Source: Antarctobacter heliothermus (GTDB lineage Bacteria; Pseudomonadota; Alphaproteobacteria; Rhodobacterales; Rhodobacteraceae). From it: 64,000 nt of DNA. Position 1 is the stretch's first letter; each line of letters opens with the position of its first letter. Made by a program: the position numbers and the translations under genes. This document shows positions 1 through 64,000 of this stretch, piece by piece. The notes under the pieces are model-generated. The model made no database searches. It saw nothing but the letters and a program-made list of their open reading frames with translations, and was not told the DNA's origin. Location of the stretch: NCBI RefSeq assembly GCF_002237555.1, contig NZ_CP022540.1, positions 1,116,001 to 1,180,000 on the forward strand. The letters run 5' to 3'.

Positions 1-72
1 CGGCACGGAGGTCACCGTGGCGATCCACAACCCCATGCGCAGCGTGTCGAAAAAGACGACCTCTGTCAGCAT
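1..72 (-). CDS. fliQ: Flagellar export apparatus protein FliQ, N-terminal fragment (cut by window edge)
   Basis: Only the first 24 codons are present. The translation begins MLTEVVFFDTLRMGLWIATV, which fits the amphipathic start and first membrane helix of FliQ, a small inner-membrane component of the flagellar type III export gate. The start codon lies 4 bases downstream of the fliE stop, so the two are probably translated from one message, and fliE-fliQ adjacency is common in alphaproteobacteria. The call rests on the short fragment plus context, so it is less certain than its neighbours. Confidence 0.65.
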   Translation of the reverse strand, partial: MLTEVVFFDTLRMGLWIATVTSVP

Positions 73-76
73 GGCG

Positions 77-370
77 TCAGACTGGCATCCTGAGGATTTC
101 CTGATAGGCCTCGACGACCTTATCACGCACTGCAACCACGGTTTCGACGGCCAGTTCGGATTGGGCCAACGCCTCGACCAGCGCGTGAGGATCGGCGTCG
201 CTGGTCATCGCGGTCTTGGCCGTCTCCTCGGCTTGCCGCAACTGATCGACGAATTCCTCCGTGATGCGGGTAAAGTCCTTTTCCAGCGGCACCGCCTGTT
301 CCGGTTCAGGCTGCATCGCGGGGCGAGAGGCCGCATATTTCTGCGCGGCAAATAGAGAACGGACGTCCAT
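77..370 (-). CDS. fliE: Flagellar hook-basal body protein FliE
   Basis: 97 residues, the usual length for FliE, which joins the MS ring to the proximal rod and is the first rod protein exported. The C-terminal half shows the typical pattern: a helix containing ADPHALVEALAQSELAVETV followed by a stretch ending VVEAYQEILRMPV, where the conserved E-I-L/M-R-M-P-V ending is diagnostic. It is last before fliQ in a flgB-flgC-fliE-fliQ run on the minus strand, with 32 bases to flgC and 4 to fliQ, which suggests a single operon. Confidence 0.95.
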   Translation of the reverse strand: MDVRSLFAAQKYAASRPAMQPEPEQAVPLEKDFTRITEEFVDQLRQAEETAKTAMTSDADPHALVEALAQSELAVETVVAVRDKVVEAYQEILRMPV

Positions 371-402
371 TCTGGTCTCCTATCACTATGAAAATCAGGG
401 GG

Positions 403-792
403 TTAACGACGCAACAGATCCATCAGGCTGGTCGACATTTGGCGCGTCTGGTCAAACATCTTGAGATTGGCCTCATACGATCTTTGTGCTTCGCGGGCGT
501 CGGCAATCTCGATGATCAAATCGACATTGGACCCAAGGTAGGTGCCGGTCTCATCGGCAAGCGGATGCGCAGGATCGTGGACAACCTCAAGATCTGTGCG
601 GTCCAGCGCGACATCGCCCGCCCTGACCCCGGTCACATCTGCGGCGGTGGGCATGGCCTCAAACGGCATGGTCTTGCGCCGATAGCCGGGCGTGTCGACG
701 TTGGCGATGTTCTCGGACAAAAGACGCAGGCGCGCGGCCTGTGCCTGCAGGCCCGTAGTGGTCACTTTCAAAGCGTTTGAAAAATCACTCAT
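403..792 (-). CDS. flgC: Flagellar basal-body rod protein FlgC
   Basis: 129 residues. The N-terminus carries the rod-protein signature around residues 25-40 (LLSENIANVDTPGYRRK), shared by the FlgB/FlgC/FlgF/FlgG family, and the C-terminus has the matching helix (ADAREAQRSYEANLKMFDQT) that packs against it in the assembled rod. FlgC is a proximal rod subunit exported without a cleaved signal peptide. It sits 15 bases downstream of flgB and upstream of fliE on the same strand. Confidence 0.96.
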   Translation of the reverse strand: MSDFSNALKVTTTGLQAQAARLRLLSENIANVDTPGYRRKTMPFEAMPTAADVTGVRAGDVALDRTDLEVVHDPAHPLADETGTYLGSNVDLIIEIADAREAQRSYEANLKMFDQTRQMSTSLMDLLRR

Positions 793-807
793 CGGATTAT
801 TCCTTTA

Positions 808-1182
808 TCAACGGCCAAGGCTGGCGCGCAGGATGCTGAGGTTACTGCGGTAGATGGCCAGTGCGCGGTCATGTTGGCGCTTGGCGTCCACGGCGGTGAC
901 CATCTCCTGCTCAAGTGAGACAGTGTTGCCGTTGGGATCCAACGCGTCGCGGCGTTCGGAGATATCGACCGAACGACCGTTGCTGCCGTTGAGGTGCCTT
1001 TCGCGCGACGCCCGCTGACCCATCATCGAGTCGCGCAGGGTTTCGCCAAACTCCGGCAATTCGCGGGCCCGGTAACCGGGTGTATCCGCATTTGCGATAT
1101 TCTGGCTGCTAAAAGCCTGCTGCATGCCCGCATGCCGCGCCATGGCCATCGCCGTTCTGAAGACGTCCAAATTCTGGAACAT
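808..1182 (-). CDS. flgB: Flagellar basal-body rod protein FlgB
   Basis: 124 residues. Proximal rod subunit with the ANADTPGYRARELPEF motif near residues 30-45 and a C-terminal amphipathic helix (TAVDAKRQHDRALAIYRSNL). It is the first gene of the minus-strand flgB-flgC-fliE-fliQ run and is divergent from fliI with an 84-base intergenic region that must hold both promoters. That region contains two TTAA half-sites at 1204-1207 and 1216-1219. Confidence 0.95.
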   Translation of the reverse strand: MFQNLDVFRTAMAMARHAGMQQAFSSQNIANADTPGYRARELPEFGETLRDSMMGQRASRERHLNGSNGRSVDISERRDALDPNGNTVSLEQEMVTAVDAKRQHDRALAIYRSNLSILRASLGR

Positions 1183-1266
1183 CGGGGCTTCTCCCTCGAT
1201 TGCTTAAATCAAGGCTTAACGCTGATTCCTTTAGATATGGTTTGCGAGGAATGAACGGAGCGAACG

Positions 1267-2634
1267 ATGGACGAAGACATCAATGGCCTCAGGGCGCGGA
1301 TTTCGCAGATGCAGCCGGTGCGCGCCGTTGGGCGCGTGCAATCAGTTGACGGCACAATAATCTGGGTGCGGGGGTTGGCGGAACATGCCTGCATCGGTGA
1401 CAGGTTGCGCCTGATGCACGGCAGCAATGTTCTAGGCGGAGAGGTGTTGCGGATCCGCGACGACCTAGTGGCGATGCTGCCAGATGAGGTGCCCGACGGG
1501 GTTTCCAAAGGGGATCGGGTTGCGGTGCTTGGCCCTCCGACTCTGGCCCCTTGCGACAGCTGGATCGGGCGGGTTGTCGATGCCTACGGTCGACCGCTTG
1601 ACGGGGCGCCCCTTGGTCCGGGAGAACGTCGTCGCCCGTTTCGGGCCAGCCCTCCACCCGCCGCTGCGCGGGGCCGACTGGGTGCGCGGCTGGACACCGG
1701 CCTGGCAGTTTTCGACACACTTTTGCCGATAGTTCAGGGCCAGCGGGTCGGCCTGTTTGCCGGGTCCGGTGTCGGGAAGTCACGACTACTTGCGCAACTT
1801 GCGCAAGGGATGGACGCCGACGTGGTCGTTCTGGCGCTGGTTGGTGAACGCGGACGCGAAGTGTTGGATTTTGTGACAACTGTTCTGGGCCCGGAGGGCA
1901 TGGCTCGCAGCGTGGTGGTTGCGGCCACGTCCGACCGCTCGCCGTTGGAGCGCCGCCGTTGCCCGTTGGCGGCGATGACGATTGCAGAGCATTTTCGAGA
2001 TCAGGGAAAACATGTTCTCTATCTGGCGGATTCGATCACCCGCTTCGCCGAAGCGCACCGCGAAGTGGCCATCGCCTCAGGGGAATTACCGGCCTTGCGC
2101 GGCCATCCGCCATCGGTGGCGCACCAGATCATGCGTCTAGCGGAACGGGCGGGACCCGGACTGCAAGGATCGGGCGACATTACCGCCGTGTTCAGTGTTC
2201 TTGTGGCCGGGTCGGACATGGATGAGCCCGTCGCAGATATTCTGCGCGGCGTTCTGGACGGGCATGTTGTGCTGGACAGGCAGATTGCCGAAAGAGGGCG
2301 GTTTCCGGCCATTGATCTGCTGCGTTCCGTGTCCCGCAGCCTGCCAGAGGCGGCAAATGACCATGAAAATGAGTTGATTCAGAAGGTGCGCAGCTTGTTG
2401 GGGGCCTATGCGCGGTCCGAAACAATGGTGCGCGCAGGTTTGTACCGCGAAGGAGATGATCCGATACTGGATCAGGCGATGAAGGTCTGGCCAGATCTGG
2501 ATGGGTTTTTGGCCGAAAAATCGCTGAATGGGGCGGCAGGGGCGTTTCAAAAATTGGAGCTTATCCTGCGGCGCAGCGCTGCAGCACCGCCGCGCCGTCC
2601 ACAACAGGGGCGACCTATCGCTCGGGCCCGGTAG
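1267..2634 (+). CDS. fliI: Flagellum-specific export ATPase FliI
   Basis: 455 residues. Related to F1 beta subunits; hydrolyses ATP at the base of the flagellar type III export apparatus and helps unfold and deliver export substrates. The Walker A loop AGSGVGKS is at residues 165-172 and the Walker B strand VLYLADS at 250-256; the GERGREV element near 193-199 is also typical of the family. The N-terminal 100 residues form the beta-barrel domain. The stop is 18 bases from the end of the convergent DUF1217 gene. No fliH or fliJ is adjacent in this window. Confidence 0.96.
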   Translation: MDEDINGLRARISQMQPVRAVGRVQSVDGTIIWVRGLAEHACIGDRLRLMHGSNVLGGEVLRIRDDLVAMLPDEVPDGVSKGDRVAVLGPPTLAPCDSWIGRVVDAYGRPLDGAPLGPGERRRPFRASPPPAAARGRLGARLDTGLAVFDTLLPIVQGQRVGLFAGSGVGKSRLLAQLAQGMDADVVVLALVGERGREVLDFVTTVLGPEGMARSVVVAATSDRSPLERRRCPLAAMTIAEHFRDQGKHVLYLADSITRFAEAHREVAIASGELPALRGHPPSVAHQIMRLAERAGPGLQGSGDITAVFSVLVAGSDMDEPVADILRGVLDGHVVLDRQIAERGRFPAIDLLRSVSRSLPEAANDHENELIQKVRSLLGAYARSETMVRAGLYREGDDPILDQAMKVWPDLDGFLAEKSLNGAAGAFQKLELILRRSAAAPPRRPQQGRPIARAR

Positions 2635-2652
2635 GCGGCTGCTGCTACGGGA

Positions 2653-3861
2653 TCAGATGCGCTGTATGTTGATTGAGGACAACAACGTCAGCGCGATCTG
2701 GCTCGATCCGGTGCCCGCAGACTGTGACACCTGTGATTGCAGAAGATAGCTGTGGATCACCTTGTTCAGAATCGTAGGATCTTCGAGATCGGCGAATTCC
2801 GTAATGCCAAATCGACTTTGTGCCTTTTCGGTCAACGTTTCCAATTGTTTGTCGAGGTCGATTTGGCTGAAGCCGTCGGGCAGGCCCAGCGCAGTTTCAA
2901 AGACGCTGCGCATCATCGTATCGCCCAGAACGTTGAACCACTTGGTGTTGTCAGACGATGACAATCCGGCAAGTCCGGGAGCCGCGCGCTGAAAGCTGAG
3001 TGCGGTACCTATTGCGGCATCAACACCACTGACCGCCTCTTCGAAAAGTTGCCATTGATGGTTGTCGATGATGTCATTGGCGAAATTTCCGGCCTGCAAG
3101 GCCGTCGTCGGTTCCGAGTCAAATCCGAACACCCGAGACATTTCGGCCAGACCCGTTTCGCCCAACACATTGGCGAGCGCGCCGGGGCCATCGCCGCCAT
3201 CTTGCAATGCCTGTTTCAGAAGATTGGGAGAGTTGATCCATTTCTCGGCACCAAACGCCCCCAATGCGACCTTCAACAGGTCGGTATCTGCTAGGAAGTC
3301 ATCGACCGATGTGACCGAGCCAATGTTTTCTTCGAAATAGGCCTTGGTCGTTTCCAGCACCAACCGGGTCTGTTCTTCCAATGCCGCGGCTGCGTCCGGA
3401 TCGTTCACATACTCCGGTTGCGCCAAAAGCGCGGCAAGGTCGGAACGCACTTTGACGTCGTAGGCTGCAGTGACTTCATCGTCGAACCCCTCTTCCTGAA
3501 AGGGAAAATCAACGGTTTCGGAAAAGTCGAAGGCATTGGCCAACGCCACATAGCGCCCATCGTTCAGCTTGTTGGCAAGGGCTGTATCGTCTTCAGTCCC
3601 TTCTTCAAGAACGCGTTTGATCAGATAGGTACTATCTACCTGATCGGATAGGCCGAAGGCAGACAGCGCCACACTCAACAAGCGCCGATCGTCAACCAAT
3701 TCCGCACCGGATGAAATACTGCCGATTTTCTCAGCAAAATACTCGGTATCCCGGGCGATCTCCGCACTGGCGTTGAACGACGTGCGCTGGGTGTTCAGAG
3801 TTGACTGCAAAACTTGCCAGCCGACCAGACCAGTGCCCGGTATCATCGGAGTGATGGCCAT
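2653..3861 (-). CDS. DUF1217 family flagellar-cluster protein
   Basis: 402 residues, no signal peptide or membrane helix. It matches the DUF1217 family, which occurs in flagellar gene clusters of alphaproteobacteria and whose role is not known to me. The sequence is built from at least two similar all-helical units: residues near 57-115 (RLLSVALSAFGLSDQVDST...ALANAFDF) and near 195-255 (DLLKVALGAFGAEKWINSP...MSRVFGFD), with a looser third copy in the C-terminal third. Start chosen because a purine-rich GGAGAG precedes it. It lies 12 bases downstream of flbT on the same strand and probably shares its transcript. Confidence 0.85.
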   Translation of the reverse strand: MAITPMIPGTGLVGWQVLQSTLNTQRTSFNASAEIARDTEYFAEKIGSISSGAELVDDRRLLSVALSAFGLSDQVDSTYLIKRVLEEGTEDDTALANKLNDGRYVALANAFDFSETVDFPFQEEGFDDEVTAAYDVKVRSDLAALLAQPEYVNDPDAAAALEEQTRLVLETTKAYFEENIGSVTSVDDFLADTDLLKVALGAFGAEKWINSPNLLKQALQDGGDGPGALANVLGETGLAEMSRVFGFDSEPTTALQAGNFANDIIDNHQWQLFEEAVSGVDAAIGTALSFQRAAPGLAGLSSSDNTKWFNVLGDTMMRSVFETALGLPDGFSQIDLDKQLETLTEKAQSRFGITEFADLEDPTILNKVIHSYLLQSQVSQSAGTGSSQIALTLLSSINIQRI

Positions 3862-3873
3862 CTAGCTCTCCTT

Positions 3874-4284
3874 TTACTGCGGTGCCGGTCCAGTAGCCAA
3901 AAGCCTGTCTTCACGCGGAATCAGGGCGCGCAGGGCCTTGAGGCACTGGTAAAACTGTTCGCCCAGCAGGGCTTCGGTCGCCTGGGTCAGCAATCGCCGG
4001 CTGTCGGCGTCGACCAGAATCTGACTCAACTCCTCGATCCGGGGCAGTAATTGTGCCCGCGCTTCGTCGGCGCTGGCGTCTCCAGTCAGGATGAGCTGGG
4101 CGTGATAGCACAGCCTCCGAACAGGTGTCTTTGCTTCTCCGGGGTGGATCGCGTCGCGCAGTCGCAGGACATTTGCATTGGGCGTCACGATCGACAGACG
4201 GCTGCGGCGATCGCCGTTTTCGATAACGGCTCCATTGATCAGCACGCGTTCGCGCGGCCCGAGTTTCAGGACTAGTCCACTCAT
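3874..4284 (-). CDS. flbT: Flagellin mRNA regulator FlbT
   Basis: 136 residues, the normal family length. In Caulobacter, FlbT binds the 5' leader of flagellin mRNA and promotes its decay when the hook is incomplete. The N-terminus (SGLVLKLGPRERVLINGAVI) is characteristic of the family, as is the central RLCYHAQLILTGD segment. Its start overlaps the flaF stop by 4 bases, which implies translational coupling. The flagellin gene is directly upstream of flaF, so the regulators and their target are in one cluster. Confidence 0.93.
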   Translation of the reverse strand: MSGLVLKLGPRERVLINGAVIENGDRRSRLSIVTPNANVLRLRDAIHPGEAKTPVRRLCYHAQLILTGDASADEARAQLLPRIEELSQILVDADSRRLLTQATEALLGEQFYQCLKALRALIPREDRLLATGPAPQ

Positions 4285-4658
4285 TTCTGTGTGCTCCTGC
4301 CGCTCAATCCTTTCAGGATTGCGGCGTTGATTTCCAGCAGAGGTCTGACACGCGCCTTTTTCGTCAGCACCTGTGAGGTTTGGTGCTGCACAAACTCCGC
4401 GAGGTAAAAGATCCGAGCCCGCAATTCGGCTGGCAAGGCATTGTCGCTGTCAGCGACATCCACCGCCAATGCAGTCCAAAGGCGTTGATTGTCGGAAAGC
4501 GCTTCGACCAGTTTCGGGTACGATCGAGGACCCGCTTCGGCGGCGGCCTTGATTCGGTGTGTCACTCGGGCGATCAGTTCATATTCGGTACCGCGTGGGG
4601 TCTGGGTCGAGCGGGCGTTTTGGGCATAGGCCCGGTGCGCAAGTGTCTGTGCGTTCAC
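4281..4658 (-). CDS. flaF: Flagellar biosynthesis regulator FlaF
   Basis: 125 residues. FlaF works with FlbT and is needed for flagellin synthesis and export in Caulobacter-type flagellar systems. The family pattern is visible: an N-terminal AHRAYAQN segment, a conserved central LWTALAVDVAD block and a helix with IFYLAEFVQHQTSQVL. It follows the flagellin gene after a strong terminator hairpin, so it may depend on read-through or its own promoter in the 74-base gap. Confidence 0.92.
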   Translation of the reverse strand: MNAQTLAHRAYAQNARSTQTPRGTEYELIARVTHRIKAAAEAGPRSYPKLVEALSDNQRLWTALAVDVADSDNALPAELRARIFYLAEFVQHQTSQVLTKKARVRPLLEINAAILKGLSGRSTQK

Positions 4659-4696
4659 GTCAGAACCTTCTGGTTATGAGAGTAAGGAGTTGAAAT

Positions 4697-4723
4697 CCGG
4701 GGGCCGGTTTGGCCGGCCCCCGG
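4697..4723 (-). terminator. GC-rich terminator hairpin after the flagellin gene
   Basis: An 11-bp perfect stem (CCGGGGGCCGG at 4697-4707 pairing with 4713-4723) closes a 5-base loop just past the flagellin stop. On the minus strand it is followed only by ATTTCAA, a weak U tract. A highly expressed flagellin gene followed by a strong hairpin and then flaF/flbT would give much more flagellin than regulator mRNA. Confidence 0.75.
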
Positions 4724-4732
4724 TTGGTTGTA

Positions 4733-6061
4733 TTACCGGAAAAGAGACAGCAGCGACTGCGGTGCCTGGTTGGCGATGGACAGCGCTTGCACACCCAGCT
4801 GTTGCTGGACCTGGAGCGCTTGCAGACGGGCGGATGCCTCTTCCATGTCGGCATCGACCAACGTGCCGATCCCAGATTTCAGGGCGTCGGTCAGGCTGGT
4901 GACAAAGTCGGCCTGAGTTTCGATCCGGCCCTGGGCCGAACCAAAAGCAGCTGCCGAGTCGATGGCCGTCTGAATCAGGCCTTCGATTTCTGTCAGAGCG
5001 CTGTCGACACCGGCTTGTGTGGTCACATCGACGTCTGAGAGCGTCTCAAGCCGGCCGCCGATTGTGGTGTCGGCCACCGCGTAACTGCGCACTTGGACAG
5101 AGAAGTTGTCGCCGGTGTTGTTGGCGCCAGTGAAATCCAGTTGGTTGGCGCTGGTTCCGTTTACGGATGCCGCGATTCCCAATCCATCGGTGATGTCCGA
5201 GTTGTCCGCGACATACTTGTTGAATGCATCGGCAAGGCCTTTGGCCACGTCAGCTTCGGTATCGCCGTCGCGTGCGATGTAAGTGATCTCTTGCGCGCCA
5301 GCCGTTGCGGTTGTGTTGAAGGTCGCGAGATCACCGGCACCAGCGGTGATTTCGATCGAAAAGCCGGTGCCTGCTGCTACGGCAGCTGTGCCGGCTCCGG
5401 CAGTTTGACCGATGACGGCAAGGGTGGTCGGCTGAGCGGTGTTGCCCGTCAGTGCCACTGCAGCGGCGTTTGCGGCACCAGAGGCAGCGTCGCTGCCAAT
5501 CGCGACCGCAGCTGCGCTGGCGACGTCGATCGACCCGGCGGATGTGCCCAGATCCTGCTTGCCGACAGTGATGTCAGAGGCCGTCACACCGCTGCCCGAA
5601 CGGTCAAGCGAGGCAAGGATGTTGATGCTACCCGTACCAGCAGCGGTGTCGGTATTCGAAAGCAAGTTGAGGCCGTTGAATTGGGCCGCGCCCACAACTG
5701 CCGAAATCTGATCACGCAGAGCATCGATGTCGGCCTGGATCTTGCCCCGGTCCACGTTCTCTTCCTGGGCGGCGACAATCTTGCCCTTTACGTCGGTCAA
5801 CAGTTCGGTCACGGTTTCTGCGGCCTGGCGGGCAACAGAAACGGTCGACTGACCCAAGTTGAGGCTGTCCGAGATCCCCTTGAAGCCTTTTACGTCGGCT
5901 TCCATGACTTTGGAAATGGCCCAGACGGCCGAATTGTCTTTAGCGCTGGCCACACTCTTGCCGGTCGAGATTTCCTTTTGGGTGTCGCCAAGGCTGGTAT
6001 TGATCGATTTCAGTGTCTGCAGCGCCACCATGGCGCCGTTGTTCGTCAGGATGCTAGACAT
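4733..6061 (-). CDS. fliC: Flagellin
   Basis: 442 residues. The N-terminal D0/D1 region (from SSILTNNGAMVALQTLKSI to about residue 140) and the C-terminal D1/D0 helices (from about 350 to NQAPQSLLSLFR) are the conserved filament core; between them lies an Ala/Thr/Gly-rich segment of about 200 residues that forms the surface-exposed variable part. There are no cysteines, as expected for an exported filament subunit. A Shine-Dalgarno GCAAGGAC lies 6-14 bases before the ATG. A short hairpin in the leader precedes it and may be the FlbT target. Confidence 0.95.
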   Translation of the reverse strand: MSSILTNNGAMVALQTLKSINTSLGDTQKEISTGKSVASAKDNSAVWAISKVMEADVKGFKGISDSLNLGQSTVSVARQAAETVTELLTDVKGKIVAAQEENVDRGKIQADIDALRDQISAVVGAAQFNGLNLLSNTDTAAGTGSINILASLDRSGSGVTASDITVGKQDLGTSAGSIDVASAAAVAIGSDAASGAANAAAVALTGNTAQPTTLAVIGQTAGAGTAAVAAGTGFSIEITAGAGDLATFNTTATAGAQEITYIARDGDTEADVAKGLADAFNKYVADNSDITDGLGIAASVNGTSANQLDFTGANNTGDNFSVQVRSYAVADTTIGGRLETLSDVDVTTQAGVDSALTEIEGLIQTAIDSAAAFGSAQGRIETQADFVTSLTDALKSGIGTLVDADMEEASARLQALQVQQQLGVQALSIANQAPQSLLSLFR

Positions 6062-6082
6062 AGAGTGTCCTTGCTTTCAAAA

Positions 6083-6096
6083 GGCGCTTTTGCGCC
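6083..6096 (-). promoter_or_regulatory. Leader hairpin in the flagellin 5' untranslated region
   Basis: On the minus strand the leader reads GGCGC-AAAA-GCGCC followed by TTTTG, a 5-bp stem with a tetraloop 22 bases before the flagellin start and just ahead of its ribosome-binding site. FlbT of Caulobacter is known to act on the flagellin 5' leader, so this is a plausible FlbT-responsive element. The stem is short and the function is inferred. Confidence 0.4.
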
Positions 6097-6261
6097 GGTT
6101 GCATTTGCCGCGTACGGCATCTCTGACGTCTTTCTGACGAATGCAGCCCGAGCTCTTTGCTGGTCTGCGCCACCTGCTGTGGTGCGTGGCCAACTTGGCC
6201 TTTCAATCCTAACGGAGCCCTAATCCCCTTCTTCTCTATCCTGCGGATTTTTCACAAATTC

Positions 6262-6609
6262 TCAGGCTCTGCGTTCGAGCCGCTTTGATGCTGGTGCGTC
6301 GATGGTCTGGCGTTTGCCATGCGCGTCGTAAGTGTCGGTTGCGCGTCGCGCCCGGTTCAGATCGCCAATGCGGGTGGCAACATTGCGGATTCCAGCCATT
6401 GCCTGGTCGAACAGTTCCTGATTTCGGCGCAATCCGTCTCGGAGAGGGGTCACTTCGCTCACGGACAGCGGACGATGTGCCAAGGCTTCTGCCAAGGCCT
6501 GCTTTTCTTCCATCAGCGTGGAAAGCCGGTCAAAATCGCCTTCCAACAGCGCGGTGCGCTCTGCCTCGAGTAGTGCTTTTAGGCGTTCGGCGACGTTTTG
6601 ATCAGTCAT
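6262..6609 (-). CDS. FlgN-like flagellar chaperone candidate
   Basis: 115 residues from the ATG at 6609 (an upstream in-frame ATG adds 17 residues that do not look conserved). The protein is helical and charged, starting MTDQNVAERLKALLEAERTA with the LLEAERTALLEGDFDRLSTL pattern seen at the start of FlgN proteins, which escort hook-filament junction subunits to the export gate. The start overlaps the stop of the flgJ-like gene by 8 bases, which indicates translational coupling. Similarity is modest, so the chaperone role rests partly on context. Confidence 0.6.
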   Translation of the reverse strand: MTDQNVAERLKALLEAERTALLEGDFDRLSTLMEEKQALAEALAHRPLSVSEVTPLRDGLRRNQELFDQAMAGIRNVATRIGDLNRARRATDTYDAHGKRQTIDAPASKRLERRA

Positions 6610-6886
6610 TGGCTCTCTCCTTGAGGGCGTGAAACAGTGACTCTGCAAGGCCGATTCCACCGCCTTCAGTCATTTGCCGGGCCTGTTCCAACCGCATGAA
6701 AGACGTGAACTGGTTTTCGCCTTCGCCCCCTCCGAATCCCTCTGGCGTTTCGCCCACTTTGGCAGCCTTCAACATTTCGGCCAGAAAGTTTGCCTCTAGT
6801 TCGCGGGCGGCATCGCGCAAGGCGCGATCCTGTGGTGGTAACGGGCCCGGCTGTGTCAGTGAAATTTCCATCTTCTTTGTCTCCAA
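6602..6886 (-). CDS. flgJ: FlgJ-type rod-binding protein (rod-cap domain only)
   Basis: 94 residues. Matches the N-terminal rod-binding domain of FlgJ, which caps the growing rod; the segment RELEANFLAEMLKAAKV followed by a glycine-rich loop (GFGGGEGENQF) and MRLEQARQMTEGGGIGLAES is typical. The C-terminal muramidase domain of enteric FlgJ is absent, which is usual in alphaproteobacteria where a separate enzyme cuts the peptidoglycan. An alternative start at Met6 is possible. It is divergent from fliK with 96 bases between them. Confidence 0.8.
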   Translation of the reverse strand: METKKMEISLTQPGPLPPQDRALRDAARELEANFLAEMLKAAKVGETPEGFGGGEGENQFTSFMRLEQARQMTEGGGIGLAESLFHALKERAND

Positions 6887-6982
6887 TTCGACTCGCTCCG
6901 CTCGATTAGGCCTGATCGCGGTAAAGAAGTGGTAAGGAGGATCGCCCTAGGGTGGCGACGTGGAAGAATTCCCGGAGCATGC

Positions 6983-9154
6983 ATGCTGAGCCAATTGACC
7001 AGCCTGTTGGGCCTGACCCCCGCGTCACGGGGCCCGAACACCCAGACAGGCGAAGAACCGACAATCGATTTTGCGAGCGTTTTTGCCCGCGCTGAGGATG
7101 AGCAGCCGTCTTGGCACCTCGATCCGGATCCAATCGCCGAGAAAGAAGAGGGCGAAGAGGCGGAGGAGGTCCTGTTGTCAGGTGCCGAATCCGACGACGC
7201 GGTGGACGTAGACCACCTAGGGCCCCAGAGCGCGGAGGCGGATGAAGGTGATGTGCCATTGACGTCCGGGTTGGATCGGACCGAAGATTCGGACTGGTTT
7301 GATGAGGACGTTAGATTTCAGGATAAACTCGATCCGCGACTTGGAATGCGCGGTCACGACGCCCTTGTTGCAATACCTTATGCAACGGTCCCGCCGGACA
7401 ATCCTGTACCGACACGCGCTACTCCATCCCGGGTTTCGGTTGATGGTGGTGCGTTCGCGACCGTGCGCCTGAAAGAATCGGTGGACGTGAAAGAGGACGC
7501 TCCGCGGGTCATTTCAGAATCGGATGACATGATTGCGGCGCGTCGGAAAGATAGCGGTTTTGTCCCGGCAGCGACCGCAACCGCTCTTCCCGTTGACCCA
7601 TCAATTGATTTACCCCGCGGACTAACAACAGATCCAGCGATTCACGCAAAACAGGCCGCCGACCTCTCCAAACAGCCGAATCCGACTGACCCAGCTTTGA
7701 ATTCAAGGGCGCCGTTGGATATCGGCGAAGATGTAAGGAAAGTCACACGGGTTCCGCGCGGGGCGCCGGTTCAGCGAGAGTTGCCGGTCTTTCGGCTTGA
7801 TATGTCTGCCGCCGACCGATTTCCGCAACAGTTTTCCCGCACCGACGCGCCGCTGACCGCTCCGCAGAGGAGTACTGCACTCCCAATCGACGGTCTTGTT
7901 GGACAGCGCGCTATGGAGAGCGTTGCGTCTGGTTCGCCAGCGTCGACGGATGGTCTCATCGACTTGGACGCGCCGATTTCACAAGGCGAAACTCCTGATG
8001 AAACGGCACCAAACCCACCTGCAGACACAACACCACGGGTCGCGAAGGCGGGACCGGGTCCGATTTTTGAGCGGCAGGCCGGATCGTTTCAATTGTCTCC
8101 GGACCGCGGCCGCACTGTCCCAGTGACGACCACCGTGAAAGATCCACAATCCGCATTCCCTCGTGACGCAATCGAAACGCGGCGGGCGCGTGCAGGAACT
8201 ATCGTCGTGCCGACAACGGTTGCACCGGCACCTGCGATAAAGGTAGCGCCGCCGTCAGACTTGGGCGTGCTGATTGCGCCAGAGTTCATCCAACCCACAA
8301 GTGAGGGTGTAGATTCGCTCGAGGTAGTTGAAAAATCAGTGGTCGCTGCGGCCAAGATCCCCCAAGCTGCTGCCGAAAACTTCGTTTCCGGGTCACTGTC
8401 GAAACCTGGGGCGATGATCAGTTCGGACATAAACGAAAAGGTGAGCGTTTCGATTGCAGACCATCAATCCGCGAAAACGCGAATTGATGACCGCCATTTT
8501 CGCTTCGCCAAATCAGCAGGTGAGGACGGGATCGCCATCGACCGAGCGCATCAGACGCCGTCGACTGATCGGAAAGATTTCCACGCTGGCCCGGTTGGCT
8601 TACCAGCCCTTGGCAAACCCGGTCTGGGTGATGCCCGCGTGACATCCCCGATGTTGGCTGACTTTCTGGATGAGTCGTTGTCGGCCGAGTTGCGGGGGAC
8701 CGGGGCCGCAGCCGACCTGCGAACCCCAAGCGTACAGCTGCCACCGACGACATCCATCTCAAATCGCGCTGATGCAATGGCGACAGTGCGACAGGTGGCA
8801 GAAGGCATGGCACGGCTTTCAGAGGGCAGCGTCGAAATTCGGCTATCACCCGAAGAGCTGGGGCAAGTGCGTATGCAACTGGTGCCCTCTGACACGGGCA
8901 TGACTGTACATGTTTCGGCAGACCGGCCGGAGACTCTGGACCTGTTGCGACGCCATATCGACCAACTCGCGCGTGATCTTGCAGATGCCGGGTACGACGG
9001 GGCGTCTTTTACCTTTTCCGATGGAGGCGAAGGAAGACGTAGCGAGCAGCCGACGCCGGATGGCGACGACGCTCTTGTGGGCCAAGAAGATCAACGCGCA
9101 ATGCGGACCTCGGTGGCGCCAGCCGCACCCGATGGGCTGGACCTTAGATTCTAG
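6983..9154 (+). CDS. fliK: Flagellar hook-length control protein FliK
   Basis: 723 residues from the ATG at 6983, preceded by GGAG at 6974-6977; an upstream ATG at 6929 has no good ribosome-binding site and adds an Arg-rich stretch. The first 550 residues are acidic and Pro/Thr-rich, low in hydrophobic content, as in the ruler part of FliK. The C-terminal region around residues 610-690 is the conserved hook-length domain (EIRLSPEELGQVRMQLVPSD, then VHVSADRPETLDLLRRHIDQL), which switches export specificity from hook to filament. flgD follows after 8 bases, a typical fliK-flgD pair. Confidence 0.93.
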   Translation: MLSQLTSLLGLTPASRGPNTQTGEEPTIDFASVFARAEDEQPSWHLDPDPIAEKEEGEEAEEVLLSGAESDDAVDVDHLGPQSAEADEGDVPLTSGLDRTEDSDWFDEDVRFQDKLDPRLGMRGHDALVAIPYATVPPDNPVPTRATPSRVSVDGGAFATVRLKESVDVKEDAPRVISESDDMIAARRKDSGFVPAATATALPVDPSIDLPRGLTTDPAIHAKQAADLSKQPNPTDPALNSRAPLDIGEDVRKVTRVPRGAPVQRELPVFRLDMSAADRFPQQFSRTDAPLTAPQRSTALPIDGLVGQRAMESVASGSPASTDGLIDLDAPISQGETPDETAPNPPADTTPRVAKAGPGPIFERQAGSFQLSPDRGRTVPVTTTVKDPQSAFPRDAIETRRARAGTIVVPTTVAPAPAIKVAPPSDLGVLIAPEFIQPTSEGVDSLEVVEKSVVAAAKIPQAAAENFVSGSLSKPGAMISSDINEKVSVSIADHQSAKTRIDDRHFRFAKSAGEDGIAIDRAHQTPSTDRKDFHAGPVGLPALGKPGLGDARVTSPMLADFLDESLSAELRGTGAAADLRTPSVQLPPTTSISNRADAMATVRQVAEGMARLSEGSVEIRLSPEELGQVRMQLVPSDTGMTVHVSADRPETLDLLRRHIDQLARDLADAGYDGASFTFSDGGEGRRSEQPTPDGDDALVGQEDQRAMRTSVAPAAPDGLDLRF

Positions 9155-9162
9155 GAGACAAC

Positions 9163-9849
9163 ATGACCGAAATCACCTCAACACCGCCGCTTTACAGTAG
9201 CAATTCGACTCTAGCCTCCGGCGATTCGGGCGTCGTTACGGAAACCAAGCAGGCTGTGAGTTCGGACTTCGACACGTTTCTTAAAATGCTGACCGTGCAA
9301 CTTCAGAATCAGGACCCGCTCAACCCGGTGGATTCCACTGACTATGCAACGCAACTGGCGACCTTTTCGTCGGTGGAACAGCAAGTTCTCACTAACGACC
9401 TGCTGCGCGAAGTCAGCGCCACCCTGAGCGGCAATGCACTGCAAGAATTGAGCGGATGGATCGGGATGGAGGCGCTGGTGCGCGCACCGACGTTGTTCAA
9501 CGGCACTCCGGTTGCCGTCCGGCCTGATTATGCACAAGAGGCCGACGACGCGGCCCTGGTCGTGCGGGATGCGAGCGGGACCGTTGTTCAACGGTTCTCC
9601 TTGGAGCCTGGTCAGGAAGAGGTATACTGGGCCGGCACGGATGAATCGGGAGCCACGCTTCCGATTGGCATCTACCGTTTCGAAGTCGAGAGCTATCAGG
9701 ATGAGACGTTGATCGACACCAAAGTTGCCCAAGTTTACAGCCAAATCCAAGAAGTGCGAAAGGATGGCGACCTGCTGCAATTGAGGCTGTCGGACGGCTC
9801 TGAACTTGAACCTGGGCAAATTGAAGGGCTGCGTGCGCCGCAAGTCTGA
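9163..9849 (+). CDS. flgD: Flagellar hook capping protein FlgD
   Basis: 228 residues. FlgD forms the temporary scaffold at the tip of the growing hook. The conserved N-terminal block is clear near residues 35-80 (FDTFLKMLTVQLQNQDPLNP, then TQLATFSSVEQQ), followed by a beta-rich Tudor/FN3-like C-terminal part with GIYRFEVE. A GGAGACAAC ribosome-binding site precedes the start. It is last in the fliK-flgD unit and is followed by a hairpin at 9884-9909. Confidence 0.95.
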   Translation: MTEITSTPPLYSSNSTLASGDSGVVTETKQAVSSDFDTFLKMLTVQLQNQDPLNPVDSTDYATQLATFSSVEQQVLTNDLLREVSATLSGNALQELSGWIGMEALVRAPTLFNGTPVAVRPDYAQEADDAALVVRDASGTVVQRFSLEPGQEEVYWAGTDESGATLPIGIYRFEVESYQDETLIDTKVAQVYSQIQEVRKDGDLLQLRLSDGSELEPGQIEGLRAPQV

Positions 9850-10267
9850 AGAGAATCCAGTTTCCCGGCAAGGCCGTCGATCAGGGGGTAGGTTTGTTTT
9901 ATTACCCCCGATTACCCTAGGCGCAGCCCGATACTAGCGGGCCTCAAAGACATTCGCACAGTGTTTTGGCGAATCATTGCTGAGGCAGATGTTGTTGGTA
10001 AGGGCAAACTGTAAAATCAGTGTGCCTTTTCCTATCTTTCTGAATCTAAATACTTATCTTGTATTCTGAATCAAGAAATCTACCGAACATTACCGTAGGG
10101 AAATCAGCAACGGGCATGTTTGTTGCCGATTTGACGCGCATTTACGCAAGTGCAGCAAGGATTTGGTCGCTTGCCTGCAATTGTCATTTGAACGCGAAAC
10201 GGTTTGTGTGTACGTTCAGAGCTGTCGGGCGCGCTGCGTCCAAGCTTGCACAGTTTTGGAGAACAAC
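9850..10267. other. 418-base gene-free interval between flgD and a small membrane-protein gene
   Basis: No credible coding region. It holds a 7-bp hairpin (GGGGGTA 9884-9890 with TACCCCC 9903-9909) that may end the fliK-flgD message, a 6-bp inverted repeat ATTCGC/GCGAAT at 9952-9957 and 9969-9974, and an AT-rich stretch at about 10020-10090 that is unlike the surrounding GC-rich DNA. Within that stretch CTGAATC occurs twice, at about 10040 and 10066. The AT-rich part is the likely promoter and long leader of the small gene at 10268. Confidence 0.5.
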
Positions 10268-10453
10268 ATGAAAAAGCTTTCGATCATTGCTGCCGCCGCA
10301 GCGATCGCAGCTGCAGCAGCCGCTCCCGTGGCCGCTCAGGAAAACACTCAAGATCCGTTCGTGTCGACCGCAGATACGGAACTCACCGCACTTGCCGTCC
10401 TCGGCGGTATCGCTGTGATCATCGCGATCGCAGCAGGCAGCGGCACCGACTGA
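10268..10453 (+). CDS. Small Ala-rich exported or membrane protein, unknown function
   Basis: 61 residues from the ATG at 10268, preceded by GGAGAACAAC. Residues 1-23 look like a signal peptide (MKKLSIIAAAAAIAAAAAAP, then VAAQ) with a likely cleavage after AQ. The mature part has a short polar segment rich in Asp/Thr and then one hydrophobic helix (LTALAVLGGIAVIIAIAAGS), ending TD. Short signal-peptide proteins with one helix like this are found in Rhodobacterales but I cannot name the family. It stands alone with its own leader and a strong terminator, which argues that it is a real, independently transcribed gene. Confidence 0.7.
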   Translation: MKKLSIIAAAAAIAAAAAAPVAAQENTQDPFVSTADTELTALAVLGGIAVIIAIAAGSGTD

Positions 10454-10474
10454 TATTCGGTCCAAGAATTCATG

Positions 10475-10503
10475 AAAACGGCGGCTCATTGAGCCGCCGT
10501 TTT
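10475..10503. terminator. Bidirectional intrinsic terminator
   Basis: A 13-bp stem (AAAACGGCGGCTC at 10475-10487 with GAGCCGCCGTTTT at 10491-10503) closes an ATT loop and runs into TTTTTCTTT on the plus strand. Reading the minus strand gives AAAA before and TTTT after as well, so it can end both the small gene on plus and ubiB on minus. Confidence 0.9.
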
Positions 10504-10543
10504 TCTTTGGTCAAAACCGTGATCAGGTTGGCATGCTTCAGGA

Positions 10544-12076
10544 TCAACCAGCCATCAACACCAACAGCATTACTACGGCACCCAGACAGCTTCCCAGCGC
10601 GGTCCACGCTATGCGGGCGGGCCACGGACTTGGAGATTCTGCTGTTTCCGGTTGGGATTGCCGTATCAGTGCCGCCTCGACGAGTTTTGGCAATCTGGGA
10701 CCAAACCGCGCCATCACCACAGCCGTCTTCCACAGGTCTTGCGCGACCGCCTTTGGGCCAATGGACTCCTTGATGTAGGCTTCGACCACGGGATGCGCGA
10801 CTTTCCAGATGTTCATGCGTGGGTCCAGTGAACGCGCTACCCCCTCGACCACTACCATGGTGCGTTGCAGCAAAATCAATTCGGTCCGCGTCTCCATGCC
10901 AAAGCGTTCGGTCACTTCGAACAAATAGGCCAGCAGTTTGCCCATCGAAATCCGCGTGGCATCCATCCCAAAGATCGGCTCTCCCACAGCGCGCAAGGCG
11001 CGGGCAAATTCATCGACATCGCGATCCGCAGGGACATACCCGGCCTCGAAATGTACCTCTGCCACGCGTTTGTAGTCCCGCTGGATAAAACCAAACAGAA
11101 TCTCGGCGTAGACCCGACGGGTGTATTCGTCGATATGGCCCATGATGCCAAAGTCATAGGCGACGATATCGCCATTAGCCGCGACCTTCAGGTTGCCCTG
11201 ATGCATGTCGGCGTGGAAAAACCCGTCGCGCAGCGCGTGGTTGAGGAACAGTTGCAGCACGCGTTCTGACAGGTTGACCCGGTTGTGACCCGCCGCGTCC
11301 AGCGCGTCGTTGTCGCCCAGCGCCACGCCCTCGACCCAGCCCATCGTCATCACCCGACGACCAGACCATGGCCACTTGACCGCAGGCAGTGCGAATCCTG
11401 CATCATCAGCAGTGTTGGCAGCAAACTCGCTGGCAGCCGCAGATTCCAGTCGGAGATCCAATTCCCCTGACACAACGCCTTCGAAATGCGCGATCACTTC
11501 CTTGGGATGCAAACGACGGGATGCGGGCGACAGGTGTTCAATCATCCAAGCGGCAAAATAAAACGCGTCGATATCTTTCTGAAAGGCGCGCTCGACGCCC
11601 GGACGCAATACCTTGACGGCAACGGTTTCACCACTGTCATGCAGCACCGCCTTGTGGACTTGGGCAATGGAGGCTGCGGCCACGGGTTCACTGAAATAGG
11701 AAAAAACGTCATCTACCGGGACGCCGAGTTCCTCGGTAACTTGTCGTTTGGCCTCGTGGATGGGGAAGGGCGGCAGCTTGTCCTGCAAAACGCGCAATTC
11801 CTGCGCCATGTCATCGCCGACCACGTCAGGCCGAGTCGACAGGATCTGGCCAAACTTGATGTAGGCCGGTCCCAGCGCCGTCAGCGCCCGAACCACCGGC
11901 GGCATTGCCGGATCGCCCTCATCCCCGAGCCAGCGGAACGGGCGGCCCAGAACGCGCGCGGCAATCCGCAGCGGCGCAGGGGCCTCTAGCGCGTCCAGCA
12001 CGGCGCGCATGGCGCCGGTGCGTTCCAGTGTAGCGCCTGTCCGGATCAGCCGCCAGATGTTGTGCGGTCCGCGCAT
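10544..12076 (-). CDS. ubiB: UbiB-family ubiquinone biosynthesis kinase-like protein
   Basis: 510 residues from the ATG at 12076, one base after the ubiE stop; an upstream start would add 12 residues overlapping ubiE. UbiB (ABC1/ADCK family) is an atypical ATPase needed for the hydroxylation steps of ubiquinone synthesis. The diagnostic KxGQ motif is in AYIKFGQILSTRPD near residue 85, followed by an Ala-rich loop (PVAAASIAQVHKA), the catalytic-loop region HADMHQGNLKV and DFG in AYDFGIMGHID. The C-terminus carries one hydrophobic helix, as expected for membrane association. Operon with ubiE. Confidence 0.95.
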   Translation of the reverse strand: MRGPHNIWRLIRTGATLERTGAMRAVLDALEAPAPLRIAARVLGRPFRWLGDEGDPAMPPVVRALTALGPAYIKFGQILSTRPDVVGDDMAQELRVLQDKLPPFPIHEAKRQVTEELGVPVDDVFSYFSEPVAAASIAQVHKAVLHDSGETVAVKVLRPGVERAFQKDIDAFYFAAWMIEHLSPASRRLHPKEVIAHFEGVVSGELDLRLESAAASEFAANTADDAGFALPAVKWPWSGRRVMTMGWVEGVALGDNDALDAAGHNRVNLSERVLQLFLNHALRDGFFHADMHQGNLKVAANGDIVAYDFGIMGHIDEYTRRVYAEILFGFIQRDYKRVAEVHFEAGYVPADRDVDEFARALRAVGEPIFGMDATRISMGKLLAYLFEVTERFGMETRTELILLQRTMVVVEGVARSLDPRMNIWKVAHPVVEAYIKESIGPKAVAQDLWKTAVVMARFGPRLPKLVEAALIRQSQPETAESPSPWPARIAWTALGSCLGAVVMLLVLMAG

Positions 12077-12077
12077 C

Positions 12078-12830
12078 TCAGAGCTTCCAGCCAGAGTGCA
12101 GACAGGCCACACCCATGGTCAGGTTGCGGTACTTGGCGTTCTCGAACCCCGCCTGCTGCACCATGTCCAGAAACGTCTCCTGATCTGGAAATTTTCGAAT
12201 AGATTCAACGAGGTATTGATAGCTGTCTCGGTCCTGCGCGATCACTTGTCCCAGCCGGGGGATGATGGTGAAGGAATACAGGTCATAGACCTTTTGCATC
12301 AGATCGTTGGGAATCTGGCTGAACTCCAGCACCATCAGCCGTCCGCCGGGCCGGAGCACGCGAAACGCCTCATTCAGCGCCTCTTGCGGGCGGGTCACGT
12401 TCCGGATGCCAAAGGAGATTGTGTAGACGTCAAAGGTGCTATCGGGAAACGGCAGCGCCATCGCATCGCCCACAACCCAGTTCAGCTGGTCTCCCATTGC
12501 ATCCGCCTCGGCTCGCTTGCGGCCCTCGACCAGCATTGGTTCGGTCAGGTCCAGCACGGTGGCATGGCCGTGGCCTGCGCGTTTGAGAAACCGGAAAGAG
12601 ATGTCGCCGGTGCCGCCGGCCACATCCAGCAGGCGCTGGCCGGGACGCGGCGCAAGCCAGTCCATCATCGCATCTTTCCAAATACGGTGAATGCCAAGGG
12701 ACATCGCGTCGTTCATCACGTCGTACTTGGACGCGACCGAGCTAAAGACCCCCTGCACGCGACCGGCCTTTTCGCCTTCCGGTACCTCGGTAAAGCCAAA
12801 ATGCGTTGTTTTTCCGCTGTCTTCGCTCAT
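12078..12830 (-). CDS. ubiE: Ubiquinone/menaquinone biosynthesis C-methyltransferase UbiE
   Basis: 250 residues from the ATG at 12830 ([17 protein letters not shown]); the longer reading frame upstream runs into the divergent mutM region. SAM-dependent methylation of the demethylated quinone ring. The SAM-binding motif I is [13 protein letters not shown], and the family signatures [17 protein letters not shown] and SFGIRNV are intact, as is [15 protein letters not shown]. It is the first gene of ubiE-ubiB and is divergent from mutM with 76 bases between starts. Confidence 0.97.
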
Positions 12831-12906
12831 GGGTCTTGCTGTCCTGTTGTGTCCCGCTTTCTTATAGGGTGCCGCCGGGGTGATACAATGTGAAGGACGC
12901 CACACG

Positions 12907-13758
12907 ATGCCCGAATTGCCCGAAGTCGAGACAGTCCGTCGCGGGCTGGCCCCCGTGATGGAGGGGCAAGAGATCGCGCGCGCGCTGGTCAACCGCCCTG
13001 ATCTGCGCTGGCCGTTCCCCGATCGCATGGCCGAACGGCTGACCGGCGCGCGGGTCAACCGGCTATGGCGGCGGTCGAAATACATCCTTGCTGACCTGTC
13101 GACCGGAGAGTCGTTGCTGATCCACCTTGGCATGTCCGGTCGGATGCTGGTGTCCGGCGATCCGCTTGGCCGGTTTGTGCATGAACACGCGGCGCCACAA
13201 AAGCATGACCATGTGGTGTTGGACATGGGGCAGGGCGCGCGGATCACCTTCAATGATCCGCGCCGGTTCGGCGCGATGGACCTATTGACCACCGAGGCGG
13301 CAGACCGCCATCCGCTGTTGGCGGTTCTTGGGCCGGAACCTTTGGGCAACGAATTCAGCGAATCTTACCTGATTGCCGCGCTAAAGGGGCGTAAAACGCC
13401 CATCAAATCGGCACTTCTAGATCAAAAAAACATCGCCGGTTTGGGCAATATCTATGTCTGCGAGGCTTTGTTTCGCACCGGCATTCATCCCGCACGCAAG
13501 GTCAACCAGATCTCTGAGGTGCGTCTTGCGGGACTTGTTCCGGTGGTCCGGGAGGTGTTGCAAGACGCTATTGCGGCAGGCGGATCGTCGCTCCGGGATT
13601 TCCGCCAAGCCGATGGAGAACTTGGATATTTCCAGCACAGCTTTGACGTCTACGGGCGTGAAGGACAGCCCTGCCGATCCGAGGGCTGCACCGATACGGT
13701 CAGGCGCATTGTGCAATCGGGGCGATCTTCCTTCTATTGCCCAACCTGTCAAAGATAG
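12907..13758 (+). CDS. mutM: Formamidopyrimidine-DNA glycosylase MutM (Fpg)
   Basis: 283 residues from the ATG at 12907, chosen because the mature protein must begin PELPEVE: the N-terminal proline is the catalytic nucleophile that forms a Schiff base with oxidised purines such as 8-oxoguanine. [10 protein letters not shown] is followed by the conserved helix-two-turn-helix region ([18 protein letters not shown]) and a C-terminal zinc finger with Cys residues in GQPCRSEGC and FYCPTCQR. An enoyl-CoA hydratase gene follows after 64 bases. Confidence 0.97.
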
Positions 13759-13822
13759 CTTGAACCATGTGACTGAAATGCTAAGGCTTGGCCCCTGACG
13801 GAACCGGACGGAGCCCCAGACC

Positions 13823-14599
13823 ATGGCCTATGAGACGATCATCGTCGAAGTAGAAGACCACGTCGCCACCATCAAACTGAACCGCCCCGACGCCATGAAT
13901 GCGCTGAACTCTCACCTGTTGGGAGAGTTGTCAGACGCGCTGGCCGATGCGGATCAGAACGACAAGGTGCGCTGCGTTATCATCACCGGCTCACCCAAGG
14001 CTTTTGCCGCGGGTGCCGACATCAAGGAAATGTCGGAGAAAAGCTATGTAGAGATGTTCCTTTCGGACTTCTTCGGACGCGAAGGCAATGCCATCACCTC
14101 GACCAGAAAGCCGATCATCGCGGCCGTGTCGGGGTATGCGCTGGGCGGCGGCTGTGAACTTGCGATGATGTGCGATTTCATCATCGCCGGTGACAACGCG
14201 AAATTCGGTCAACCCGAGATCAACTTGGGTGTCATGCCCGGCTTGGGCGGGACACAGCGCCTGACCCGCTTTGTTGGAAAATCCAAGGCCATGGACATGA
14301 ACCTGACCGGGCGTTTCATGGACGCCGAAGAGGCCGAGCGTGCAGGGCTTGTCAGCCGTGTCGTGCCAGCAAAGAAGTTAATGGAAGAGGCACGTTCTGC
14401 CGCGGAGAAGGTGGCGGAGAAATCCTTGATTTCGACCATTGCCTGCAAGGAAGCGGTAAACCGCGCCTATGAAACGACGCTGGCAGAGGGGCTGTTGTAC
14501 GAACGCCGCCTGTTCCACGCGCTGTTTGCGACCGAAGACCAAAAAGAAGGCATGGCCGCCTTTTCGGAAAAGCGCACCGCCCAGTTCCGCGATCGCTAA
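13823..14599 (+). CDS. Enoyl-CoA hydratase
   Basis: 258 residues, crotonase family. Adds water to trans-2-enoyl-CoA in fatty-acid beta-oxidation or related degradation. The oxyanion-hole regions [11 protein letters not shown] and [16 protein letters not shown] are present, with the catalytic glutamates in the GCELAM helix and in [19 protein letters not shown], so it looks like an active hydratase and not an isomerase-only relative. The mid-region and C-terminal helices end in [13 protein letters not shown], typical of short-chain enoyl-CoA hydratases. It is monocistronic as seen here. Confidence 0.93.
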
Positions 14600-14853
14600 A
14601 GAAATTCCGTACAGCGCATGCGCGGATTGTGCTTGCGCTGTGCATGTCCTGTGCGTCGGCCTTTTGGGGGTGCGCGGGGCGACGGGCAGAAAAGCCTTGC
14701 CCGCCCCGGGGTGCTCTACTATAGACGCCCGTCATACATGCGCGTGATGCCCGCTTGGCAAGAATCGGTTCAGCACGGGATGCTGAATCTGTCGGCGGCT
14801 TGCGCTTTGAAAAACGAATATCGTCGACAGACAGAAAAACAGGACCGATCATC

Positions 14854-15117
14854 ATGGCCAATTCGCCCCAGGCAAAGAAACGCGCCCGCCAGAACGAGAA
14901 ACGCTATGCCGTGAACAAGGCACGCCTTTCCCGTATCCGCACCTATCTGCGCAAAGTAGAAGAGGCGATTGCTTCGGGTGACAAGGAGGCGGCAACTGCT
15001 GCCTTGCGCGCCGCCCAGCCAGAACTGATGCGCGGTGTTACCAAAGGCATTTTCCACAAGAATACCGCGTCGCGCAAGATGTCGCGCCTGGCTGCACGAG
15101 TCAAAGCGGTCAGCTAA
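14854..15117 (+). CDS. rpsT: 30S ribosomal protein S20
   Basis: 87 residues, from the ATG at 14854; a longer frame starting upstream has no family similarity before [18 protein letters not shown]20 is a basic three-helix protein that binds 16S rRNA early in small-subunit assembly. The lysine/arginine-rich N-terminus and the [20 protein letters not shown] ending are characteristic. A TTGCCC/CTATAG pair near 14697-14724 with a 16-base spacer could be its promoter. A strong terminator follows at 15145-15173. Confidence 0.97.
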
Positions 15118-15144
15118 GCTCGATCAATATCTAGTAGACTTTTG

Positions 15145-15173
15145 AAAGGACGCTACATTATGTGGCGTCCTTT
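15145..15173 (+). terminator. Intrinsic terminator of rpsT
   Basis: AAAGGACGCTACA (15145-15157) pairs with TGTGGCGTCCTTT (15161-15173), giving a 13-bp stem with one G-T pair and a three-base loop, running into TTTTT. It ends rpsT transcription and separates it from dnaA. Confidence 0.92.
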
Positions 15174-15602
15174 TTGCATCTATAACCATTTGATCACAGT
15201 GGAGATTCTTTTTGGCCGAACTCCGAGTCAAGCTGTAGTTTCGGTTGCCGGGTCTTGGCGAAGGTTGCTAGTTTCACCAAGCGAGTCACCAATCGCAGGG
15301 GGGACAAGGCTGCCGGTTGTTATGCGCTGTTGGGGTGCAGGCAATCATGCTTGTTGAAGGGCCAGAAAGGCCATCGATGAGTCTCGGGGGAAACCCCGGC
15401 CGTGTCCATAGGATAGAAATAGCGGGCCGCAGTTCGGACGCGTCGGATGGGACTGATCCGGGGTGTTGTGCGGTCTATATCATGGGGTTCACTCCCCCAC
15501 CTTTGCGTCTGTGCAGGGGGTGATATCGCTGTTCCTCCTGCAGGGTGTTCGCCGCCGAAGGTCAATCGGCGTGGGGACCGTGGAACGAGGACAAACTGGC
15601 AG
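15174..15602. other. Long leader/promoter interval upstream of dnaA
   Basis: About 430 bases with no credible gene. It contains a short GC hairpin near 15385-15396 (CGGGG...CCCCG) and the ribosome-binding region of dnaA (GAACGAGGACAAAC just before 15603). I looked for DnaA-box 9-mers on both strands and found none closer than two mismatches (TTGATCACA at about 15190), and the interval is not unusually AT-rich, so I do not call an origin here. Confidence 0.5.
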
Positions 15603-16961
15603 ATGACCAAAGACCAATGGGGGGCCTTGCAGGATCAGATCAGCAAGGCTGTCGGGCATAATAACTACAAGACATGGATCGAACCGCTGCGCTTTGTGGG
15701 GACAAGCGCGGACGGGATCGTCTCCTTGCAGGCACCTACGAACTTCTTCAGCAATTATGTCTCACAGAACTATGGGGACTTGTTGTTGCAGCATGTGTCG
15801 CGGGCGTCGCACGACGTGCGCAAGCTGGACATCAAGGTCGCATCGGCTTTGGCCGAAACCGAAGTTGCTGCGCCGCAACCGAAACCTGCGCGAGCGGCCC
15901 CGCCGTCCGGGCGGGATAATTTGCCGGGCGCGCCGCTTGACGGTCGGTTCACCTTTGACACCTTTGTGGTGGGCAAGCCGAACGAACTGGCCCATGCGGC
16001 GGCGAAACGCGTGGCCGAAGGTGGCCCTGTATCGTTCAATCCGCTGTTCCTCTATGGCGGCGTCGGACTTGGTAAGACGCACCTGATGCACGCGATTGCC
16101 TGGGAACTCACCCAGCGCAATCCGCATCTGGCGGTGCTGTATCTGTCGGCGGAACAGTTCATGTACCGCTTTGTGCAGGCGCTGCGCGAACGCAAGATGA
16201 TGGATTTCAAAGAAATGTTCCGCTCTGTCGATGTGCTGATGGTCGATGACGTGCAGTTCATCGCCGGCAAGGACAGCACGCAGGAAGAATTCTTTCACAC
16301 CTTCAACGCGCTGGTGGATCAGAACAAGCAGATTATCATCTCGGCCGACCGTGCGCCGGATGAGATCAAAGATCTGGAAAACCGCATCCGCAGTCGCCTG
16401 CAATCGGGTTTGGTCGTCGATCTGCACCCGACCGACTATGAACTGCGCCTAGGGATCTTGCAGACCAAGGTCGAAGGCTATCGCGCCATGCATCCCGATC
16501 TGCACATCGACGACGGAGTGCTGGAATTCCTTGCGCACCGGATCAGCACCAATGTCCGTGTTCTCGAAGGAGCGCTGACACGTCTGTTTGCTTTTGCCTC
16601 GCTGGTTGGCAAGCCGATCAACATGGATCTGGTGCAGGACAGCCTTGCGGATGTGCTGCGTGCCTCGGAACGCAAGGTTTCTATAGATGAGATCCAGCGC
16701 AAGGTTGCCGAGCATTATAACATCCGTCTGTCGGACATGATCGGGCCGAAGCGGGTGCGCAACTTTGCCCGGCCTCGACAGGTGGCGATGTATCTGTGCA
16801 AACAGCTGACTTCGCGTTCTTTGCCAGAGATCGGGCGGCGCTTTGGTGGGCGCGACCACACCACTGTCATGCACGGGGTACGGCGGATCGAGGAACTGCG
16901 CCAGCAAGACGGGCAGATCGACGAGGACGTCGAAATGCTGCGCCGGGCGCTTGAAGCCTGA
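15603..16961 (+). CDS. dnaA: Chromosomal replication initiator DnaA
   Basis: 452 residues from the ATG at 15603 (MTKDQWGALQDQISKAVGHN). Domain I is residues 1-75, a Pro/Ala linker follows to about 110, the AAA+ domain III has the Walker A loop GGVGLGKT at 152-159 and Walker B in VLMVDDVQFI, and domain IV contains the DNA-binding signature GGRDHTTVMHGVRRIEEL. DnaA binds DnaA boxes at oriC and unwinds the origin. It heads the classic dnaA-dnaN-recF-gyrB order with rpsT upstream. Confidence 0.98.
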   Translation: MTKDQWGALQDQISKAVGHNNYKTWIEPLRFVGTSADGIVSLQAPTNFFSNYVSQNYGDLLLQHVSRASHDVRKLDIKVASALAETEVAAPQPKPARAAPPSGRDNLPGAPLDGRFTFDTFVVGKPNELAHAAAKRVAEGGPVSFNPLFLYGGVGLGKTHLMHAIAWELTQRNPHLAVLYLSAEQFMYRFVQALRERKMMDFKEMFRSVDVLMVDDVQFIAGKDSTQEEFFHTFNALVDQNKQIIISADRAPDEIKDLENRIRSRLQSGLVVDLHPTDYELRLGILQTKVEGYRAMHPDLHIDDGVLEFLAHRISTNVRVLEGALTRLFAFASLVGKPINMDLVQDSLADVLRASERKVSIDEIQRKVAEHYNIRLSDMIGPKRVRNFARPRQVAMYLCKQLTSRSLPEIGRRFGGRDHTTVMHGVRRIEELRQQDGQIDEDVEMLRRALEA

Positions 16962-17116
16962 TCAGAGTTGTGGGAAATATGTGGCGCGCCGGGTCTGGTG
17001 CGCCGCAACGCCTTGACGCCTAGACAAAAGAGCAACACAAATCCGTAAAACCGGCTTGGAGTGCTGGCCAGCGCAGGCTAGGCTGCGCGTCCCGGCAGTG
17101 CGGAGAGGGTAGGGCG

Positions 17117-18235
17117 ATGAAATTCAGCATGGAACGGGCGGCGCTTTTGCGCGCAGTCGCGCAAGCGCAATCAGTGGTCGAGAGGCGCAACACCATCCCG
17201 ATTCTCGCCAACGTGCTGATCGAGGCCGGGGGTGAGAGCGTCAGCTTTCGTGCTACCGATCTGGACATTGAGGTTCTGGACCGCGCCGTGGCGCAGGTCG
17301 AAAAGGCGGGCGGCACCACTGTCTCCGCCGTGACCCTGCATGAGATCGTGCGAAAGTTGCCGGACGGGGCGCTGGTGACGTTGGCTGCGGATCCCGGATC
17401 GGGCCGTTTGTCAGTGTCGGCGGGCCGGTCGCATTTCTCTTTGGCGACGCTGCCGAAAGAAGACTTCCCGGTCATGGCGACCTCGGAATATGACTGCAAC
17501 TTTTCCGCCAAGGCAGAGGTGCTGCGCCGCCTTTTCGACAAGTCGAAATTCGCCATCTCGACCGAAGAGACTCGCTATTACCTGAACGGCGTCTATATGC
17601 ATATGGCCGACGGCGAAGACGGCAAGGTTCTGCGCTGTGTTGCCACCGACGGCCATAGATTGGCGCGGATCGACGCGCCGCTGCCGCAGGGCGCTGATGA
17701 GATGCCGGGCGTAATTGTCCCGCGCAAAACCGTTGGTGAGATGCGCAAGCTGCTGGATCAGGATGATATGGACATCGCGGTGTCAGTGTCCGAAACCAAG
17801 GTCCGCTTTGCCACTCCTGAAATTACCCTGACCTCCAAGGTCATCGATGGCACATTCCCTGATTACACCCGCGTTATCCCGCAGGGGAACACTCGCAAGC
17901 TGGAAGTCGACGCATCGGAATTTGCTAAGGCAGTGGACCGTGTGGCAACCGTATCCTCGGAACGTTCGCGCGCAGTCAAATTGCAACTTGACGAGGATCG
18001 TTTGATCCTGTCGGTCAACGCGCCGGATAGCGGGGCCGCCGAAGAGGAGCTGGCCGTCGCCTATGCCGATGAGCGGCTGGAAATTGGGTTCAATGCCAAA
18101 TACCTGCTGGAAATCGCCAGCCAAGTGGACCGCGAAAACGCCGTTTTCCTGTTCAATTCCTCCGGCGATCCGACTCTGATGCGCGAAGGTGGTGACACCA
18201 GCGCGGTCTACGTCGTGATGCCGATGCGGGTATGA
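17117..18235 (+). CDS. dnaN: DNA polymerase III beta sliding clamp
   Basis: 372 residues. Three repeated clamp domains; the start MKFSMERAALLRAVAQAQSV and the hydrophobic ending AVYVVMPMRV, which forms part of the polymerase-binding pocket, are intact. The ring dimer tethers the replicative polymerase to DNA. The GGAGAGGG sequence before the ATG at 17117 is a good ribosome-binding site. It lies 155 bases after dnaA and 37 before recF. Confidence 0.98.
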   Translation: MKFSMERAALLRAVAQAQSVVERRNTIPILANVLIEAGGESVSFRATDLDIEVLDRAVAQVEKAGGTTVSAVTLHEIVRKLPDGALVTLAADPGSGRLSVSAGRSHFSLATLPKEDFPVMATSEYDCNFSAKAEVLRRLFDKSKFAISTEETRYYLNGVYMHMADGEDGKVLRCVATDGHRLARIDAPLPQGADEMPGVIVPRKTVGEMRKLLDQDDMDIAVSVSETKVRFATPEITLTSKVIDGTFPDYTRVIPQGNTRKLEVDASEFAKAVDRVATVSSERSRAVKLQLDEDRLILSVNAPDSGAAEEELAVAYADERLEIGFNAKYLLEIASQVDRENAVFLFNSSGDPTLMREGGDTSAVYVVMPMRV

Positions 18236-18240
18236 GGCTT

Positions 18241-18265
18241 GACGGTTTTTCGTCGAAAAACCGTC
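18241..18265. repeat. Perfect inverted repeat between dnaN and recF
   Basis: GACGGTTTTT (18241-18250) and AAAAACCGTC (18256-18265) form a 10-bp stem with a CGTCG loop, filling most of the 37-base gap between dnaN and recF. It is followed by TCTTGCC, not by a T tract on plus, and there is no obvious Shine-Dalgarno between it and the recF ATG. It could lower recF expression relative to dnaN. Confidence 0.6.
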
Positions 18266-18272
18266 TCTTGCC

Positions 18273-19376
18273 ATGTCGCTTGCCCTAACCCGCCTGAGTT
18301 TATCGCATTTCCGATCGCATCGACGGGCGGAAATTGCGGTTGATGTTCGACCCGTAGCGATCTACGGGCCCAATGGCGCGGGCAAGACCAACCTGATCGA
18401 AGCGGTTTCGCTGTTCTCTCCCGGGCGCGGGTTGCGGCGTGCTGCTGCAGCGGACATGGCGCGCCGCCCGCAAAGCCTTGGCTGGAAAATCACCGGTGGT
18501 CTGATCGGCCCGGAGGGGTTTCAAGAGATAACCTTTGCCTCCGAAGACGGGGCCGCGCGCAGCATCACGATTAACGACAAGAGCGCCAACCAGATTGCCC
18601 TAGGCCGCATTGCCCGCACCGTCTGGCTGATTCCGGCCATGGACCGGCTGTGGATCGAAGGGGCCGAGGGGCGACGGCGGTTTCTGGATCGTTTGACCCT
18701 GTCGTTTTTCCCCGACCATGCCCAGGCATCGCTGGACTATGAAAAGGCGATGCGGGAACGCAATCGCCTGCTCAAGGACAGTGTCCGCGACCCGCATTGG
18801 TATCAAGCGCTGGAAAAACAGATGGCGCGCAGCGGTGCCTTGTTGACCACGAACCGGCAAGAAACGCTTGACCGACTGAAAACCGCGCAGGCCGACGCAG
18901 AGACAGCCTTTCCTGTTGCCGATCTGGAGATGGTGCAATCCGAGGGCAGCTTGCCGCCCGCCGAGACCGATCTGCGCGAGGCGCTGGCCGAAAGCCGCTT
19001 TCGCGATATGGCGGCAGGACGCACGTTGGTCGGACCGCACAGAACTGACCTCTACGGCGTGTTCGCGGCCAAAGGAGTACCTGCGGCCGAATGTTCCACC
19101 GGAGAGCAGAAAGCCTTGCTGATCTCGCTGATCCTGTCCAACGCGCGGGCGCTTGCACAGGATTTCGGAGCGTCGCCGATCCTTTTGCTGGATGAGGTAG
19201 CGGCCCATCTGGACGCAACCCGGCGGGCCGCGTTGTACGGTGAGATTGTCGCGCTGGGCGCACAGGCATGGATGACCGGCACCGGATCAGAGCTGTTTGC
19301 CGAACTGGGCGAGCAGGCGCAGTATCTTGAAGTCACCGAAGAGGCAGGCGAGTCCCGCGTGCACATCCGTGATTGA
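18273..19376 (+). CDS. recF: DNA replication and repair protein RecF
   Basis: 367 residues. SMC-like ATPase that loads RecA at single-strand gaps with RecO and RecR. The Walker A loop is YGPNGAGKTNLIEA near residue 33 and the Walker B region is ILLLDEVAAHLDATRR near the C-terminus, with the STGEQKALLISL signature between them. There is no clear ribosome-binding site ahead of the ATG, where the inverted repeat sits, so coupling to dnaN translation is likely. Its last bases overlap the proposed GTG start of the next gene. Confidence 0.96.
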   Translation: MSLALTRLSLSHFRSHRRAEIAVDVRPVAIYGPNGAGKTNLIEAVSLFSPGRGLRRAAAADMARRPQSLGWKITGGLIGPEGFQEITFASEDGAARSITINDKSANQIALGRIARTVWLIPAMDRLWIEGAEGRRRFLDRLTLSFFPDHAQASLDYEKAMRERNRLLKDSVRDPHWYQALEKQMARSGALLTTNRQETLDRLKTAQADAETAFPVADLEMVQSEGSLPPAETDLREALAESRFRDMAAGRTLVGPHRTDLYGVFAAKGVPAAECSTGEQKALLISLILSNARALAQDFGASPILLLDEVAAHLDATRRAALYGEIVALGAQAWMTGTGSELFAELGEQAQYLEVTEEAGESRVHIRD

Positions 19377-19890
19377 GGTCATCGCCGAACCGCACCTGAC
19401 GGCAGCGGATGAGGCGCGGATTGCCGAGATCCTTCGACAGAGTTTCCCGACGGATTACCAGGGCCGCAGTTTTTTCCAGCAACGCCCCCACATGCGCCTT
19501 GTCTGGCGCGAGGGCCGCGTGTTGTCGCACATGTCGCTGTTTCTCCGCGCAATCCGTGTTGGCGACCGTGTAGTGGACGTGATCGGTGTCGGTGACGTGG
19601 CAACGGCCGCAGAGGCGCGCGGGCGTGGCCATGCGACTGCTTTGCTGGACAGGTGCAAAACAGTAGCCAATTCCAGCCGCGCCAGATTCGTGATCCTATT
19701 CGGGGACCGGGCGTTGTACGATCGGGCGGGGTTTCTTCCGGCTGCCAACCCGTTTCGTCATTGTCAGATGGTTGGGGCCCGAACAGGCGATATTGTCGAA
19801 GGGGCCAGCCCGTTTCTGCGGGTCTTGCCGCTGATGGATGCCCCATGGCCAGAGGATGAGCAGGTCGATTTTCTGGGCCATCTCTTCTGA
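19369..19890 (+). CDS. GNAT-family N-acetyltransferase
   Basis: 173 residues if the GTG at 19369 is the start, overlapping the recF stop by 8 bases; an upstream in-frame ATG at 19297 would put 24 residues inside recF. The acetyl-CoA-binding segment is visible as VIGVGDVATAAEARGRGHAT, the R-G-x-G-x-A loop of the fold, followed by a helix and the YDRAGF element near residue 120. The substrate is unknown. It lies between recF and gyrB in the replication block, where it is probably co-transcribed with recF. Confidence 0.7.
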   Translation: MIEVIAEPHLTAADEARIAEILRQSFPTDYQGRSFFQQRPHMRLVWREGRVLSHMSLFLRAIRVGDRVVDVIGVGDVATAAEARGRGHATALLDRCKTVANSSRARFVILFGDRALYDRAGFLPAANPFRHCQMVGARTGDIVEGASPFLRVLPLMDAPWPEDEQVDFLGHLF

Positions 19891-19963
19891 ACGCGCAAAG
19901 GCGGGAATCGCCCGCGCGCGGGTTACCAAATATTGTGTCCGTCGCGTGACAATCCCCCGCTAA

Positions 19964-22420
<2,457 letters not shown>

Positions 22421-22762
22421 GATGGTGTAGGCAAGCGAATAAAATTGCGTGGCGCGCATAAGTTTGCGCGTCAGGGGTCGCGATATACCAGTTCTGTCCC
22501 GGCATCTGGTAGCTCGGCTTTAGCAGGGATCTGTCTGGCTGGGACAGGAGCGGCACCGCATGACGGCATCGAAGTTCAGGGAGCCATAGAAGGCGTCTAC
22601 CCTGACTTCCTGAAGCAGGGTAGCAAGGCATGCCGGTCGCGGAGATACGCGCCCTTTAGGGCTTAGACGCGTCCACGACCAACTTGCCATGGGCAAGAAA
22701 CTGGGGACTATGACCGTGGTCGGCACGCATTCGCCCCATGAACAGGTATGCGACAGATGCAG
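22421..22762. other. 342-base gene-free interval after gyrB
   Basis: No credible gene on either strand. Several short inverted repeats are present: TACCCTG/CAGGGTA at 22598-22604 and 22616-22622, GCCCT/AGGGC near 22650, and CTTGCC/GGCAAG near 22684. None has a T tract. It separates the convergent gyrB and SDR genes and may contain weak terminators. Confidence 0.45.
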
Positions 22763-23710
22763 TTAAAGGTTCCAGCTGAAACCCGTTGCCGTTTCTGACA
22801 CATCCCACAGTTTTGACATGACAGATTTGTCATAGGCGTGAGGATTCAGCTTGCTCTTGCCGACCGGGCCGACGAACTCCATACGGCCAGTTGGGCCGTA
22901 AAGCGCGCGTTGTTCAAGATTGTCTTCAGTGGCGCACATGACTTCGGGGTACGCACCCTTTTCAGCGGTCTGAACCATGGGTGAGTTGGTCATCAACCAC
23001 CAAGTAAATCGGGTCAAAAGGCCGCCGCTGGTGCTGATCAGCGACGTTGCTGAAGAACCGGGGTGACAGACGTATACATTCACCTTTCTTCCAGCGGACC
23101 TGACGCGATCCTGTAGTTCATAGGCAAACATCATCTGTGCCAGCTTGGATTGACTGTAGACCGGGTTGGCGCTGTAGTTTTTGTCCCAGTTCATGTCGTC
23201 GAACTGGATCGACCTAATACCCATGTTATAGCCAAGGCTGGCAACGACGACGATCCGGCCTTGCTGTTTCTCGATGCGATCAAACAGCAGTCCACACAGC
23301 AGAAAATGACCGCAATGGTTGGTACCAAGCTGACTTTCAAACCCGTCGACGGTCAGTTTCTGGGTTGGTACCTGCGCGATGGCTGCGTTGCAGAGCAGCG
23401 CGTCGATTTGCGGAACTGTTCTCAGGACCTCTGCGGCGGCTGTACGGACGCTGGCCAGATTGGCCAGATCCATTTGGACAAAGCTGACATTGGCCTGCGT
23501 GCCAAACTCTTTTTTCAGGTCTTTGACAGCGGCGGCGGACTTGTCGGCGCTGCGGTTCAACATCACAACTTTGGCACCCTTCGACAGTAGGATGCGGCAA
23601 GCCTGAAATCCGGCACCGGCGTTGCCCCCCGTGATGACAAAAGTCTTGCCCGCAAGTGAACGGAGGCGTTCGGGTGTCCAGCCGTTGAGTCCGAATGTCG
23701 TATCTGGCAT
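22763..23710 (-). CDS. Short-chain dehydrogenase/reductase (retinol dehydrogenase/POR-like)
   Basis: 315 residues from the ATG at 23710, with GGAGAAAAAAG just upstream; a longer in-frame start adds 7 residues. The NADP-binding TGGNAGAGFQACRIL loop is near residue 25, the LLCNAAIAQV motif near 105, and the catalytic YSQSKLAQMMFAYEL (Tyr-x-x-x-Lys) near 185, with a conserved Asn/Ser before it, so it should be an active SDR. The length and C-terminal extension resemble the retinol-dehydrogenase/protochlorophyllide-reductase-like group. The substrate is unknown. It is divergent from an AraC-type regulator, which may control it. Confidence 0.85.
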   Translation of the reverse strand: MPDTTFGLNGWTPERLRSLAGKTFVITGGNAGAGFQACRILLSKGAKVVMLNRSADKSAAAVKDLKKEFGTQANVSFVQMDLANLASVRTAAAEVLRTVPQIDALLCNAAIAQVPTQKLTVDGFESQLGTNHCGHFLLCGLLFDRIEKQQGRIVVVASLGYNMGIRSIQFDDMNWDKNYSANPVYSQSKLAQMMFAYELQDRVRSAGRKVNVYVCHPGSSATSLISTSGGLLTRFTWWLMTNSPMVQTAEKGAYPEVMCATEDNLEQRALYGPTGRMEFVGPVGKSKLNPHAYDKSVMSKLWDVSETATGFSWNL

Positions 23711-23795
23711 CTTTTTTCTCCTTCGGTCCACTGGTCATCCGACCGCGTGGGGTGCGTGTTTGTCTTTAACCTGCAGATAAATCCCACGACCGATG

Positions 23796-23834
23796 ACAAA
23801 CAGGCGAAATCATCGCGAATATTTGCCTGATTGT
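23796..23834. promoter_or_regulatory. Imperfect inverted repeat in the SDR/AraC divergent promoter
   Basis: ACAAACAGGCGAAAT (23796-23810) and ATTTGCCTGATTGT (23821-23834) are near-mirror copies separated by 10 bases; the second reads ACAATCAGGCAAAT in reverse. It lies 46 bases before the araC-type start. It could be the operator bound by the divergent regulator or a dimeric factor. Nothing else in this gap suggests a site. Confidence 0.4.
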
Positions 23835-23880
23835 ATCAAGATGGTTGCCAGAGCAGAAAAGGAACGTTTAGATCTTTGGC

Positions 23881-24774
23881 ATGAGCAAAGAACAGATCAA
23901 GCAGCTTATCGCATCCCGAACCAACGATGACGGCCTGACCGAAACTGGCATCAAGGGGGTGCGACTGTTTCGGGCGACCCAATCGATCCCATGTGTCCCG
24001 GCGGTCTATGAGCCCTGCATCGTGGCCATCGTGAGCGGGGCGAAAGAGGCTATTCTTGACGGCCACAGATATGTCTATGGCGACAGCCAATACCTGTGCT
24101 GCCCCATGTCTATGCCCGTCAAGGCGGGCACGCCTGATGCGTCGCCAGAGAACCCACTTTATGGCATGTTCATATCGCTGGACCCACGCGCAATGACCGA
24201 ACTGGCGATGGAAATGGAAAACGCCGGTGCCATCTTGCCGGTGAACAAAGGCGACCTGCGCGCGCAAGGAATCCGACTCGTCAAGTGGGATGGGGATTTT
24301 ACCGATGCGCTGCTAAGGCTACTCCACCTCGGAGCCAGTCAAACGGACACGGCGGTCCTTGGACCGGCGCGACTGCGCGAACTGTATTATACGATCTTAA
24401 AAGGCGAGGCGGGTATCTTTGCGCGACATGCCTTTGGCGCAGGCAATGCCATTGCACGGGCGATCACGCATATGTCGTCCCACTTGGATGAAGCGATCTC
24501 GATAGAAGAATTGGCGACCCGCGCGGGCATGAGCCGAGCGGTGTTTCACCGCAAGTTTAAGCAGGTCACGACGATGGCACCGATCCAGTTTGTAAAGTCG
24601 ATGCGCCTGAACAATGCTGCGATGAAAATTGCCGAGGGTAAGACAGTTAACGAAGCGGCGTTGGAAGTGGGCTATGTCAGTCCGTCTCAATTCAGCAGAG
24701 AATTCAAACGAATGTACGGGCAGTCGCCGCGACAATGGAGCGAGGCCCAAAAGCTCCCGATAACTGTCGCTTAA
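23881..24774 (+). CDS. AraC-family transcriptional regulator
   Basis: 297 residues. The first 190 residues form an N-terminal ligand-binding part of the AraC_N type ([20 protein letters not shown] near residue 38). The C-terminal DNA-binding region, residues about 195-290, has two helix-turn-helix motifs: [20 protein letters not shown] and [20 protein letters not shown] followed by [12 protein letters not shown]. It most likely controls the divergent SDR gene, as in many AraC/oxidoreductase pairs, but the inducer is unknown. Confidence 0.9.
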
Positions 24775-24926
24775 GACGGTACTATCTGTCCCGTCTTGTC
24801 CGTAGTGCCAGGTGCGCGTGCTCACCTCCCAATGCGACACTGTATACATCTGCATACTGTGGACGTGACATCCCTCTTGGCATAAGGAGGGGCAAACCCG
24901 CCCCCATATTCAGAAAGGCCGGACAC

Positions 24927-27128
24927 ATGTCTGATTCGACTCCCGACATCATCTACACCAAGGTTGACGAAGCGCCGGAACTGGCGTCGGCCTCGCTTTT
25001 GCCGATCCTCCAAAAGTTCGCCACTGCCGCCGGGGTATCCATCGGCACCCGCGACATCAGCTTGGCTGGCCGCATCATCGCCACCTTCCCGGAGGCACTG
25101 ACCGAAGCGCAGCGTCAATCGGACGATCTGGCCGCGCTGGGTGAGTTGGTCAAAACGCCCGGGGCAAACGTGATTAAGCTGCCAAACATCTCTGCCTCGG
25201 TCCCGCAGCTGGTGGCTGCCGTCAAGGAATTGCAATCGCAGGGCTATGCGTTGCCCGACTACCCCGAAGCACCCGCAACCGACGAAGAAAAGGCTGTGCG
25301 GGCCAAGTATGACACCCTCAAAGGGTCGGCAGTGAACCCGGTTTTGCGCGAAGGCAACTCTGACCGTCGCGCCGCCGGCGCGGTCAAGAAATTCGCCCAG
25401 GCCAATCCGCACCGCATGGGTGAGTGGACGGCCGACAGCAAGACGCGCGTCGCCTCGATGCCCGGCGATGATTTCTTTGCTAACGAAGTCTCGGCGACGC
25501 TGCCCAAGGCCGCGACCGCCAAGATCGTTCTGGAAACCGCGAACGGCGAAACCGTCCTGAAAGACGGCGTATCCTTCCCCGCGGGCACCGTAGTTGACGC
25601 CACATTCATGTCGGCATCGGTTCTCGACGAATTCCTGGCGCAGGAAATCGAAAAGGTGAAGGCCGACGGCACGCTGTTCTCGCTGCACCTGAAAGCAACC
25701 ATGATGAAGGTCTCTGACCCGATCATCTTTGGCCACGCGGTCAAGGCATGGCTGGCGCCGGTGTTTGAAAAATTCGGCGATGAGATGAAGGCGCTGGGCG
25801 TGAACCCGAACTCGGGTCTGGGTGACCTGCTGAACCGGGTAAAGGACAACGCAGAGATCGTGGCCGCCATCGAAGAGGTTCGCGCCGCGCGTCCGCCGAT
25901 GTATATGGTCGACAGCGACAAAGGCCTGACCAACCTGCATGTGCCGTCAGACGTGATCATCGACGCCTCGATGCCCGCGCTGATCCGCGCGGGCGGCAAG
26001 GGCTGGGGCCCGGATGGCAACGAAGGTGACACCACCTGCGTCATTCCCGACAACTGCTACGCGCCGGTCTATGATGAGGCGATTGAGTTCTTCAAAGCCA
26101 ACGGCAAACTGAACCCGGCCACCGCCGGAACGGTTCAGAACCTTGGCTTGATGGCACAAAAGGCCGAGGAATACGGCAGCCACCCGACCACCTTCGAGAT
26201 CCCCGAAAACGGCACAGTCAAGATGATCCTCGACGATGGTACTGTGCTGCATACGCACAAGGTCGAAGCAGGCGACATCTGGCGCTCGGCCTCGGCCCGC
26301 AAGGCACCGATCGAGGATTGGGTAAATCTGGCAATCGAACGGCAGAAAGCGACCGGCTATCGCTCGATCTTCTGGCTGGATGCAAACCGCGCGCACGATG
26401 CGCAGCTGATCGCCATGGTCAAGCCGATCCTTGAAGCCAAGGGCGTGGCCGACAAGTTCGAGATCATGGCCCCGCGTGAGGCAACGCGCGCGTCGTTGGA
26501 AACGATCACCAAGGGTGAGAACACCATCGCCATCACCGGCAACGTGCTGCGCGATTACCTGACCGACCTGTTCCCGATCCTCGAACTGGCGACGAGCGCC
26601 AAGATGCTGTCCATCGTCAAGCTGATGAACGGCGGCGGGTTGTTTGAAACTGGTGCGGGTGGTTCTGCCCCCAAGCACGTTCAGCAACTTGTCGAGGAAA
26701 ACCACTTGCGCTGGGACAGCCTGGGTGAGTTCTGCGCACTCGGCGAAAGCTTCAAGTTCCTCGGTGACGCCAAGGGCAACGCCAAAGCGCGTATCTTGGG
26801 CGACGCGGTCGAGACGGCCACACAGGGTATCCTGGATCACGGCCACAGCCCCAGCCGCAAGGTGGGACAGCCGGACAACCGCGACAGCCACTACTGGTTC
26901 GCCCGCTACTGGGCTGACGCGCTTGCCGCGCAGACGGACGATGCGGAACTGGCGGCGCATTTCGCACCCATTGCCAAGGCGCTGGCCGACGGCGAGGCGG
27001 CGATTGTCAGCGAACTGGCCGCTGCGCAGGGTAAGCCCGCCGATCTGGGTGGCTACTATCACGGCGACGCGGCCAAGACCGCTGCTGTGATGCGCCCCTC
27101 AGCGACGCTGAACGCGATCATCGGCTAA
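24927..27128 (+). CDS. icd: Isocitrate dehydrogenase, monomeric NADP-dependent type
   Basis: 733 residues from the ATG at 24927 ([20 protein letters not shown]), the size of the monomeric IDH family and unrelated in length to the 400-residue dimeric enzyme. It oxidises isocitrate to 2-oxoglutarate, giving NADPH in the citric-acid cycle. Conserved blocks such as [35 protein letters not shown] and [17 protein letters not shown] are clear, as are the C-terminal [13 protein letters not shown] residues. Start chosen by family similarity; upstream in-frame codons run into the preceding intergenic region. A strong terminator follows. Confidence 0.95.
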
Positions 27129-27150
27129 GCCCGACCTCTAACGAAAAGAA

Positions 27151-27183
27151 AAAGCCCGCCGGGGAAACTCGGCGGGCTTTTTT
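27151..27183 (+). terminator. Intrinsic terminator of icd
   Basis: AAAGCCCGCC (27151-27160) pairs with GGCGGGCTTT (27171-27180) around a GGGGAAACTC loop whose ends add two more pairs, and runs into TTT. It ends icd and may also end the convergent mnh operon on the minus strand. Confidence 0.9.
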
Positions 27184-27203
27184 GTTCGCATGGAACCGGC
27201 TGT

Positions 27204-27608
27204 TCAGCTTTCGGCTGGCGTCTCTTCCGAGGATGGAGCCTGTTCCGGCGGATCGTCATAGATCGACCAGCTGTGCTCTCGCCCAGTGTCGGGAAGGTCG
27301 CTGCGCTTGAGATTCATCAGAATATGCGTCTGCGCGATGAACAGAGTCGCGATAGGGGCGGTCAGGAACAGGAATAGCGTGATCATGAACTCGTGAAAGG
27401 ACAGGTGGTCCTTCACCAGCAACATATACAGCATCGAGGCGATCAGAACGCCGCCGACGCCCAATGTCGTCGCCTTAGTCGGCGCGTGCAGGCGTTGCAT
27501 CGTGTCGGTCAGTTTCAGCAGGCCAAGAGAGCCGATCAGGCCAAAGACGCCGCTGACCACCAGAAAGAACGAAATGAGGATTTCAACCAGCATCGGAATC
27601 TCCGTCAT
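27204..27608 (-). CDS. mnhG: Na+/H+ antiporter subunit G (MnhG/MrpG)
   Basis: 134 residues from the ATG at 27608, which overlaps the mnhF stop by 4 bases. A small membrane subunit of the Mrp-type multi-subunit cation/proton antiporter, with three hydrophobic segments; the core GVFGLIGSLGLLKLTDTMQR followed by LHAPTKATTLGVG is characteristic. The C-terminal 35 residues are hydrophilic and acidic. Last gene of the six-gene operon. Confidence 0.9.
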   Translation of the reverse strand: MTEIPMLVEILISFFLVVSGVFGLIGSLGLLKLTDTMQRLHAPTKATTLGVGGVLIASMLYMLLVKDHLSFHEFMITLFLFLTAPIATLFIAQTHILMNLKRSDLPDTGREHSWSIYDDPPEQAPSSEETPAES

Positions 27609-27874
27609 TCGATGATGTCCCCCCGCAGCAGGAAGCGGCAATAGGCAACGGTCGAGACAAAGCCAACCATGGCAACCAGCATCGACGCCTCAAAATAAAC
27701 CGCCGTTCCGCGCAGGATGCCGTAGCAGACCAGCAGGGCGATCACGTTAATAACCATGGTGTCCAGTGCCAGCACGCGGTCTGCTTGACCGGGGCCCCGG
27801 ATAACCAGCAAGAGGTTGAACAACAAGCCCAGCCCAAAGCATCCCATGGTGAAGATTAGCGCGTAGGTGATCAT
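27605..27874 (-). CDS. mnhF: Na+/H+ antiporter subunit F (MnhF/MrpF)
   Basis: 89 residues with three hydrophobic helices; RGPGQADRVLALDTMVINVI is the MrpF signature. It overlaps mnhG and mnhE by 4 bases each, which indicates translational coupling. All Mrp subunits are needed for a functional antiporter that exports Na+ in exchange for protons. Confidence 0.92.
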   Translation of the reverse strand: MITYALIFTMGCFGLGLLFNLLLVIRGPGQADRVLALDTMVINVIALLVCYGILRGTAVYFEASMLVAMVGFVSTVAYCRFLLRGDIIE

Positions 27875-28362
27875 CCGAAAATCTCCTTTAGCCGGGCTTC
27901 GTAGCGGGTCTTGATCTCATCGCGAACGTCGTCGGGATCATCCGAATGCAGACAATGCACCAGCAGGCTGCCACCGTCCGCCGCCAGAAGGGCAGAGACC
28001 GTTCCGGGCGTCATGGTGATGGTGCCTGCCAGAACCGTGATCGCCTCGGGAGAGGTCAGGTCCAGCGGGACAATGATCCATTGCGAATGAATCTGGCTGC
28101 GCGGTTTGAACAGAACGATGCGTGCAACTTGGACCGAGGCGACAACAATGTCCCACAAGACGATCAAAATATAGGGGATTGTCAGAAACGGCCGCTTCAG
28201 ACCCGGTCGCCCCGGCCAATAGGGAGACGTCAGAATGGGAACCAGAATGCCCAGTACACCACCCAGCAAGATGTTGCCGGGTGTAACCTTGTTCACCAGC
28301 ATCAGCCAGACAATGAGCAGCGTCAGGCTGAGCAGCGGATGGGGAAAGATGCGTTTCAGCAT
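27871..28362 (-). CDS. mnhE: Na+/H+ antiporter subunit E (MnhE/MrpE)
   Basis: 163 residues. An N-terminal helical part (LLSLTLLIVWLMLVN, then GNILLGGVLGILVPIL) followed by a more soluble portion with LTSPEAITVLAGTITMTPGT, a family signature. Overlaps mnhF by 4 bases and begins 3 bases after mnhD. Confidence 0.9.
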   Translation of the reverse strand: MLKRIFPHPLLSLTLLIVWLMLVNKVTPGNILLGGVLGILVPILTSPYWPGRPGLKRPFLTIPYILIVLWDIVVASVQVARIVLFKPRSQIHSQWIIVPLDLTSPEAITVLAGTITMTPGTVSALLAADGGSLLVHCLHSDDPDDVRDEIKTRYEARLKEIFG

Positions 28363-28365
28363 GGC

Positions 28366-29961
28366 CTAGTGCTCCTCTTCCGCGAGGGGGTCTGGTTTGT
28401 CGATCTTGAGCGAGTCCAGTTCTTCCGGCTTTTCGACCGGAGCCAGAACCGCATCGATATACCCCTCTGGCTCAAACAACTGATTCCCGGCGGCGCGCAT
28501 GTAGTTAGTGGCCGGTCCGGCCAGCACCGCAAGCGCGGCCAGTAGCGCCAGCAGAGCCACGGTCGGCGCGACCTCAGCCGTGGTGGCGGGCGCGGGGCGC
28601 GGTTCGGCGTCGATGGGTTCGGCACCCTCGGGCACAATAACTGCGGTCGATTTCCAAAACAGCATGCTGCCCGCGCGGGCAAAGCCCACAAGGGTGACAA
28701 GCGACCCGAGCAAAATACCGCTCCACGCCCAAGGCATCAGGTGTGGATCGCGAAGGGCGTCTAGGATCAAGAGTTTGCCAAGGAAGCCAGACAGCGGTGG
28801 CATCCCGGCCATGGCAATGGCCCCACCAAAGAATAGCGCGGCAAACAGCCCGTTTTGCAGCACCGGGGGCCGGACGGAAAGTGTATCCGTTCCCCGACGC
28901 GAGATCACCAGATCAGCCAGCAGGAATAGGGCGGCGGCGGAAAGAGTCGAATGTACAAGGTAGTAAAGCGCGGTTTCGGTCGCGTAGGGGCTTTGCGGTG
29001 CAACGGCCAGCATCAGCGTGCCCATCGACCCGATGACGGAAAAGGACAGCAGCGGCATCAACCGTTTCGCCGCCAGCACGCCAATCGCGCCCAAGGCCAC
29101 GGTGACCAAGGCCGCGGGGAACAGCCATTCCTCGACCAGCCCGGCGGTAGGTGAGGATTGCGGCCCATAGGCCAGTGTGTGCAGCCGGATGATCGCATAG
29201 GCGCCGACCTTGGTCATGATCGCGAACAGCGCCGCCACGGGTGCCGGTGCATTGGCGTAGGTGCCGGGCAGCCAGAACTGCACCGGAAACAGCGCCGCCT
29301 TGATCATGAAGACGATCAGCAGCAGTACCGCCGCCACCCGCACCATCGCCCCCTCATCGGCGGGCATCAGCGGCACCTTGACCGCCAGATCGGCCATGTT
29401 GAGCGTGCCGGTCGTTGCGTACATCGTCCCCAGCGCAAACAGAAACAGCGTCGATCCTGCAAGGTTCATCACCAAGTATTGCAGACCTGCCTGTAGACGG
29501 ACCTTGCCACCGCTGTGGACCATCAGACCGTAAGAGGCGATCAGCAGCACCTCGAAAAAGACGAACAGGTTAAAGGCGTCCCCGGTCAAGAACGCGCCAC
29601 AGATCCCCATCAATTGGAACTGGTAGAGCGCATGAAAATGCCGCCCCTTGGCGTCCCATCCAGTGGCGATGGCGTGCCAGAGCACGATCAACGCCAGCGT
29701 GGCGGTCAGCAGTACCATCATGGCGGACAGACGGTCCAGGACCAGCACAATCCCAAACGGCGCGGGCCAATTGCCGAGGCGGTAAACATGTGTTCCGCCG
29801 TCCGCCGCCCAAAAGGCCAGCCCCAGCGCGATGAAAAAGAGCGCCACGGTGCCCGCAGCAGAGGCCACGCGCGCCAGCACGATGTCGTGCCGCATGACAT
29901 AGCCAAGCAGCGGCGCCAGCAGCGCTGGCAGCACGACAGGGGCGATGATCCAGTGATTCAT
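28366..29961 (-). CDS. mnhD: Na+/H+ antiporter subunit D (MnhD/MrpD)
   Basis: 531 residues with about 14 predicted membrane helices. It is homologous to the proton-pumping subunits of complex I (NuoL/M/N) and conducts cation/proton exchange. Conserved charged membrane positions appear in the FFEVLLIASYGLMVHSGGK and IKAALFPVQFWLPGTYANAP segments, the latter with the Lys typical of this family. Overlaps mnhC by 4 bases. The C-terminal tail of about 60 residues is Pro/Ala/Glu-rich. Confidence 0.94.
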   Translation of the reverse strand: MNHWIIAPVVLPALLAPLLGYVMRHDIVLARVASAAGTVALFFIALGLAFWAADGGTHVYRLGNWPAPFGIVLVLDRLSAMMVLLTATLALIVLWHAIATGWDAKGRHFHALYQFQLMGICGAFLTGDAFNLFVFFEVLLIASYGLMVHSGGKVRLQAGLQYLVMNLAGSTLFLFALGTMYATTGTLNMADLAVKVPLMPADEGAMVRVAAVLLLIVFMIKAALFPVQFWLPGTYANAPAPVAALFAIMTKVGAYAIIRLHTLAYGPQSSPTAGLVEEWLFPAALVTVALGAIGVLAAKRLMPLLSFSVIGSMGTLMLAVAPQSPYATETALYYLVHSTLSAAALFLLADLVISRRGTDTLSVRPPVLQNGLFAALFFGGAIAMAGMPPLSGFLGKLLILDALRDPHLMPWAWSGILLGSLVTLVGFARAGSMLFWKSTAVIVPEGAEPIDAEPRPAPATTAEVAPTVALLALLAALAVLAGPATNYMRAAGNQLFEPEGYIDAVLAPVEKPEELDSLKIDKPDPLAEEEH

Positions 29962-30308
29962 ACCGCGTCGTCCTCCGTCCCGGCGTCTTTCATGTCGATG
30001 GTGTCATTCCCGGCCTCCAGATAGGCCCCCAGTGAGAACATCACCAAGACCGCCGTCATCCCGAATGAGATCACGATGGCGGTCAGCACCAGTGCCTGTG
30101 GCAGCGGGTCTGTATAGGTGGCGTCACCATATTTTTGCAGGATTGGCGGCGCATTGATCGCCAGCCGCCCGGTCGAGAACAGAAAAACATTGACGGCATA
30201 GGATAGCAGAGACAGCCCCAAGATTACCGGAAAGGCGCGCAGCCGCAGGATCAGGTAGACCCCGCCGGTTGTCAGAACCCCAATTGCGCTTGCGACAAGG
30301 ATTTCCAT
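29958..30308 (-). CDS. mnhC: Na+/H+ antiporter subunit C (MnhC/MrpC)
   Basis: 116 residues from the ATG at 30308 (MEILVASAIGVLTTGGVYLI), one base after the mnhA stop; a longer start would overlap mnhA. NuoK homologue with three helices; the block GLSLLSYAVNVFLFSTGRLA matches the family. Overlaps mnhD by 4 bases. Confidence 0.93.
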   Translation of the reverse strand: MEILVASAIGVLTTGGVYLILRLRAFPVILGLSLLSYAVNVFLFSTGRLAINAPPILQKYGDATYTDPLPQALVLTAIVISFGMTAVLVMFSLGAYLEAGNDTIDMKDAGTEDDAV

Positions 30309-30309
30309 C

Positions 30310-33174
30310 TCAGGCCTTTCCCTTCTCGACCATCTTCGCAGGGCGCGACGGGTCATAGTCCAGCGGTTCTAGGTTGACCGTCTCACCGGCATGGCGCGCC
30401 ATGCGCGACAGGCTGTACAGCATCAGCATAACCGCCCCCAACACGCAGAGGAAAACGCCCAGATCGAACAGCGCCGCAGTGGCCAGTTCGAACTCTTCAA
30501 TCGGCGGGATGTGGACATAACCATAGGCTGAGGTCAGGAACGGCGTCCCCGACAGCCAAGCGCCCGCCCCGGTCAGACCGGCGATCACCACACCCCAGCC
30601 AATCATGGCGTGGTATTCGAACTGTTGCCGCCGCATGGTCCATGCAAAGCCCGACGCCATGTATTGCATCAACAGCGCAATCGAGAACACCAGCCCGGCG
30701 ACAAAGCCACCGCCCGGCTGGTTGTGACCACGCAGGAAGATGTAGATGCCCACCATCAGCGCGATGGGCATCATCACGCGGGTTGAGACCACCATCATCA
30801 GCGGATGCCGGTCATGCGAGCGGTCAAAGTTGTAGCCCGAATTGCGCAGCCGCGCGCCCGCAGGGCCACTCAGCAGGGCCTCCATCAGGGCAAAGATGAC
30901 CAGACCGGCGATGCCCAGAACGATGATCTCGCCGTAGGTGTCATAGCCTCGGAAATCGACAAGGATCACGTTGACCACGTTGGTGCCGCCGCCTTCCTTG
31001 TAGGAATTGGCGAGGTGATAGAAGGAAATGCTGTCCAGATCGCGGGTCATGAAGGCAAAGGCCAACGATGCCACACCCACACCCGCCGCCAAGGCCACGG
31101 CCCCGTCCAGCAGGCGACGCGGCGTGTCTTTTTCGACCGGGGTTGTCTTGGGCAAAAAGTGCAGCGCCAGCAACAGCAGCATGATTGTCACCGTCTCGAC
31201 CGAGATTTGCGTCAGCGCAAGGTCCGGCGCGGAGAGGAACACAAAGCCCGCAGAGACCATCAGGCCAATCACGCCAAGAACCACCAGCGCGCGATAGCGC
31301 ATGTGGTGCTGAAAGACGACGACCCCGGTTGCGCAGACCAGCAGCACCCAGCCCACGGCAAAGACCGGCGCAATCGGCAACAGTTCTCTGGTGGAGGGGG
31401 CAATGCCGCCGCCCAGATACGCCATGTATCCGGCGGTGACGGTCGCGGCGGTGAAGATCGCCAGATAGCGGCTGATCGCCCCATTGTGCAGCGTTTCCGA
31501 GATGACACGGCTAAGCGCAACGCAGCCCGCGATCACGGCATCAAAAGCGGATTTGGCGTAGAACGGTCCGGCCTTGATCCATGCGGCATCCAATGGACGG
31601 TGCAGCAGCAGCAGAACAGCACCCCCGACAATGGCAAACCCCGACATGTACAGTGCCGGTGTGACACCATGCCAGATCTTGAGATGCGCATGGGTGGTGT
31701 GGCCGGTGACCGCACTAGCGGCCATGTTGACCACCGGTTCTGCAAGGAAAGGCGCGATGCCGATCAGAACGACAAAGATGCAGAGAAAGGCGGGCGACAA
31801 CCACATACCCATCGGCGGATCATGCGGTTTGTGCGGATAGTCGTCGCGGACCGGCCCGCCAAAGACGTGAAAGATGAACCGCAGGGAATAGGCGACAGAA
31901 AACAGCGCGCCCAACGTGGCAAGCGCAGGTACGATCCACGCATTTTCCCACCAATAGGTGTGGGACGCCTCTTCCAGCATCAACTCCTTGGACAAGAACC
32001 CGTTGAACAAAGGGATTCCGGCCATAGACAGCGCCGCAATCACGCCGATCACAGCAGTAATGGGCATCAGAGTTGCCAACCCTCCCAGCCGCTTGATGTC
32101 GCGAGTGTGCGCCTCATGGTCGATAATCCCGGCGGTCATGAACAGCGCCGCCTTGAACGTCAGGTGGTTGAGGATGTGGAACACCGCCGCGATGGCCGCT
32201 GCCTCTGTCCCAAAACCCAGAAGCATGGTCAAAAGACCAAGGTGCGAGACCGTCGAAAAGGCCAACAGTCCCTTCAGGTCATCTTTGAACAGCGCGATCA
32301 CGGCAGCGATCACCATGGTTACCAATCCGGTGGTTGCGACAAGATAGAACCATAGCTCGGTCCCCGACAGCGCCGGCCACATGCGGGCCATCAGGAAGAC
32401 GCCAGCCTTTACCATGGTGGCCGAGTGCAGATAGGCCGACACTGGCGTTGGCGCGGCCATGGCGTGCGGCAACCAGAAATGAAACGGGAACTGCGCCGAC
32501 TTGGTGAACGCGCCCAGCAGGATCAGGATCACCGCAGGCGTGTACCAATCGGATGCCTTGATCAGATCGCCCGCCGCCAGAATGTCGGTCAGGTTATAGC
32601 TGCCCGCGATATTGCCCAAGATCAGCATCCCGCCAATCATTGCAAGACCGCCCGCGCCGGTCACGGTCAACGCCATGCGCGCACCCTGACGGCCCTCTGG
32701 CAGGTGTTTCCAGTAGCCGATCAGCAGGAAGGAGGACAGCGAGGTCAGCTCCCAGAAGATCAGCAAAAGCAATATGTTGTCAGAGATCACGATGCCCAGC
32801 ATCGCGCCCTGAAACAGCAGCAGATAGGTGTAGAACTGCCCCACCGGATCCTCACCCGACAGGTAGTAGCGGGCATAGAGCGTGATCAGCAGACCGACGC
32901 CAAGGATCATGCAGGCGAACATCAACCCCAAACCATCAAGGAAAAACGCGGCCTCCAGCCCCAGTTGGGGCAGCCACGGGATGCTGAAGGTGTAGACTGT
33001 GCCGTTCATCACGCCGGGCGCAAGAACGCCTAGCATCACAAGGGCCAGCACGGTGGGAACGGCGGTGAAGGTGGCGGTGGCGGTCCGCCCCGCCCGGATC
33101 ATGACACCGGGAACCAGCGCGCCAAGAAAGGGCAATAGCGCGATGATGGGCAGAAAACTGCTCTCAGAGGTCAT
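30310..33174 (-). CDS. mnhA: Na+/H+ antiporter subunit A fused to subunit B (MnhA-MnhB)
   Basis: 954 residues. The first ~600 residues form the NuoL-like MrpA core, with conserved charged positions in LLLIFWELTSLSSFLLIGYW and TKSAQFPFHFWLPHAMAAPT. The region to about 770 is the MrpA C-terminal extension. The last ~150 residues are a MrpB domain (HPLMMVVSTRVMMPIALMVG, then RGHNQPGGGFVAGLVFS). No separate mnhB exists, so the six genes encode seven subunits, as in the fused-type Pha/Mrp systems of other alphaproteobacteria. Start of the minus-strand operon. Confidence 0.93.
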   Translation of the reverse strand: MTSESSFLPIIALLPFLGALVPGVMIRAGRTATATFTAVPTVLALVMLGVLAPGVMNGTVYTFSIPWLPQLGLEAAFFLDGLGLMFACMILGVGLLITLYARYYLSGEDPVGQFYTYLLLFQGAMLGIVISDNILLLLIFWELTSLSSFLLIGYWKHLPEGRQGARMALTVTGAGGLAMIGGMLILGNIAGSYNLTDILAAGDLIKASDWYTPAVILILLGAFTKSAQFPFHFWLPHAMAAPTPVSAYLHSATMVKAGVFLMARMWPALSGTELWFYLVATTGLVTMVIAAVIALFKDDLKGLLAFSTVSHLGLLTMLLGFGTEAAAIAAVFHILNHLTFKAALFMTAGIIDHEAHTRDIKRLGGLATLMPITAVIGVIAALSMAGIPLFNGFLSKELMLEEASHTYWWENAWIVPALATLGALFSVAYSLRFIFHVFGGPVRDDYPHKPHDPPMGMWLSPAFLCIFVVLIGIAPFLAEPVVNMAASAVTGHTTHAHLKIWHGVTPALYMSGFAIVGGAVLLLLHRPLDAAWIKAGPFYAKSAFDAVIAGCVALSRVISETLHNGAISRYLAIFTAATVTAGYMAYLGGGIAPSTRELLPIAPVFAVGWVLLVCATGVVVFQHHMRYRALVVLGVIGLMVSAGFVFLSAPDLALTQISVETVTIMLLLLALHFLPKTTPVEKDTPRRLLDGAVALAAGVGVASLAFAFMTRDLDSISFYHLANSYKEGGGTNVVNVILVDFRGYDTYGEIIVLGIAGLVIFALMEALLSGPAGARLRNSGYNFDRSHDRHPLMMVVSTRVMMPIALMVGIYIFLRGHNQPGGGFVAGLVFSIALLMQYMASGFAWTMRRQQFEYHAMIGWGVVIAGLTGAGAWLSGTPFLTSAYGYVHIPPIEEFELATAALFDLGVFLCVLGAVMLMLYSLSRMARHAGETVNLEPLDYDPSRPAKMVEKGKA

Positions 33175-33574
33175 TCACGTCTCCGCAAGGTCAGAAAATT
33201 GAGGTTTCTTGCGAAAAGCGCGGGCAAAATGCAACGCTGTTTCCGCAAAAGGTGGGGCAATGCCGCAGGCGTAAATCAAGCGGACGCGGCTCATAGAGCC
33301 GAAGCAGAGCACCACGGATCGCGCAACCCGCACGGACAGAAGCGGAACAGCCGCGTTGTGCCCCACGACAGGCCGGGGGTCGATATGATCCTCTGGTCCG
33401 TCAAAATTGCGGTGTTCCCCTCTTTGCGCCGAACGGGCGCGGCTTTGCGAGTATTGTGGGACTACAGGGCATCACTGCAAGGCCAAAGGCACTTTTTTTG
33501 ATCGGCTTTGGCCAGCAAGCCCTCACAATGTTTTTATTACAAAGGGGGTTTGCTTGGCGCAGCCCCTCCAAGGC
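33175..33574. other. 400-base gene-free interval upstream of the mnh operon
   Basis: It holds the mnhA promoter and leader on the minus side and the 3' end region of the epimerase gene (also minus strand) at its right. Short open frames here have no family similarity or ribosome-binding site. There is a T-rich stretch at 33492-33499 and the AT-rich TTTTTATTACAAAG at 33531-33544. I see no RNA gene or strong hairpin. Confidence 0.45.
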
Positions 33575-34609
33575 TCATTTCATTTGTGGGTCGCAACTGT
33601 TGCGCGGGTAGTATGAGCGGTACCATTCGACGAACCGTGCAACGCCTTCGTGGACCGGCGTTGCGGGTGTGTAGCCGGTCAGTGACCGCAAGAGAGCTGC
33701 ATCCGCCCATGTGGCAGGCACGTCGCCGGGTTGCATCGGCATAAGGTTGCGCTGGGCGCTTAACCCGGTCGCCTGTTCTATTGCCTCGATGAACGCGGTC
33801 AGTTGCACAGGTTCGGAATTGCCAACGTTCACCACACGATAGGGGGCGACGGGCGAGAGGCTATCACCCTCGGGCACGATGCCGTCCTCTGGCCGCTCGG
33901 GTACCGCGTCCATCAACAGGCGGATGCCTTCGACCAGATCGTCAATATAAGTGAAATCGCGGCTCATATCGCCGTAATTGTAGACTTCGATGGGCGTGCC
34001 TTGCAAAATCGCCTTGGTGAACTTGAACAAGGCCATGTCCGGTCGTCCCCACGGCCCGTAGACGGTGAAAAAGCGGAACATGGTCGTCGGCAACCCGTAA
34101 AGATGCGCATAGCTGTGCGCCATCGATTCGGTGGATTTCTTGGTGGCCGCATAAAACGACATCTGATAGTCGGCGCGGTCTGTCTCATTATACGGCATCG
34201 AGGTGTTGGCACCATAGGCCGAAGAGGTCGATGCCAGCAGCAAGTGACGTGGCGGGTGGGCGCGCGCCGCCTCTAATATCTCGAACGTCCCGATGATGTT
34301 GGATTCGAGGTAGGAGCGCGGATTTTCGATCGAATAGCGCACACCGGCCTGCGCTGCGAGGTGAATGACCACGTCCGGCCTTTCCCTTTCGAACAGAGCA
34401 GCCATGCGACCGGGATCTTCGACCCGGCCCAGTTCGGGTACGAAATCCCCCAGGGGGGCAAGTCGGGCATGGCGCGCGTCTTTCAGGGTGACGTCGTAAT
34501 AGTCAGTCCGGGCGTCCAGACCGATCACGCGCCACCCCTCGTTCAGCAACCTTGCGCAGACGTGGTAGCCGATGAACCCGGCGGAGCCAGTGACAAGAGC
34601 AGTGGGCAT
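33575..34609 (-). CDS. NAD-dependent epimerase (UDP-glucuronate 4-epimerase-like)
   Basis: 344 residues from the ATG at 34609, preceded by AGGAACGC. An extended SDR with the Rossmann loop VTGSAGFIGYHV at residue 6, LAAQAGVRYSIENP near 85, SSAYG near 130 and the catalytic YAATKKSTE (Tyr-x-x-x-Lys). The GVRYSIENPRSYLESNIIGT and FRFFTVYGPWGRPDMALFKF blocks are typical of CapI/LpsL-type UDP-glucuronate 4-epimerases that supply UDP-galacturonate for surface polysaccharides. The exact nucleotide sugar cannot be told from sequence alone. It stands alone here. Confidence 0.85.
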   Translation of the reverse strand: MPTALVTGSAGFIGYHVCARLLNEGWRVIGLDARTDYYDVTLKDARHARLAPLGDFVPELGRVEDPGRMAALFERERPDVVIHLAAQAGVRYSIENPRSYLESNIIGTFEILEAARAHPPRHLLLASTSSAYGANTSMPYNETDRADYQMSFYAATKKSTESMAHSYAHLYGLPTTMFRFFTVYGPWGRPDMALFKFTKAILQGTPIEVYNYGDMSRDFTYIDDLVEGIRLLMDAVPERPEDGIVPEGDSLSPVAPYRVVNVGNSEPVQLTAFIEAIEQATGLSAQRNLMPMQPGDVPATWADAALLRSLTGYTPATPVHEGVARFVEWYRSYYPRNSCDPQMK

Positions 34610-34703
34610 AGTGCGTTCCTTTCGGGGCCGGGACATGACGAGGCGTTTGCCTGATCGCGTCGGATGCGTCTAGTGTCCGCCCGGAAAGAGGAGAGGCACA
34701 AGA

Positions 34704-35450
34704 ATGGAACTGAAAAAAAATATCTTCAAGGCGGCAATCCTGGAGCGGCGCTTGCAGCGCGGCATCTGGTGCAGCATGGCAGATCCGCTGGCGGCAGAGA
34801 TGATGGCCACCTGCGGCTATGACTGGATGCTGTTCGATTGTGAGCATTCGCCGATGGACCCGATCCGCGTGCTGCCGATGTTGCAGGCGGTGGCGCCTTA
34901 TCCGGTCTCTGCCCTCGCGCGGCCAGCCTCCCTGAATGCGCCCGAGATCAAGCGCTTGCTGGACATCGGCGCGCAGACACTGGTCGTGCCCTATGTACAG
35001 AACGCCGATGAGGCCGCGCAGGCGGCGGCGGCCATGTCCTATCCGCCAGAGGGCATTCGCGGTGTCGCGGGCATGACCCGTGCCAGTGGTTTTGGTCTCA
35101 TCCAAGGGTATCATGCCACGGCGCGGACTGAACTGTGTCTGATCGTTCAGGTCGAAACCGTTGAGGCGCTGGCAGAGATCGAGGCGATTGCCGATGTGCC
35201 GGGTATAGACGGTTTGTTCATCGGTCCTGCTGATCTGGCTGCCTCCATGGGCTACCAGGGCCAGCCGTCGCACCCCGAAGTGCAATCGGCGGTGATTGAT
35301 GGCATCAAGCGGATTTCTGCGGCGGGTAAACCCTCGGGGATACTGACCATGGATGCCGGTTTCGGGCAAAAGGCGATTGATGCTGGCGTTGCCTTTATCG
35401 GGCAGGATCTTGACCTGATCGCGCTGCGTCGGGGCCTGACGCTGACCTGA
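34704..35450 (+). CDS. HpcH/HpaI-family class II aldolase
   Basis: 248 residues. Metal-dependent aldolase of the 4-hydroxy-2-oxoheptanedioate / 2-keto-3-deoxy-L-rhamnonate type, which cleaves 2-oxo-3-deoxy acids to pyruvate and an aldehyde. The signature GYDWMLFDCEHSPMD near residue 40, VPYVQNADEA, PPEGIRGV, the metal-ligand glutamate region LIVQVETVEALA and DGLFIGPADLAASMG are all intact. A GAAAGAGGAGAGG ribosome-binding region precedes it. The real substrate and whether it works in degradation of aromatics or sugars are unknown. Confidence 0.88.
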   Translation: MELKKNIFKAAILERRLQRGIWCSMADPLAAEMMATCGYDWMLFDCEHSPMDPIRVLPMLQAVAPYPVSALARPASLNAPEIKRLLDIGAQTLVVPYVQNADEAAQAAAAMSYPPEGIRGVAGMTRASGFGLIQGYHATARTELCLIVQVETVEALAEIEAIADVPGIDGLFIGPADLAASMGYQGQPSHPEVQSAVIDGIKRISAAGKPSGILTMDAGFGQKAIDAGVAFIGQDLDLIALRRGLTLT

Positions 35451-35580
35451 ATTCATTTTCGCCCTGCGGGACAACGGCTATGATGGGACGGTGTCTTTTG
35501 TCAGAGTCTGTCGTCCCGGCACAATTTTTTTGTCTGCGCTCTGGTGACGGTTCGCACATCATGCCAGATACTTCGGTGCT

Positions 35581-36333
35581 ATGATGTGGGTCTCACGATA
35601 TCTTCTCGGCGCAGCGATTTTCCTGGCGCTGCTGGCTCGGCCTGTGATGGCCGAGCCTGTGACCGTCTTTGCCGCCGCCAGCCTGAAGACCGCGTTGGAC
35701 GACGTTGCGGGCAACTATGATGGTAAGGTGATCCTCTCCTATGCAGGTTCGTCCATGTTGGCACGGCAGGTGCAACAGGGCGCACCGGCGGATGTGGTCT
35801 TTCTGGCCAACACCGACTGGATGGATGTGCTGGAGTCAGACGGGCTGATCGCCACGGACACGCGGGTCGATCTGTTGGGCAATCGGCTGGTTCTGGCGGG
35901 GCCCGTTGGTGCCGCGCCGGTTGAGATCGGGCCACAGCTAGATCTTGCGGCGATGCTGGGCGATGGGCGGCTTGCAATGGCCTTGGTCGAGGCCGTGCCT
36001 GCGGGCATCTACGGCAAGGCGGCGCTGGACTCCCTTGGGCTGTGGGGTGCGGTCGAACATAGCGTGGCACAGGTTGACAACGTGCGGGCGGCGCTGGCGC
36101 TGGTGTCGCTTGGGCAGGTGCCTCTGGGCGTTGTCTATGCCACCGACGCGCTGGCCGATTCGCATGTCGATGCGCTAGGGGTGTTTCCCGACTCCAGCCA
36201 CCCGCCAATCCGCTATCCAGTCGCCGCCGTCGCGGGGCGAGAGCAGGCGGCGACTGCGTTTCTGGACTTTTTGACGGGGCCAGACGCCCGGACCATCTTT
36301 GCGTCGCACGGCTTTGCCGTGTTGGGTGACTGA
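35581..36333 (+). CDS. modA: Molybdate ABC transporter substrate-binding protein ModA
   Basis: 250 residues. The first ~24 residues are a Sec signal peptide (YLLGAAIFLALLARPVMA, cleavage before EPVTVFAAAS). The mature protein opens with FAAASLKTALDDV, the molybdate-binding ASL motif, and later has YAGSSMLARQVQQGAPADV and NRLVLAGP. Periplasmic receptor for molybdate or tungstate. modB follows after 3 bases and modC overlaps modB, so modABC form one operon. Either of two adjacent ATG codons may be the start. Confidence 0.92.
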   Translation: MMWVSRYLLGAAIFLALLARPVMAEPVTVFAAASLKTALDDVAGNYDGKVILSYAGSSMLARQVQQGAPADVVFLANTDWMDVLESDGLIATDTRVDLLGNRLVLAGPVGAAPVEIGPQLDLAAMLGDGRLAMALVEAVPAGIYGKAALDSLGLWGAVEHSVAQVDNVRAALALVSLGQVPLGVVYATDALADSHVDALGVFPDSSHPPIRYPVAAVAGREQAATAFLDFLTGPDARTIFASHGFAVLGD

Positions 36334-36336
36334 CGG

Positions 36337-37029
36337 ATGGAGTGGCTTAGCCCGGCGGAATGGGAGGCGGTGCGCCTGTCGTTGCGGGTGTCGTTCTGGG
36401 CGACACTGGTGGCTCTGCCGTTCGGGTTGTTTGTGGCCTACGCGCTAGCGCGCTGGCGTTTTCCGGGAAAGCAGGTGGTCAACGGGCTGGTGCATCTGCC
36501 GCTAATCCTGCCGCCGGTGGTCACCGGCTATCTGCTGCTGCTGGTGTTCTCGCCTCGCGCGCCTGTGGGCGGGTTTCTACAATCGCTGGGGGTGACGTTT
36601 GCCTTTCACTGGACGGGCGCCGCGCTGGCCGCGGGCATCATGGGTTTTCCGCTGATGGTGCGGGCCATGCGCCTGTCGATCGAGGCGGTGGACCCCATGT
36701 TGGAGCAGGCGGCCGCTACGCTGGGCGCGTCGCGGATCTGGGTCTTTGCAACGGTGACGCTGCCCATGGTGCTGCCGGGCGTGCTGGCGGGTAGCATCCT
36801 TGCCTTTGCCAAGGCGATGGGAGAGTTCGGCGCGACAATCACCTTTGTGTCCAACATCCCCGGCCAGACGCAAACTCTGCCCTCGGCGATCTATGCGTTC
36901 CTTCAGGTGCCGGGGGGAGAGGCCTCTGCCCTGCGTTTGGTGCTGGTGGCAGTTGCGGTGGCGATGCTGGCACTGCTCTTGTCGGAATGGGTGTCGCGCC
37001 GGGTGGCGGCACGGGTCGGCGGCGCGTGA
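36337..37029 (+). CDS. modB: Molybdate ABC transporter permease ModB
   Basis: 230 residues with about five membrane helices. The ABC-permease EAA loop is seen as AAATLGASRIWVFATVTLPM near residue 125, followed by the GVLAGSILAFAKAMGEFGAT segment. It transports molybdate with ModC as the ATPase. Its TGA shares one base with the modC ATG (TGATG), so translation is coupled. Confidence 0.94.
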   Translation: MEWLSPAEWEAVRLSLRVSFWATLVALPFGLFVAYALARWRFPGKQVVNGLVHLPLILPPVVTGYLLLLVFSPRAPVGGFLQSLGVTFAFHWTGAALAAGIMGFPLMVRAMRLSIEAVDPMLEQAAATLGASRIWVFATVTLPMVLPGVLAGSILAFAKAMGEFGATITFVSNIPGQTQTLPSAIYAFLQVPGGEASALRLVLVAVAVAMLALLLSEWVSRRVAARVGGA

Positions 37030-38102
37030 TGCTGCAGGTTGCGGTCCGTCACCGGCTGGGGGATTTCACGCTGGATGCGGCATTCGACGCGCCGCAGGGG
37101 CTGACCGTGCTGTTCGGGCGCTCAGGTTCTGGAAAGACCAGCGTCATCAATGCGGTGGCCGGGCTGGTGCGGCCCGATGCGGGCCTTGTCCGGGTGGGTG
37201 AGCGCGTACTGGGCGACACCGCGCAGGGCATATGGTTGCCACCAAACCGGCGCGGGCTTGGCTATATCTTTCAAGAGGGGCGGCTGTTTCCACATCTGTC
37301 GGTGCGCCAGAACCTGCTGTACGGTCGCTGGTTTTCCCGCAGCGCCCTGCGGCTTGCCCCGGTGGTCGAGATGCTGGGGTTGGGCGCGTTGCTGAACCGG
37401 CGGCCCGGTGCCCTGTCGGGCGGCGAAAAGCAGCGGGTGGCCATCGGACGTGCATTGCTGGCCGATCCCAGCCTGATCCTTGCGGATGAGCCGCTGGCGG
37501 CGCTGGACGAGGCGCGCAAGGCAGAGATCCTGCCCTATTTCGAACGGCTTAGGGATGAGGCGCGCTGTCCGATCCTGTATGTCAGTCACTCCGCAGCTGA
37601 GGTGGCGCGGCTGGCGACAACGGTTGTGGTCTTGCAGGACGGTCGCGTGGTCCGGCAGGGAACGGCGTCAGAGGTTCTGAGCGATCCGGCTGTGACACCT
37701 GCGGGCATTCGTGCGGTGGGGGCCGTGCTGGAGGCGCGCGTTGCGGCGCATCACGAGGACGGGTTGACCGAGTTGGATGCCAATGGGCTGCGGCTGTTCC
37801 TGCCGCGCGTTCGGCAGGACGTTGGCGCACCGCTTCGGGTGCGTATCGCCGCCCAAGAGGTGATCCTGTCGCGCAATCGCCCGGAAGGGTTGTCTGCCCT
37901 CAACATTTTGCCGGGAACGGTGGATTCGATCCGGGAAGGCGACGGACCGGGTGCAATAGTGTCACTGGACACGGCGGGAGGCAGAGTTCTGGCGCGCATA
38001 ACACGCCGATCGGCCGAGGCGTTGGGTCTGGCCCCCGGCGTTTCATGCTTTGCCGTGGTCAAGACCGTCGCCATCGCGCGTGAGGATGTAGGCGGCGCTT
38101 GA
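37029..38102 (+). CDS. modC: Molybdate ABC transporter ATP-binding protein ModC
   Basis: 357 residues from the ATG at 37029. Walker A is GRSGSGKTS near residue 34, the signature LSGGEKQRVAIGRALL near 130 and Walker B LILADEPLAALDEARK at about 150. The C-terminal ~110 residues carry a molybdate-binding (TOBE/MOP) domain with SRNRPEGLSALNILPGTVDS, as in typical ModC. It energises molybdate uptake for molybdoenzymes, none of which is in the window. Confidence 0.94.
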   Translation: MLQVAVRHRLGDFTLDAAFDAPQGLTVLFGRSGSGKTSVINAVAGLVRPDAGLVRVGERVLGDTAQGIWLPPNRRGLGYIFQEGRLFPHLSVRQNLLYGRWFSRSALRLAPVVEMLGLGALLNRRPGALSGGEKQRVAIGRALLADPSLILADEPLAALDEARKAEILPYFERLRDEARCPILYVSHSAAEVARLATTVVVLQDGRVVRQGTASEVLSDPAVTPAGIRAVGAVLEARVAAHHEDGLTELDANGLRLFLPRVRQDVGAPLRVRIAAQEVILSRNRPEGLSALNILPGTVDSIREGDGPGAIVSLDTAGGRVLARITRRSAEALGLAPGVSCFAVVKTVAIAREDVGGA

Positions 38103-38133
38103 TGCCGTGCCGCTGACCGCTATCTGGCGGTTC

Positions 38134-38799
38134 ATGAACAACGCATTGATCATCGGAGACAGCGGCGGCATCGGCGGGGCGGTGGCCGCGCGGCTGCGCG
38201 CGACAGGGGTAGTCGTCACCGGCCTGTCGCGGTCACACGACGGGCTGGACGTGACCGATGAGGTCAGCGTGCGCCGAGCGCTGGGCGGCCTGAGCGGGCC
38301 GTTCGACTTGATTTTAGTCGCTACGGGCGCGTTGGAAATCCAAGGCGCGGAGCCGGAAAAGTCGCTGAAAACGCTGGATGCCAAAGCCTTGGCGGATCAG
38401 TATCTTTTGAACGCAATCGGCCCGGTGATGGTGCTGAAACACGCGCAGCATTTGTTGCCCCGTGACCGCCCAGCGGTTTTTGCGGTGTTGTCTGCGCGGG
38501 TCGGGTCCATCACGGACAACCGGCTGGGTGGATGGTACAGCTACCGCGCTGCCAAGGCGGGGGTGAACCAATTGATCCACACTGCAGCAGTCGAACTGGG
38601 ACGGACACATCCACAGTTGGCCTGCGTCTGTCTGCATCCCGGCACCGTTGAAACCGAATTTACCGCGAAATACGCCGCCCGCCACCCGACGGTCACAGCA
38701 GAGCATGCGGCAGAGAGGTTGGTGGCGGTGATGTCGGGGCTACTGGCCAAGGACACCGGAAAATTCCTAGATTATGCTGGTCAGGAAATCCCGTGGTGA
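38134..38799 (+). CDS. Short-chain dehydrogenase, C-factor-like
   Basis: 221 residues from the ATG at 38134; a GTG at 38107 would add 9 residues. The Rossmann loop is ALIIGDSGGIGGAVAARL at the N-terminus, the catalytic YSYRAAKAGVNQLIHTAAVE (Tyr-x-x-x-Lys) is near residue 145, with SARVGSI before it, so it is probably active. Resembles the C-factor/CsgA group of SDRs. The substrate is unknown. It starts 31 bases after modC and its stop overlaps the start of the photolyase gene by 7 bases, which ties it to that gene more than to modABC. Confidence 0.78.
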   Translation: MNNALIIGDSGGIGGAVAARLRATGVVVTGLSRSHDGLDVTDEVSVRRALGGLSGPFDLILVATGALEIQGAEPEKSLKTLDAKALADQYLLNAIGPVMVLKHAQHLLPRDRPAVFAVLSARVGSITDNRLGGWYSYRAAKAGVNQLIHTAAVELGRTHPQLACVCLHPGTVETEFTAKYAARHPTVTAEHAAERLVAVMSGLLAKDTGKFLDYAGQEIPW

Positions 38800-40319
38800 G
38801 CCGCCTGATTTTGGTCTTGGGCGACCAGTTGAGTGAGGGACTTGCCGCGCTCAAGGCGGCTGACAAGGCGCGCGATGTGGTGGTCATGGCCGAAGTCGCG
38901 GACGAAGCGGGCCATGTCCCGCACCACCCCAAGAAGATCGCACTGATCTTTGCCGCGATGCGCAAGTTCGCGGCGCAGTTGCGGAACGATGGCTGGGATG
39001 TGCGGTACGCTAAACTGGACGACACTGGAAACGCCGGGTCCATCTGCGGCGAACTTTTGCGCCGCGCTGAGGAGACAGGCGCGACCGAGGTCATTGCCAC
39101 AGAGCCCGGAGAATGGCGTCTGATCAACGCCCTACAGCACTGCCCACTAAAGGTGCGGATGCTGGAGGATGACAGGTTCATTGCCTCTCACTCCGAGTTC
39201 GACAACTGGGCAGACGGGCGCAAGGCGCTGCGGATGGAGTATTTCTATCGCGACATGCGGCGCAAGACGGGGCTGCTGATGGAGGGGGACAAGCCGGTGG
39301 GCGGCCAGTGGAACTATGACCACGATAACCGCAAACCGGCTCCGGATGAGGTGACGCATGCCCCCCTCTGGTTTGAGCCGGATGAGGAAACCAAAGAGGT
39401 TCTGGACCTTGTCGAGGCCCGCTTTGCCGACAACTTCGGGGTCTTGCGGCCCTTTGGGTTTGCCACGAACCGAGAGCAGGCGTTGCGTGCGCTGGGGCAT
39501 TTTGTGGACCATGCCCTGCCGCGTTTCGGCGACTATCAGGACGCGATACAGGATCGGAACAGGTTTCTTTATCACTCGCTCTTGTCGGCTTACATCAACA
39601 TTGGACTGCTGGATGTGCTGGAAGTGTGCCAAGCAGTTGAAAAAGAGTATGAAAATGGGGATGTCCCGATCAATGCGGCAGAGGGGTTCATCCGGCAGAT
39701 CATCGGCTGGCGGGAGTACATGCGTGGCATCTATTTTCGCGAGGGGCCAGAGTATCCAACGCGCAACGTGTTGAAACATAGCCGGACGTTGCCAGCCCTT
39801 TACTGGGGAGCTGAGACGGATATGCGATGTATGGCCAAGGCGGTCGAGCAGACGCGCGATGAGGCATACGCCCATCACATCCAACGGCTGATGGTGACGG
39901 GTAATTTCGGTCTTCTGGCGGGCATTGATCCGGGCGCGCTGCACGAATGGTATTTAAGCGTCTATGTTGATGCTTTTGAGTGGGTCGAGGCACCAAACAC
40001 CGTTGGAATGAGCCAATTCGCCGATGGTGGTCTGGTCGCGTCAAAGCCTTATGTGTCTTCGGGAAATTACATCAATAAGATGTCGGACCACTGTAAGGTT
40101 TGCGCCTATTCGGTGACGAAAAAGACGGGTGAGGGGGCTTGTCCGTTCAACCTGCTGTACTGGCATTTCATGGACCGGCACCGCGAAAGGTTTGAGGGCA
40201 ATCCACGCATGGCGCAGATGTACCGTACCTTTGATCGTATGGACTCCGACAAGCGGGAATCAGTGCTGAATGAGGCGCAGGGATTTCTCGACCGGATGGA
40301 TGCCGGGGAAAGGGTCTGA
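38793..40319 (+). CDS. Iron-sulfur bacterial cryptochrome/(6-4) photolyase (FeS-BCP, PhrB/CryB type)
   Basis: 508 residues from a GTG at 38793 (or 38796), overlapping the SDR stop. The first ~130 residues are the alpha/beta antenna domain (LILVLGDQLSEGLAAL), then the helical FAD-binding domain. The four cysteines Cys346, Cys434, Cys437 and Cys450 are spaced 88, 3 and 13 residues apart, the same as Cys350/438/441/454 of Agrobacterium PhrB, which hold a [4Fe-4S] cluster. Family members repair (6-4) UV lesions in DNA or act as light sensors (CryB of Rhodobacter). It is convergent with dsrE-like gene at 40386. Confidence 0.9.
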   Translation: MVSRLILVLGDQLSEGLAALKAADKARDVVVMAEVADEAGHVPHHPKKIALIFAAMRKFAAQLRNDGWDVRYAKLDDTGNAGSICGELLRRAEETGATEVIATEPGEWRLINALQHCPLKVRMLEDDRFIASHSEFDNWADGRKALRMEYFYRDMRRKTGLLMEGDKPVGGQWNYDHDNRKPAPDEVTHAPLWFEPDEETKEVLDLVEARFADNFGVLRPFGFATNREQALRALGHFVDHALPRFGDYQDAIQDRNRFLYHSLLSAYINIGLLDVLEVCQAVEKEYENGDVPINAAEGFIRQIIGWREYMRGIYFREGPEYPTRNVLKHSRTLPALYWGAETDMRCMAKAVEQTRDEAYAHHIQRLMVTGNFGLLAGIDPGALHEWYLSVYVDAFEWVEAPNTVGMSQFADGGLVASKPYVSSGNYINKMSDHCKVCAYSVTKKTGEGACPFNLLYWHFMDRHRERFEGNPRMAQMYRTFDRMDSDKRESVLNEAQGFLDRMDAGERV

Positions 40320-40348
40320 CGCCGCACTGATACGACGGGTTCCGCGGC

Positions 40349-40377
40349 GCGCCACCGCCGATAACTGGCGATGGCGC
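40349..40377. terminator. Hairpin between the convergent photolyase and DsrE-like genes
   Basis: GCGCCACCGCC (40349-40359) pairs with GGCGATGGCGC (40367-40377) with one mismatch around a 7-base loop. There is no T tract on either strand. The position between two convergent stops supports a terminator role, but it could be only a hairpin. Confidence 0.45.
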
Positions 40378-40385
40378 AACGCTGC

Positions 40386-40844
40386 TTATGGCTTGATGTA
40401 GGTATAGCCTTCTTGCTGCAGCTTCGACAGCTCGGCCACGCCCGACGGCACGATATCATCTTCCCACACGTCGTAGAGGTCGTCGGAGTAGTTGATATTG
40501 CGTCCGGTGAGGGTGTTGTTGCAGACGTGAAATTTTACGTTCTGAGATTTCAACCCGCCGATGACTGTCTGTAGACCGTCGTCTGCCATAGCCGATTGCA
40601 GCATGCTGATGCCGTTACCGTGCAGCACAACCTTGATATCCATGTTCTCGACGCCGACGGCATTGATGTGGTTCTGAATGTTGCGCATGGCGCCGCGATA
40701 GGCTTTGGAGTTCTCCCCACCAAGATAATTGATGTGATAGACGACTTTCTGTTTGCCATACCCTTCGGCAAACGACGGGTTCGGTGTCGCAAAAAACGCG
40801 ATGGCAAGCCCGATGATGGCAGCAAGGCGGATGAAGTGAGTCAT
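40386..40844 (-). CDS. Exported DsrE/DsrF-family protein
   Basis: 152 residues from the ATG at 40844, preceded by GGAGGAGACC; an upstream in-frame start lacks a signal peptide ahead of MTHFIRLAAIIGLAIAFFA. The signal peptide ends at SFA, and the mature protein starts EGYGKQKVVYHINYLGGENS. The DsrE-like fold shows ALxxIxNHI, KVVLHGNGISML and the conserved Cys108 in VKFHVCNNTL, the cysteine that carries sulfane sulfur in the cytoplasmic DsrE/TusD relatives. Here it acts in the periplasm. It follows the PhnD-LuxR gene after 128 bases, with a possible hairpin in between. No other Dsr or Sox gene is in the window. Confidence 0.8.
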   Translation of the reverse strand: MTHFIRLAAIIGLAIAFFATPNPSFAEGYGKQKVVYHINYLGGENSKAYRGAMRNIQNHINAVGVENMDIKVVLHGNGISMLQSAMADDGLQTVIGGLKSQNVKFHVCNNTLTGRNINYSDDLYDVWEDDIVPSGVAELSKLQQEGYTYIKP

Positions 40845-40931
40845 TGTTCTGGTCTCCTCCCAAAATGGGCGGGCTGACCGTGCCCGCCAAAGACCAGAAT
40901 GCCGCATGGGCACTGCCGCCGCACACCCCGC

Positions 40932-40953
40932 AAAACCCCGTGTTTCATGCGGG
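40932..40953 (-). terminator. Weak hairpin between the LuxR-type regulator and dsrE-like gene
   Basis: On the minus strand, CCAAACCC...GGGTTTT arms flank a short loop (AAACCCGCATGAAACACGG region), followed by TTTTGCGG. Arms of about 6 pairs with a short T tract could be an intrinsic terminator of the regulator gene. The pairing is modest. Confidence 0.35.
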
Positions 40954-40972
40954 TTTGGTCCCCGGGAATACC

Positions 40973-42238
40973 CTAGGTTTCTGGAATTGCCCGCGTTTCC
41001 TGCTGTCCTGCTCGGGCGATAAGCTGGGCGGAACTGCGGGCCTCGAACTTGCGCAGCAGGTTGGCGCGGTGAAACTCGACCGTCTTGGGGCTGATGCCTA
41101 ATTGCGCGGCGATTTCCTTTGTCGATTTGCCTGCGCCGATCTGCGCCAGCACCTGCGTCTCTCGCCGGGTCAGCGAAACGGTGTCCTGATCCCTTGTTGG
41201 CTTGGCTGCCCGGGTCGGGCCGCCGCGCCGCGCCCGTATAACGACCAGGCCACCTGCAAGACCAAGCACACCAACAGCGCCGACAAACAGCCAGAGCACA
41301 AACGCGGTGCCGGGGTTGCCGACATCCGTTGCGGGTGACGACCAGCCCGCAAAGGCAGCGACCAGTGCATGCGCGTCATGGTAGCTGACCGGCGCGCCCC
41401 AGGGGTCTGGCAGACCACGATCCGTGCTTTGCAACAGGGCCAGCGCCACCGCGTCGCGCATTGCAGCATCGGTTCCAGCCAGCGCCAGAAATGGCCATTC
41501 CGGGTAAAGGCGTGTGCTGACCGCCTCAGGGTGGGTGTAGGTGACATTGGCATTGAGCGCGCGAAGGCTATCGCTGGGCACAGTGCCTTCGATTACCAAC
41601 CGTTCCAGCAGGCCACTGCGTACAATGCCTGCGTCCAGTTTGCCCGACAGAACGTCCGCGACAATCGCGTCCTGCGGAAAGCCGTAAAAGACAAGGTCGG
41701 CGGGATCGTCGAAAAGATCGACACCCTGGGCGCGTGCCTCGAACCAAGTCATTTGGAACCCGCCAAAGGCCTGCGGAGCCACCGCCCCGACCCGCGCGCC
41801 GCGCAGATCGGCAAAGGTGGTCAATTGGCTGTCCGTCCGCACCAGCACCGCCGAGCCGAATTGCAGGGTATGTGCGCCATCCGCCAGAGAACGCTTACGC
41901 GTGGCCAGCACGCTCATCGGATACTGCCCGGCTAGGTCGATGTAGTGGCCGGGGTTGGTTATGAGAAAGTCCAGCCCGCCCGCATTGATCAACGGCCCGG
42001 CAGAGGTCAGCGTAACCGGGACAAACCGCACCACATGGGCGGGCAGGGCCTCTTGCAGATAGGTGGCAAGCAGGGACCACTGCGACTCTCTGGCGTTCCA
42101 GCCGCGATGCGCCAGAACCCCGACGCGGACGATTGGACGTTCGATGTCCTGCGCGCGCGAGGGGACGGCGCACAGGCACGACAGCAGGAGGCACAGCAGT
42201 AGTGCGCGCGCGCCGCCTAAACCATCGGCACGGATCAT
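40973..42238 (-). CDS. Membrane-spanning one-component regulator: PhnD/TtrS-like periplasmic sensor fused to a LuxR helix-turn-helix
   Basis: 421 residues from the ATG at 42238. Residues 10-30 are a signal sequence (LLLCLLLSCLCAVPSRAQ). Residues 36-275 form a PhnD/SsuA-type periplasmic binding domain of the kind found in the tetrathionate sensor TtrS, with VGVLAHRGW, FLITNPGHYIDL and YPEWPFLALAGT. Residues 312-334 are a single membrane helix (FVLWLFVGAVGVLGLAGGLV) followed by positive RARRGG. Residues 355-411 are a complete LuxR helix-turn-helix (LTRRETQVLAQIGAGKSTKE, then AQLGISPKTVEFHRANLLRK). There is no kinase or receiver domain. Ligand binding outside would directly change DNA binding inside; this is inferred from domain order. 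It lies between a MORN gene and an exported DsrE gene. Confidence 0.85.
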   Translation of the reverse strand: MIRADGLGGARALLLCLLLSCLCAVPSRAQDIERPIVRVGVLAHRGWNARESQWSLLATYLQEALPAHVVRFVPVTLTSAGPLINAGGLDFLITNPGHYIDLAGQYPMSVLATRKRSLADGAHTLQFGSAVLVRTDSQLTTFADLRGARVGAVAPQAFGGFQMTWFEARAQGVDLFDDPADLVFYGFPQDAIVADVLSGKLDAGIVRSGLLERLVIEGTVPSDSLRALNANVTYTHPEAVSTRLYPEWPFLALAGTDAAMRDAVALALLQSTDRGLPDPWGAPVSYHDAHALVAAFAGWSSPATDVGNPGTAFVLWLFVGAVGVLGLAGGLVVIRARRGGPTRAAKPTRDQDTVSLTRRETQVLAQIGAGKSTKEIAAQLGISPKTVEFHRANLLRKFEARSSAQLIARAGQQETRAIPET

Positions 42239-42279
42239 CCGCCAATAATACGATGTGTCGTCGCGGTTGGCGCGGCCGT

Positions 42280-43737
42280 TCAATTGTCCGCCGGTGCGGG
42301 GACAGGGGCGGGATCTGGCGCGGCTTGTGGTTCAGGTGCGGGGGTCGCCGGAACGGCGCGTAGGGCGCCGCCGACCCAATCGCCTGACGCCTCTTCGCCG
42401 GTGGCGTATTTCATCGTGCCCTGACCTTGGCGTTTGCCGTCTTTGAACGTGCCCTGATAAATGTCGCCGTTGGCATAAACGGCGATGCCCTCGCCGTTGA
42501 TTTCACCGCGCACCCATGTGCCCTCGTAGCGAAAGCCAGAGGCCATTTCGATAACGCCTTTGCCGTGGCGCTGGCCCTCACGGAACTGGCCATCGTAGAC
42601 GGTGCCGTCGGGATAGGTCGCCTTGCCCTCGCCATGACGTTGGCCGTTCTGCCAATTGCCCTCATAGCGGTAGCCGTCGGGGTACGTCATGACGCCAAAC
42701 CCGTCATTGCGGGCATTCTCAAAGCTGCCCTCATAGACCAGCCCGTTGGGATAGGTCGCACGGCCCTTGCCCTGAATCACGCCGTTGACCCACTCGCCGG
42801 AATAGGTTGCGCCATCGGGATAGGTGATCGTGCCAATGCCATTGGCAAGGTCGCCCTTGAACTGGCCTTCGTAGACAGAACCGTCGGGATAAGTGACCTT
42901 GCCCTTGCCCTCGATCTGGCCGGTGATCCAGTTGCCATCGTAGCGATAGCCGTCCTTGCCGACAAAGCTGCCGGTGCCGTGGCGCTGGTCATTGTTGAAC
43001 TGGCCTTCGTAGACATCGCCGTTCTCGTAGATGACCTTGCCCTTGCCCTCACGCCGACCATCGACAAGCTGACCCTCGTAGACGTCACCATTGGGCTGGA
43101 TCAGCTTGCCTTCGCCGTCGATCTGCCCTTCACGCCATGTGCCTTCGTAGATCAGGCCATCGGGCATCGTCAGCTTGCCAAAGCCGTCGCGTTCGCCATC
43201 GGCGACGCGGCCATCGTAGATCGACTTGTCGGGGTAGGTGACTTTGGCAACGCCTTCCTTGACGCCGTTCACCCATTGGCCGTCATAGACGTAACCGTTT
43301 GGCGCGGTCATCACGCCGCGTCCGTGGTGCAGCGCGTTGCGGAACGATCCCTCATAGCGGACGCCATTGGCGTAGACGGCGATGCCGGTGCCGGTGATCT
43401 TGCCGTCCAGCCATTGGCCCTCATATGTGCCGCCGTCGGCAAAGACGATCTTGCCGACGCCTTCGGGTTTGCCCTTGGCGAAATCGCCGTCATAGACTGA
43501 CCCGTTGGGAAAACGCGCGACGCCCTTGCCCTTGATCTCACCATCGACCCAGTCGCCGGTATATTCATACCCGTTGGGCAGGCGGTAAGTGCCGGTGCCG
43601 TGCTGCATCCCGTTGAGGAAGGTGCCCTCATAGACGCCGCCGTCATCGTATTGTTTGGTGACCACCTGGTCATCCTGCGCCAAGGCGAAACCCGCCAGCG
43701 AAATTGCCAGAATGCCGGTGATGCCTGCAAGTTTCAT
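42280..43737 (-). CDS. Exported MORN-repeat protein with 18 full repeats
   Basis: 485 residues from the ATG at 43737; the signal peptide is MKLAGITGILAISLAGFALA with cleavage before QDDQ, and a longer in-frame start lacks any family similarity. The mature chain is 18 consecutive 23-residue MORN repeats (pattern GxxYEGxWxxGxxxGxGxxxYPN) with a nineteenth degenerate one, then a 30-residue Pro/Ala tail. Repeats alternate between W and F/V/L at the sixth position after the tyrosine, giving a 46-residue super-period with one phase slip at repeat 10. MORN repeats form beta-hairpin ladders that bind lipids or proteins. It is 41 bases upstream of the regulator gene on the same strand. Confidence 0.9.
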   Translation of the reverse strand: MKLAGITGILAISLAGFALAQDDQVVTKQYDDGGVYEGTFLNGMQHGTGTYRLPNGYEYTGDWVDGEIKGKGVARFPNGSVYDGDFAKGKPEGVGKIVFADGGTYEGQWLDGKITGTGIAVYANGVRYEGSFRNALHHGRGVMTAPNGYVYDGQWVNGVKEGVAKVTYPDKSIYDGRVADGERDGFGKLTMPDGLIYEGTWREGQIDGEGKLIQPNGDVYEGQLVDGRREGKGKVIYENGDVYEGQFNNDQRHGTGSFVGKDGYRYDGNWITGQIEGKGKVTYPDGSVYEGQFKGDLANGIGTITYPDGATYSGEWVNGVIQGKGRATYPNGLVYEGSFENARNDGFGVMTYPDGYRYEGNWQNGQRHGEGKATYPDGTVYDGQFREGQRHGKGVIEMASGFRYEGTWVRGEINGEGIAVYANGDIYQGTFKDGKRQGQGTMKYATGEEASGDWVGGALRAVPATPAPEPQAAPDPAPVPAPADN

Positions 43738-43873
43738 ACGCGCTGCCCTGTGGTGTCGGAGTTGGCTCCAAAATTGGGAAAAACCTAATGGAGGGACCGG
43801 GCAGGGGCAATGGCTTTCGAAAACGGGCCGCGATGGGGTACCTTTGCACGGCGTCCGACATCGGTGCCGCAGC

Positions 43874-44368
43874 CTATTGCGCGGGTCCCAGATAGGTGGA
43901 GTTTTCCCACATCCCCTCATGGACGGTGCCATCGGTTTTGATCAATCGGCCCTTGCCGGTCACCGCGCCGTCCACAAATTGGCCGAAATAGCGCGTGCCG
44001 TCCGAATAGAGCAGTGCGCCTTCGCCGTGCCGTTTGTCATCCTTGTATTGCCCTTCGTAGTAGTCTCCGTTGAGATGCCAAGCCTTTCCAGAGCCGTGCC
44101 TATAGCCGTTCACGAATTGGCCTTCGTATGTCTTGAAGCCTTGCCCATCGACAATGCGACCATGACCTGTGAGTTCGCCGTTCACGAAGCCTCCGACATA
44201 GCTGCCGCCGCCGGGCAGGTGCATCGTGCCGACGCCGTGCGGTTTCCCCAATACCATGGGTCCATCGTAGCGCGCGCCATTGGAATAGGTTTTTGTGTCC
44301 GCCATGGCCGACCCTGAAAAGGACAGCAGGATCGCAGTGACGAGGGCGGCGGGCAGGGTAGGGCGCAT
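43874..44368 (-). CDS. Short exported MORN-repeat protein
   Basis: 164 residues. A signal peptide (MRPTLPAALVTAILLSFSGS, then AMA) is followed by about six MORN repeats, for example NGARYDGPMVLGKPHGVGTM and GDYYEGQYKDDKRHGEGALL, ending near the C-terminus without a tail. It is divergent from nadE with 149 bases between starts and 136 bases upstream of the long MORN gene on the same strand, so the two may be co-transcribed. Confidence 0.85.
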   Translation of the reverse strand: MRPTLPAALVTAILLSFSGSAMADTKTYSNGARYDGPMVLGKPHGVGTMHLPGGGSYVGGFVNGELTGHGRIVDGQGFKTYEGQFVNGYRHGSGKAWHLNGDYYEGQYKDDKRHGEGALLYSDGTRYFGQFVDGAVTGKGRLIKTDGTVHEGMWENSTYLGPAQ

Positions 44369-44517
44369 CTGAAGGCTCCGTTAGGTGTGAATGCGCGCAA
44401 GAAACCGGCTAGGTGGTGGCGGTGCAAGGCGAAAGCGCCGGTTTGGCGGCATGGGCTTTCTTCCGCAGTGCCATCTGCTATGTCGGGCATCAAACCTGAT
44501 TGAAGAGGCGCACGCCG

Positions 44518-46176
44518 ATGAGTGACCGTTTCCGCCTGACCCTGGCGCAACTGAATCCCACTGTGGGCGATCTGGACGGCAATGCCGCCAAGGCGCAGGC
44601 CGCCTGGCAGCAAGGCATCGAACAGGGCGCCGACATGGTGGCCCTGCCAGAGATGTTCATTGCCGGTTACAACGCGCAGGATCTGGTGATGAAGCCCGCC
44701 TTCTACACCGCCGCGATGAAGGCGGTCGACGAACTGGCTGCCGCCTGCGCTGATGGTCCGGCGCTGGGCATCGGCGGTCCATATGTCGAGGGAACAGAGC
44801 TGTTCAACGCCTATTTCATCTGTCGCGGCGGCAAGGTGGTGACGCGGGTGCTGAAACATCACCTGCCGAACGAGACGGTCTTTGATGAGGTGCGTATCTT
44901 TGACAGCGGCCCGATTGGGGGGCCCTATGCCGTGGGCAACACGCGGATCGGATCACCGATCTGTGAGGACGCATGGCATGAGGATGTGGCCGAAACGCTG
45001 GTCGAAACTGGGGCCGAATTCCTGTTGGTGCCCAATGGATCGCCTTACTACCGAGGCAAGATGGAAACCCGGTTGAACCACATGGTCGGCCGCGTCGTCG
45101 AAACCGGCTTGCCTCTGATCTACCTCAACATGGTGGGCGGTCAGGACGATCAGGTGTTCGATGGCGCGTCATTCGTGCTGAATCCGGGCGGCCAGATCGC
45201 TGTGCAACTGCCTGCCTTCGACGAATGTGTGGTGCCGGTGGACATGGTACGCGGTGCGGATGGCTGGCGCTGTGAGGAAGGGATGTTTGAAAAGCACCCC
45301 GACGACTGGGAGCAGGATTACCGCGCAATGGTCGAATCCCTGCGCGATTATCTGCGCAAGTCGGGTTTTTCCAAGGTCTTGCTGGGCATGTCGGGTGGTG
45401 TCGATTCGGCGCTAGTGGCGACAATCGCCGCCGATGCGATTGGCCCGCAGAACGTGCGCTGCGTGATGTTGCCGTCGGAATACACTTCTCAGCACTCACT
45501 AGAGGACGCCAAGGCCTGCGCCACAGCGCTGGGCTGTCACTATGATTTTCTCCCTATCGCGCAGGGCCGTGCGGCAATCACCGACACGCTGGCCCCATTG
45601 TTTGAGGGGCGCGCAGCGGACGTGACAGAGGAAAACATCCAGTCACGCCTGCGCGGCCTCCTGTTGATGGCGCTGTCCAACAAGTTTGGTGAGATGCTGC
45701 TGACCACGGGCAATAAATCCGAAGTCGCGGTGGGTTATGCCACGATCTATGGCGACATGGCGGGCGGTTATAACCCGATCAAAGACCTGTATAAAACGCG
45801 GGTGTTCGAAACCTGCCGCTGGCGTAACCTGCACCACCGCGACTGGATGATGGGGAATTCGGGGGAGGTGATCCCCGACCGGATCATCACCAAACCGCCC
45901 AGTGCAGAGTTGCGCGATGATCAGAAAGACAGCGACTCTCTGCCAGACTACCCGGTGCTGGATGCGATTTTGGAGATCCTCGTGGACCGCGACGGGTCGA
46001 TCGAGGATTGCGTGGCCGCAGGTTATGACCGTGCCGACGCGAAACAAGTTGAGCGACTGCTGTATCTCAGCGAATACAAACGGTTCCAGTCCGCCCCCGG
46101 TACACGGTTGACCAAACACGCCTTTTGGCTAGACCGTCGCTATCCCATTGTGAACCGCTGGCGCGATCCAAGCTGA
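44518..46176 (+). CDS. nadE: Glutamine-dependent NAD+ synthase
   Basis: 552 residues from the ATG at 44518, preceded by AGAGGCG; an upstream in-frame ATG adds 6 residues without similarity. The N-terminal nitrilase-type amidase has the Glu-Lys-Cys triad: Glu45 in VALPEMF, Lys113 in RVLKHHLP and Cys149 in GSPICEDAW. It releases ammonia from glutamine, which is channelled to the C-terminal synthetase with the PP-loop LLGMSGGVDSALVATI. It converts nicotinic acid adenine dinucleotide to NAD+. The last residues RRYPIVNRWRDPS match the family. Confidence 0.95.
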   Translation: MSDRFRLTLAQLNPTVGDLDGNAAKAQAAWQQGIEQGADMVALPEMFIAGYNAQDLVMKPAFYTAAMKAVDELAAACADGPALGIGGPYVEGTELFNAYFICRGGKVVTRVLKHHLPNETVFDEVRIFDSGPIGGPYAVGNTRIGSPICEDAWHEDVAETLVETGAEFLLVPNGSPYYRGKMETRLNHMVGRVVETGLPLIYLNMVGGQDDQVFDGASFVLNPGGQIAVQLPAFDECVVPVDMVRGADGWRCEEGMFEKHPDDWEQDYRAMVESLRDYLRKSGFSKVLLGMSGGVDSALVATIAADAIGPQNVRCVMLPSEYTSQHSLEDAKACATALGCHYDFLPIAQGRAAITDTLAPLFEGRAADVTEENIQSRLRGLLLMALSNKFGEMLLTTGNKSEVAVGYATIYGDMAGGYNPIKDLYKTRVFETCRWRNLHHRDWMMGNSGEVIPDRIITKPPSAELRDDQKDSDSLPDYPVLDAILEILVDRDGSIEDCVAAGYDRADAKQVERLLYLSEYKRFQSAPGTRLTKHAFWLDRRYPIVNRWRDPS

Positions 46177-46194
46177 ACTGGACTTTTGACAGGA

Positions 46195-46845
46195 TCAGCG
46201 CGCGATTTCCTGCGCAAGGTAGCGACCCAGAAGGGACGCGCCCTTGCGGCTGGGGTGCAGGAGGTCGCGGTCGTAGTGTGACAGGTCGTAGGGATCGATC
46301 ACGGCCTTACCGGACAGATAGGTCATGGCCTGTATCCTTGGCGCAAGTCTTTGCAGGCGCTGGCTGAGGATGGCGAGTTCGTCTACGCAAGGCGCAAAGG
46401 GGCCGCCAACGGTGGGGACGTCGTAATAATCCAGCCAATAGATCCGCGCACCCGATTTGGCCAGTTGCGCGACAAAGCTGGGGATTTCACCCTGTCGCCC
46501 ATCGTCAGAGATCAGCTGGTTCAGCACGGCGCCGCAAGCGCGACAGCCGCATTCCCCCATCAGATCATTGCCGCCGCCGTCCAGAACGATCACATCCCAA
46601 TCTCCACGCCGCATCTGGCGGCGGATGTCGAAACCCGTGGCTGCCGCAAGCACGCCACTGTGGGAAAACCGCGCGCCGGGCACGGATTTGTTTTTCACGG
46701 TCACCTGTGTGGAGGCGGCAAGCTGATCTGCAACGGACTGACCGGCGGCGCGGTGCCAGGCGAGGATGGAATCGCCAAGGACAAGGACATTTTCCGCGCG
46801 GGCAGGAGCGGCGATCAGGAGCAAGAGAATGAGTAAATGACGCAT
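46195..46845 (-). CDS. Exported SGNH/GDSL hydrolase
   Basis: 216 residues from the ATG at 46845, chosen because [19 protein letters not shown] is a clean signal peptide; an upstream start would overlap the zincin gene. Block I is [12 protein letters not shown] with the catalytic serine, the GGGNDL block III is present, and the catalytic Asp-His pair is in [14 protein letters not shown]. Two clustered cysteines (GECGCRACG) could form a disulfide. The substrate, such as an acetylated glycan or ester, is unknown. It follows the zincin gene by 26 bases on the same strand. Confidence 0.82.
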
Positions 46846-46871
46846 CCCAAGTGAACTAGAGCGATACCCGT

Positions 46872-47255
46872 CTATTCCCACCATCGATCAATCGCGGCGA
46901 TGTCATCGTCGGACCAGCCAAAGTGATGCGCAAACTCATGGACCGTGACATGGGCGATTAGATCGTCCAATTCGATATCACCACGGTCGCGCCATTCGTT
47001 CAGGATCGGCTCGCGGAACAGCCAGACCGTATCGGGAAACGGCGCGGGATCGGCAAAGCTTTTGTGCGTCATGGGTACACCGTCGTACATCCCAGTCAGC
47101 TCCAGCGGGTTTCTGATCTGCATGTCATTGAGGATGTCCCGCGGTGGCCAGTCGACAACACGCAACAGGACGTTCTGCGCCCCGGCGCGGAACGGTTCGG
47201 GAAAGCCCGCAACGGTACGCTGGGCAACGTCATGGAAGCGGGCAACGTCGGTCAT
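46872..47255 (-). CDS. Minimal zincin-type metallopeptidase
   Basis: 127 residues. The HExxH zinc motif is in [16 protein letters not shown] with the third ligand likely in the acidic DDDI segment, as in the zincin_1 family of small metallopeptidases with no signal peptide. Family function is unknown to me. Its start overlaps the thpR stop by 4 bases, which couples it to thpR-pfkB upstream. Confidence 0.82.
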
Positions 47256-47785
47256 ATCAGCACGGCCAGCGGGTAGCGGGACAGTTCTTCGTGGATCGCG
47301 CCATCGGGATGCAGGGTCGAGGCGTACAGGCTGACCGCGTCACAAACAAATGGTCCGACCGTCGCGCTGGCCAGAACGGCCAGCACCGGGCCCGCGTTTT
47401 CGCGGGCACCCATCCGGGACAGCGTTACATGCGGGCGAAAGCGGCGGCGTTCAGGTGCGATACCCACGCCGCGCAACCGCGACAGCACCCGGGTGTGCAG
47501 CGTTGTCAGGTCGGCACCGCCGTCAGCCTCCAACGCGATGGCCTGCCCGTGCCTGCCGCCAAAGACGGTGCCGCCCGACAGGGTCAGACGTTGTGCAGGG
47601 GACCGCAGGGTTTGCAGACCTTCATGGATGGCCTCGGCCTGCTCTTCGGTCTGGTCGCCAAGGAAGGCCAGCGTCAGGTGCAGGTTGTCAAAGGGTACGG
47701 TGCGGCCGGTGGGAAAGCGGGACTGCAACGCCTCTAGCGTGGTACGAGCCGTTTCAGGCAGGGGAAGGGCGATGAACAGGCGCAT
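47252..47785 (-). CDS. thpR: RNA 2',3'-cyclic phosphodiesterase (ThpR)
   Basis: 177 residues from the ATG at 47785; a longer frame upstream overlaps pfkB and has no similarity. Member of the 2H superfamily, with the two His-x-Thr/Ser motifs HLTLAF near residue 40 and HVTLSR near 125. It opens 2',3'-cyclic phosphate ends of RNA to 2'-phosphate. Start and stop overlap pfkB by one base and the zincin gene by four, so the three are translated together. Confidence 0.9.
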   Translation of the reverse strand: MRLFIALPLPETARTTLEALQSRFPTGRTVPFDNLHLTLAFLGDQTEEQAEAIHEGLQTLRSPAQRLTLSGGTVFGGRHGQAIALEADGGADLTTLHTRVLSRLRGVGIAPERRRFRPHVTLSRMGARENAGPVLAVLASATVGPFVCDAVSLYASTLHPDGAIHEELSRYPLAVLI

Positions 47786-48726
47786 CAGAGGGCGATCAAC
47801 TGTGTCAGCGGAAGAAATTTGGCGAAATCCTCGGGCAGGCACAGTTGGGTGCCGGGGCTGATAACGGCCGCAGCGGCTGCGGCGGCGCCTTGGCGCAGAG
47901 CCTCGGGGGGGGCAGCGCCCTCCGCCAGTGCCTTGACCATCCCGCCGACAAAGCTGTCGCCGGCGCCGATGGCGCTGACCACGGTTTGGTTGGCGGCGGA
48001 GACATACCATTGACCTTCAGGGGTGGCCATGACGGAACCGTCCGCGCCCCGGGCGATGATGATCAGATCAGCCGCCCCACGCACCCGCAGTTCTTCGGCA
48101 AACGCGGCGCTGTCCGCGCGGGTGTCCAGCGGACGCCCCGACAGATCGCGCGCCTCGGCGCTGTCCATGCGCAGGATATAGGGGGCAGGTTGCGGGCTGT
48201 CGGCCTGATGGGCCAGATGTGCGCCAGATGTGTCGATCACCACGCGCCGTCCCGGCAGGCGGGCGCAGGCGCGTGTGATCCAGCCGGGCGCGCATCCCAG
48301 CGGCATACTACCTGACAAAACGATGAACGCCCCCGGCTCTGCCTCTTCGGCCAGCGTGTCCAGAACGCTGTCCAATTGCGCCTCAGTCCATGTCGGGCCA
48401 GTCATGACAAAACGGTATTGTTCGCCACTGCTGTCATCGGTCACGGCAAAGCTATAGCGCGTCTCTCCCGGGGCGGGCAGGCGTACCAGATCAAGCCCGC
48501 GCCGTTCCAATAATTCGCCCAGCGTCGTCCCGGTGTGCCCGCCCAGCGCCACCAGCGCGCGGGCATGGCCTCCCAATTGGACAATCGCGCGGGCCACGTT
48601 GACGCCGCCGCCGCCCGGCTCGGCGGTTTCCGGTCCGCAACGCAGCTTTGGCCCCGGGATGACAGACGGGCAGGAGGTGGCCAGATCAAGCGCCGGGTTC
48701 AGTGTGACAGTCAGGATATGGGTCAT
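47785..48726 (-). CDS. pfkB: 6-phosphofructokinase II (PfkB-type sugar kinase)
   Basis: 313 residues from the ATG at 48726, with AAGGAGATGC before it. Ribokinase-fold kinase; GGGGVNVARAIVQLGG near residue 40, SGEQYRFVMTG and the C-terminal catalytic AIGAGDSFVGGMV (Gly-Ala-Gly-Asp) are intact. The start THILTVTLNPALDLA and the KLRC segment resemble E. coli PfkB, so 6-phosphofructokinase is more likely than 1-phosphofructokinase, but substrate cannot be proven. Heads the pfkB-thpR-zincin-SGNH run. Confidence 0.85.
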   Translation of the reverse strand: MTHILTVTLNPALDLATSCPSVIPGPKLRCGPETAEPGGGGVNVARAIVQLGGHARALVALGGHTGTTLGELLERRGLDLVRLPAPGETRYSFAVTDDSSGEQYRFVMTGPTWTEAQLDSVLDTLAEEAEPGAFIVLSGSMPLGCAPGWITRACARLPGRRVVIDTSGAHLAHQADSPQPAPYILRMDSAEARDLSGRPLDTRADSAAFAEELRVRGAADLIIIARGADGSVMATPEGQWYVSAANQTVVSAIGAGDSFVGGMVKALAEGAAPPEALRQGAAAAAAAVISPGTQLCLPEDFAKFLPLTQLIAL

Positions 48727-48869
48727 GGGCGCATCTCCTTGGCGGCCCTTGGCGCCGCTTTGTCCCATTTGCCTAACATTCGCGCGCGATGCGGGCCAGT
48801 GGGGCCCTTGCGGAACTGGACAAATGCGCTGCCTTGTGAAAACACCGCGCCTCGTCAGGAGGCACGATC

Positions 48870-50198
48870 ATGACCGTCACCCGTTTCGCCCCGTCGCCCA
48901 CAGGATACATCCATGTGGGCAATCTGCGCACCGCGCTGTTCAACCATCTGATCGCCCGCAAGAGCGGTGGCCAGTTCGTTCTGCGCATCGACGACACCGA
49001 CCCGGAGCGGTCGAAAGAGGAATACGTCGACGCGATCAAGCAAGACCTCGAATGGTTGGGCCTGACATGGGACCGGGTGGAACGACAGTCCGCGCGGCTG
49101 GACCGTTACACGTCGGCGGCAGACAAACTACGCGACATGGGGCGGTTCTACGAGGCGTTTGAGACGCCCACGGAACTGGACCTGAAGCGCAAGAAGCAGC
49201 TGAACATGGGCAAGCCGCCGGTTTATGACCGCGCTGCGCTGTCTTTGTCGGAGGACGACAAGGCCAAGCTGCGCGCCGAACGCGGCGATGGCGTCTGGCG
49301 CTTCAAGCTGGATCAGGAACGCATTTCTTGGGACGACGGCATTCTGGGTGAGGTGTCGATTGACGCGGCCAGTGTGTCCGATCCGGTGCTGATCCGGGCG
49401 GATGGGCAGTTCCTGTATACGCTGGCCTCTGTTGTCGATGACATGGAAATGGGCATCACCCATGTGGTGCGTGGCAATGACCATGTGACCAACACGGCGA
49501 CGCAGATCCAGATGATCCGCGCGCTGGGCGGAGAGCCGCCCGCCTTTGCGCACCACTCGCTGCTGACCGGCCCGCAGGGGGAATCGCTGTCGAAACGTTT
49601 GGGCACGCTGGCCTTGCGTGATCTGCGAGAAGCAGGGGTAGAGCCAGAGGCGCTGCTGTCGCTGATGGCGCGCCTGGGGTCGTCGCAGCCGGTGGAACTG
49701 CGGATGTCGCTGGATGAAATCGCCGACGGGTTCGAGCTGCCGCAGTTCGGGTCCGCGCCGACCAAGTTCGACGTCGAAGATCTGTACCCGCTGACCGCGA
49801 AAAAGCTGCACGGGCTGGAGCTGGCGTCTGTCGCGGATGAACTGGCCGCGCTGGGCGTTCCCGGTGATCTGGCTGCGCCGTTCTGGAAGGTGGTGCGTGA
49901 GAACATCACCACCCGTAAGGATATTGCCGGTTGGTGGGATCTGTTCCGCGACGGGGCCGCGCCGATGGTGGCCGATGAGGATCAGGCGTTTGTCACAGAG
50001 GCCTTTGGCCTGCTGGGCGAGCCGCCCTATGCCGCAGACACATGGGGTACTTGGACCGCTGCGGTAAAAGATGCGACGGGCCGCAAGGGCAAGGGTCTGT
50101 TCATGCCGCTGCGCAAGGCCGTGACCGGGTTGGAACGCGGGCCGGAAATGGCCGATGTGATGCCGCTGTTGCAGAAAAAGCCCGGCAGCGCGGGCTGA
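48870..50198 (+). CDS. gltX: Glutamyl-tRNA synthetase
   Basis: 442 residues. Class I synthetase with the HIGH-equivalent FAPSPTGYIHVGNLRTALFN at the N-terminus, the RIDDTDPERSKEEYVDAI block and a KMSKS-like LSKRLGTLAL near residue 245. At 442 residues it matches the shorter GluRS group; many alphaproteobacteria have two gltX genes, and no other is in this window. An AGGAGG precedes the start. A GC hairpin (CCCGCCGC/GCGGCGGG, 50211-50234) lies after the stop. Confidence 0.95.
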   Translation: MTVTRFAPSPTGYIHVGNLRTALFNHLIARKSGGQFVLRIDDTDPERSKEEYVDAIKQDLEWLGLTWDRVERQSARLDRYTSAADKLRDMGRFYEAFETPTELDLKRKKQLNMGKPPVYDRAALSLSEDDKAKLRAERGDGVWRFKLDQERISWDDGILGEVSIDAASVSDPVLIRADGQFLYTLASVVDDMEMGITHVVRGNDHVTNTATQIQMIRALGGEPPAFAHHSLLTGPQGESLSKRLGTLALRDLREAGVEPEALLSLMARLGSSQPVELRMSLDEIADGFELPQFGSAPTKFDVEDLYPLTAKKLHGLELASVADELAALGVPGDLAAPFWKVVRENITTRKDIAGWWDLFRDGAAPMVADEDQAFVTEAFGLLGEPPYAADTWGTWTAAVKDATGRKGKGLFMPLRKAVTGLERGPEMADVMPLLQKKPGSAG

Positions 50199-50246
50199 GG
50201 ATGAACGCGCCCCGCCGCTGAATTACGCGGCGGGCTGCGACATGCA

Positions 50247-50816
50247 TCAATCTGCGGCCGTGATGATCCGGCTGCCCATTAACTCCAGTCCTGTGTCGGT
50301 CAGCGTGCGGATCTCATCCGTCAGAGCGCAGGTGCGGCTGTATTGAGGGGCCGCGCGATCATCGAGGATCGGGGCCTCCCATCCCAGCGTGGTTTCAAAG
50401 AAGCAGGCAGGACCGGCGGGGCCGTATTCCGACAAGTAACCCGCGACAACCACATCAAGATAGCTCAGCAGGATCGGGTTGTCCGGTCCGGGTGCGCGGT
50501 GGCGGGCCGGGTCGATAGCATAGACGACGATTTCCTTCGCGTCCGATTTGTGGTCCAGCGTCGCAGTTGCGTCGTGACGGTCATAGGCTGCCTCACGCTG
50601 GTCCAGTTCTGCCCAGTTTTCACCGGGAACTGGGGCAATAAGGCCGTCAATACTGGCCTGCGGGTCGCGGACCGCTGTGAGATAGCACAGCGCCCGTTCG
50701 GGGACGGCGCGCCACGCACGATGCCATCCGTTCAGGCGGGCGCGGTACGCCGGGGCGTGGAGGTGTGTGGTCCGATTGACCAGTGATCCGTAGCCGAAGA
50801 AATATATATGCTGCAT
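50247..50816 (-). CDS. Gamma-glutamylcyclotransferase-fold protein
   Basis: 189 residues. The N-terminal YFFGYGSLVNRTTH is the GGCT/AIG2-family signature that forms the substrate loop, and the Glu in GENWAELDQREAAYDR is the expected catalytic position. Enzymes of this fold act on gamma-glutamyl amines or peptides, such as in glutathione breakdown; the exact reaction is not clear. It is divergent from the Rrf2 gene, sharing a 92-base promoter region that contains an FNR-type dyad. Confidence 0.78.
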   Translation of the reverse strand: MQHIYFFGYGSLVNRTTHLHAPAYRARLNGWHRAWRAVPERALCYLTAVRDPQASIDGLIAPVPGENWAELDQREAAYDRHDATATLDHKSDAKEIVVYAIDPARHRAPGPDNPILLSYLDVVVAGYLSEYGPAGPACFFETTLGWEAPILDDRAAPQYSRTCALTDEIRTLTDTGLELMGSRIITAAD

Positions 50817-50836
50817 GTGGGAAATATTTACCCCAA

Positions 50837-50850
50837 TTGACGCATGTCAA
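50837..50850. promoter_or_regulatory. FNR-type dyad TTGAC-N4-GTCAA
   Basis: TTGACGCATGTCAA is a perfect 5-bp dyad with a 4-base spacer, the layout of FNR/CRP-superfamily sites such as FnrL (TTGAT-N4-ATCAA). It sits 59 bases before the Rrf2-type gene and 21 before the GGCT-fold gene, so either can be controlled. The exact regulator is not known. Confidence 0.6.
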
Positions 50851-50908
50851 ACCCGGATTTCGTTCAACATGTCAGTAAGACCCTGTCCTGATGGCTGGGG
50901 AGGCCGAA

Positions 50909-51397
50909 ATGCGTGTGACGAAAAGAACCAATATTGCCATGCGTGTGCTGATGTATTGCGCGGCAAATCCTGATCGTCTGGTCACAAAGCATGAGATCGC
51001 AGAGCGCTGTAATGCCTCAGAGAACCACTTGGCGCAGGTCATCAACCAGTTGGCGCAGATGGGTTTTTTGCACACCCAGCGCGGCCGCAACGGTGGGCTG
51101 GAACTGGGTCGTCCGGCCATCGAGATCGTCATCGGCGACGTATTTCGCGCCCTTGAGCAGCCCGTGCCCTTGGCGGAATGCTTTGCAGATGTGGACAACA
51201 CCTGCCCCCTGAAAGAGGCGTGCCGCCTGCGAGACGCGCTCAACAACGCAGCCAATGCTTTCTACGAGACACTGGACCTGATTACGCTGGATTCGCTGGT
51301 CTGCGACAACCCCGCGCTGCTGGAGATCATTTCGCCCGCCGGTTGCACGGCACGACGTCGCCCGGGCACGCTTGTCAATGCCGGGGCAATCGACTAG
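50909..51397 (+). CDS. nsrR: Rrf2-family regulator, NsrR-like
   Basis: 162 residues from the ATG at 50909, preceded by GGGGAGG. Winged-helix Rrf2 protein (MRVTKRTNIAMRVLMYCAAN, then HLAQVINQLAQMGFLHTQRG with the recognition region). Three cysteines, Cys91, Cys99 and Cys105, are in C-x7-C-x5-C spacing, the same as Cys92/100/106 of Bacillus subtilis NsrR, which holds a [4Fe-4S] cluster sensing nitric oxide. It is therefore a likely NO-sensing regulator. IscR has different cysteine spacing. Divergent from the GGCT gene. Confidence 0.8.
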   Translation: MRVTKRTNIAMRVLMYCAANPDRLVTKHEIAERCNASENHLAQVINQLAQMGFLHTQRGRNGGLELGRPAIEIVIGDVFRALEQPVPLAECFADVDNTCPLKEACRLRDALNNAANAFYETLDLITLDSLVCDNPALLEIISPAGCTARRRPGTLVNAGAID

Positions 51398-51413
51398 CGT
51401 CGCGGCAACTTCG

Positions 51414-51578
51414 ACGGGAGAACCGGTGCGGCCTTGGCCAAACCCGGTGCCGAAGGCGCAACCGCCCCGGAAACGCTCAGGCCCAATGGACCGCGAAGGA
51501 ACGACACTCTGGAGAGAGGCGCAGTATGGGCGTCCGCCGAAGGGATAGCGATCTCAGGCCAAGGGACAGAGGGGGCAG
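51414..51578 (+). ncRNA. Tandem glycine riboswitch upstream of gcvT
   Basis: Two aptamer-like copies follow each other. Aptamer 1 has GTGCCGAAGGCGCAA, GGAAACGCTCAGGCCCAATG and ends near ACTCTGGAGAG. Aptamer 2 has GCCGAAGGGATAGC, ATCTCAGGCCAAGGGACAGA and GGGGG. These match the GAAGG...CTCAGG...GGACAGAG core of the glycine riboswitch, which switches on gcv genes when glycine is plentiful. It lies 67 bases before the gcvT start, with a potential expression-platform hairpin in GGTACGGAAC...GTGCCGGTAC between. Ends are approximate. Confidence 0.88.
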
Positions 51579-51644
51579 TGAAGGTACGGAACGGGTCCGT
51601 GCCGGTACTGTCCGGACGCCGCGCGTTTCGGGGAAAGGGAACGC

Positions 51645-52775
51645 ATGGCTGACGACCTGACAGAATTGAAAACCACCGTCCTGAATGACCTGCACCACGC
51701 GCAAGGCGCAAAGATGGTGGGGTTTGCCGGCTATGAAATGCCGGTCCAGTACAAGCTGGGGGTCCTCAAGGAACATCTGCACACACGGGCGTCTGCCGGT
51801 CTGTTCGACGTCAGCCACATGGGGCAGGTGATCCTGCGTGGCCCGGACGTGGCAAAGGCGCTGGAGTCTCTGGTGCCGGTCGATGTGGTCGGACTGGCCG
51901 AGGGGCGTCAGCGTTACGCGCTGTTTACCAACGATGCGGGCGGGATCGAGGATGACTTGATGATTGCCAACCGGGGCGATCACCTGTTTCTGGTGGTCAA
52001 CGCCGCCTGCAAACACGCGGATGTCGCGCGGATGCGCGCCGCGCTGGAACCGCAGGGCATTACCGTCAAGATGCTGGAAAACCGGGCGCTTGTGGCCTTG
52101 CAGGGGCCTGCGGCCGAAGATGTCTTGGCCGAACATTGCCCGGACGTGCGAGAGATGAAATTCATGGACGTGGCGACGCTGCCGATTGCTGGCGCGGAAT
52201 GCTGGATCTCACGGTCTGGCTATACCGGCGAGGATGGATTTGAAATTTCAGTGCCCAATGCCGCAGCGATGGATCTGGCGAAATCGCTCTTGGGGGACGC
52301 GCGGGTTGAGGCGATCGGCCTTGGCGCTCGGGATTCTTTGCGGCTGGAGGCTGGGCTGTGCCTGTACGGGCAGGATCTGGATACAGACACCACGCCGATC
52401 GCGGCTGGGTTGGGCTGGGCGATCTCCAAGGCGCGGCGCACGGATGGCGCGCGCGCAGGTGGCTTTCCGGGAGACACGCGTATTCTGTCTGAAATGGCAG
52501 AGGGCACGGCCCTCAAGCGGGTCGGCCTGCGGCCCGAAGGCCGCGCGCCGTTGCGGGCAGGCGTTGTGTTGTTCGACGCCGAAGAGGGCGGTTCAGAGAT
52601 GGGCACGGTGACCTCTGGCGGCTTTGGCCCTTCGGTGGAAGGGCCTGTATCTATGGGGTATGTGCCGCGAGCGCAGGCCAGTGAGGGCACCACCCTCTGG
52701 GCTGAGTTGCGCGGCAAACGGGTTCCGGTGCGGGTGGCAAAGCTGCCCTTCGTTCCGGCAGGATTCAAACGGTGA
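51645..52775 (+). CDS. gcvT: Glycine cleavage system aminomethyltransferase (T protein)
   Basis: 376 residues. The T protein transfers the methylene group from the lipoyl arm of GcvH to tetrahydrofolate. The folate-binding signature is in SHMGQVILRG and SGYTGEDGFEISV, followed by ARDSLRLEAGLCLYGQDLD. First coding gene of gcvT-gcvH-gcvP after the glycine riboswitch, 16 bases before gcvH, and almost certainly co-transcribed. Confidence 0.96.
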   Translation: MADDLTELKTTVLNDLHHAQGAKMVGFAGYEMPVQYKLGVLKEHLHTRASAGLFDVSHMGQVILRGPDVAKALESLVPVDVVGLAEGRQRYALFTNDAGGIEDDLMIANRGDHLFLVVNAACKHADVARMRAALEPQGITVKMLENRALVALQGPAAEDVLAEHCPDVREMKFMDVATLPIAGAECWISRSGYTGEDGFEISVPNAAAMDLAKSLLGDARVEAIGLGARDSLRLEAGLCLYGQDLDTDTTPIAAGLGWAISKARRTDGARAGGFPGDTRILSEMAEGTALKRVGLRPEGRAPLRAGVVLFDAEEGGSEMGTVTSGGFGPSVEGPVSMGYVPRAQASEGTTLWAELRGKRVPVRVAKLPFVPAGFKR

Positions 52776-52791
52776 AACTGAGGAGACGCAC

Positions 52792-53151
52792 ATGAAATTC
52801 ACCGAAGAGCATGAATGGCTGGAGATCGAAGACGATCTGGTCGTCGTGGGCATTACTACACATGCGGCGGAACAGCTGGGCGACATTGTCTTTGTCGAAC
52901 TGCCGGACGAAGGCCGTGAAGTGACCAAGGACGAAGAGGTCGTGGTGATCGAGTCGGTCAAGGCAGCGTCGGACATCCTTGCCCCGCTGGATGGCGAGAT
53001 CGTTGAGGTCAACGAGTCCATCGTCGCGGACCCGGGTAAGGTGAACGAAGATCCCGAGGGCGATGCGTGGTTCTTCAAGATGAAGATCGAAGATCTGTCG
53101 GTTCTGGATGAGCTGATGGATGAGAAAGCCTACAAGGCCTTCATTTCCTGA
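52792..53151 (+). CDS. gcvH: Glycine cleavage system H protein
   Basis: 119 residues from the ATG at 52792, preceded by GAGGAGACG; a longer in-frame start upstream lies inside gcvT. The lipoyl-attachment lysine is in [20 protein letters not shown]. GcvH shuttles the aminomethyl group between P, T and L proteins. The end is 145 bases from gcvP, a gap filled partly by a dispersed repeat. Confidence 0.96.
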
Positions 53152-53211
53152 AGACCGCGGCGGGGAACACACGCCCAACGCCCAAAGCCCGACGTGGCGT
53201 GGGTGGATGAC

Positions 53212-53269
53212 GGGGGAGGGGGCGCTGCCCCCTCTTGGCCTTTGGCCAATTCACCCCCGGAGTATTTTC
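53212..53269. repeat. Intergenic repeat element of Rhodobacterales type (two hairpins)
   Basis: GAGGGGGC (53216-53223) pairs with GCCCCCTC (53227-53234), then TTGGCC (53235-53240) pairs with GGCCAA (53244-53249), followed by CACCCCCGGAGTATTTT. This two-hairpin plus C-rich layout resembles a repeat I recall in gene gaps of Rhodobacterales genomes; it occurs once in this window. It separates gcvH from gcvP and may affect stability of the message. Confidence 0.6.
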
Positions 53270-53296
53270 ACAGAGAAGAAGACGCGGGAGCGGCGC

Positions 53297-56143
53297 ATGA
53301 CCTACGAGCCCATTGATTACCTGCCCTATGATTTCGCCAACCGGCGTCACATCGGTCCTTCACCCGAAGAGATGGCCGAGATGTTTGACGTGCTTGGCGT
53401 GTCGGGTCTGGACCAGTTGATCGAAGAGACGGTGCCAAAGGCGATCCGGCAGGACGAGCCGTTGGATTTTGGCAAGCCGCTGTCCGAACGTGAATTGATT
53501 TATCGGCTGCGCGAAGTGGCGGATCGCAACAAGGTGCTGACCTCGCTCATCGGGCAGGGCTATCACGGCACGGTCACGCCGCCTGCGATCCAGCGCAACA
53601 TCCTTGAGAATCCAGCTTGGTACACGGCCTATACACCCTACCAGCCCGAGATTTCGCAGGGCCGGCTAGAGGCGCTGTTGAACTTTCAGACGATGGTTTG
53701 TGATCTGACGGGGCTGGAAATTGCTAATGCCTCTCTGCTGGATGAGGCGACCGCCTGCGCCGAGGCAATGACCATGGCGCAACGGGTGGCCAAATCGAAG
53801 GCCAAGGCGTTTTTCGTCGATGAGAACTGTCATCCGCAGAACATTGCGGTGATGAAGACACGGGCCGAGCCCTTGGGGATCGAGGTGATTGTCGGCGCAC
53901 CGGATGCGCTTGATCCGGGCAGGGTCTTTGGCGCGATCTTTCAGTATCCTGGCACGCATGGCCATGTGCGGGATTTCACCGATGAGATGGCGGCGCTGCA
54001 TGATGCGCAGGCGGTGGGCATTGTCAGTGCTGATCCACTGGCGCTGTGTTTGCTGAAAGAGCCGGGCGCGATGGGGGCGGATATCGCTGTCGGGTCTACC
54101 CAGCGTTTTGGCGTGCCGGTGGGCTATGGCGGCCCGCACGCCGCCTACATGGCGTGCCGTGATGAAATGAAGCGCGCGATGCCCGGACGGATTGTCGGCG
54201 TGTCGGTGGACAGCCACGGCAACCGCGCCTACCGCCTGTCACTGCAGACCCGTGAGCAGCATATCCGTCGCGAAAAAGCCACCTCGAACGTCTGCACAGC
54301 ACAAGCGCTTCTGGCGGTCATGGCCGGGTTCTATGCGGTGTTCCATGGGCCCAAGGGGCTGCGCGCCATTGCGCAGCGCATCCACCGCAAGACTGTCCGT
54401 ATGGTCAAGGGGCTGGAGGCGGCGGGCTTCAAAGTGGAACCTGACACCTATTTCGACACGATCACCGTGGACGTGGGCTTGCTGCAACGGGGCGTATTGC
54501 AAGCGGCGGTGCGCGAAGGGCTGAATCTGCGTCGCGTTGGCAAGACCCGTGTCGGAATCACGCTGGACGAACGCACGCGTCCAGCCACCGTCGAGGCCGT
54601 CTGGCGCGCCTTTGGCTTGGTGAAAAAGGATGAGGCGTCAGAATCGGAATACCGTCTGCCCGAGGCGCTGATCCGCACCTCTGAGTATCTTCAGCACGAC
54701 GTGTTCCACATGAACCGGGCTGAGACGGAGATGATGCGCTATATGCGCCGTCTTGCCGACCGCGATCTGGCGCTGGACCGGGCGATGATTCCGCTGGGCT
54801 CCTGCACAATGAAGCTGAACTCGGCCGCTGAGATGATGCCGGTTAGTTGGCGCGAGTTTTCGATGATCCACCCCTATGTGCCTAAGGATCAGGCTCGGGG
54901 CTATACGGCAATGATCGAGGATCTGAACGCCAAGCTGTGCCAGATCACCGGGTATGATGCGATTTCCATGCAGCCGAACTCTGGCGCGCAGGGGGAATAT
55001 GCGGGTCTGCTGACGATCCGGCGGTGGCAACGGGCACGAGGACAGGGCGACCGCAATGTCTGCCTGATCCCGGTCAATGCGCATGGCACCAATCCGGCCT
55101 CGGCGCAGATGGTTGGCTGGAAGGTGGTAGCGGTGAAATGCGACGATCACGGCTCCATCGATATCGCAGATTTTCGCGCCAAGGCGGAAAAGCATTCCGA
55201 TGCGCTGGCGGCCTGCATGATCACCTATCCGTCCACTCATGGCGTGTTCGAGGAGACCGTGAAAGAAGTCTGCTCGATCACCCACGAGCATGGCGGGCAG
55301 GTCTATATCGACGGCGCGAACATGAACGCCATGGTCGGCCTGTCCCGTCCCGGCGATCTGGGCGGCGACGTCAGCCACCTGAACCTGCACAAGACCTTCT
55401 GCATTCCGCATGGCGGTGGCGGCCCCGGCATGGGGCCGATCGGGGTCAAGCAGCACTTGGTGGAGCATCTGCCGGGCAATCCGTTGGACGAAGAGGGGGG
55501 CGCAGTGAGTGCGGCGTCGTTCGGGTCGCCCTCGTTGCTGCCGATCAGCTGGTCCTACTGCCTGATGATGGGCGGCGGCGGGCTTACGCAGGCGACGCGG
55601 GTGGCGATCCTGAACGCCAACTACATCGCCAAGCGGCTGGAGGGTGCATATGACGTGCTCTATCGCGGCGGCAAGGGCTGGGTCGCGCATGAGTGCATTC
55701 TTGATACGCGCCCGTTCGAGAAATCGGCAGGTGTTACAGTCGAGGACATTGCCAAACGGCTGATGGATGCCGGGTTCCACGCGCCAACGATGAGTTGGCC
55801 AGTGGCTGGAACGCTGATGGTGGAGCCGACGGAGTCAGAGACCAAGGCAGAGCTGGACCGTTTTTGCGATGCGATGCTGGCCATCCGAGCCGAAATCCGC
55901 GCTATCGAAGACGGACAGATGGACCGCGAGGTAAACCCGCTGAAACTGGCCCCGCACACGATGGAGGATCTGGTGCGCGACTGGGACAGGCCCTATACGC
56001 GCGAACAGGGCTGTTTCCCGCCAGGGGCGTTCCGGGTCGACAAATACTGGCCGCCGGTCAATCGGGTCGACAATGTCTATGGCGATAGGCACCTGATTTG
56101 CACCTGTCCGCCAATGAGTGAATATGCAGAGGCGGCCGAGTAA
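53297..56143 (+). CDS. gcvP: Glycine dehydrogenase (decarboxylating), P protein
   Basis: 948 residues from the ATG at 53297, preceded by GGGAGCGG, a single-chain P protein (not split into two subunits). PLP enzyme that decarboxylates glycine and passes the aminomethyl group to GcvH. The PLP lysine is in [20 protein letters not shown] near residue 700, and the N-terminal half repeats this fold. The stop overlaps nothing; 267 bases to the next gene. Confidence 0.97.
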
Positions 56144-56410
56144 TACGCGGTGCCGGTGGCCTTTGTTCGACTTCGAATGATGGAACAGGCCGACAGCGAT
56201 TTTACCGTCTGGCAACAATTGTATCGTATCGAACCAGTTGGAGTCCGATACGATACCACCGAGAAACCGGCCTGCCGATTTGGGTCCGGTCAAATGCTTC
56301 GCTTGCGTCTCCGAAGTAGCTGGGGAATGCAAAGGTATGGGAAAAAGTGCCTGTTCGGACTACGTTGTCCAAGCAGATCGGCGCGATGCGGATTCAAACG
56401 GTGACTTGAA

Positions 56411-56815
56411 ATGACACACAGGCTGATCATCGCGGATGACAACGCTCAGTTCCTTGAATTTGTCCGAACGGTTGCCGAGGGCGCGGGATGGGTCGTGACG
56501 CTGTGCGCGGATGGCATCGAACTTATGGCGATCCTCGAAGAGATGTCTGATCCGGCGCTGGTTTTGGTGGACATCAATATGCCGAACCTTGATGGCGTCG
56601 AAGTTGCATGGAAGCTTTCCGATCTCGCCGAGTCCGCCCCTGCGCGGCTTCGATTTATCACCGGTGGCGACCCGTCAAATGCAATCGCTGCGCGCATGAT
56701 CGCGAAAGCCCGTGAACAGGATCCGGGAATGACCCTGTTCAAACCCATTCCCATCGATAAACTGCGTGAGGTTCTGGCCTATGAGGCAGAAATGCTCAAA
56801 GAGCAGTTTTCCTGA
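56411..56815 (+). CDS. Single-domain response regulator (CheY-like)
   Basis: 134 residues, receiver domain only. The acidic pair Asp9-Asp10, the phosphoacceptor Asp54 in LVLVDINMPNLDG, Thr84 in FITGG and Lys111 in LFKPI are all in the right places. It has no output domain, so it acts by protein-protein contact. Its stop is 19 bases from the end of the convergent histidine kinase gene, which makes the kinase a plausible but unproven partner. Confidence 0.92.
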   Translation: MTHRLIIADDNAQFLEFVRTVAEGAGWVVTLCADGIELMAILEEMSDPALVLVDINMPNLDGVEVAWKLSDLAESAPARLRFITGGDPSNAIAARMIAKAREQDPGMTLFKPIPIDKLREVLAYEAEMLKEQFS

Positions 56816-56834
56816 ATCGACTGTGTGATTTCTC

Positions 56835-59387
56835 TCAAGCGAGCCCTGAAGTAGGTTTCAGCGCAAGCGCCACAGCGTTCAGCAATACGTCCCTTGGAGC
56901 AGGTTTCATCAGTCGGATGTCCTCAGGGCGCAAGCCGTTGCCGTGGACCGTCGACTCGGCCGCATATCCGGACATGAAAATCATCGGCAAATCCGGATGG
57001 GTTTCGCGGATGGCGCGGGCCAGATTGGTGCCCTGCAATTCCCCTGGCATGACGATATCGGTGACAAGCAGATCAAAATGCGGATCGCGATGAAAAAGCG
57101 CCAACGCCGCATCGCCTGACCCGACGGCCTCGACAACATAGCCAGCGGATTCCAGCGTTGCGATCAGCATTTTGCGGACAGCGGCTTCGTCCTCTGCCAG
57201 CAGAATTCGCGATGTCCCGGCCACGGGCGCCGCAAATGTCCGGGACGGACCTTCTTTGTCCAGGGGGGGCTCGTCGCAGGCGGGAAAATACAGTTTGAAG
57301 GTCGTGCCACGCCCGAGCTCTGTATAGACCTGCACGGTGCCGCCGGATTGTTTGACGAAGCCCAACACCATCGAAAGCCCAAGCCCTGAACCAGAGCCGG
57401 GCGGTTTGGTGGTAAAGAAGGGTTCGAATATACGGTTGAGCGTATCCTGATCTATCCCGGTGCCGGTATCGCTGACGGCAAGCATGACGTATCGCCCGGG
57501 GTCCAGCGGTTCATTTCGAGAATCGATATAGGCCTGGTCTATCCGCACGTTGGCCGTTTCGATCGTCACCTTGCCGTGGCCAGAGACCGCGTCTCGGGCG
57601 TTGAGGATCAGGTTCAACAACGCGCTTTCCAATGAGGCTGCATCTACATTGGCGGACCATAGCCCGGCCAAAAGCGACGTTTCGATCTGGACGGATTCCG
57701 GTAGGGCACGACGCATCCAGTTTTTGGCCTGTAATGCAGTGGTGTTGAGGTCCAGCAGTTCGGGTGACAGGCGGGCGCGGCGGGCAAAGGCAAGCATACT
57801 GCGAGTCAGTTCTGCGCCCCGTTGGCTCGCCTCCAGCCCTGCGTCGATCAAAGAGCGCTGGGTTGGATCATCCACCTCTTCTCGCAGCAATTCCAGATTG
57901 CCCATTATGACGGCGAGGATGTTATTGAAGTCATGCGCCACACCGCCGGTCAATTTCCCGATGGACTCGAGCTTTTGCGATCTATGAGCCTGTTCTTCCT
58001 GCTTGAGGGCCTTCTCCTCAGCGGCGACCTCAGCGCTGACATCGATGAAAATCGCGTCTACACGATGAGTTCCGTCGCCAAGATCCGTGGTTCTGGCGTG
58101 TAGGTCGACTGTGCGCACCGTGCCGTCGCGCGCGCGAATGGGCAGGCGAACGCCAACCGGCTTGCCAGTTTCAATGCTTTTGTTGATGGCGCTACGGCCA
58201 CTTTTGATTGATGCTTCGTCCTGCCCTTGGGACAACAGGCTGTTGTCGGCCATAAGCTCTTCTTGAGAAATACCCCAGATGTCGAAGCATTTTTCGCTGA
58301 TATGGGTGAACTTTCGCGGTGCGCCGTTTTCCCAAATTCCCTGATAAATCATGCCTGGGATGTTCTCGGCGATGAGGGCAATCTGGTGTTCTGCCTCATT
58401 CCTTTGTCGTTCGGCTTTGCGAAAATCCGTGAGATCGGTGTGAAGGCCGACAACCCGCACTTTGCCGGTGGCTTGGTCGATTTCTGTCGCGCGGACAGAA
58501 CGGATCTCTACCAGTGTGCCGTCCGCTCTGATTATCCGAAAATCGTGCGCACGGGGACTTTCGACGCCCTCCGAGGCTTCCTGGATCAATTGAGTGACCT
58601 GTTCCCGGTCATCCGGGTGCAGCAGGTCGATGAAGGCGCTTGGGTCCGCAGGACCCGGACCCTTCTCAAGCCCGTAGAGATCCAACAGACCTTGGTCCAC
58701 AATCAGTGCCTGTGGCGTTCCGACGTAGCTGAACGTGCCCATATTGTTGTGGTCCAGGACCAGCCGCATCCGTTGCAGCAGGGAGGCGTTGTCCAGAACG
58801 ATAGATGCAAGTTTCACGCTTTGGGAAACGGCCAACCACGTCAGAATGACGGAAAGGCCACCCACCACCACGAAAAAGGCCGCGTCGAACAGGGCGGTTT
58901 CCATTTCCGCAACTATGCCTGACAGCAAGACAGCGCTGCCTGCCAAGATCTGGATAAGCACGTGGGCCAACAAAGCGTAGAAAAGCGCGCGAAGGGGAGG
59001 TTTTGGCCATGCTTCGAACGGGGCCAGCCAGCGCAACGCAATTCCGCAAAGCGCGTATCCGAACAAGGCAGGCAAGCCGACCCAGAGCATTGCGCCCCCG
59101 ATCCACAATCGGATGCAGACAGCAACCAAAAGCGCGCACAAGCCAGCCGAAACGCCGCCAAGATACCCTGCAAAGATCAACGCCCCGGCGACTGTGGTCA
59201 GCAGTGCACCACCTTCAAGCACATAAGCGTTGATTGAAAGCACAATTATCGAAATGCCGAAAACGAGTCCCAAGGCAAGATCGGTCTTGGGACTCTGATT
59301 GGCAAATCGTGGATTGGACAAAACTAGGTAGAGCAGCGCCGCTGCCAGAATCAAGGCGATCAAACTTTGTATAACCGAAATCAACAT
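56835..59387 (-). CDS. Membrane hybrid histidine kinase with PAS domains and C-terminal receiver
   Basis: 850 residues from the ATG at 59387. The first ~190 residues hold several helices resembling the 5TM-LYT sensor region (LGLVFGISIIVLSINAYVLE, then GGALLTTVAGALIFAGYLGG). Two PAS-like segments follow (DLLHPDDREQVTQL, TDLTDFRKAERQRNEAE, then the NIPGMIYQGIW region). HisKA has GGVAHDFNNILAVIMGNLEL with the phosphoacceptor His, HATPase has VSDTGTGIDQDTLNRIFEPF and GSGLGLSMV, and the C-terminus is a receiver with LLAEDEA and DLLVTDIVMPG (phosphoacceptor Asp). The signal is unknown. Confidence 0.9.
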   Translation of the reverse strand: MLISVIQSLIALILAAALLYLVLSNPRFANQSPKTDLALGLVFGISIIVLSINAYVLEGGALLTTVAGALIFAGYLGGVSAGLCALLVAVCIRLWIGGAMLWVGLPALFGYALCGIALRWLAPFEAWPKPPLRALFYALLAHVLIQILAGSAVLLSGIVAEMETALFDAAFFVVVGGLSVILTWLAVSQSVKLASIVLDNASLLQRMRLVLDHNNMGTFSYVGTPQALIVDQGLLDLYGLEKGPGPADPSAFIDLLHPDDREQVTQLIQEASEGVESPRAHDFRIIRADGTLVEIRSVRATEIDQATGKVRVVGLHTDLTDFRKAERQRNEAEHQIALIAENIPGMIYQGIWENGAPRKFTHISEKCFDIWGISQEELMADNSLLSQGQDEASIKSGRSAINKSIETGKPVGVRLPIRARDGTVRTVDLHARTTDLGDGTHRVDAIFIDVSAEVAAEEKALKQEEQAHRSQKLESIGKLTGGVAHDFNNILAVIMGNLELLREEVDDPTQRSLIDAGLEASQRGAELTRSMLAFARRARLSPELLDLNTTALQAKNWMRRALPESVQIETSLLAGLWSANVDAASLESALLNLILNARDAVSGHGKVTIETANVRIDQAYIDSRNEPLDPGRYVMLAVSDTGTGIDQDTLNRIFEPFFTTKPPGSGSGLGLSMVLGFVKQSGGTVQVYTELGRGTTFKLYFPACDEPPLDKEGPSRTFAAPVAGTSRILLAEDEAAVRKMLIATLESAGYVVEAVGSGDAALALFHRDPHFDLLVTDIVMPGELQGTNLARAIRETHPDLPMIFMSGYAAESTVHGNGLRPEDIRLMKPAPRDVLLNAVALALKPTSGLA

Positions 59388-59601
59388 ACGGCAGACACAC
59401 TCCAACGGGCCCTCTAAAAAAACAGAGGACGTTCTTCATGTCAGCCTAGCCGCAATTCAGACGAGCGAACAACGTCTTGCCACTGGAAGGGCGCACTTTG
59501 ATTTGCGACGGCAACAAGGCTGCCAACAAAAGGTCGACGCGCGCGCGACGACAGCCCGCCAGCATCGCAGCAAGAGGTAAAGCGTCTGCTGGTTGCGTTG
59601 A

Positions 59602-60516
59602 TCAGGCGTCGGGCTGCTCCTGTTCGGTCGGTGGCGCGTCCTGCGGCGTGTCCAACAGGAAATCGAACGCGTCGCGCACCAATCCCCATGTGACTTCATC
59701 GCTGGCCGCCAATAGATAGCCCGAGGTCATGTCCCCGCGGTATTCGGACCCGTCCAGCATGGCCACATGGCCCCCAGCCTGCCGGGTTACGATCACCCCG
59801 GCGGGCTGGTCCCACGCGGTGAGCTTGGAAAAGAGGGCAAAATCTATCTCGCCCTGTGCCAGTGTGCGGAACTCATGGCAGGCGCAACGCAGCGACCAGA
59901 CGCGGCCGAATTTCGTCATCGCAATCGCGGCCTTTTCACGCTTGTCCTGCGGGATCAGGAACAAGGGCACAAATCCGTTCAGTTGATCCATAGTTTTATG
60001 CTGGTCGTGTGCGGTGGCGACAAAACGGCGACCGCGCCGGGGCAATTGCAATTGCGCAGGATGGTCGCTGTCGGCCCAGACGATATCGTTCAATACCGGA
60101 TCGAACAGCAGGCCGAACACCGGCCGCCCAAAGCGCAAGGCAGACACCATGACCCCGAACATCGGCAGGCCCTTGGCATAGTTCCAGGTGCCGTCAACCG
60201 GGTCGATGGTAAAGCACAGTTCAGCCTCGGCGATTTTGCCGAGCAGTTCCGGCTTTGCCGACGCGGCCTCTTCGCCAACGATCAACGCGGAGGGAAAAAA
60301 GGTCTGAAGTCCACGGGTGATCATCGCCTCGGCAGCGGTGTCGGCCTCTGTCACCAGATCATGCGGCCCGGATTTTTCACCGATCTGATGGCTGCCCAAC
60401 TTGCGAAAGCGCGGCATGATCTCTGCCTTGGCAGCGCGTCGGACGAGGTTGAACAGCTGGGTACGCTGCGCAGATGTGAGGGGCGCCGTAACCGGCATCG
60501 GAAGGGAATCAGTCAT
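59602..60516 (-). CDS. Inositol monophosphatase-family phosphatase (histidinol-phosphatase-like)
   Basis: 304 residues from the ATG at 60516; upstream in-frame ATGs add 8-17 residues without similarity. The Mg2+-dependent phosphatase motifs are all there: SGPHDLVTEADTAAE, VGEEAA, IDPVDGTWNYAKG and the late WDQPAGVIVTRQAG. Members of this branch include histidinol-phosphatase (HisN), but inositol phosphate or PAP cannot be excluded. Alone here, with a 213-base gap to the histidine kinase. Confidence 0.8.
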   Translation of the reverse strand: MTDSLPMPVTAPLTSAQRTQLFNLVRRAAKAEIMPRFRKLGSHQIGEKSGPHDLVTEADTAAEAMITRGLQTFFPSALIVGEEAASAKPELLGKIAEAELCFTIDPVDGTWNYAKGLPMFGVMVSALRFGRPVFGLLFDPVLNDIVWADSDHPAQLQLPRRGRRFVATAHDQHKTMDQLNGFVPLFLIPQDKREKAAIAMTKFGRVWSLRCACHEFRTLAQGEIDFALFSKLTAWDQPAGVIVTRQAGGHVAMLDGSEYRGDMTSGYLLAASDEVTWGLVRDAFDFLLDTPQDAPPTEQEQPDA

Positions 60517-60603
60517 GGTTCGAACATCCGGTATTTGCATTGTGTTGCTTTGGTGTTGCCAGCCCAACGGCCACGGCGCAAGGTGACAGCCTGTCCGTTT
60601 TTG

Positions 60604-63120
60604 TCATTCGCGAGCGCGTAGAACCGCCGCCGGACGGGCCGCCAGCGGTCCCCAGGCAAAGCCGAGACCGGCCAGTAGCGTGGCAAGAATCCCGCCGGTG
60701 ACAATGGCAAATGCGGACGGCCAGATTACCGCAAATTCGCTTTCCATGACAAATGTCATGATCGCCCATGACCCGGTGATGCCCGCGCCAAGTGCAACCG
60801 CCCCGGCGGCGGCACCCAGCAAACCCGCGCGCAGCGCAAAGCTGCGCAGGATGCGGGTGCGGCTTGCCCCCAATGTTTTTAGCACGGCTGCCTCATAGGT
60901 CCGCGCACCTTCGCCTGCCGCCGCCGCGCTGATCAGCACCAGAAACCCGGTCAGCAGTGTGGCTGCCGCCCCCCACCGCACCGCCTGACCGATGCCGTCC
61001 AGTAGCTCACTGACGCGATCGATAGCGTCCCGTACCCGGATTGCGGTGATGTTGGGATAGGCGTTGGCAAGATCGCGCAGGATCTGGGCCTCTGCCGCTT
61101 CTTCTGCATAGACAGTCGAAATAAAGGTATGCGGCGCGCCGGACAGGGCGGCGGGGTTCATTGTCATGACAAAACCGATCCCGGCGGTCGAAAAATCGAC
61201 CTGACGGAAAGAGGTAATGCTGGCGGTGATGTCACGGCCAAGGATGTTGACGGTGATTTCATCGCCCAGTTCCAGCCCCATCTCCTGCGCCTCTTCGGCG
61301 GCAAAGCTGATCTGTGGCGGACCATCGTACCCTTCGGGCCACCATGCGCCCTCGGTGACCGTAGTGCGCGCGCCGGGTGTCTCAGAGTATGTCACCCCGC
61401 GATCCCCGCGTAGAACCCAGTGTTCGCCAACCGCCTCAACCGCAGGCTTTCCGTTGATCCGCGTGATGATGCCGCGCAACATGGGCGCGCTGTCGATGCG
61501 GCTGACGGCGGGGTCGGTTTCTAGTCGGTCCAGATAGCCAGGCATCTGGTCCTTCTGGATATCGACAAAGAAATAGGAGGGCGCGACCTCGGGCAGGTCG
61601 CGCTGGATTGCACTGCGCAGGTTGCCGTCGATCTGGCCAATGGCGGCCAGAACCGTCAGGCCAAGGCCAAGAGACAAGACCACCGATCCCGCGCTTTCGC
61701 GCGGCCCGCCGATGGCCCCCAGCGCCCAGCGGAGGACCGGGCGGCCGCGTGCCGCAGGTGTCGCCAGACGCGCCAGCCAGCGAATGGCCCAGGCCGCTAG
61801 GGCGAGGATCAACAGGGACGCGGCAATGCCGCCCGCCGTCCAAAGCGTCAGTGCCGGATTGCCGGAAAAGACCGCCGCCGCGCTAAGCAGCGCTGCGATC
61901 AGCACCAGTGTCGCAAAAACATAACGCCAAGCGGGCAATAGCCGCGCGCTGTCCAGAGCATCGCGAAACAGCGTCGCGGCGCGTACCTCCTCCGCCCGGG
62001 CAAGCGGCCAGAGCGTGAACAAAAGTGCCGTCAGCAACCCGTACAATGCCGCCTCCGCCAAAGGGGCAGGGTGCAGGGCAAAGATGGCCGGAACCGGAAG
62101 CGCTTCGGTGATCAGCGGCGCGAAAATCAGGGGCACAACCGCGCCAAGTATCAGCCCGATGGCGATGCCCAAAAGGCTAAGCGCACCGATTTGCAGAAAA
62201 TAGGTCTGAAAGATCACAGAACGAGTTGCCCCAAGCGTGCGCAACGTGGCAATGACCGATGTCTTTTCGGCCAGATAGGCGCGCACCGCGGCCGACACGC
62301 CGATGCCGCCCACGGCGAGACCGGAAAGGCCGACTAGGATCAGGAAACTCCCCAGTCGCTCGACAAACCGGGCAATCCCCGGAGCACCGTTGCGCGCATC
62401 GCGCCAGCTGAGGCCGGTATCCTCAAACAGGCGTAGCGCCTCTGCCTTGACGGTGTCGAGGTCGATGCCTTCGGGCAGGCGCATTCGGTATTCCGTCTCA
62501 AACAACGATCCTGCCGCCAGCAGACCGGAGTCCTGTAAATCCTGCGTCCGCACGATGGTGCGCGGCCCAAGGCCGAACCCGTCCCCGGCGTCGTCCGGTT
62601 CTGTCACGATCCGGGCGCGCAGCGTAAATTCTTGCGTGCCAAGGCGAAAATTGTCCCCGCTTTCCAATCCCAGACGGTCGGCAAGGATCGGCGCCATGAC
62701 CGCACCGTGATCGTTCAACGCCTCTGCCAGCAGCAGCGGCGGGTCCAACACCATCTCACCGAGCAGCGGATAGGCGGCATCGACGGACTTCACTTGCGTC
62801 AACCCGCGCTCTGTGGCGTCGTCGCGCGTGACCGTGGCCATGGACCGGAAGTCAGTGACTTCCGACACGGCGTCGGCGGTGTCGTCCATCCAAGCGCGTT
62901 CCACGTCTGTTGCGAAACGATAGGTAAACTCCACTTGTGCATCGCCACCCAACAGGACCGCGCCCTGATCCTCGAGTCCCGCCTGAATGGCCGACCGAAC
63001 AGAGCCGACCCCGGCAATGGCCGCAACCCCAAGAGCCAGGCAGGCAAGGAAGATGCGAAATCCGCGCAACCCGCCCCGCAGCTCACGCCGGGCCAGGCGT
63101 GCGGCGATGTTGAGACTCAT
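60604..63120 (-). CDS. ABC transporter permease, YbbP/FtsX-like
   Basis: 838 residues. Two FtsX-type blocks of three helices with long extracytoplasmic loops: a helix near residue 20 (IFLACLALGVAAIAGVGSV), three helices around 250-350 and a matching set in the C-terminal 130 residues. Matches the YbbP permease subunit of a MacB-like ABC exporter of unknown substrate; in E. coli it sits by tesA, as here. Its start overlaps the ATPase gene stop by 4 bases. Confidence 0.88.
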   Translation of the reverse strand: MSLNIAARLARRELRGGLRGFRIFLACLALGVAAIAGVGSVRSAIQAGLEDQGAVLLGGDAQVEFTYRFATDVERAWMDDTADAVSEVTDFRSMATVTRDDATERGLTQVKSVDAAYPLLGEMVLDPPLLLAEALNDHGAVMAPILADRLGLESGDNFRLGTQEFTLRARIVTEPDDAGDGFGLGPRTIVRTQDLQDSGLLAAGSLFETEYRMRLPEGIDLDTVKAEALRLFEDTGLSWRDARNGAPGIARFVERLGSFLILVGLSGLAVGGIGVSAAVRAYLAEKTSVIATLRTLGATRSVIFQTYFLQIGALSLLGIAIGLILGAVVPLIFAPLITEALPVPAIFALHPAPLAEAALYGLLTALLFTLWPLARAEEVRAATLFRDALDSARLLPAWRYVFATLVLIAALLSAAAVFSGNPALTLWTAGGIAASLLILALAAWAIRWLARLATPAARGRPVLRWALGAIGGPRESAGSVVLSLGLGLTVLAAIGQIDGNLRSAIQRDLPEVAPSYFFVDIQKDQMPGYLDRLETDPAVSRIDSAPMLRGIITRINGKPAVEAVGEHWVLRGDRGVTYSETPGARTTVTEGAWWPEGYDGPPQISFAAEEAQEMGLELGDEITVNILGRDITASITSFRQVDFSTAGIGFVMTMNPAALSGAPHTFISTVYAEEAAEAQILRDLANAYPNITAIRVRDAIDRVSELLDGIGQAVRWGAAATLLTGFLVLISAAAAGEGARTYEAAVLKTLGASRTRILRSFALRAGLLGAAAGAVALGAGITGSWAIMTFVMESEFAVIWPSAFAIVTGGILATLLAGLGFAWGPLAARPAAVLRARE

Positions 63121-63809
63121 TCTGCGGCCCTCAGATCCGCGTCATCGACCTGGCCGTCACGCAGCCGCACAACGCGATCGCAACGGGCGGCCAGGTCATG
63201 TGCGTGGGTGACAAGCACCAGAGTGGCCCCATGTTCACGCGACAGACCAAAAAGAAGATCGACGATGGCGGCACCATTCACCCCGTCAAGGTTGCCTGTG
63301 GGTTCATCCGCCAAAAGGATGTCCGGTTCTGGGGCCAGCGCGCGGGCCAGTGCGACGCGCTGTTGCTCTCCACCGGACATCTGCGCTGGATAGTGGTCGG
63401 TACGATGTGACAGGCCGACCTTGTCCAGCATAGCACGCGCGCGGTCAAATGCGCGGCGATCCCCGGCCAGTTCCAGTGGCGTGGCGACGTTTTCCAGTGC
63501 GGTCATAGTCGGGATCAGGTGAAAGGACTGAAACACTACGCCCATGTGGTCGCGCCTGAACCGAGCCAGCGCGTCCTCACTCATCGCCGTCAGGTCATGG
63601 CCCAAAGCGCGAACCTGCCCGGCTGTAGCGCGCTCTAACCCGCCCATGACCATCAGCAATGAGGACTTTCCCGATCCCGATGGTCCGATCAAGCCGAGCG
63701 TTTCGCCCCGCGTGACGTCTAGCGAAATCTTGTGCAGGATTTCTACCAGTCCGGCATTGCCCCTGAGATTGAGAGTGACATCTTGGAGGGACAGGACAGG
63801 CTCGGACAA
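63117..63809 (-). CDS. ABC transporter ATP-binding protein, YbbA-like
   Basis: 230 residues of the LolD/MacB type. Walker A GPSGSGKSSLLMVMGGLE, Q-loop VVFQSFHLIP, signature MSGGEQQRVALARALA and Walker B ILLADEPTGNLD are intact. Pairs with the YbbP-like permease by 4-base overlap. Divergent from the tesA-like esterase with only 15 bases between starts, so the two promoters must lie within one another or within coding sequence. Confidence 0.92.
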   Translation of the reverse strand: MSEPVLSLQDVTLNLRGNAGLVEILHKISLDVTRGETLGLIGPSGSGKSSLLMVMGGLERATAGQVRALGHDLTAMSEDALARFRRDHMGVVFQSFHLIPTMTALENVATPLELAGDRRAFDRARAMLDKVGLSHRTDHYPAQMSGGEQQRVALARALAPEPDILLADEPTGNLDGVNGAAIVDLLFGLSREHGATLVLVTHAHDLAARCDRVVRLRDGQVDDADLRAAE

Positions 63810-63824
63810 GGGAGATCTCCGGAG

Positions 63825-64000
63825 ATGTTGCGTTGGACCACATATGGGCTGTTAGGCGGTTTGAGCAAGGCGTTGGCGGGGGTGCTCTTGTTGCTTGCTA
63901 CAGGGGCGGCGGCAGATCGGGTGAACATTCTTGCGCTGGGCGACAGCCTGACGCAAGGCTACGGCTTGATCGAACAAGAGGGGTTTGTGCCGCAACTGCG
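63825..64000 (+). CDS. tesA: TesA-like esterase/arylesterase, N-terminal fragment (cut by window edge)
   Basis: 58 codons plus one base present. Starts MLRWTTYGLLGGLSKALAGV, a signal peptide running to AAADR, then NILALGDSLTQGYGLIEQEG, the GDSL block I of SGNH lipases such as E. coli TesA. A GGAG lies just before the ATG. The tesA / ybbA-ybbP divergent arrangement is the same as in E. coli, which supports the naming. Confidence 0.8.
   Translation, partial: MLRWTTYGLLGGLSKALAGVLLLLATGAAADRVNILALGDSLTQGYGLIEQEGFVPQL

Follow-up and report, generated by a model that had tools for sequence, protein, structure and literature searches.

Do four consecutive minus-strand genes, encoding two MORN proteins, a PhnD-LuxR regulator and a DsrE-family protein, form a single envelope system, or is the unit smaller? 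In the window (the whole analysed stretch of 64,000 nucleotides), these genes are MORN1 (43874-44368, 164 aa), MORN2 (42280-43737, 485 aa from the chosen ATG), the regulator (40973-42238) and the DsrE gene (40386-40844), the product of which has a signal-like start. Counted from ATG, these last two encode 421 and 152 aa, although longer reading frames could begin at a TTG for the regulator and at a GTG for DsrE. The chosen starts put 136, 41 and 128 bases between successive genes. The gene calls thus agree with the arrangement given in an earlier sequence-only reading of this DNA, and its family assignments are borne out by Pfam: both MORN proteins match PF02493 (341.8 and 61.6 bits), the regulator combines Phosphonate-bd (PF12974, 108.2 bits) with GerE/LuxR (PF00196, 73.8 bits), and the DsrE domain scores 47.8 bits against a cut-off of 22.7 (PF02635). 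The three signal peptides that it proposed correspond to signal-like N-termini on MORN1, MORN2 and DsrE, as judged by reading the N-terminal sequences alone. The grouping of all four genes into one set, in contrast, fails on gene distribution and on loci lacking the regulator; the actual unit consists of two genes, regulator and DsrE, plus a palindromic operator predicted from sequence, without the MORN genes.

Distribution of the MORN Genes

The best 80 of 227 matches to the regulator include full-length relatives in 48 other loci and on one duplicate contig; the 49 regulator loci considered below are the window and these 48, L061 being left out as the same contig as L060. MORN2 is a core gene of the family, present in 368 of 394 family genomes, versus only 13 for the regulator with its helix-turn-helix (HTH), and the MORN genes are therefore not gained and lost together with the regulator. 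Fifteen loci that lack the regulator were sampled; in all 15, MORN2 is adjoined by nadE, and in six of these only 16-207 bases separate it from a photolyase-like gene, which leaves no room for a regulator-DsrE pair. A single envelope system of all four genes, with both DsrE and the MORN proteins under the regulator, is thus most improbable, even though the genes are consecutive with short gaps and a MORN2 homologue precedes the regulator in 16 of the 49 loci; these 16 all belong to the window's part of Rhodobacterales. In the remaining 33 loci, MORN2 was not found near the regulator within the examined flanks, some of which are short. The operator evidence also speaks against this system: a motif match within MORN2 falls in coding sequence, and in the seven loci where the sequence preceding the regulator was scanned, it holds no palindrome of the type described below (best score 7.1 bits, L136), so that auto-regulation through this palindrome was dropped as well. 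The MORN genes were accordingly rejected as members. Nothing relevant on them was found in the open-licence literature.

Regulator and DsrE Protein

The regulator gene encodes, on the minus strand, a TtrS-like sensor domain predicted to be periplasmic (41330..42142, residues 33-303), a predicted transmembrane helix that is also a helix in the structure model (41231..41314, residues 309-336) and a LuxR-type HTH (41009..41176, residues 355-410, PF00196), of which the recognition helix SPKTVEFHR is invariant in 31 of 31 aligned regulator rows. Neither HisKA nor HATPase_c was detected in the Pfam scan of the protein, the chain ending in the LuxR HTH. From its sequence, the regulator is of the membrane-integrated one-component type, with sensor, predicted helix and DNA-binding domain in one chain and no receiver. 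No match covering 80% of it was found in 72,556 plasmid records, and carriage on plasmids was accordingly dropped; 12 of the matches there, in Azospirillum and Thioclava, extend over part of the sensor, and DsrE relatives occur in nine records. In the open-licence literature, no paper was found on the regulator or on the regulator-DsrE pair.

Domain score above the gathering threshold and fold both place the partner protein in the DsrE/DsrF family. Its sole invariant cysteine, Cys108 (codon at 40521..40523, minus strand), is accompanied by two further invariant residues (C108, N110 and T111 in 27 of 27 aligned DsrE rows) and is the probable reactive cysteine. DsrE lies directly downstream of the regulator on the same strand in 43 of the 49 loci and one solute-binding-protein gene further on in three; it was not found near the regulator in the other three. 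Class-I DsrE occurs in 27 of the 394 family genomes, in 10 of which it is adjacent to the regulator and in 17 of which the regulator is missing. Conserved adjacency in relatives, suggested earlier as a check on the four genes, thus holds for the regulator-DsrE pair.

Several observations connect this pair with sulfur metabolism. DsrE lies beside sox genes in 3 of 17 loci, in L083 the regulator is flanked by a flavocytochrome-c sulfide dehydrogenase gene on one side and SoxB on the other, and sulfur genes are neighbours or targets in several clades. SoxB is present in 25 of 27 DsrE genomes versus 247 of all 394 (p = 3e-4, with no correction for kinship). Of the earlier envelope-system reading, there remain a TtrS-kind PhnD domain beside a DsrE with a signal-like start, their kept adjacency and the sulfur links, while the membership of the MORN genes is lost. 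Tetrathionate respiration was rejected as the use of the regulator: TtrA is missing from 12 of 13 regulator genomes, and respiration of this kind is therefore not its use in these.

A Palindrome at the 3' End of the Regulator Gene

An 18-bp palindromic putative operator, CCTAGGGTATTCCCGGGG in minus-strand reading, lies at 40960..40977, and the TAG within it is the stop codon of the regulator. The consensus across loci is about CCTAGGGTATACCCTAGG (18 bp, a motif of about 19 bits). With leave-clade-out scoring, for which the EM seed was taken from the whole set, 42 of 45 loci have a palindrome that outscores 95 or more of 100 shuffles; in a split with seeds drawn blindly from one half of the loci, 17/17 and 27/28 loci of the other half do so. 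The score of the window's own site was reached by 0 of 100 shuffles under both procedures. The 45 loci omit L073, for which there is no gap sequence, and L062, L069 and L072, which have no class-I DsrE. Of the 49 loci, most of which trained the motif, 46 have a site above 12 bits at the end of the regulator gene. At the genome scale, the cross-clade consensus with three mismatches gave four matches in 10 genomes, all four at the regulator-DsrE junction; since a reversed control consensus gave six, only the position of the matches is telling. With a genus motif allowing one mismatch, the junction is the only genomic site in 7 of 7 genomes, including that of the window.

The palindrome follows the regulator rather than DsrE. 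It stays with the regulator where class-I DsrE is absent (L062, L072, L134, L135 and, weakly, L136), and it is absent upstream of DsrE genes without a regulator in 17 of 17 cases. A second, weaker dyad lies 34 bp downstream of the first (40926..40943), and the best second site falls 33-35 bp downstream of the palindrome in 19 of 42 loci versus 1.6 expected from shuffles; the 42-locus counts, here and for base pairing, additionally omit L045, L067 and L070. With starts chosen here, 31 of 45 loci have 110-131 bp between the centre of the palindrome and the DsrE start downstream of it; for L037, L045, L079, L082 and L083, the distance was taken to a 150-bp cut instead of the DsrE start.

Could the palindrome instead act as RNA, ending transcription or forming a processing hairpin behind the regulator? 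A stem of 7 bp with a 4-base loop is possible, and one weak terminator-like site is present in the regulator-DsrE gap (40898-40914). All seven outer pairs are, however, kept in only 6 of 42 sites, base identity being conserved and not pairing, so that the palindrome is not an RNA stem and a hairpin or terminator was rejected. Moreover, no terminator was called on the palindrome itself (3 found in the stretch vs 4.4 expected), and similar palindromes precede ttrB and a cytochrome gene. An RNA element is hence very improbable. In the same consensus scan of the stretch, no promoter was found versus 1.9 expected, and the window contains no tRNA gene; its only Rfam matches are two glycine riboswitch aptamers (51404-51503 and 51505-51573).

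Proposed Kinship with TtrSR

In the ttrSR-ttrBCA locus L036, the palindrome spans the ttrR stop codon with 18.3 bits, the next best site in 19.5 kb scoring 4.6. Among the nine TtrS-type two-component loci scanned, it is strong in this one and moderate in three (L167, L169 and L170); L160, L161 and L163 show, by eye, a form with two extra central bases (PWM 2.5-8.5), and it was not found in L162 and L168. Ten more loci of TtrS-like receptors gave no site above 10.1 bits. Taken as a TtrSR-type trait, a criterion of our own choosing, a palindrome that ends the regulator gene and precedes the target is present here, and it is weaker, wider or missing in the other eight ttrSR-type loci. The HTH itself scores higher with FixJ (50.5 bits) than with TtrR (32.2 bits), and a poorly resolved tree of only 58 HTH residues does not group the regulator with TtrR. 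The HTH alone is therefore not taken as proof of descent from TtrR. A second fusion, longer than the regulator, is present in L159.

Proposed Switch and Alternatives

The reading preferred here, to which a probability of about 70% is given, is that of a one-component switch derived from TtrSR, which would bind a sulfur oxyanion, likely tetrathionate, and activate a predicted exported DsrE through the palindrome. In the periplasm, tetrathionate or a related sulfur oxyanion would bind to the sensor half, and the ligand-bound regulator would activate the next gene, dsrE, through the palindrome at its own 3' end. Cys108 of the predicted exported DsrE would then accept a sulfane sulfur or thiosulfonate group, next to Sox thiosulfate oxidation. 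As to its origin, a ttrSR pair would have shed its kinase and receiver parts while keeping sensor and operator, the output switching from ttrBCA to dsrE. Somewhat less firmly, but still as the probable course of events, the unit can be seen as a two-component tetrathionate receptor reduced to one membrane protein, with its sensor and 3'-end operator kept and an exported sulfur carrier as its new output, forming a two-gene cassette carried through Alphaproteobacteria, sister versions of which drive a periplasmic binding protein.

The same switch may respond to another ligand, such as phosphite, phosphonate or arsenite, or to another signal, with DsrE as a general thiol protein. The solved folds nearest to the sensor, ArrX, PtxB, PhnD and AioX, are indeed binders of arsenic and phosphorus oxyanions. 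Residues 38-294 of the sensor nonetheless match the TtrS model NF040750 with 168.1 bits, short of its cut-off of 750 for the whole protein, compared with 35 bits for the phosphonate/phosphite subfamily model, and T94, N95, P96, H98, R207, E247 and W248 are common to 17-19 of 19 putative TtrS-like receptors. Together with the sulfur genes found as neighbours or targets, this makes a different ligand unlikely. A second alternative, that the regulator represses dsrE with or without ligand, bears on the sign of control, which is not fixed by sequence, and the palindrome fits either role. The distance of the palindrome from the DsrE start and the nearer second dyad argue for activation, operators at such a distance with a second dyad nearer the gene being commoner for activators. 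ThsSR and TtrSR are likewise described as activators (PMC5408782). Repression is thus a doubtful reading, on a par with that of another ligand.

Extracytoplasmic sensing of sulfur compounds by sulfur-oxidising bacteria is an acknowledged gap (PMC11582611). The two-gene unit supplies a candidate receptor together with its DNA site and a possible target, and the ligand is therefore directly testable. If the proposed origin is true, this would be a clear example of the reduction of two components to one with the operator staying put, and it would offer a compact biosensor part made of one protein and one short DNA site. A role for predicted exported DsrE proteins beside Sox is also indicated.

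Comparison with Known Systems

Activators of the ToxR/CadC type resemble the regulator in that sensor, one membrane helix and DNA-binding head are found in a single chain. Their layout includes an N-terminal OmpR-type winged helix, whereas the regulator has a C-terminal LuxR head (PF00196) and an N-terminal sensor of PhnD fold. RsrS-RsrR of Acidithiobacillus caldus shares with the unit a proposed tetrathionate signal and an inverted-repeat operator upstream of a sulfur gene, but is described as an EnvZ-OmpR-like two-component system with another operator and tetH-doxDA as target (PMC5093147).

Regarding the DsrE protein, family membership and an active-site cysteine, here a probable one, are shared with DsrE3A and with MTH1491/YchN-type proteins. 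DsrE3A of Metallosphaera cuprina yields a Cys-S-thiosulfonate with tetrathionate; it carries a pair of conserved cysteines (Cys-X7-Cys), and its gene neighbours are tusA and hdr-like genes (PMC4175335). In contrast, the DsrE described here combines a single invariant cysteine with a signal-like N-terminus, and no tusA or hdr-like partner is seen adjacent. It also differs from the cytoplasmic DsrEFH and TusBCD, which have adjacent F and H partners, in standing alone in the window.

The closest likeness is to TtrSR/ttrBCA of tetrathionate respiration and the thiosulfate sensor ThsSR of Shewanella, which have a TtrS-kind PhnD sensor, a LuxR-type head and a target just downstream, and TtrSR/ttrBCA shares in addition the palindrome at the regulator stop codon in L036. 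While TtrSR and ThsSR each consist of two proteins, there is one here, without histidine kinase or receiver, and its target is DsrE or a solute-binding protein where that of TtrSR is a reductase.

Distribution of the regulator-DsrE pair and its neighbours

The four minus-strand genes proposed by the sequence-only reading to form one envelope system are all there, separated by 136, 41 and 128 bases (the window is 1116001-1180000 of contig 1 in a genome of 5.33 Mb), and the families named for them are borne out by Pfam. Relatives of the PhnD-LuxR regulator (40973-42238) were sought in one genome per species; scanning 84,980 species gave 227 places, and the best 80 were used. Among these, 49 encode a full-length regulator (L037-L084 and L106), and the 49-locus set consists of the window and the full-length loci, with L061 dropped as lying on the same contig as L060. 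These two loci, whose contigs agree in name suffix, length and match, come from metagenome bins labelled Flavobacteriia and Roseobacter, one of which is likely mislabelled.

In this set from the best 80 of 227, a DsrE gene, as that of the window (40386-40844), lies directly 3' of the regulator on the same strand at 43/49 loci and one gene away at three (L079, L082, L083), and none was found downstream at the other three (L062, L069, L072). The DsrE of L042, L049 and L073 was detected by BLAST only, the L073 copy being truncated by the contig end, and a more distant DsrE, 25-28% identical across the alignment, can be found in L067, L079, L082 and L083. By record title, hosts among the best 80 include Mameliella, Salipiger, Rhodosalinus, Marimonas, Sulfitobacter, Marivita, Hoeflea and Oricola; the nearest named relative among the matches listed is Antarctobacter heliothermus DSM 11445 (regulator identity 90%), and records closest to the window genome may lie outside the search. 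In the 394-genome family set, class-I DsrE occurs in 27 genomes, a regulator with its HTH in 13, with at most four candidates scored per genome, and a regulator adjoining DsrE in 10. In the same-genus relative G001, dsrE is divided between contigs (C137:344-631, residues 1-96; C84:171989-172177, residues 90-152), which suggests an insertion or an assembly break.

The adjacency expected in relatives is kept for the pair and fails for the MORN genes (MORN1, 43874-44368; MORN2, 42280-43737): a MORN2 homologue lies upstream of the regulator at 16/49 loci from the best 80 of 227. MORN2 occurs in 368/394 family genomes (E <= 1e-100) against 13 for the regulator, and this distribution, together with the regulator-less loci, rules out the MORN genes as members of the unit. 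In genomes lacking the regulator, nadE adjoins MORN2 at 15/15 sampled loci and at 8/15 a photolyase-like gene comes after MORN2 at a distance of no more than 1.2 kb, with a gap of 16-207 bases at six of the eight. From this arrangement we infer that the pair entered, in the lineage of the window, between two genes that had long been neighbours. The pair is surrounded by nadE, MORN2 and the photolyase-like gene in the window's group; in the Marivita group it lies near an FtsZ gene and in Oricola near a sulfate permease. Elsewhere in the window, two tandem glycine riboswitch aptamers can be found at 51404-51573.

A probable palindromic operator at the regulator 3' end

An 18-bp palindrome is common to the regulator-DsrE gaps (consensus CCTAGGGTATACCCTAGG, about 19 bits; window 40960-40977). 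When the motif was trained only on loci with a regulator less than 60% identical, 42/45 loci among the best 80 of 227 outscored 95 or more of 100 dinucleotide shuffles, and 41/45 outscored 99 or more, the failures being L045, L067 and L070; L045 has a 21.4-bit site farther along its long gap. Because the EM seed here came from the whole set, a blind split was made at the same shuffle threshold, with random seeds taken from one half of the loci and tested on the other half: 17/17 passed in the window's MORN-bearing group plus L050 after training on the remainder, and 27/28 in the reverse direction (L067 failing), with the frame of the learned motif off by four bases and several low scores (all among the best 80).

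Among the 45 loci, the site starts between 25 bases before and about 30 bases after the regulator end, and in 17, among them the window, its TAG serves as the regulator stop codon. Scanning 767 kb around the regulators (best 80 of 227), a site above 12 bits was found from -40 to +130 of the regulator end at 46/49 loci, with 15 such sites elsewhere, of which 11 share a single position corresponding to MORN2 coding sequence in the window. This 12.9-bit match (43461-43478, equivalent in 10 other loci) most likely reflects codon conservation of the repeat. In 10 genomes, the consensus at up to three mismatches gave four sites, 4/4 at the junction, and a reversed control pattern six, so the evidence lies in the place of the sites and not in their number. 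The genus-form motif has its sole 0-1-mismatch site at the junction in each of the seven genomes from whose junctions it was derived, and for 2-3 mismatches the site counts are similar to those of the control. A conserved RNA stem is ruled out, all seven outer pairs being kept in only 6/42 sites (best 80).

A second, weaker dyad (window 40926-40943) lies 33-35 bp downstream at 19/42 loci among the best 80 of 227 versus 1.6 expected (first count 23/45); it is the best-scoring site in L056, L057, L063 and L065, and in L081 the best-scoring site is 94 bases on. The 18-bp site stays with the regulator at loci that lack class-I DsrE: L062 and L072, where a solute-binding protein gene comes next, L135 (distant DsrE), L134 and, weakly, L136. 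No site was found in L069, where no DsrE was found downstream, nor in about 300 bases upstream of 17 DsrE genes without a regulator (best 7.2 bits).

Relation to TtrSR and other regulators

The motif, with regulator loci as its sole training set, scores 18.3 bits across the ttrR stop codon, before ttrB, in L036 (7923-7940; next best 4.6 in 19.5 kb); across about 750 kb from 48 further loci that lack a full-length regulator, the top score is 15.9. Like the window regulator, TtrR of L036, L160 and L163 terminates in -ET-stop, its TAG lying inside a palindrome; the palindrome of L160, L161 and L163 has two extra central bases. Sites of 11.1 and 9.4 bits lie upstream of a ttrB-type gene (annotated dsrO) in Azospirillum L170, where NCBIfam identifies TtrA, and L167. 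On a Thioclava plasmid (L169, 4592-6783), a 13.0-bit site precedes the gene for a cytochrome with a SoxA/TsdA-type domain, next to genes for a TtrS-like kinase and a response regulator. No site was found in L162 and L168, and nothing above 10.1 bits in ten more TtrS-like receptor loci (L085-L088, L091, L093, L095, L164-L166). NCBIfam reads the L036 locus, which belongs to genome G008 of the same family, as TtrS, TtrR, TtrB, TtrC and TtrA, every match being below the curated cut-off and its TtrR scoring higher with the FixJ model (225 bits) than with that of TtrR (173). Sensor similarity and an operator at the same stop codon suggest, as the simplest origin of the regulator, an in-frame deletion between neighbouring ttrS and ttrR genes; the HTH tree, unresolved, gives no support, and in it the regulator and TtrR do not group together.

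A 627-residue protein of L159 (1289-3172) combines a sensor of the regulator's kind with an extended middle part and, by reading, a LuxR-like C-terminal head, and is a putative second form of the fusion; a 15.8-bit site and then a solute-binding-protein gene follow. Among response regulators that share the regulator's recognition helix (ISPKTVEFHR; L103-L115), mostly from related Betaproteobacteria, 8/12 loci carry a similar palindrome some 480 bp downstream, a pairing that is possibly a recognition-code rule; in L110 this palindrome lies upstream of a menD-type gene. In Desulfosporosinus L112 (5645-12686), a HAMP-type kinase and response regulator are followed, 6 bp past the regulator stop, by an operator-like site, beyond which lie genes for TtrB-like, NrfD-like and molybdopterin oxidoreductase proteins; this response regulator, too, has the shared helix.

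Proposed mechanism and comparison with known systems

According to PMC5408782, tetrathionate is thought to be bound by the PhnD-like domain of Salmonella TtrS, and Shewanella ThsSR is thiosulfate-responsive. In PMC4175335, a Metallosphaera DsrE protein forms Cys-S-thiosulfonate with tetrathionate and does not react with thiosulfate. By analogy with these three cases, periplasmic tetrathionate (or thiosulfate) would be bound by the regulator's sensor, the signal would cross its one predicted membrane helix, dsrE may be activated by LuxR heads docking on the two palindromes of the pair, and the putatively exported DsrE would accept a sulfur group on Cys108, its only invariant cysteine. Neither the regulator-DsrE pair nor the regulator itself turned up in a search of the open-licence literature.
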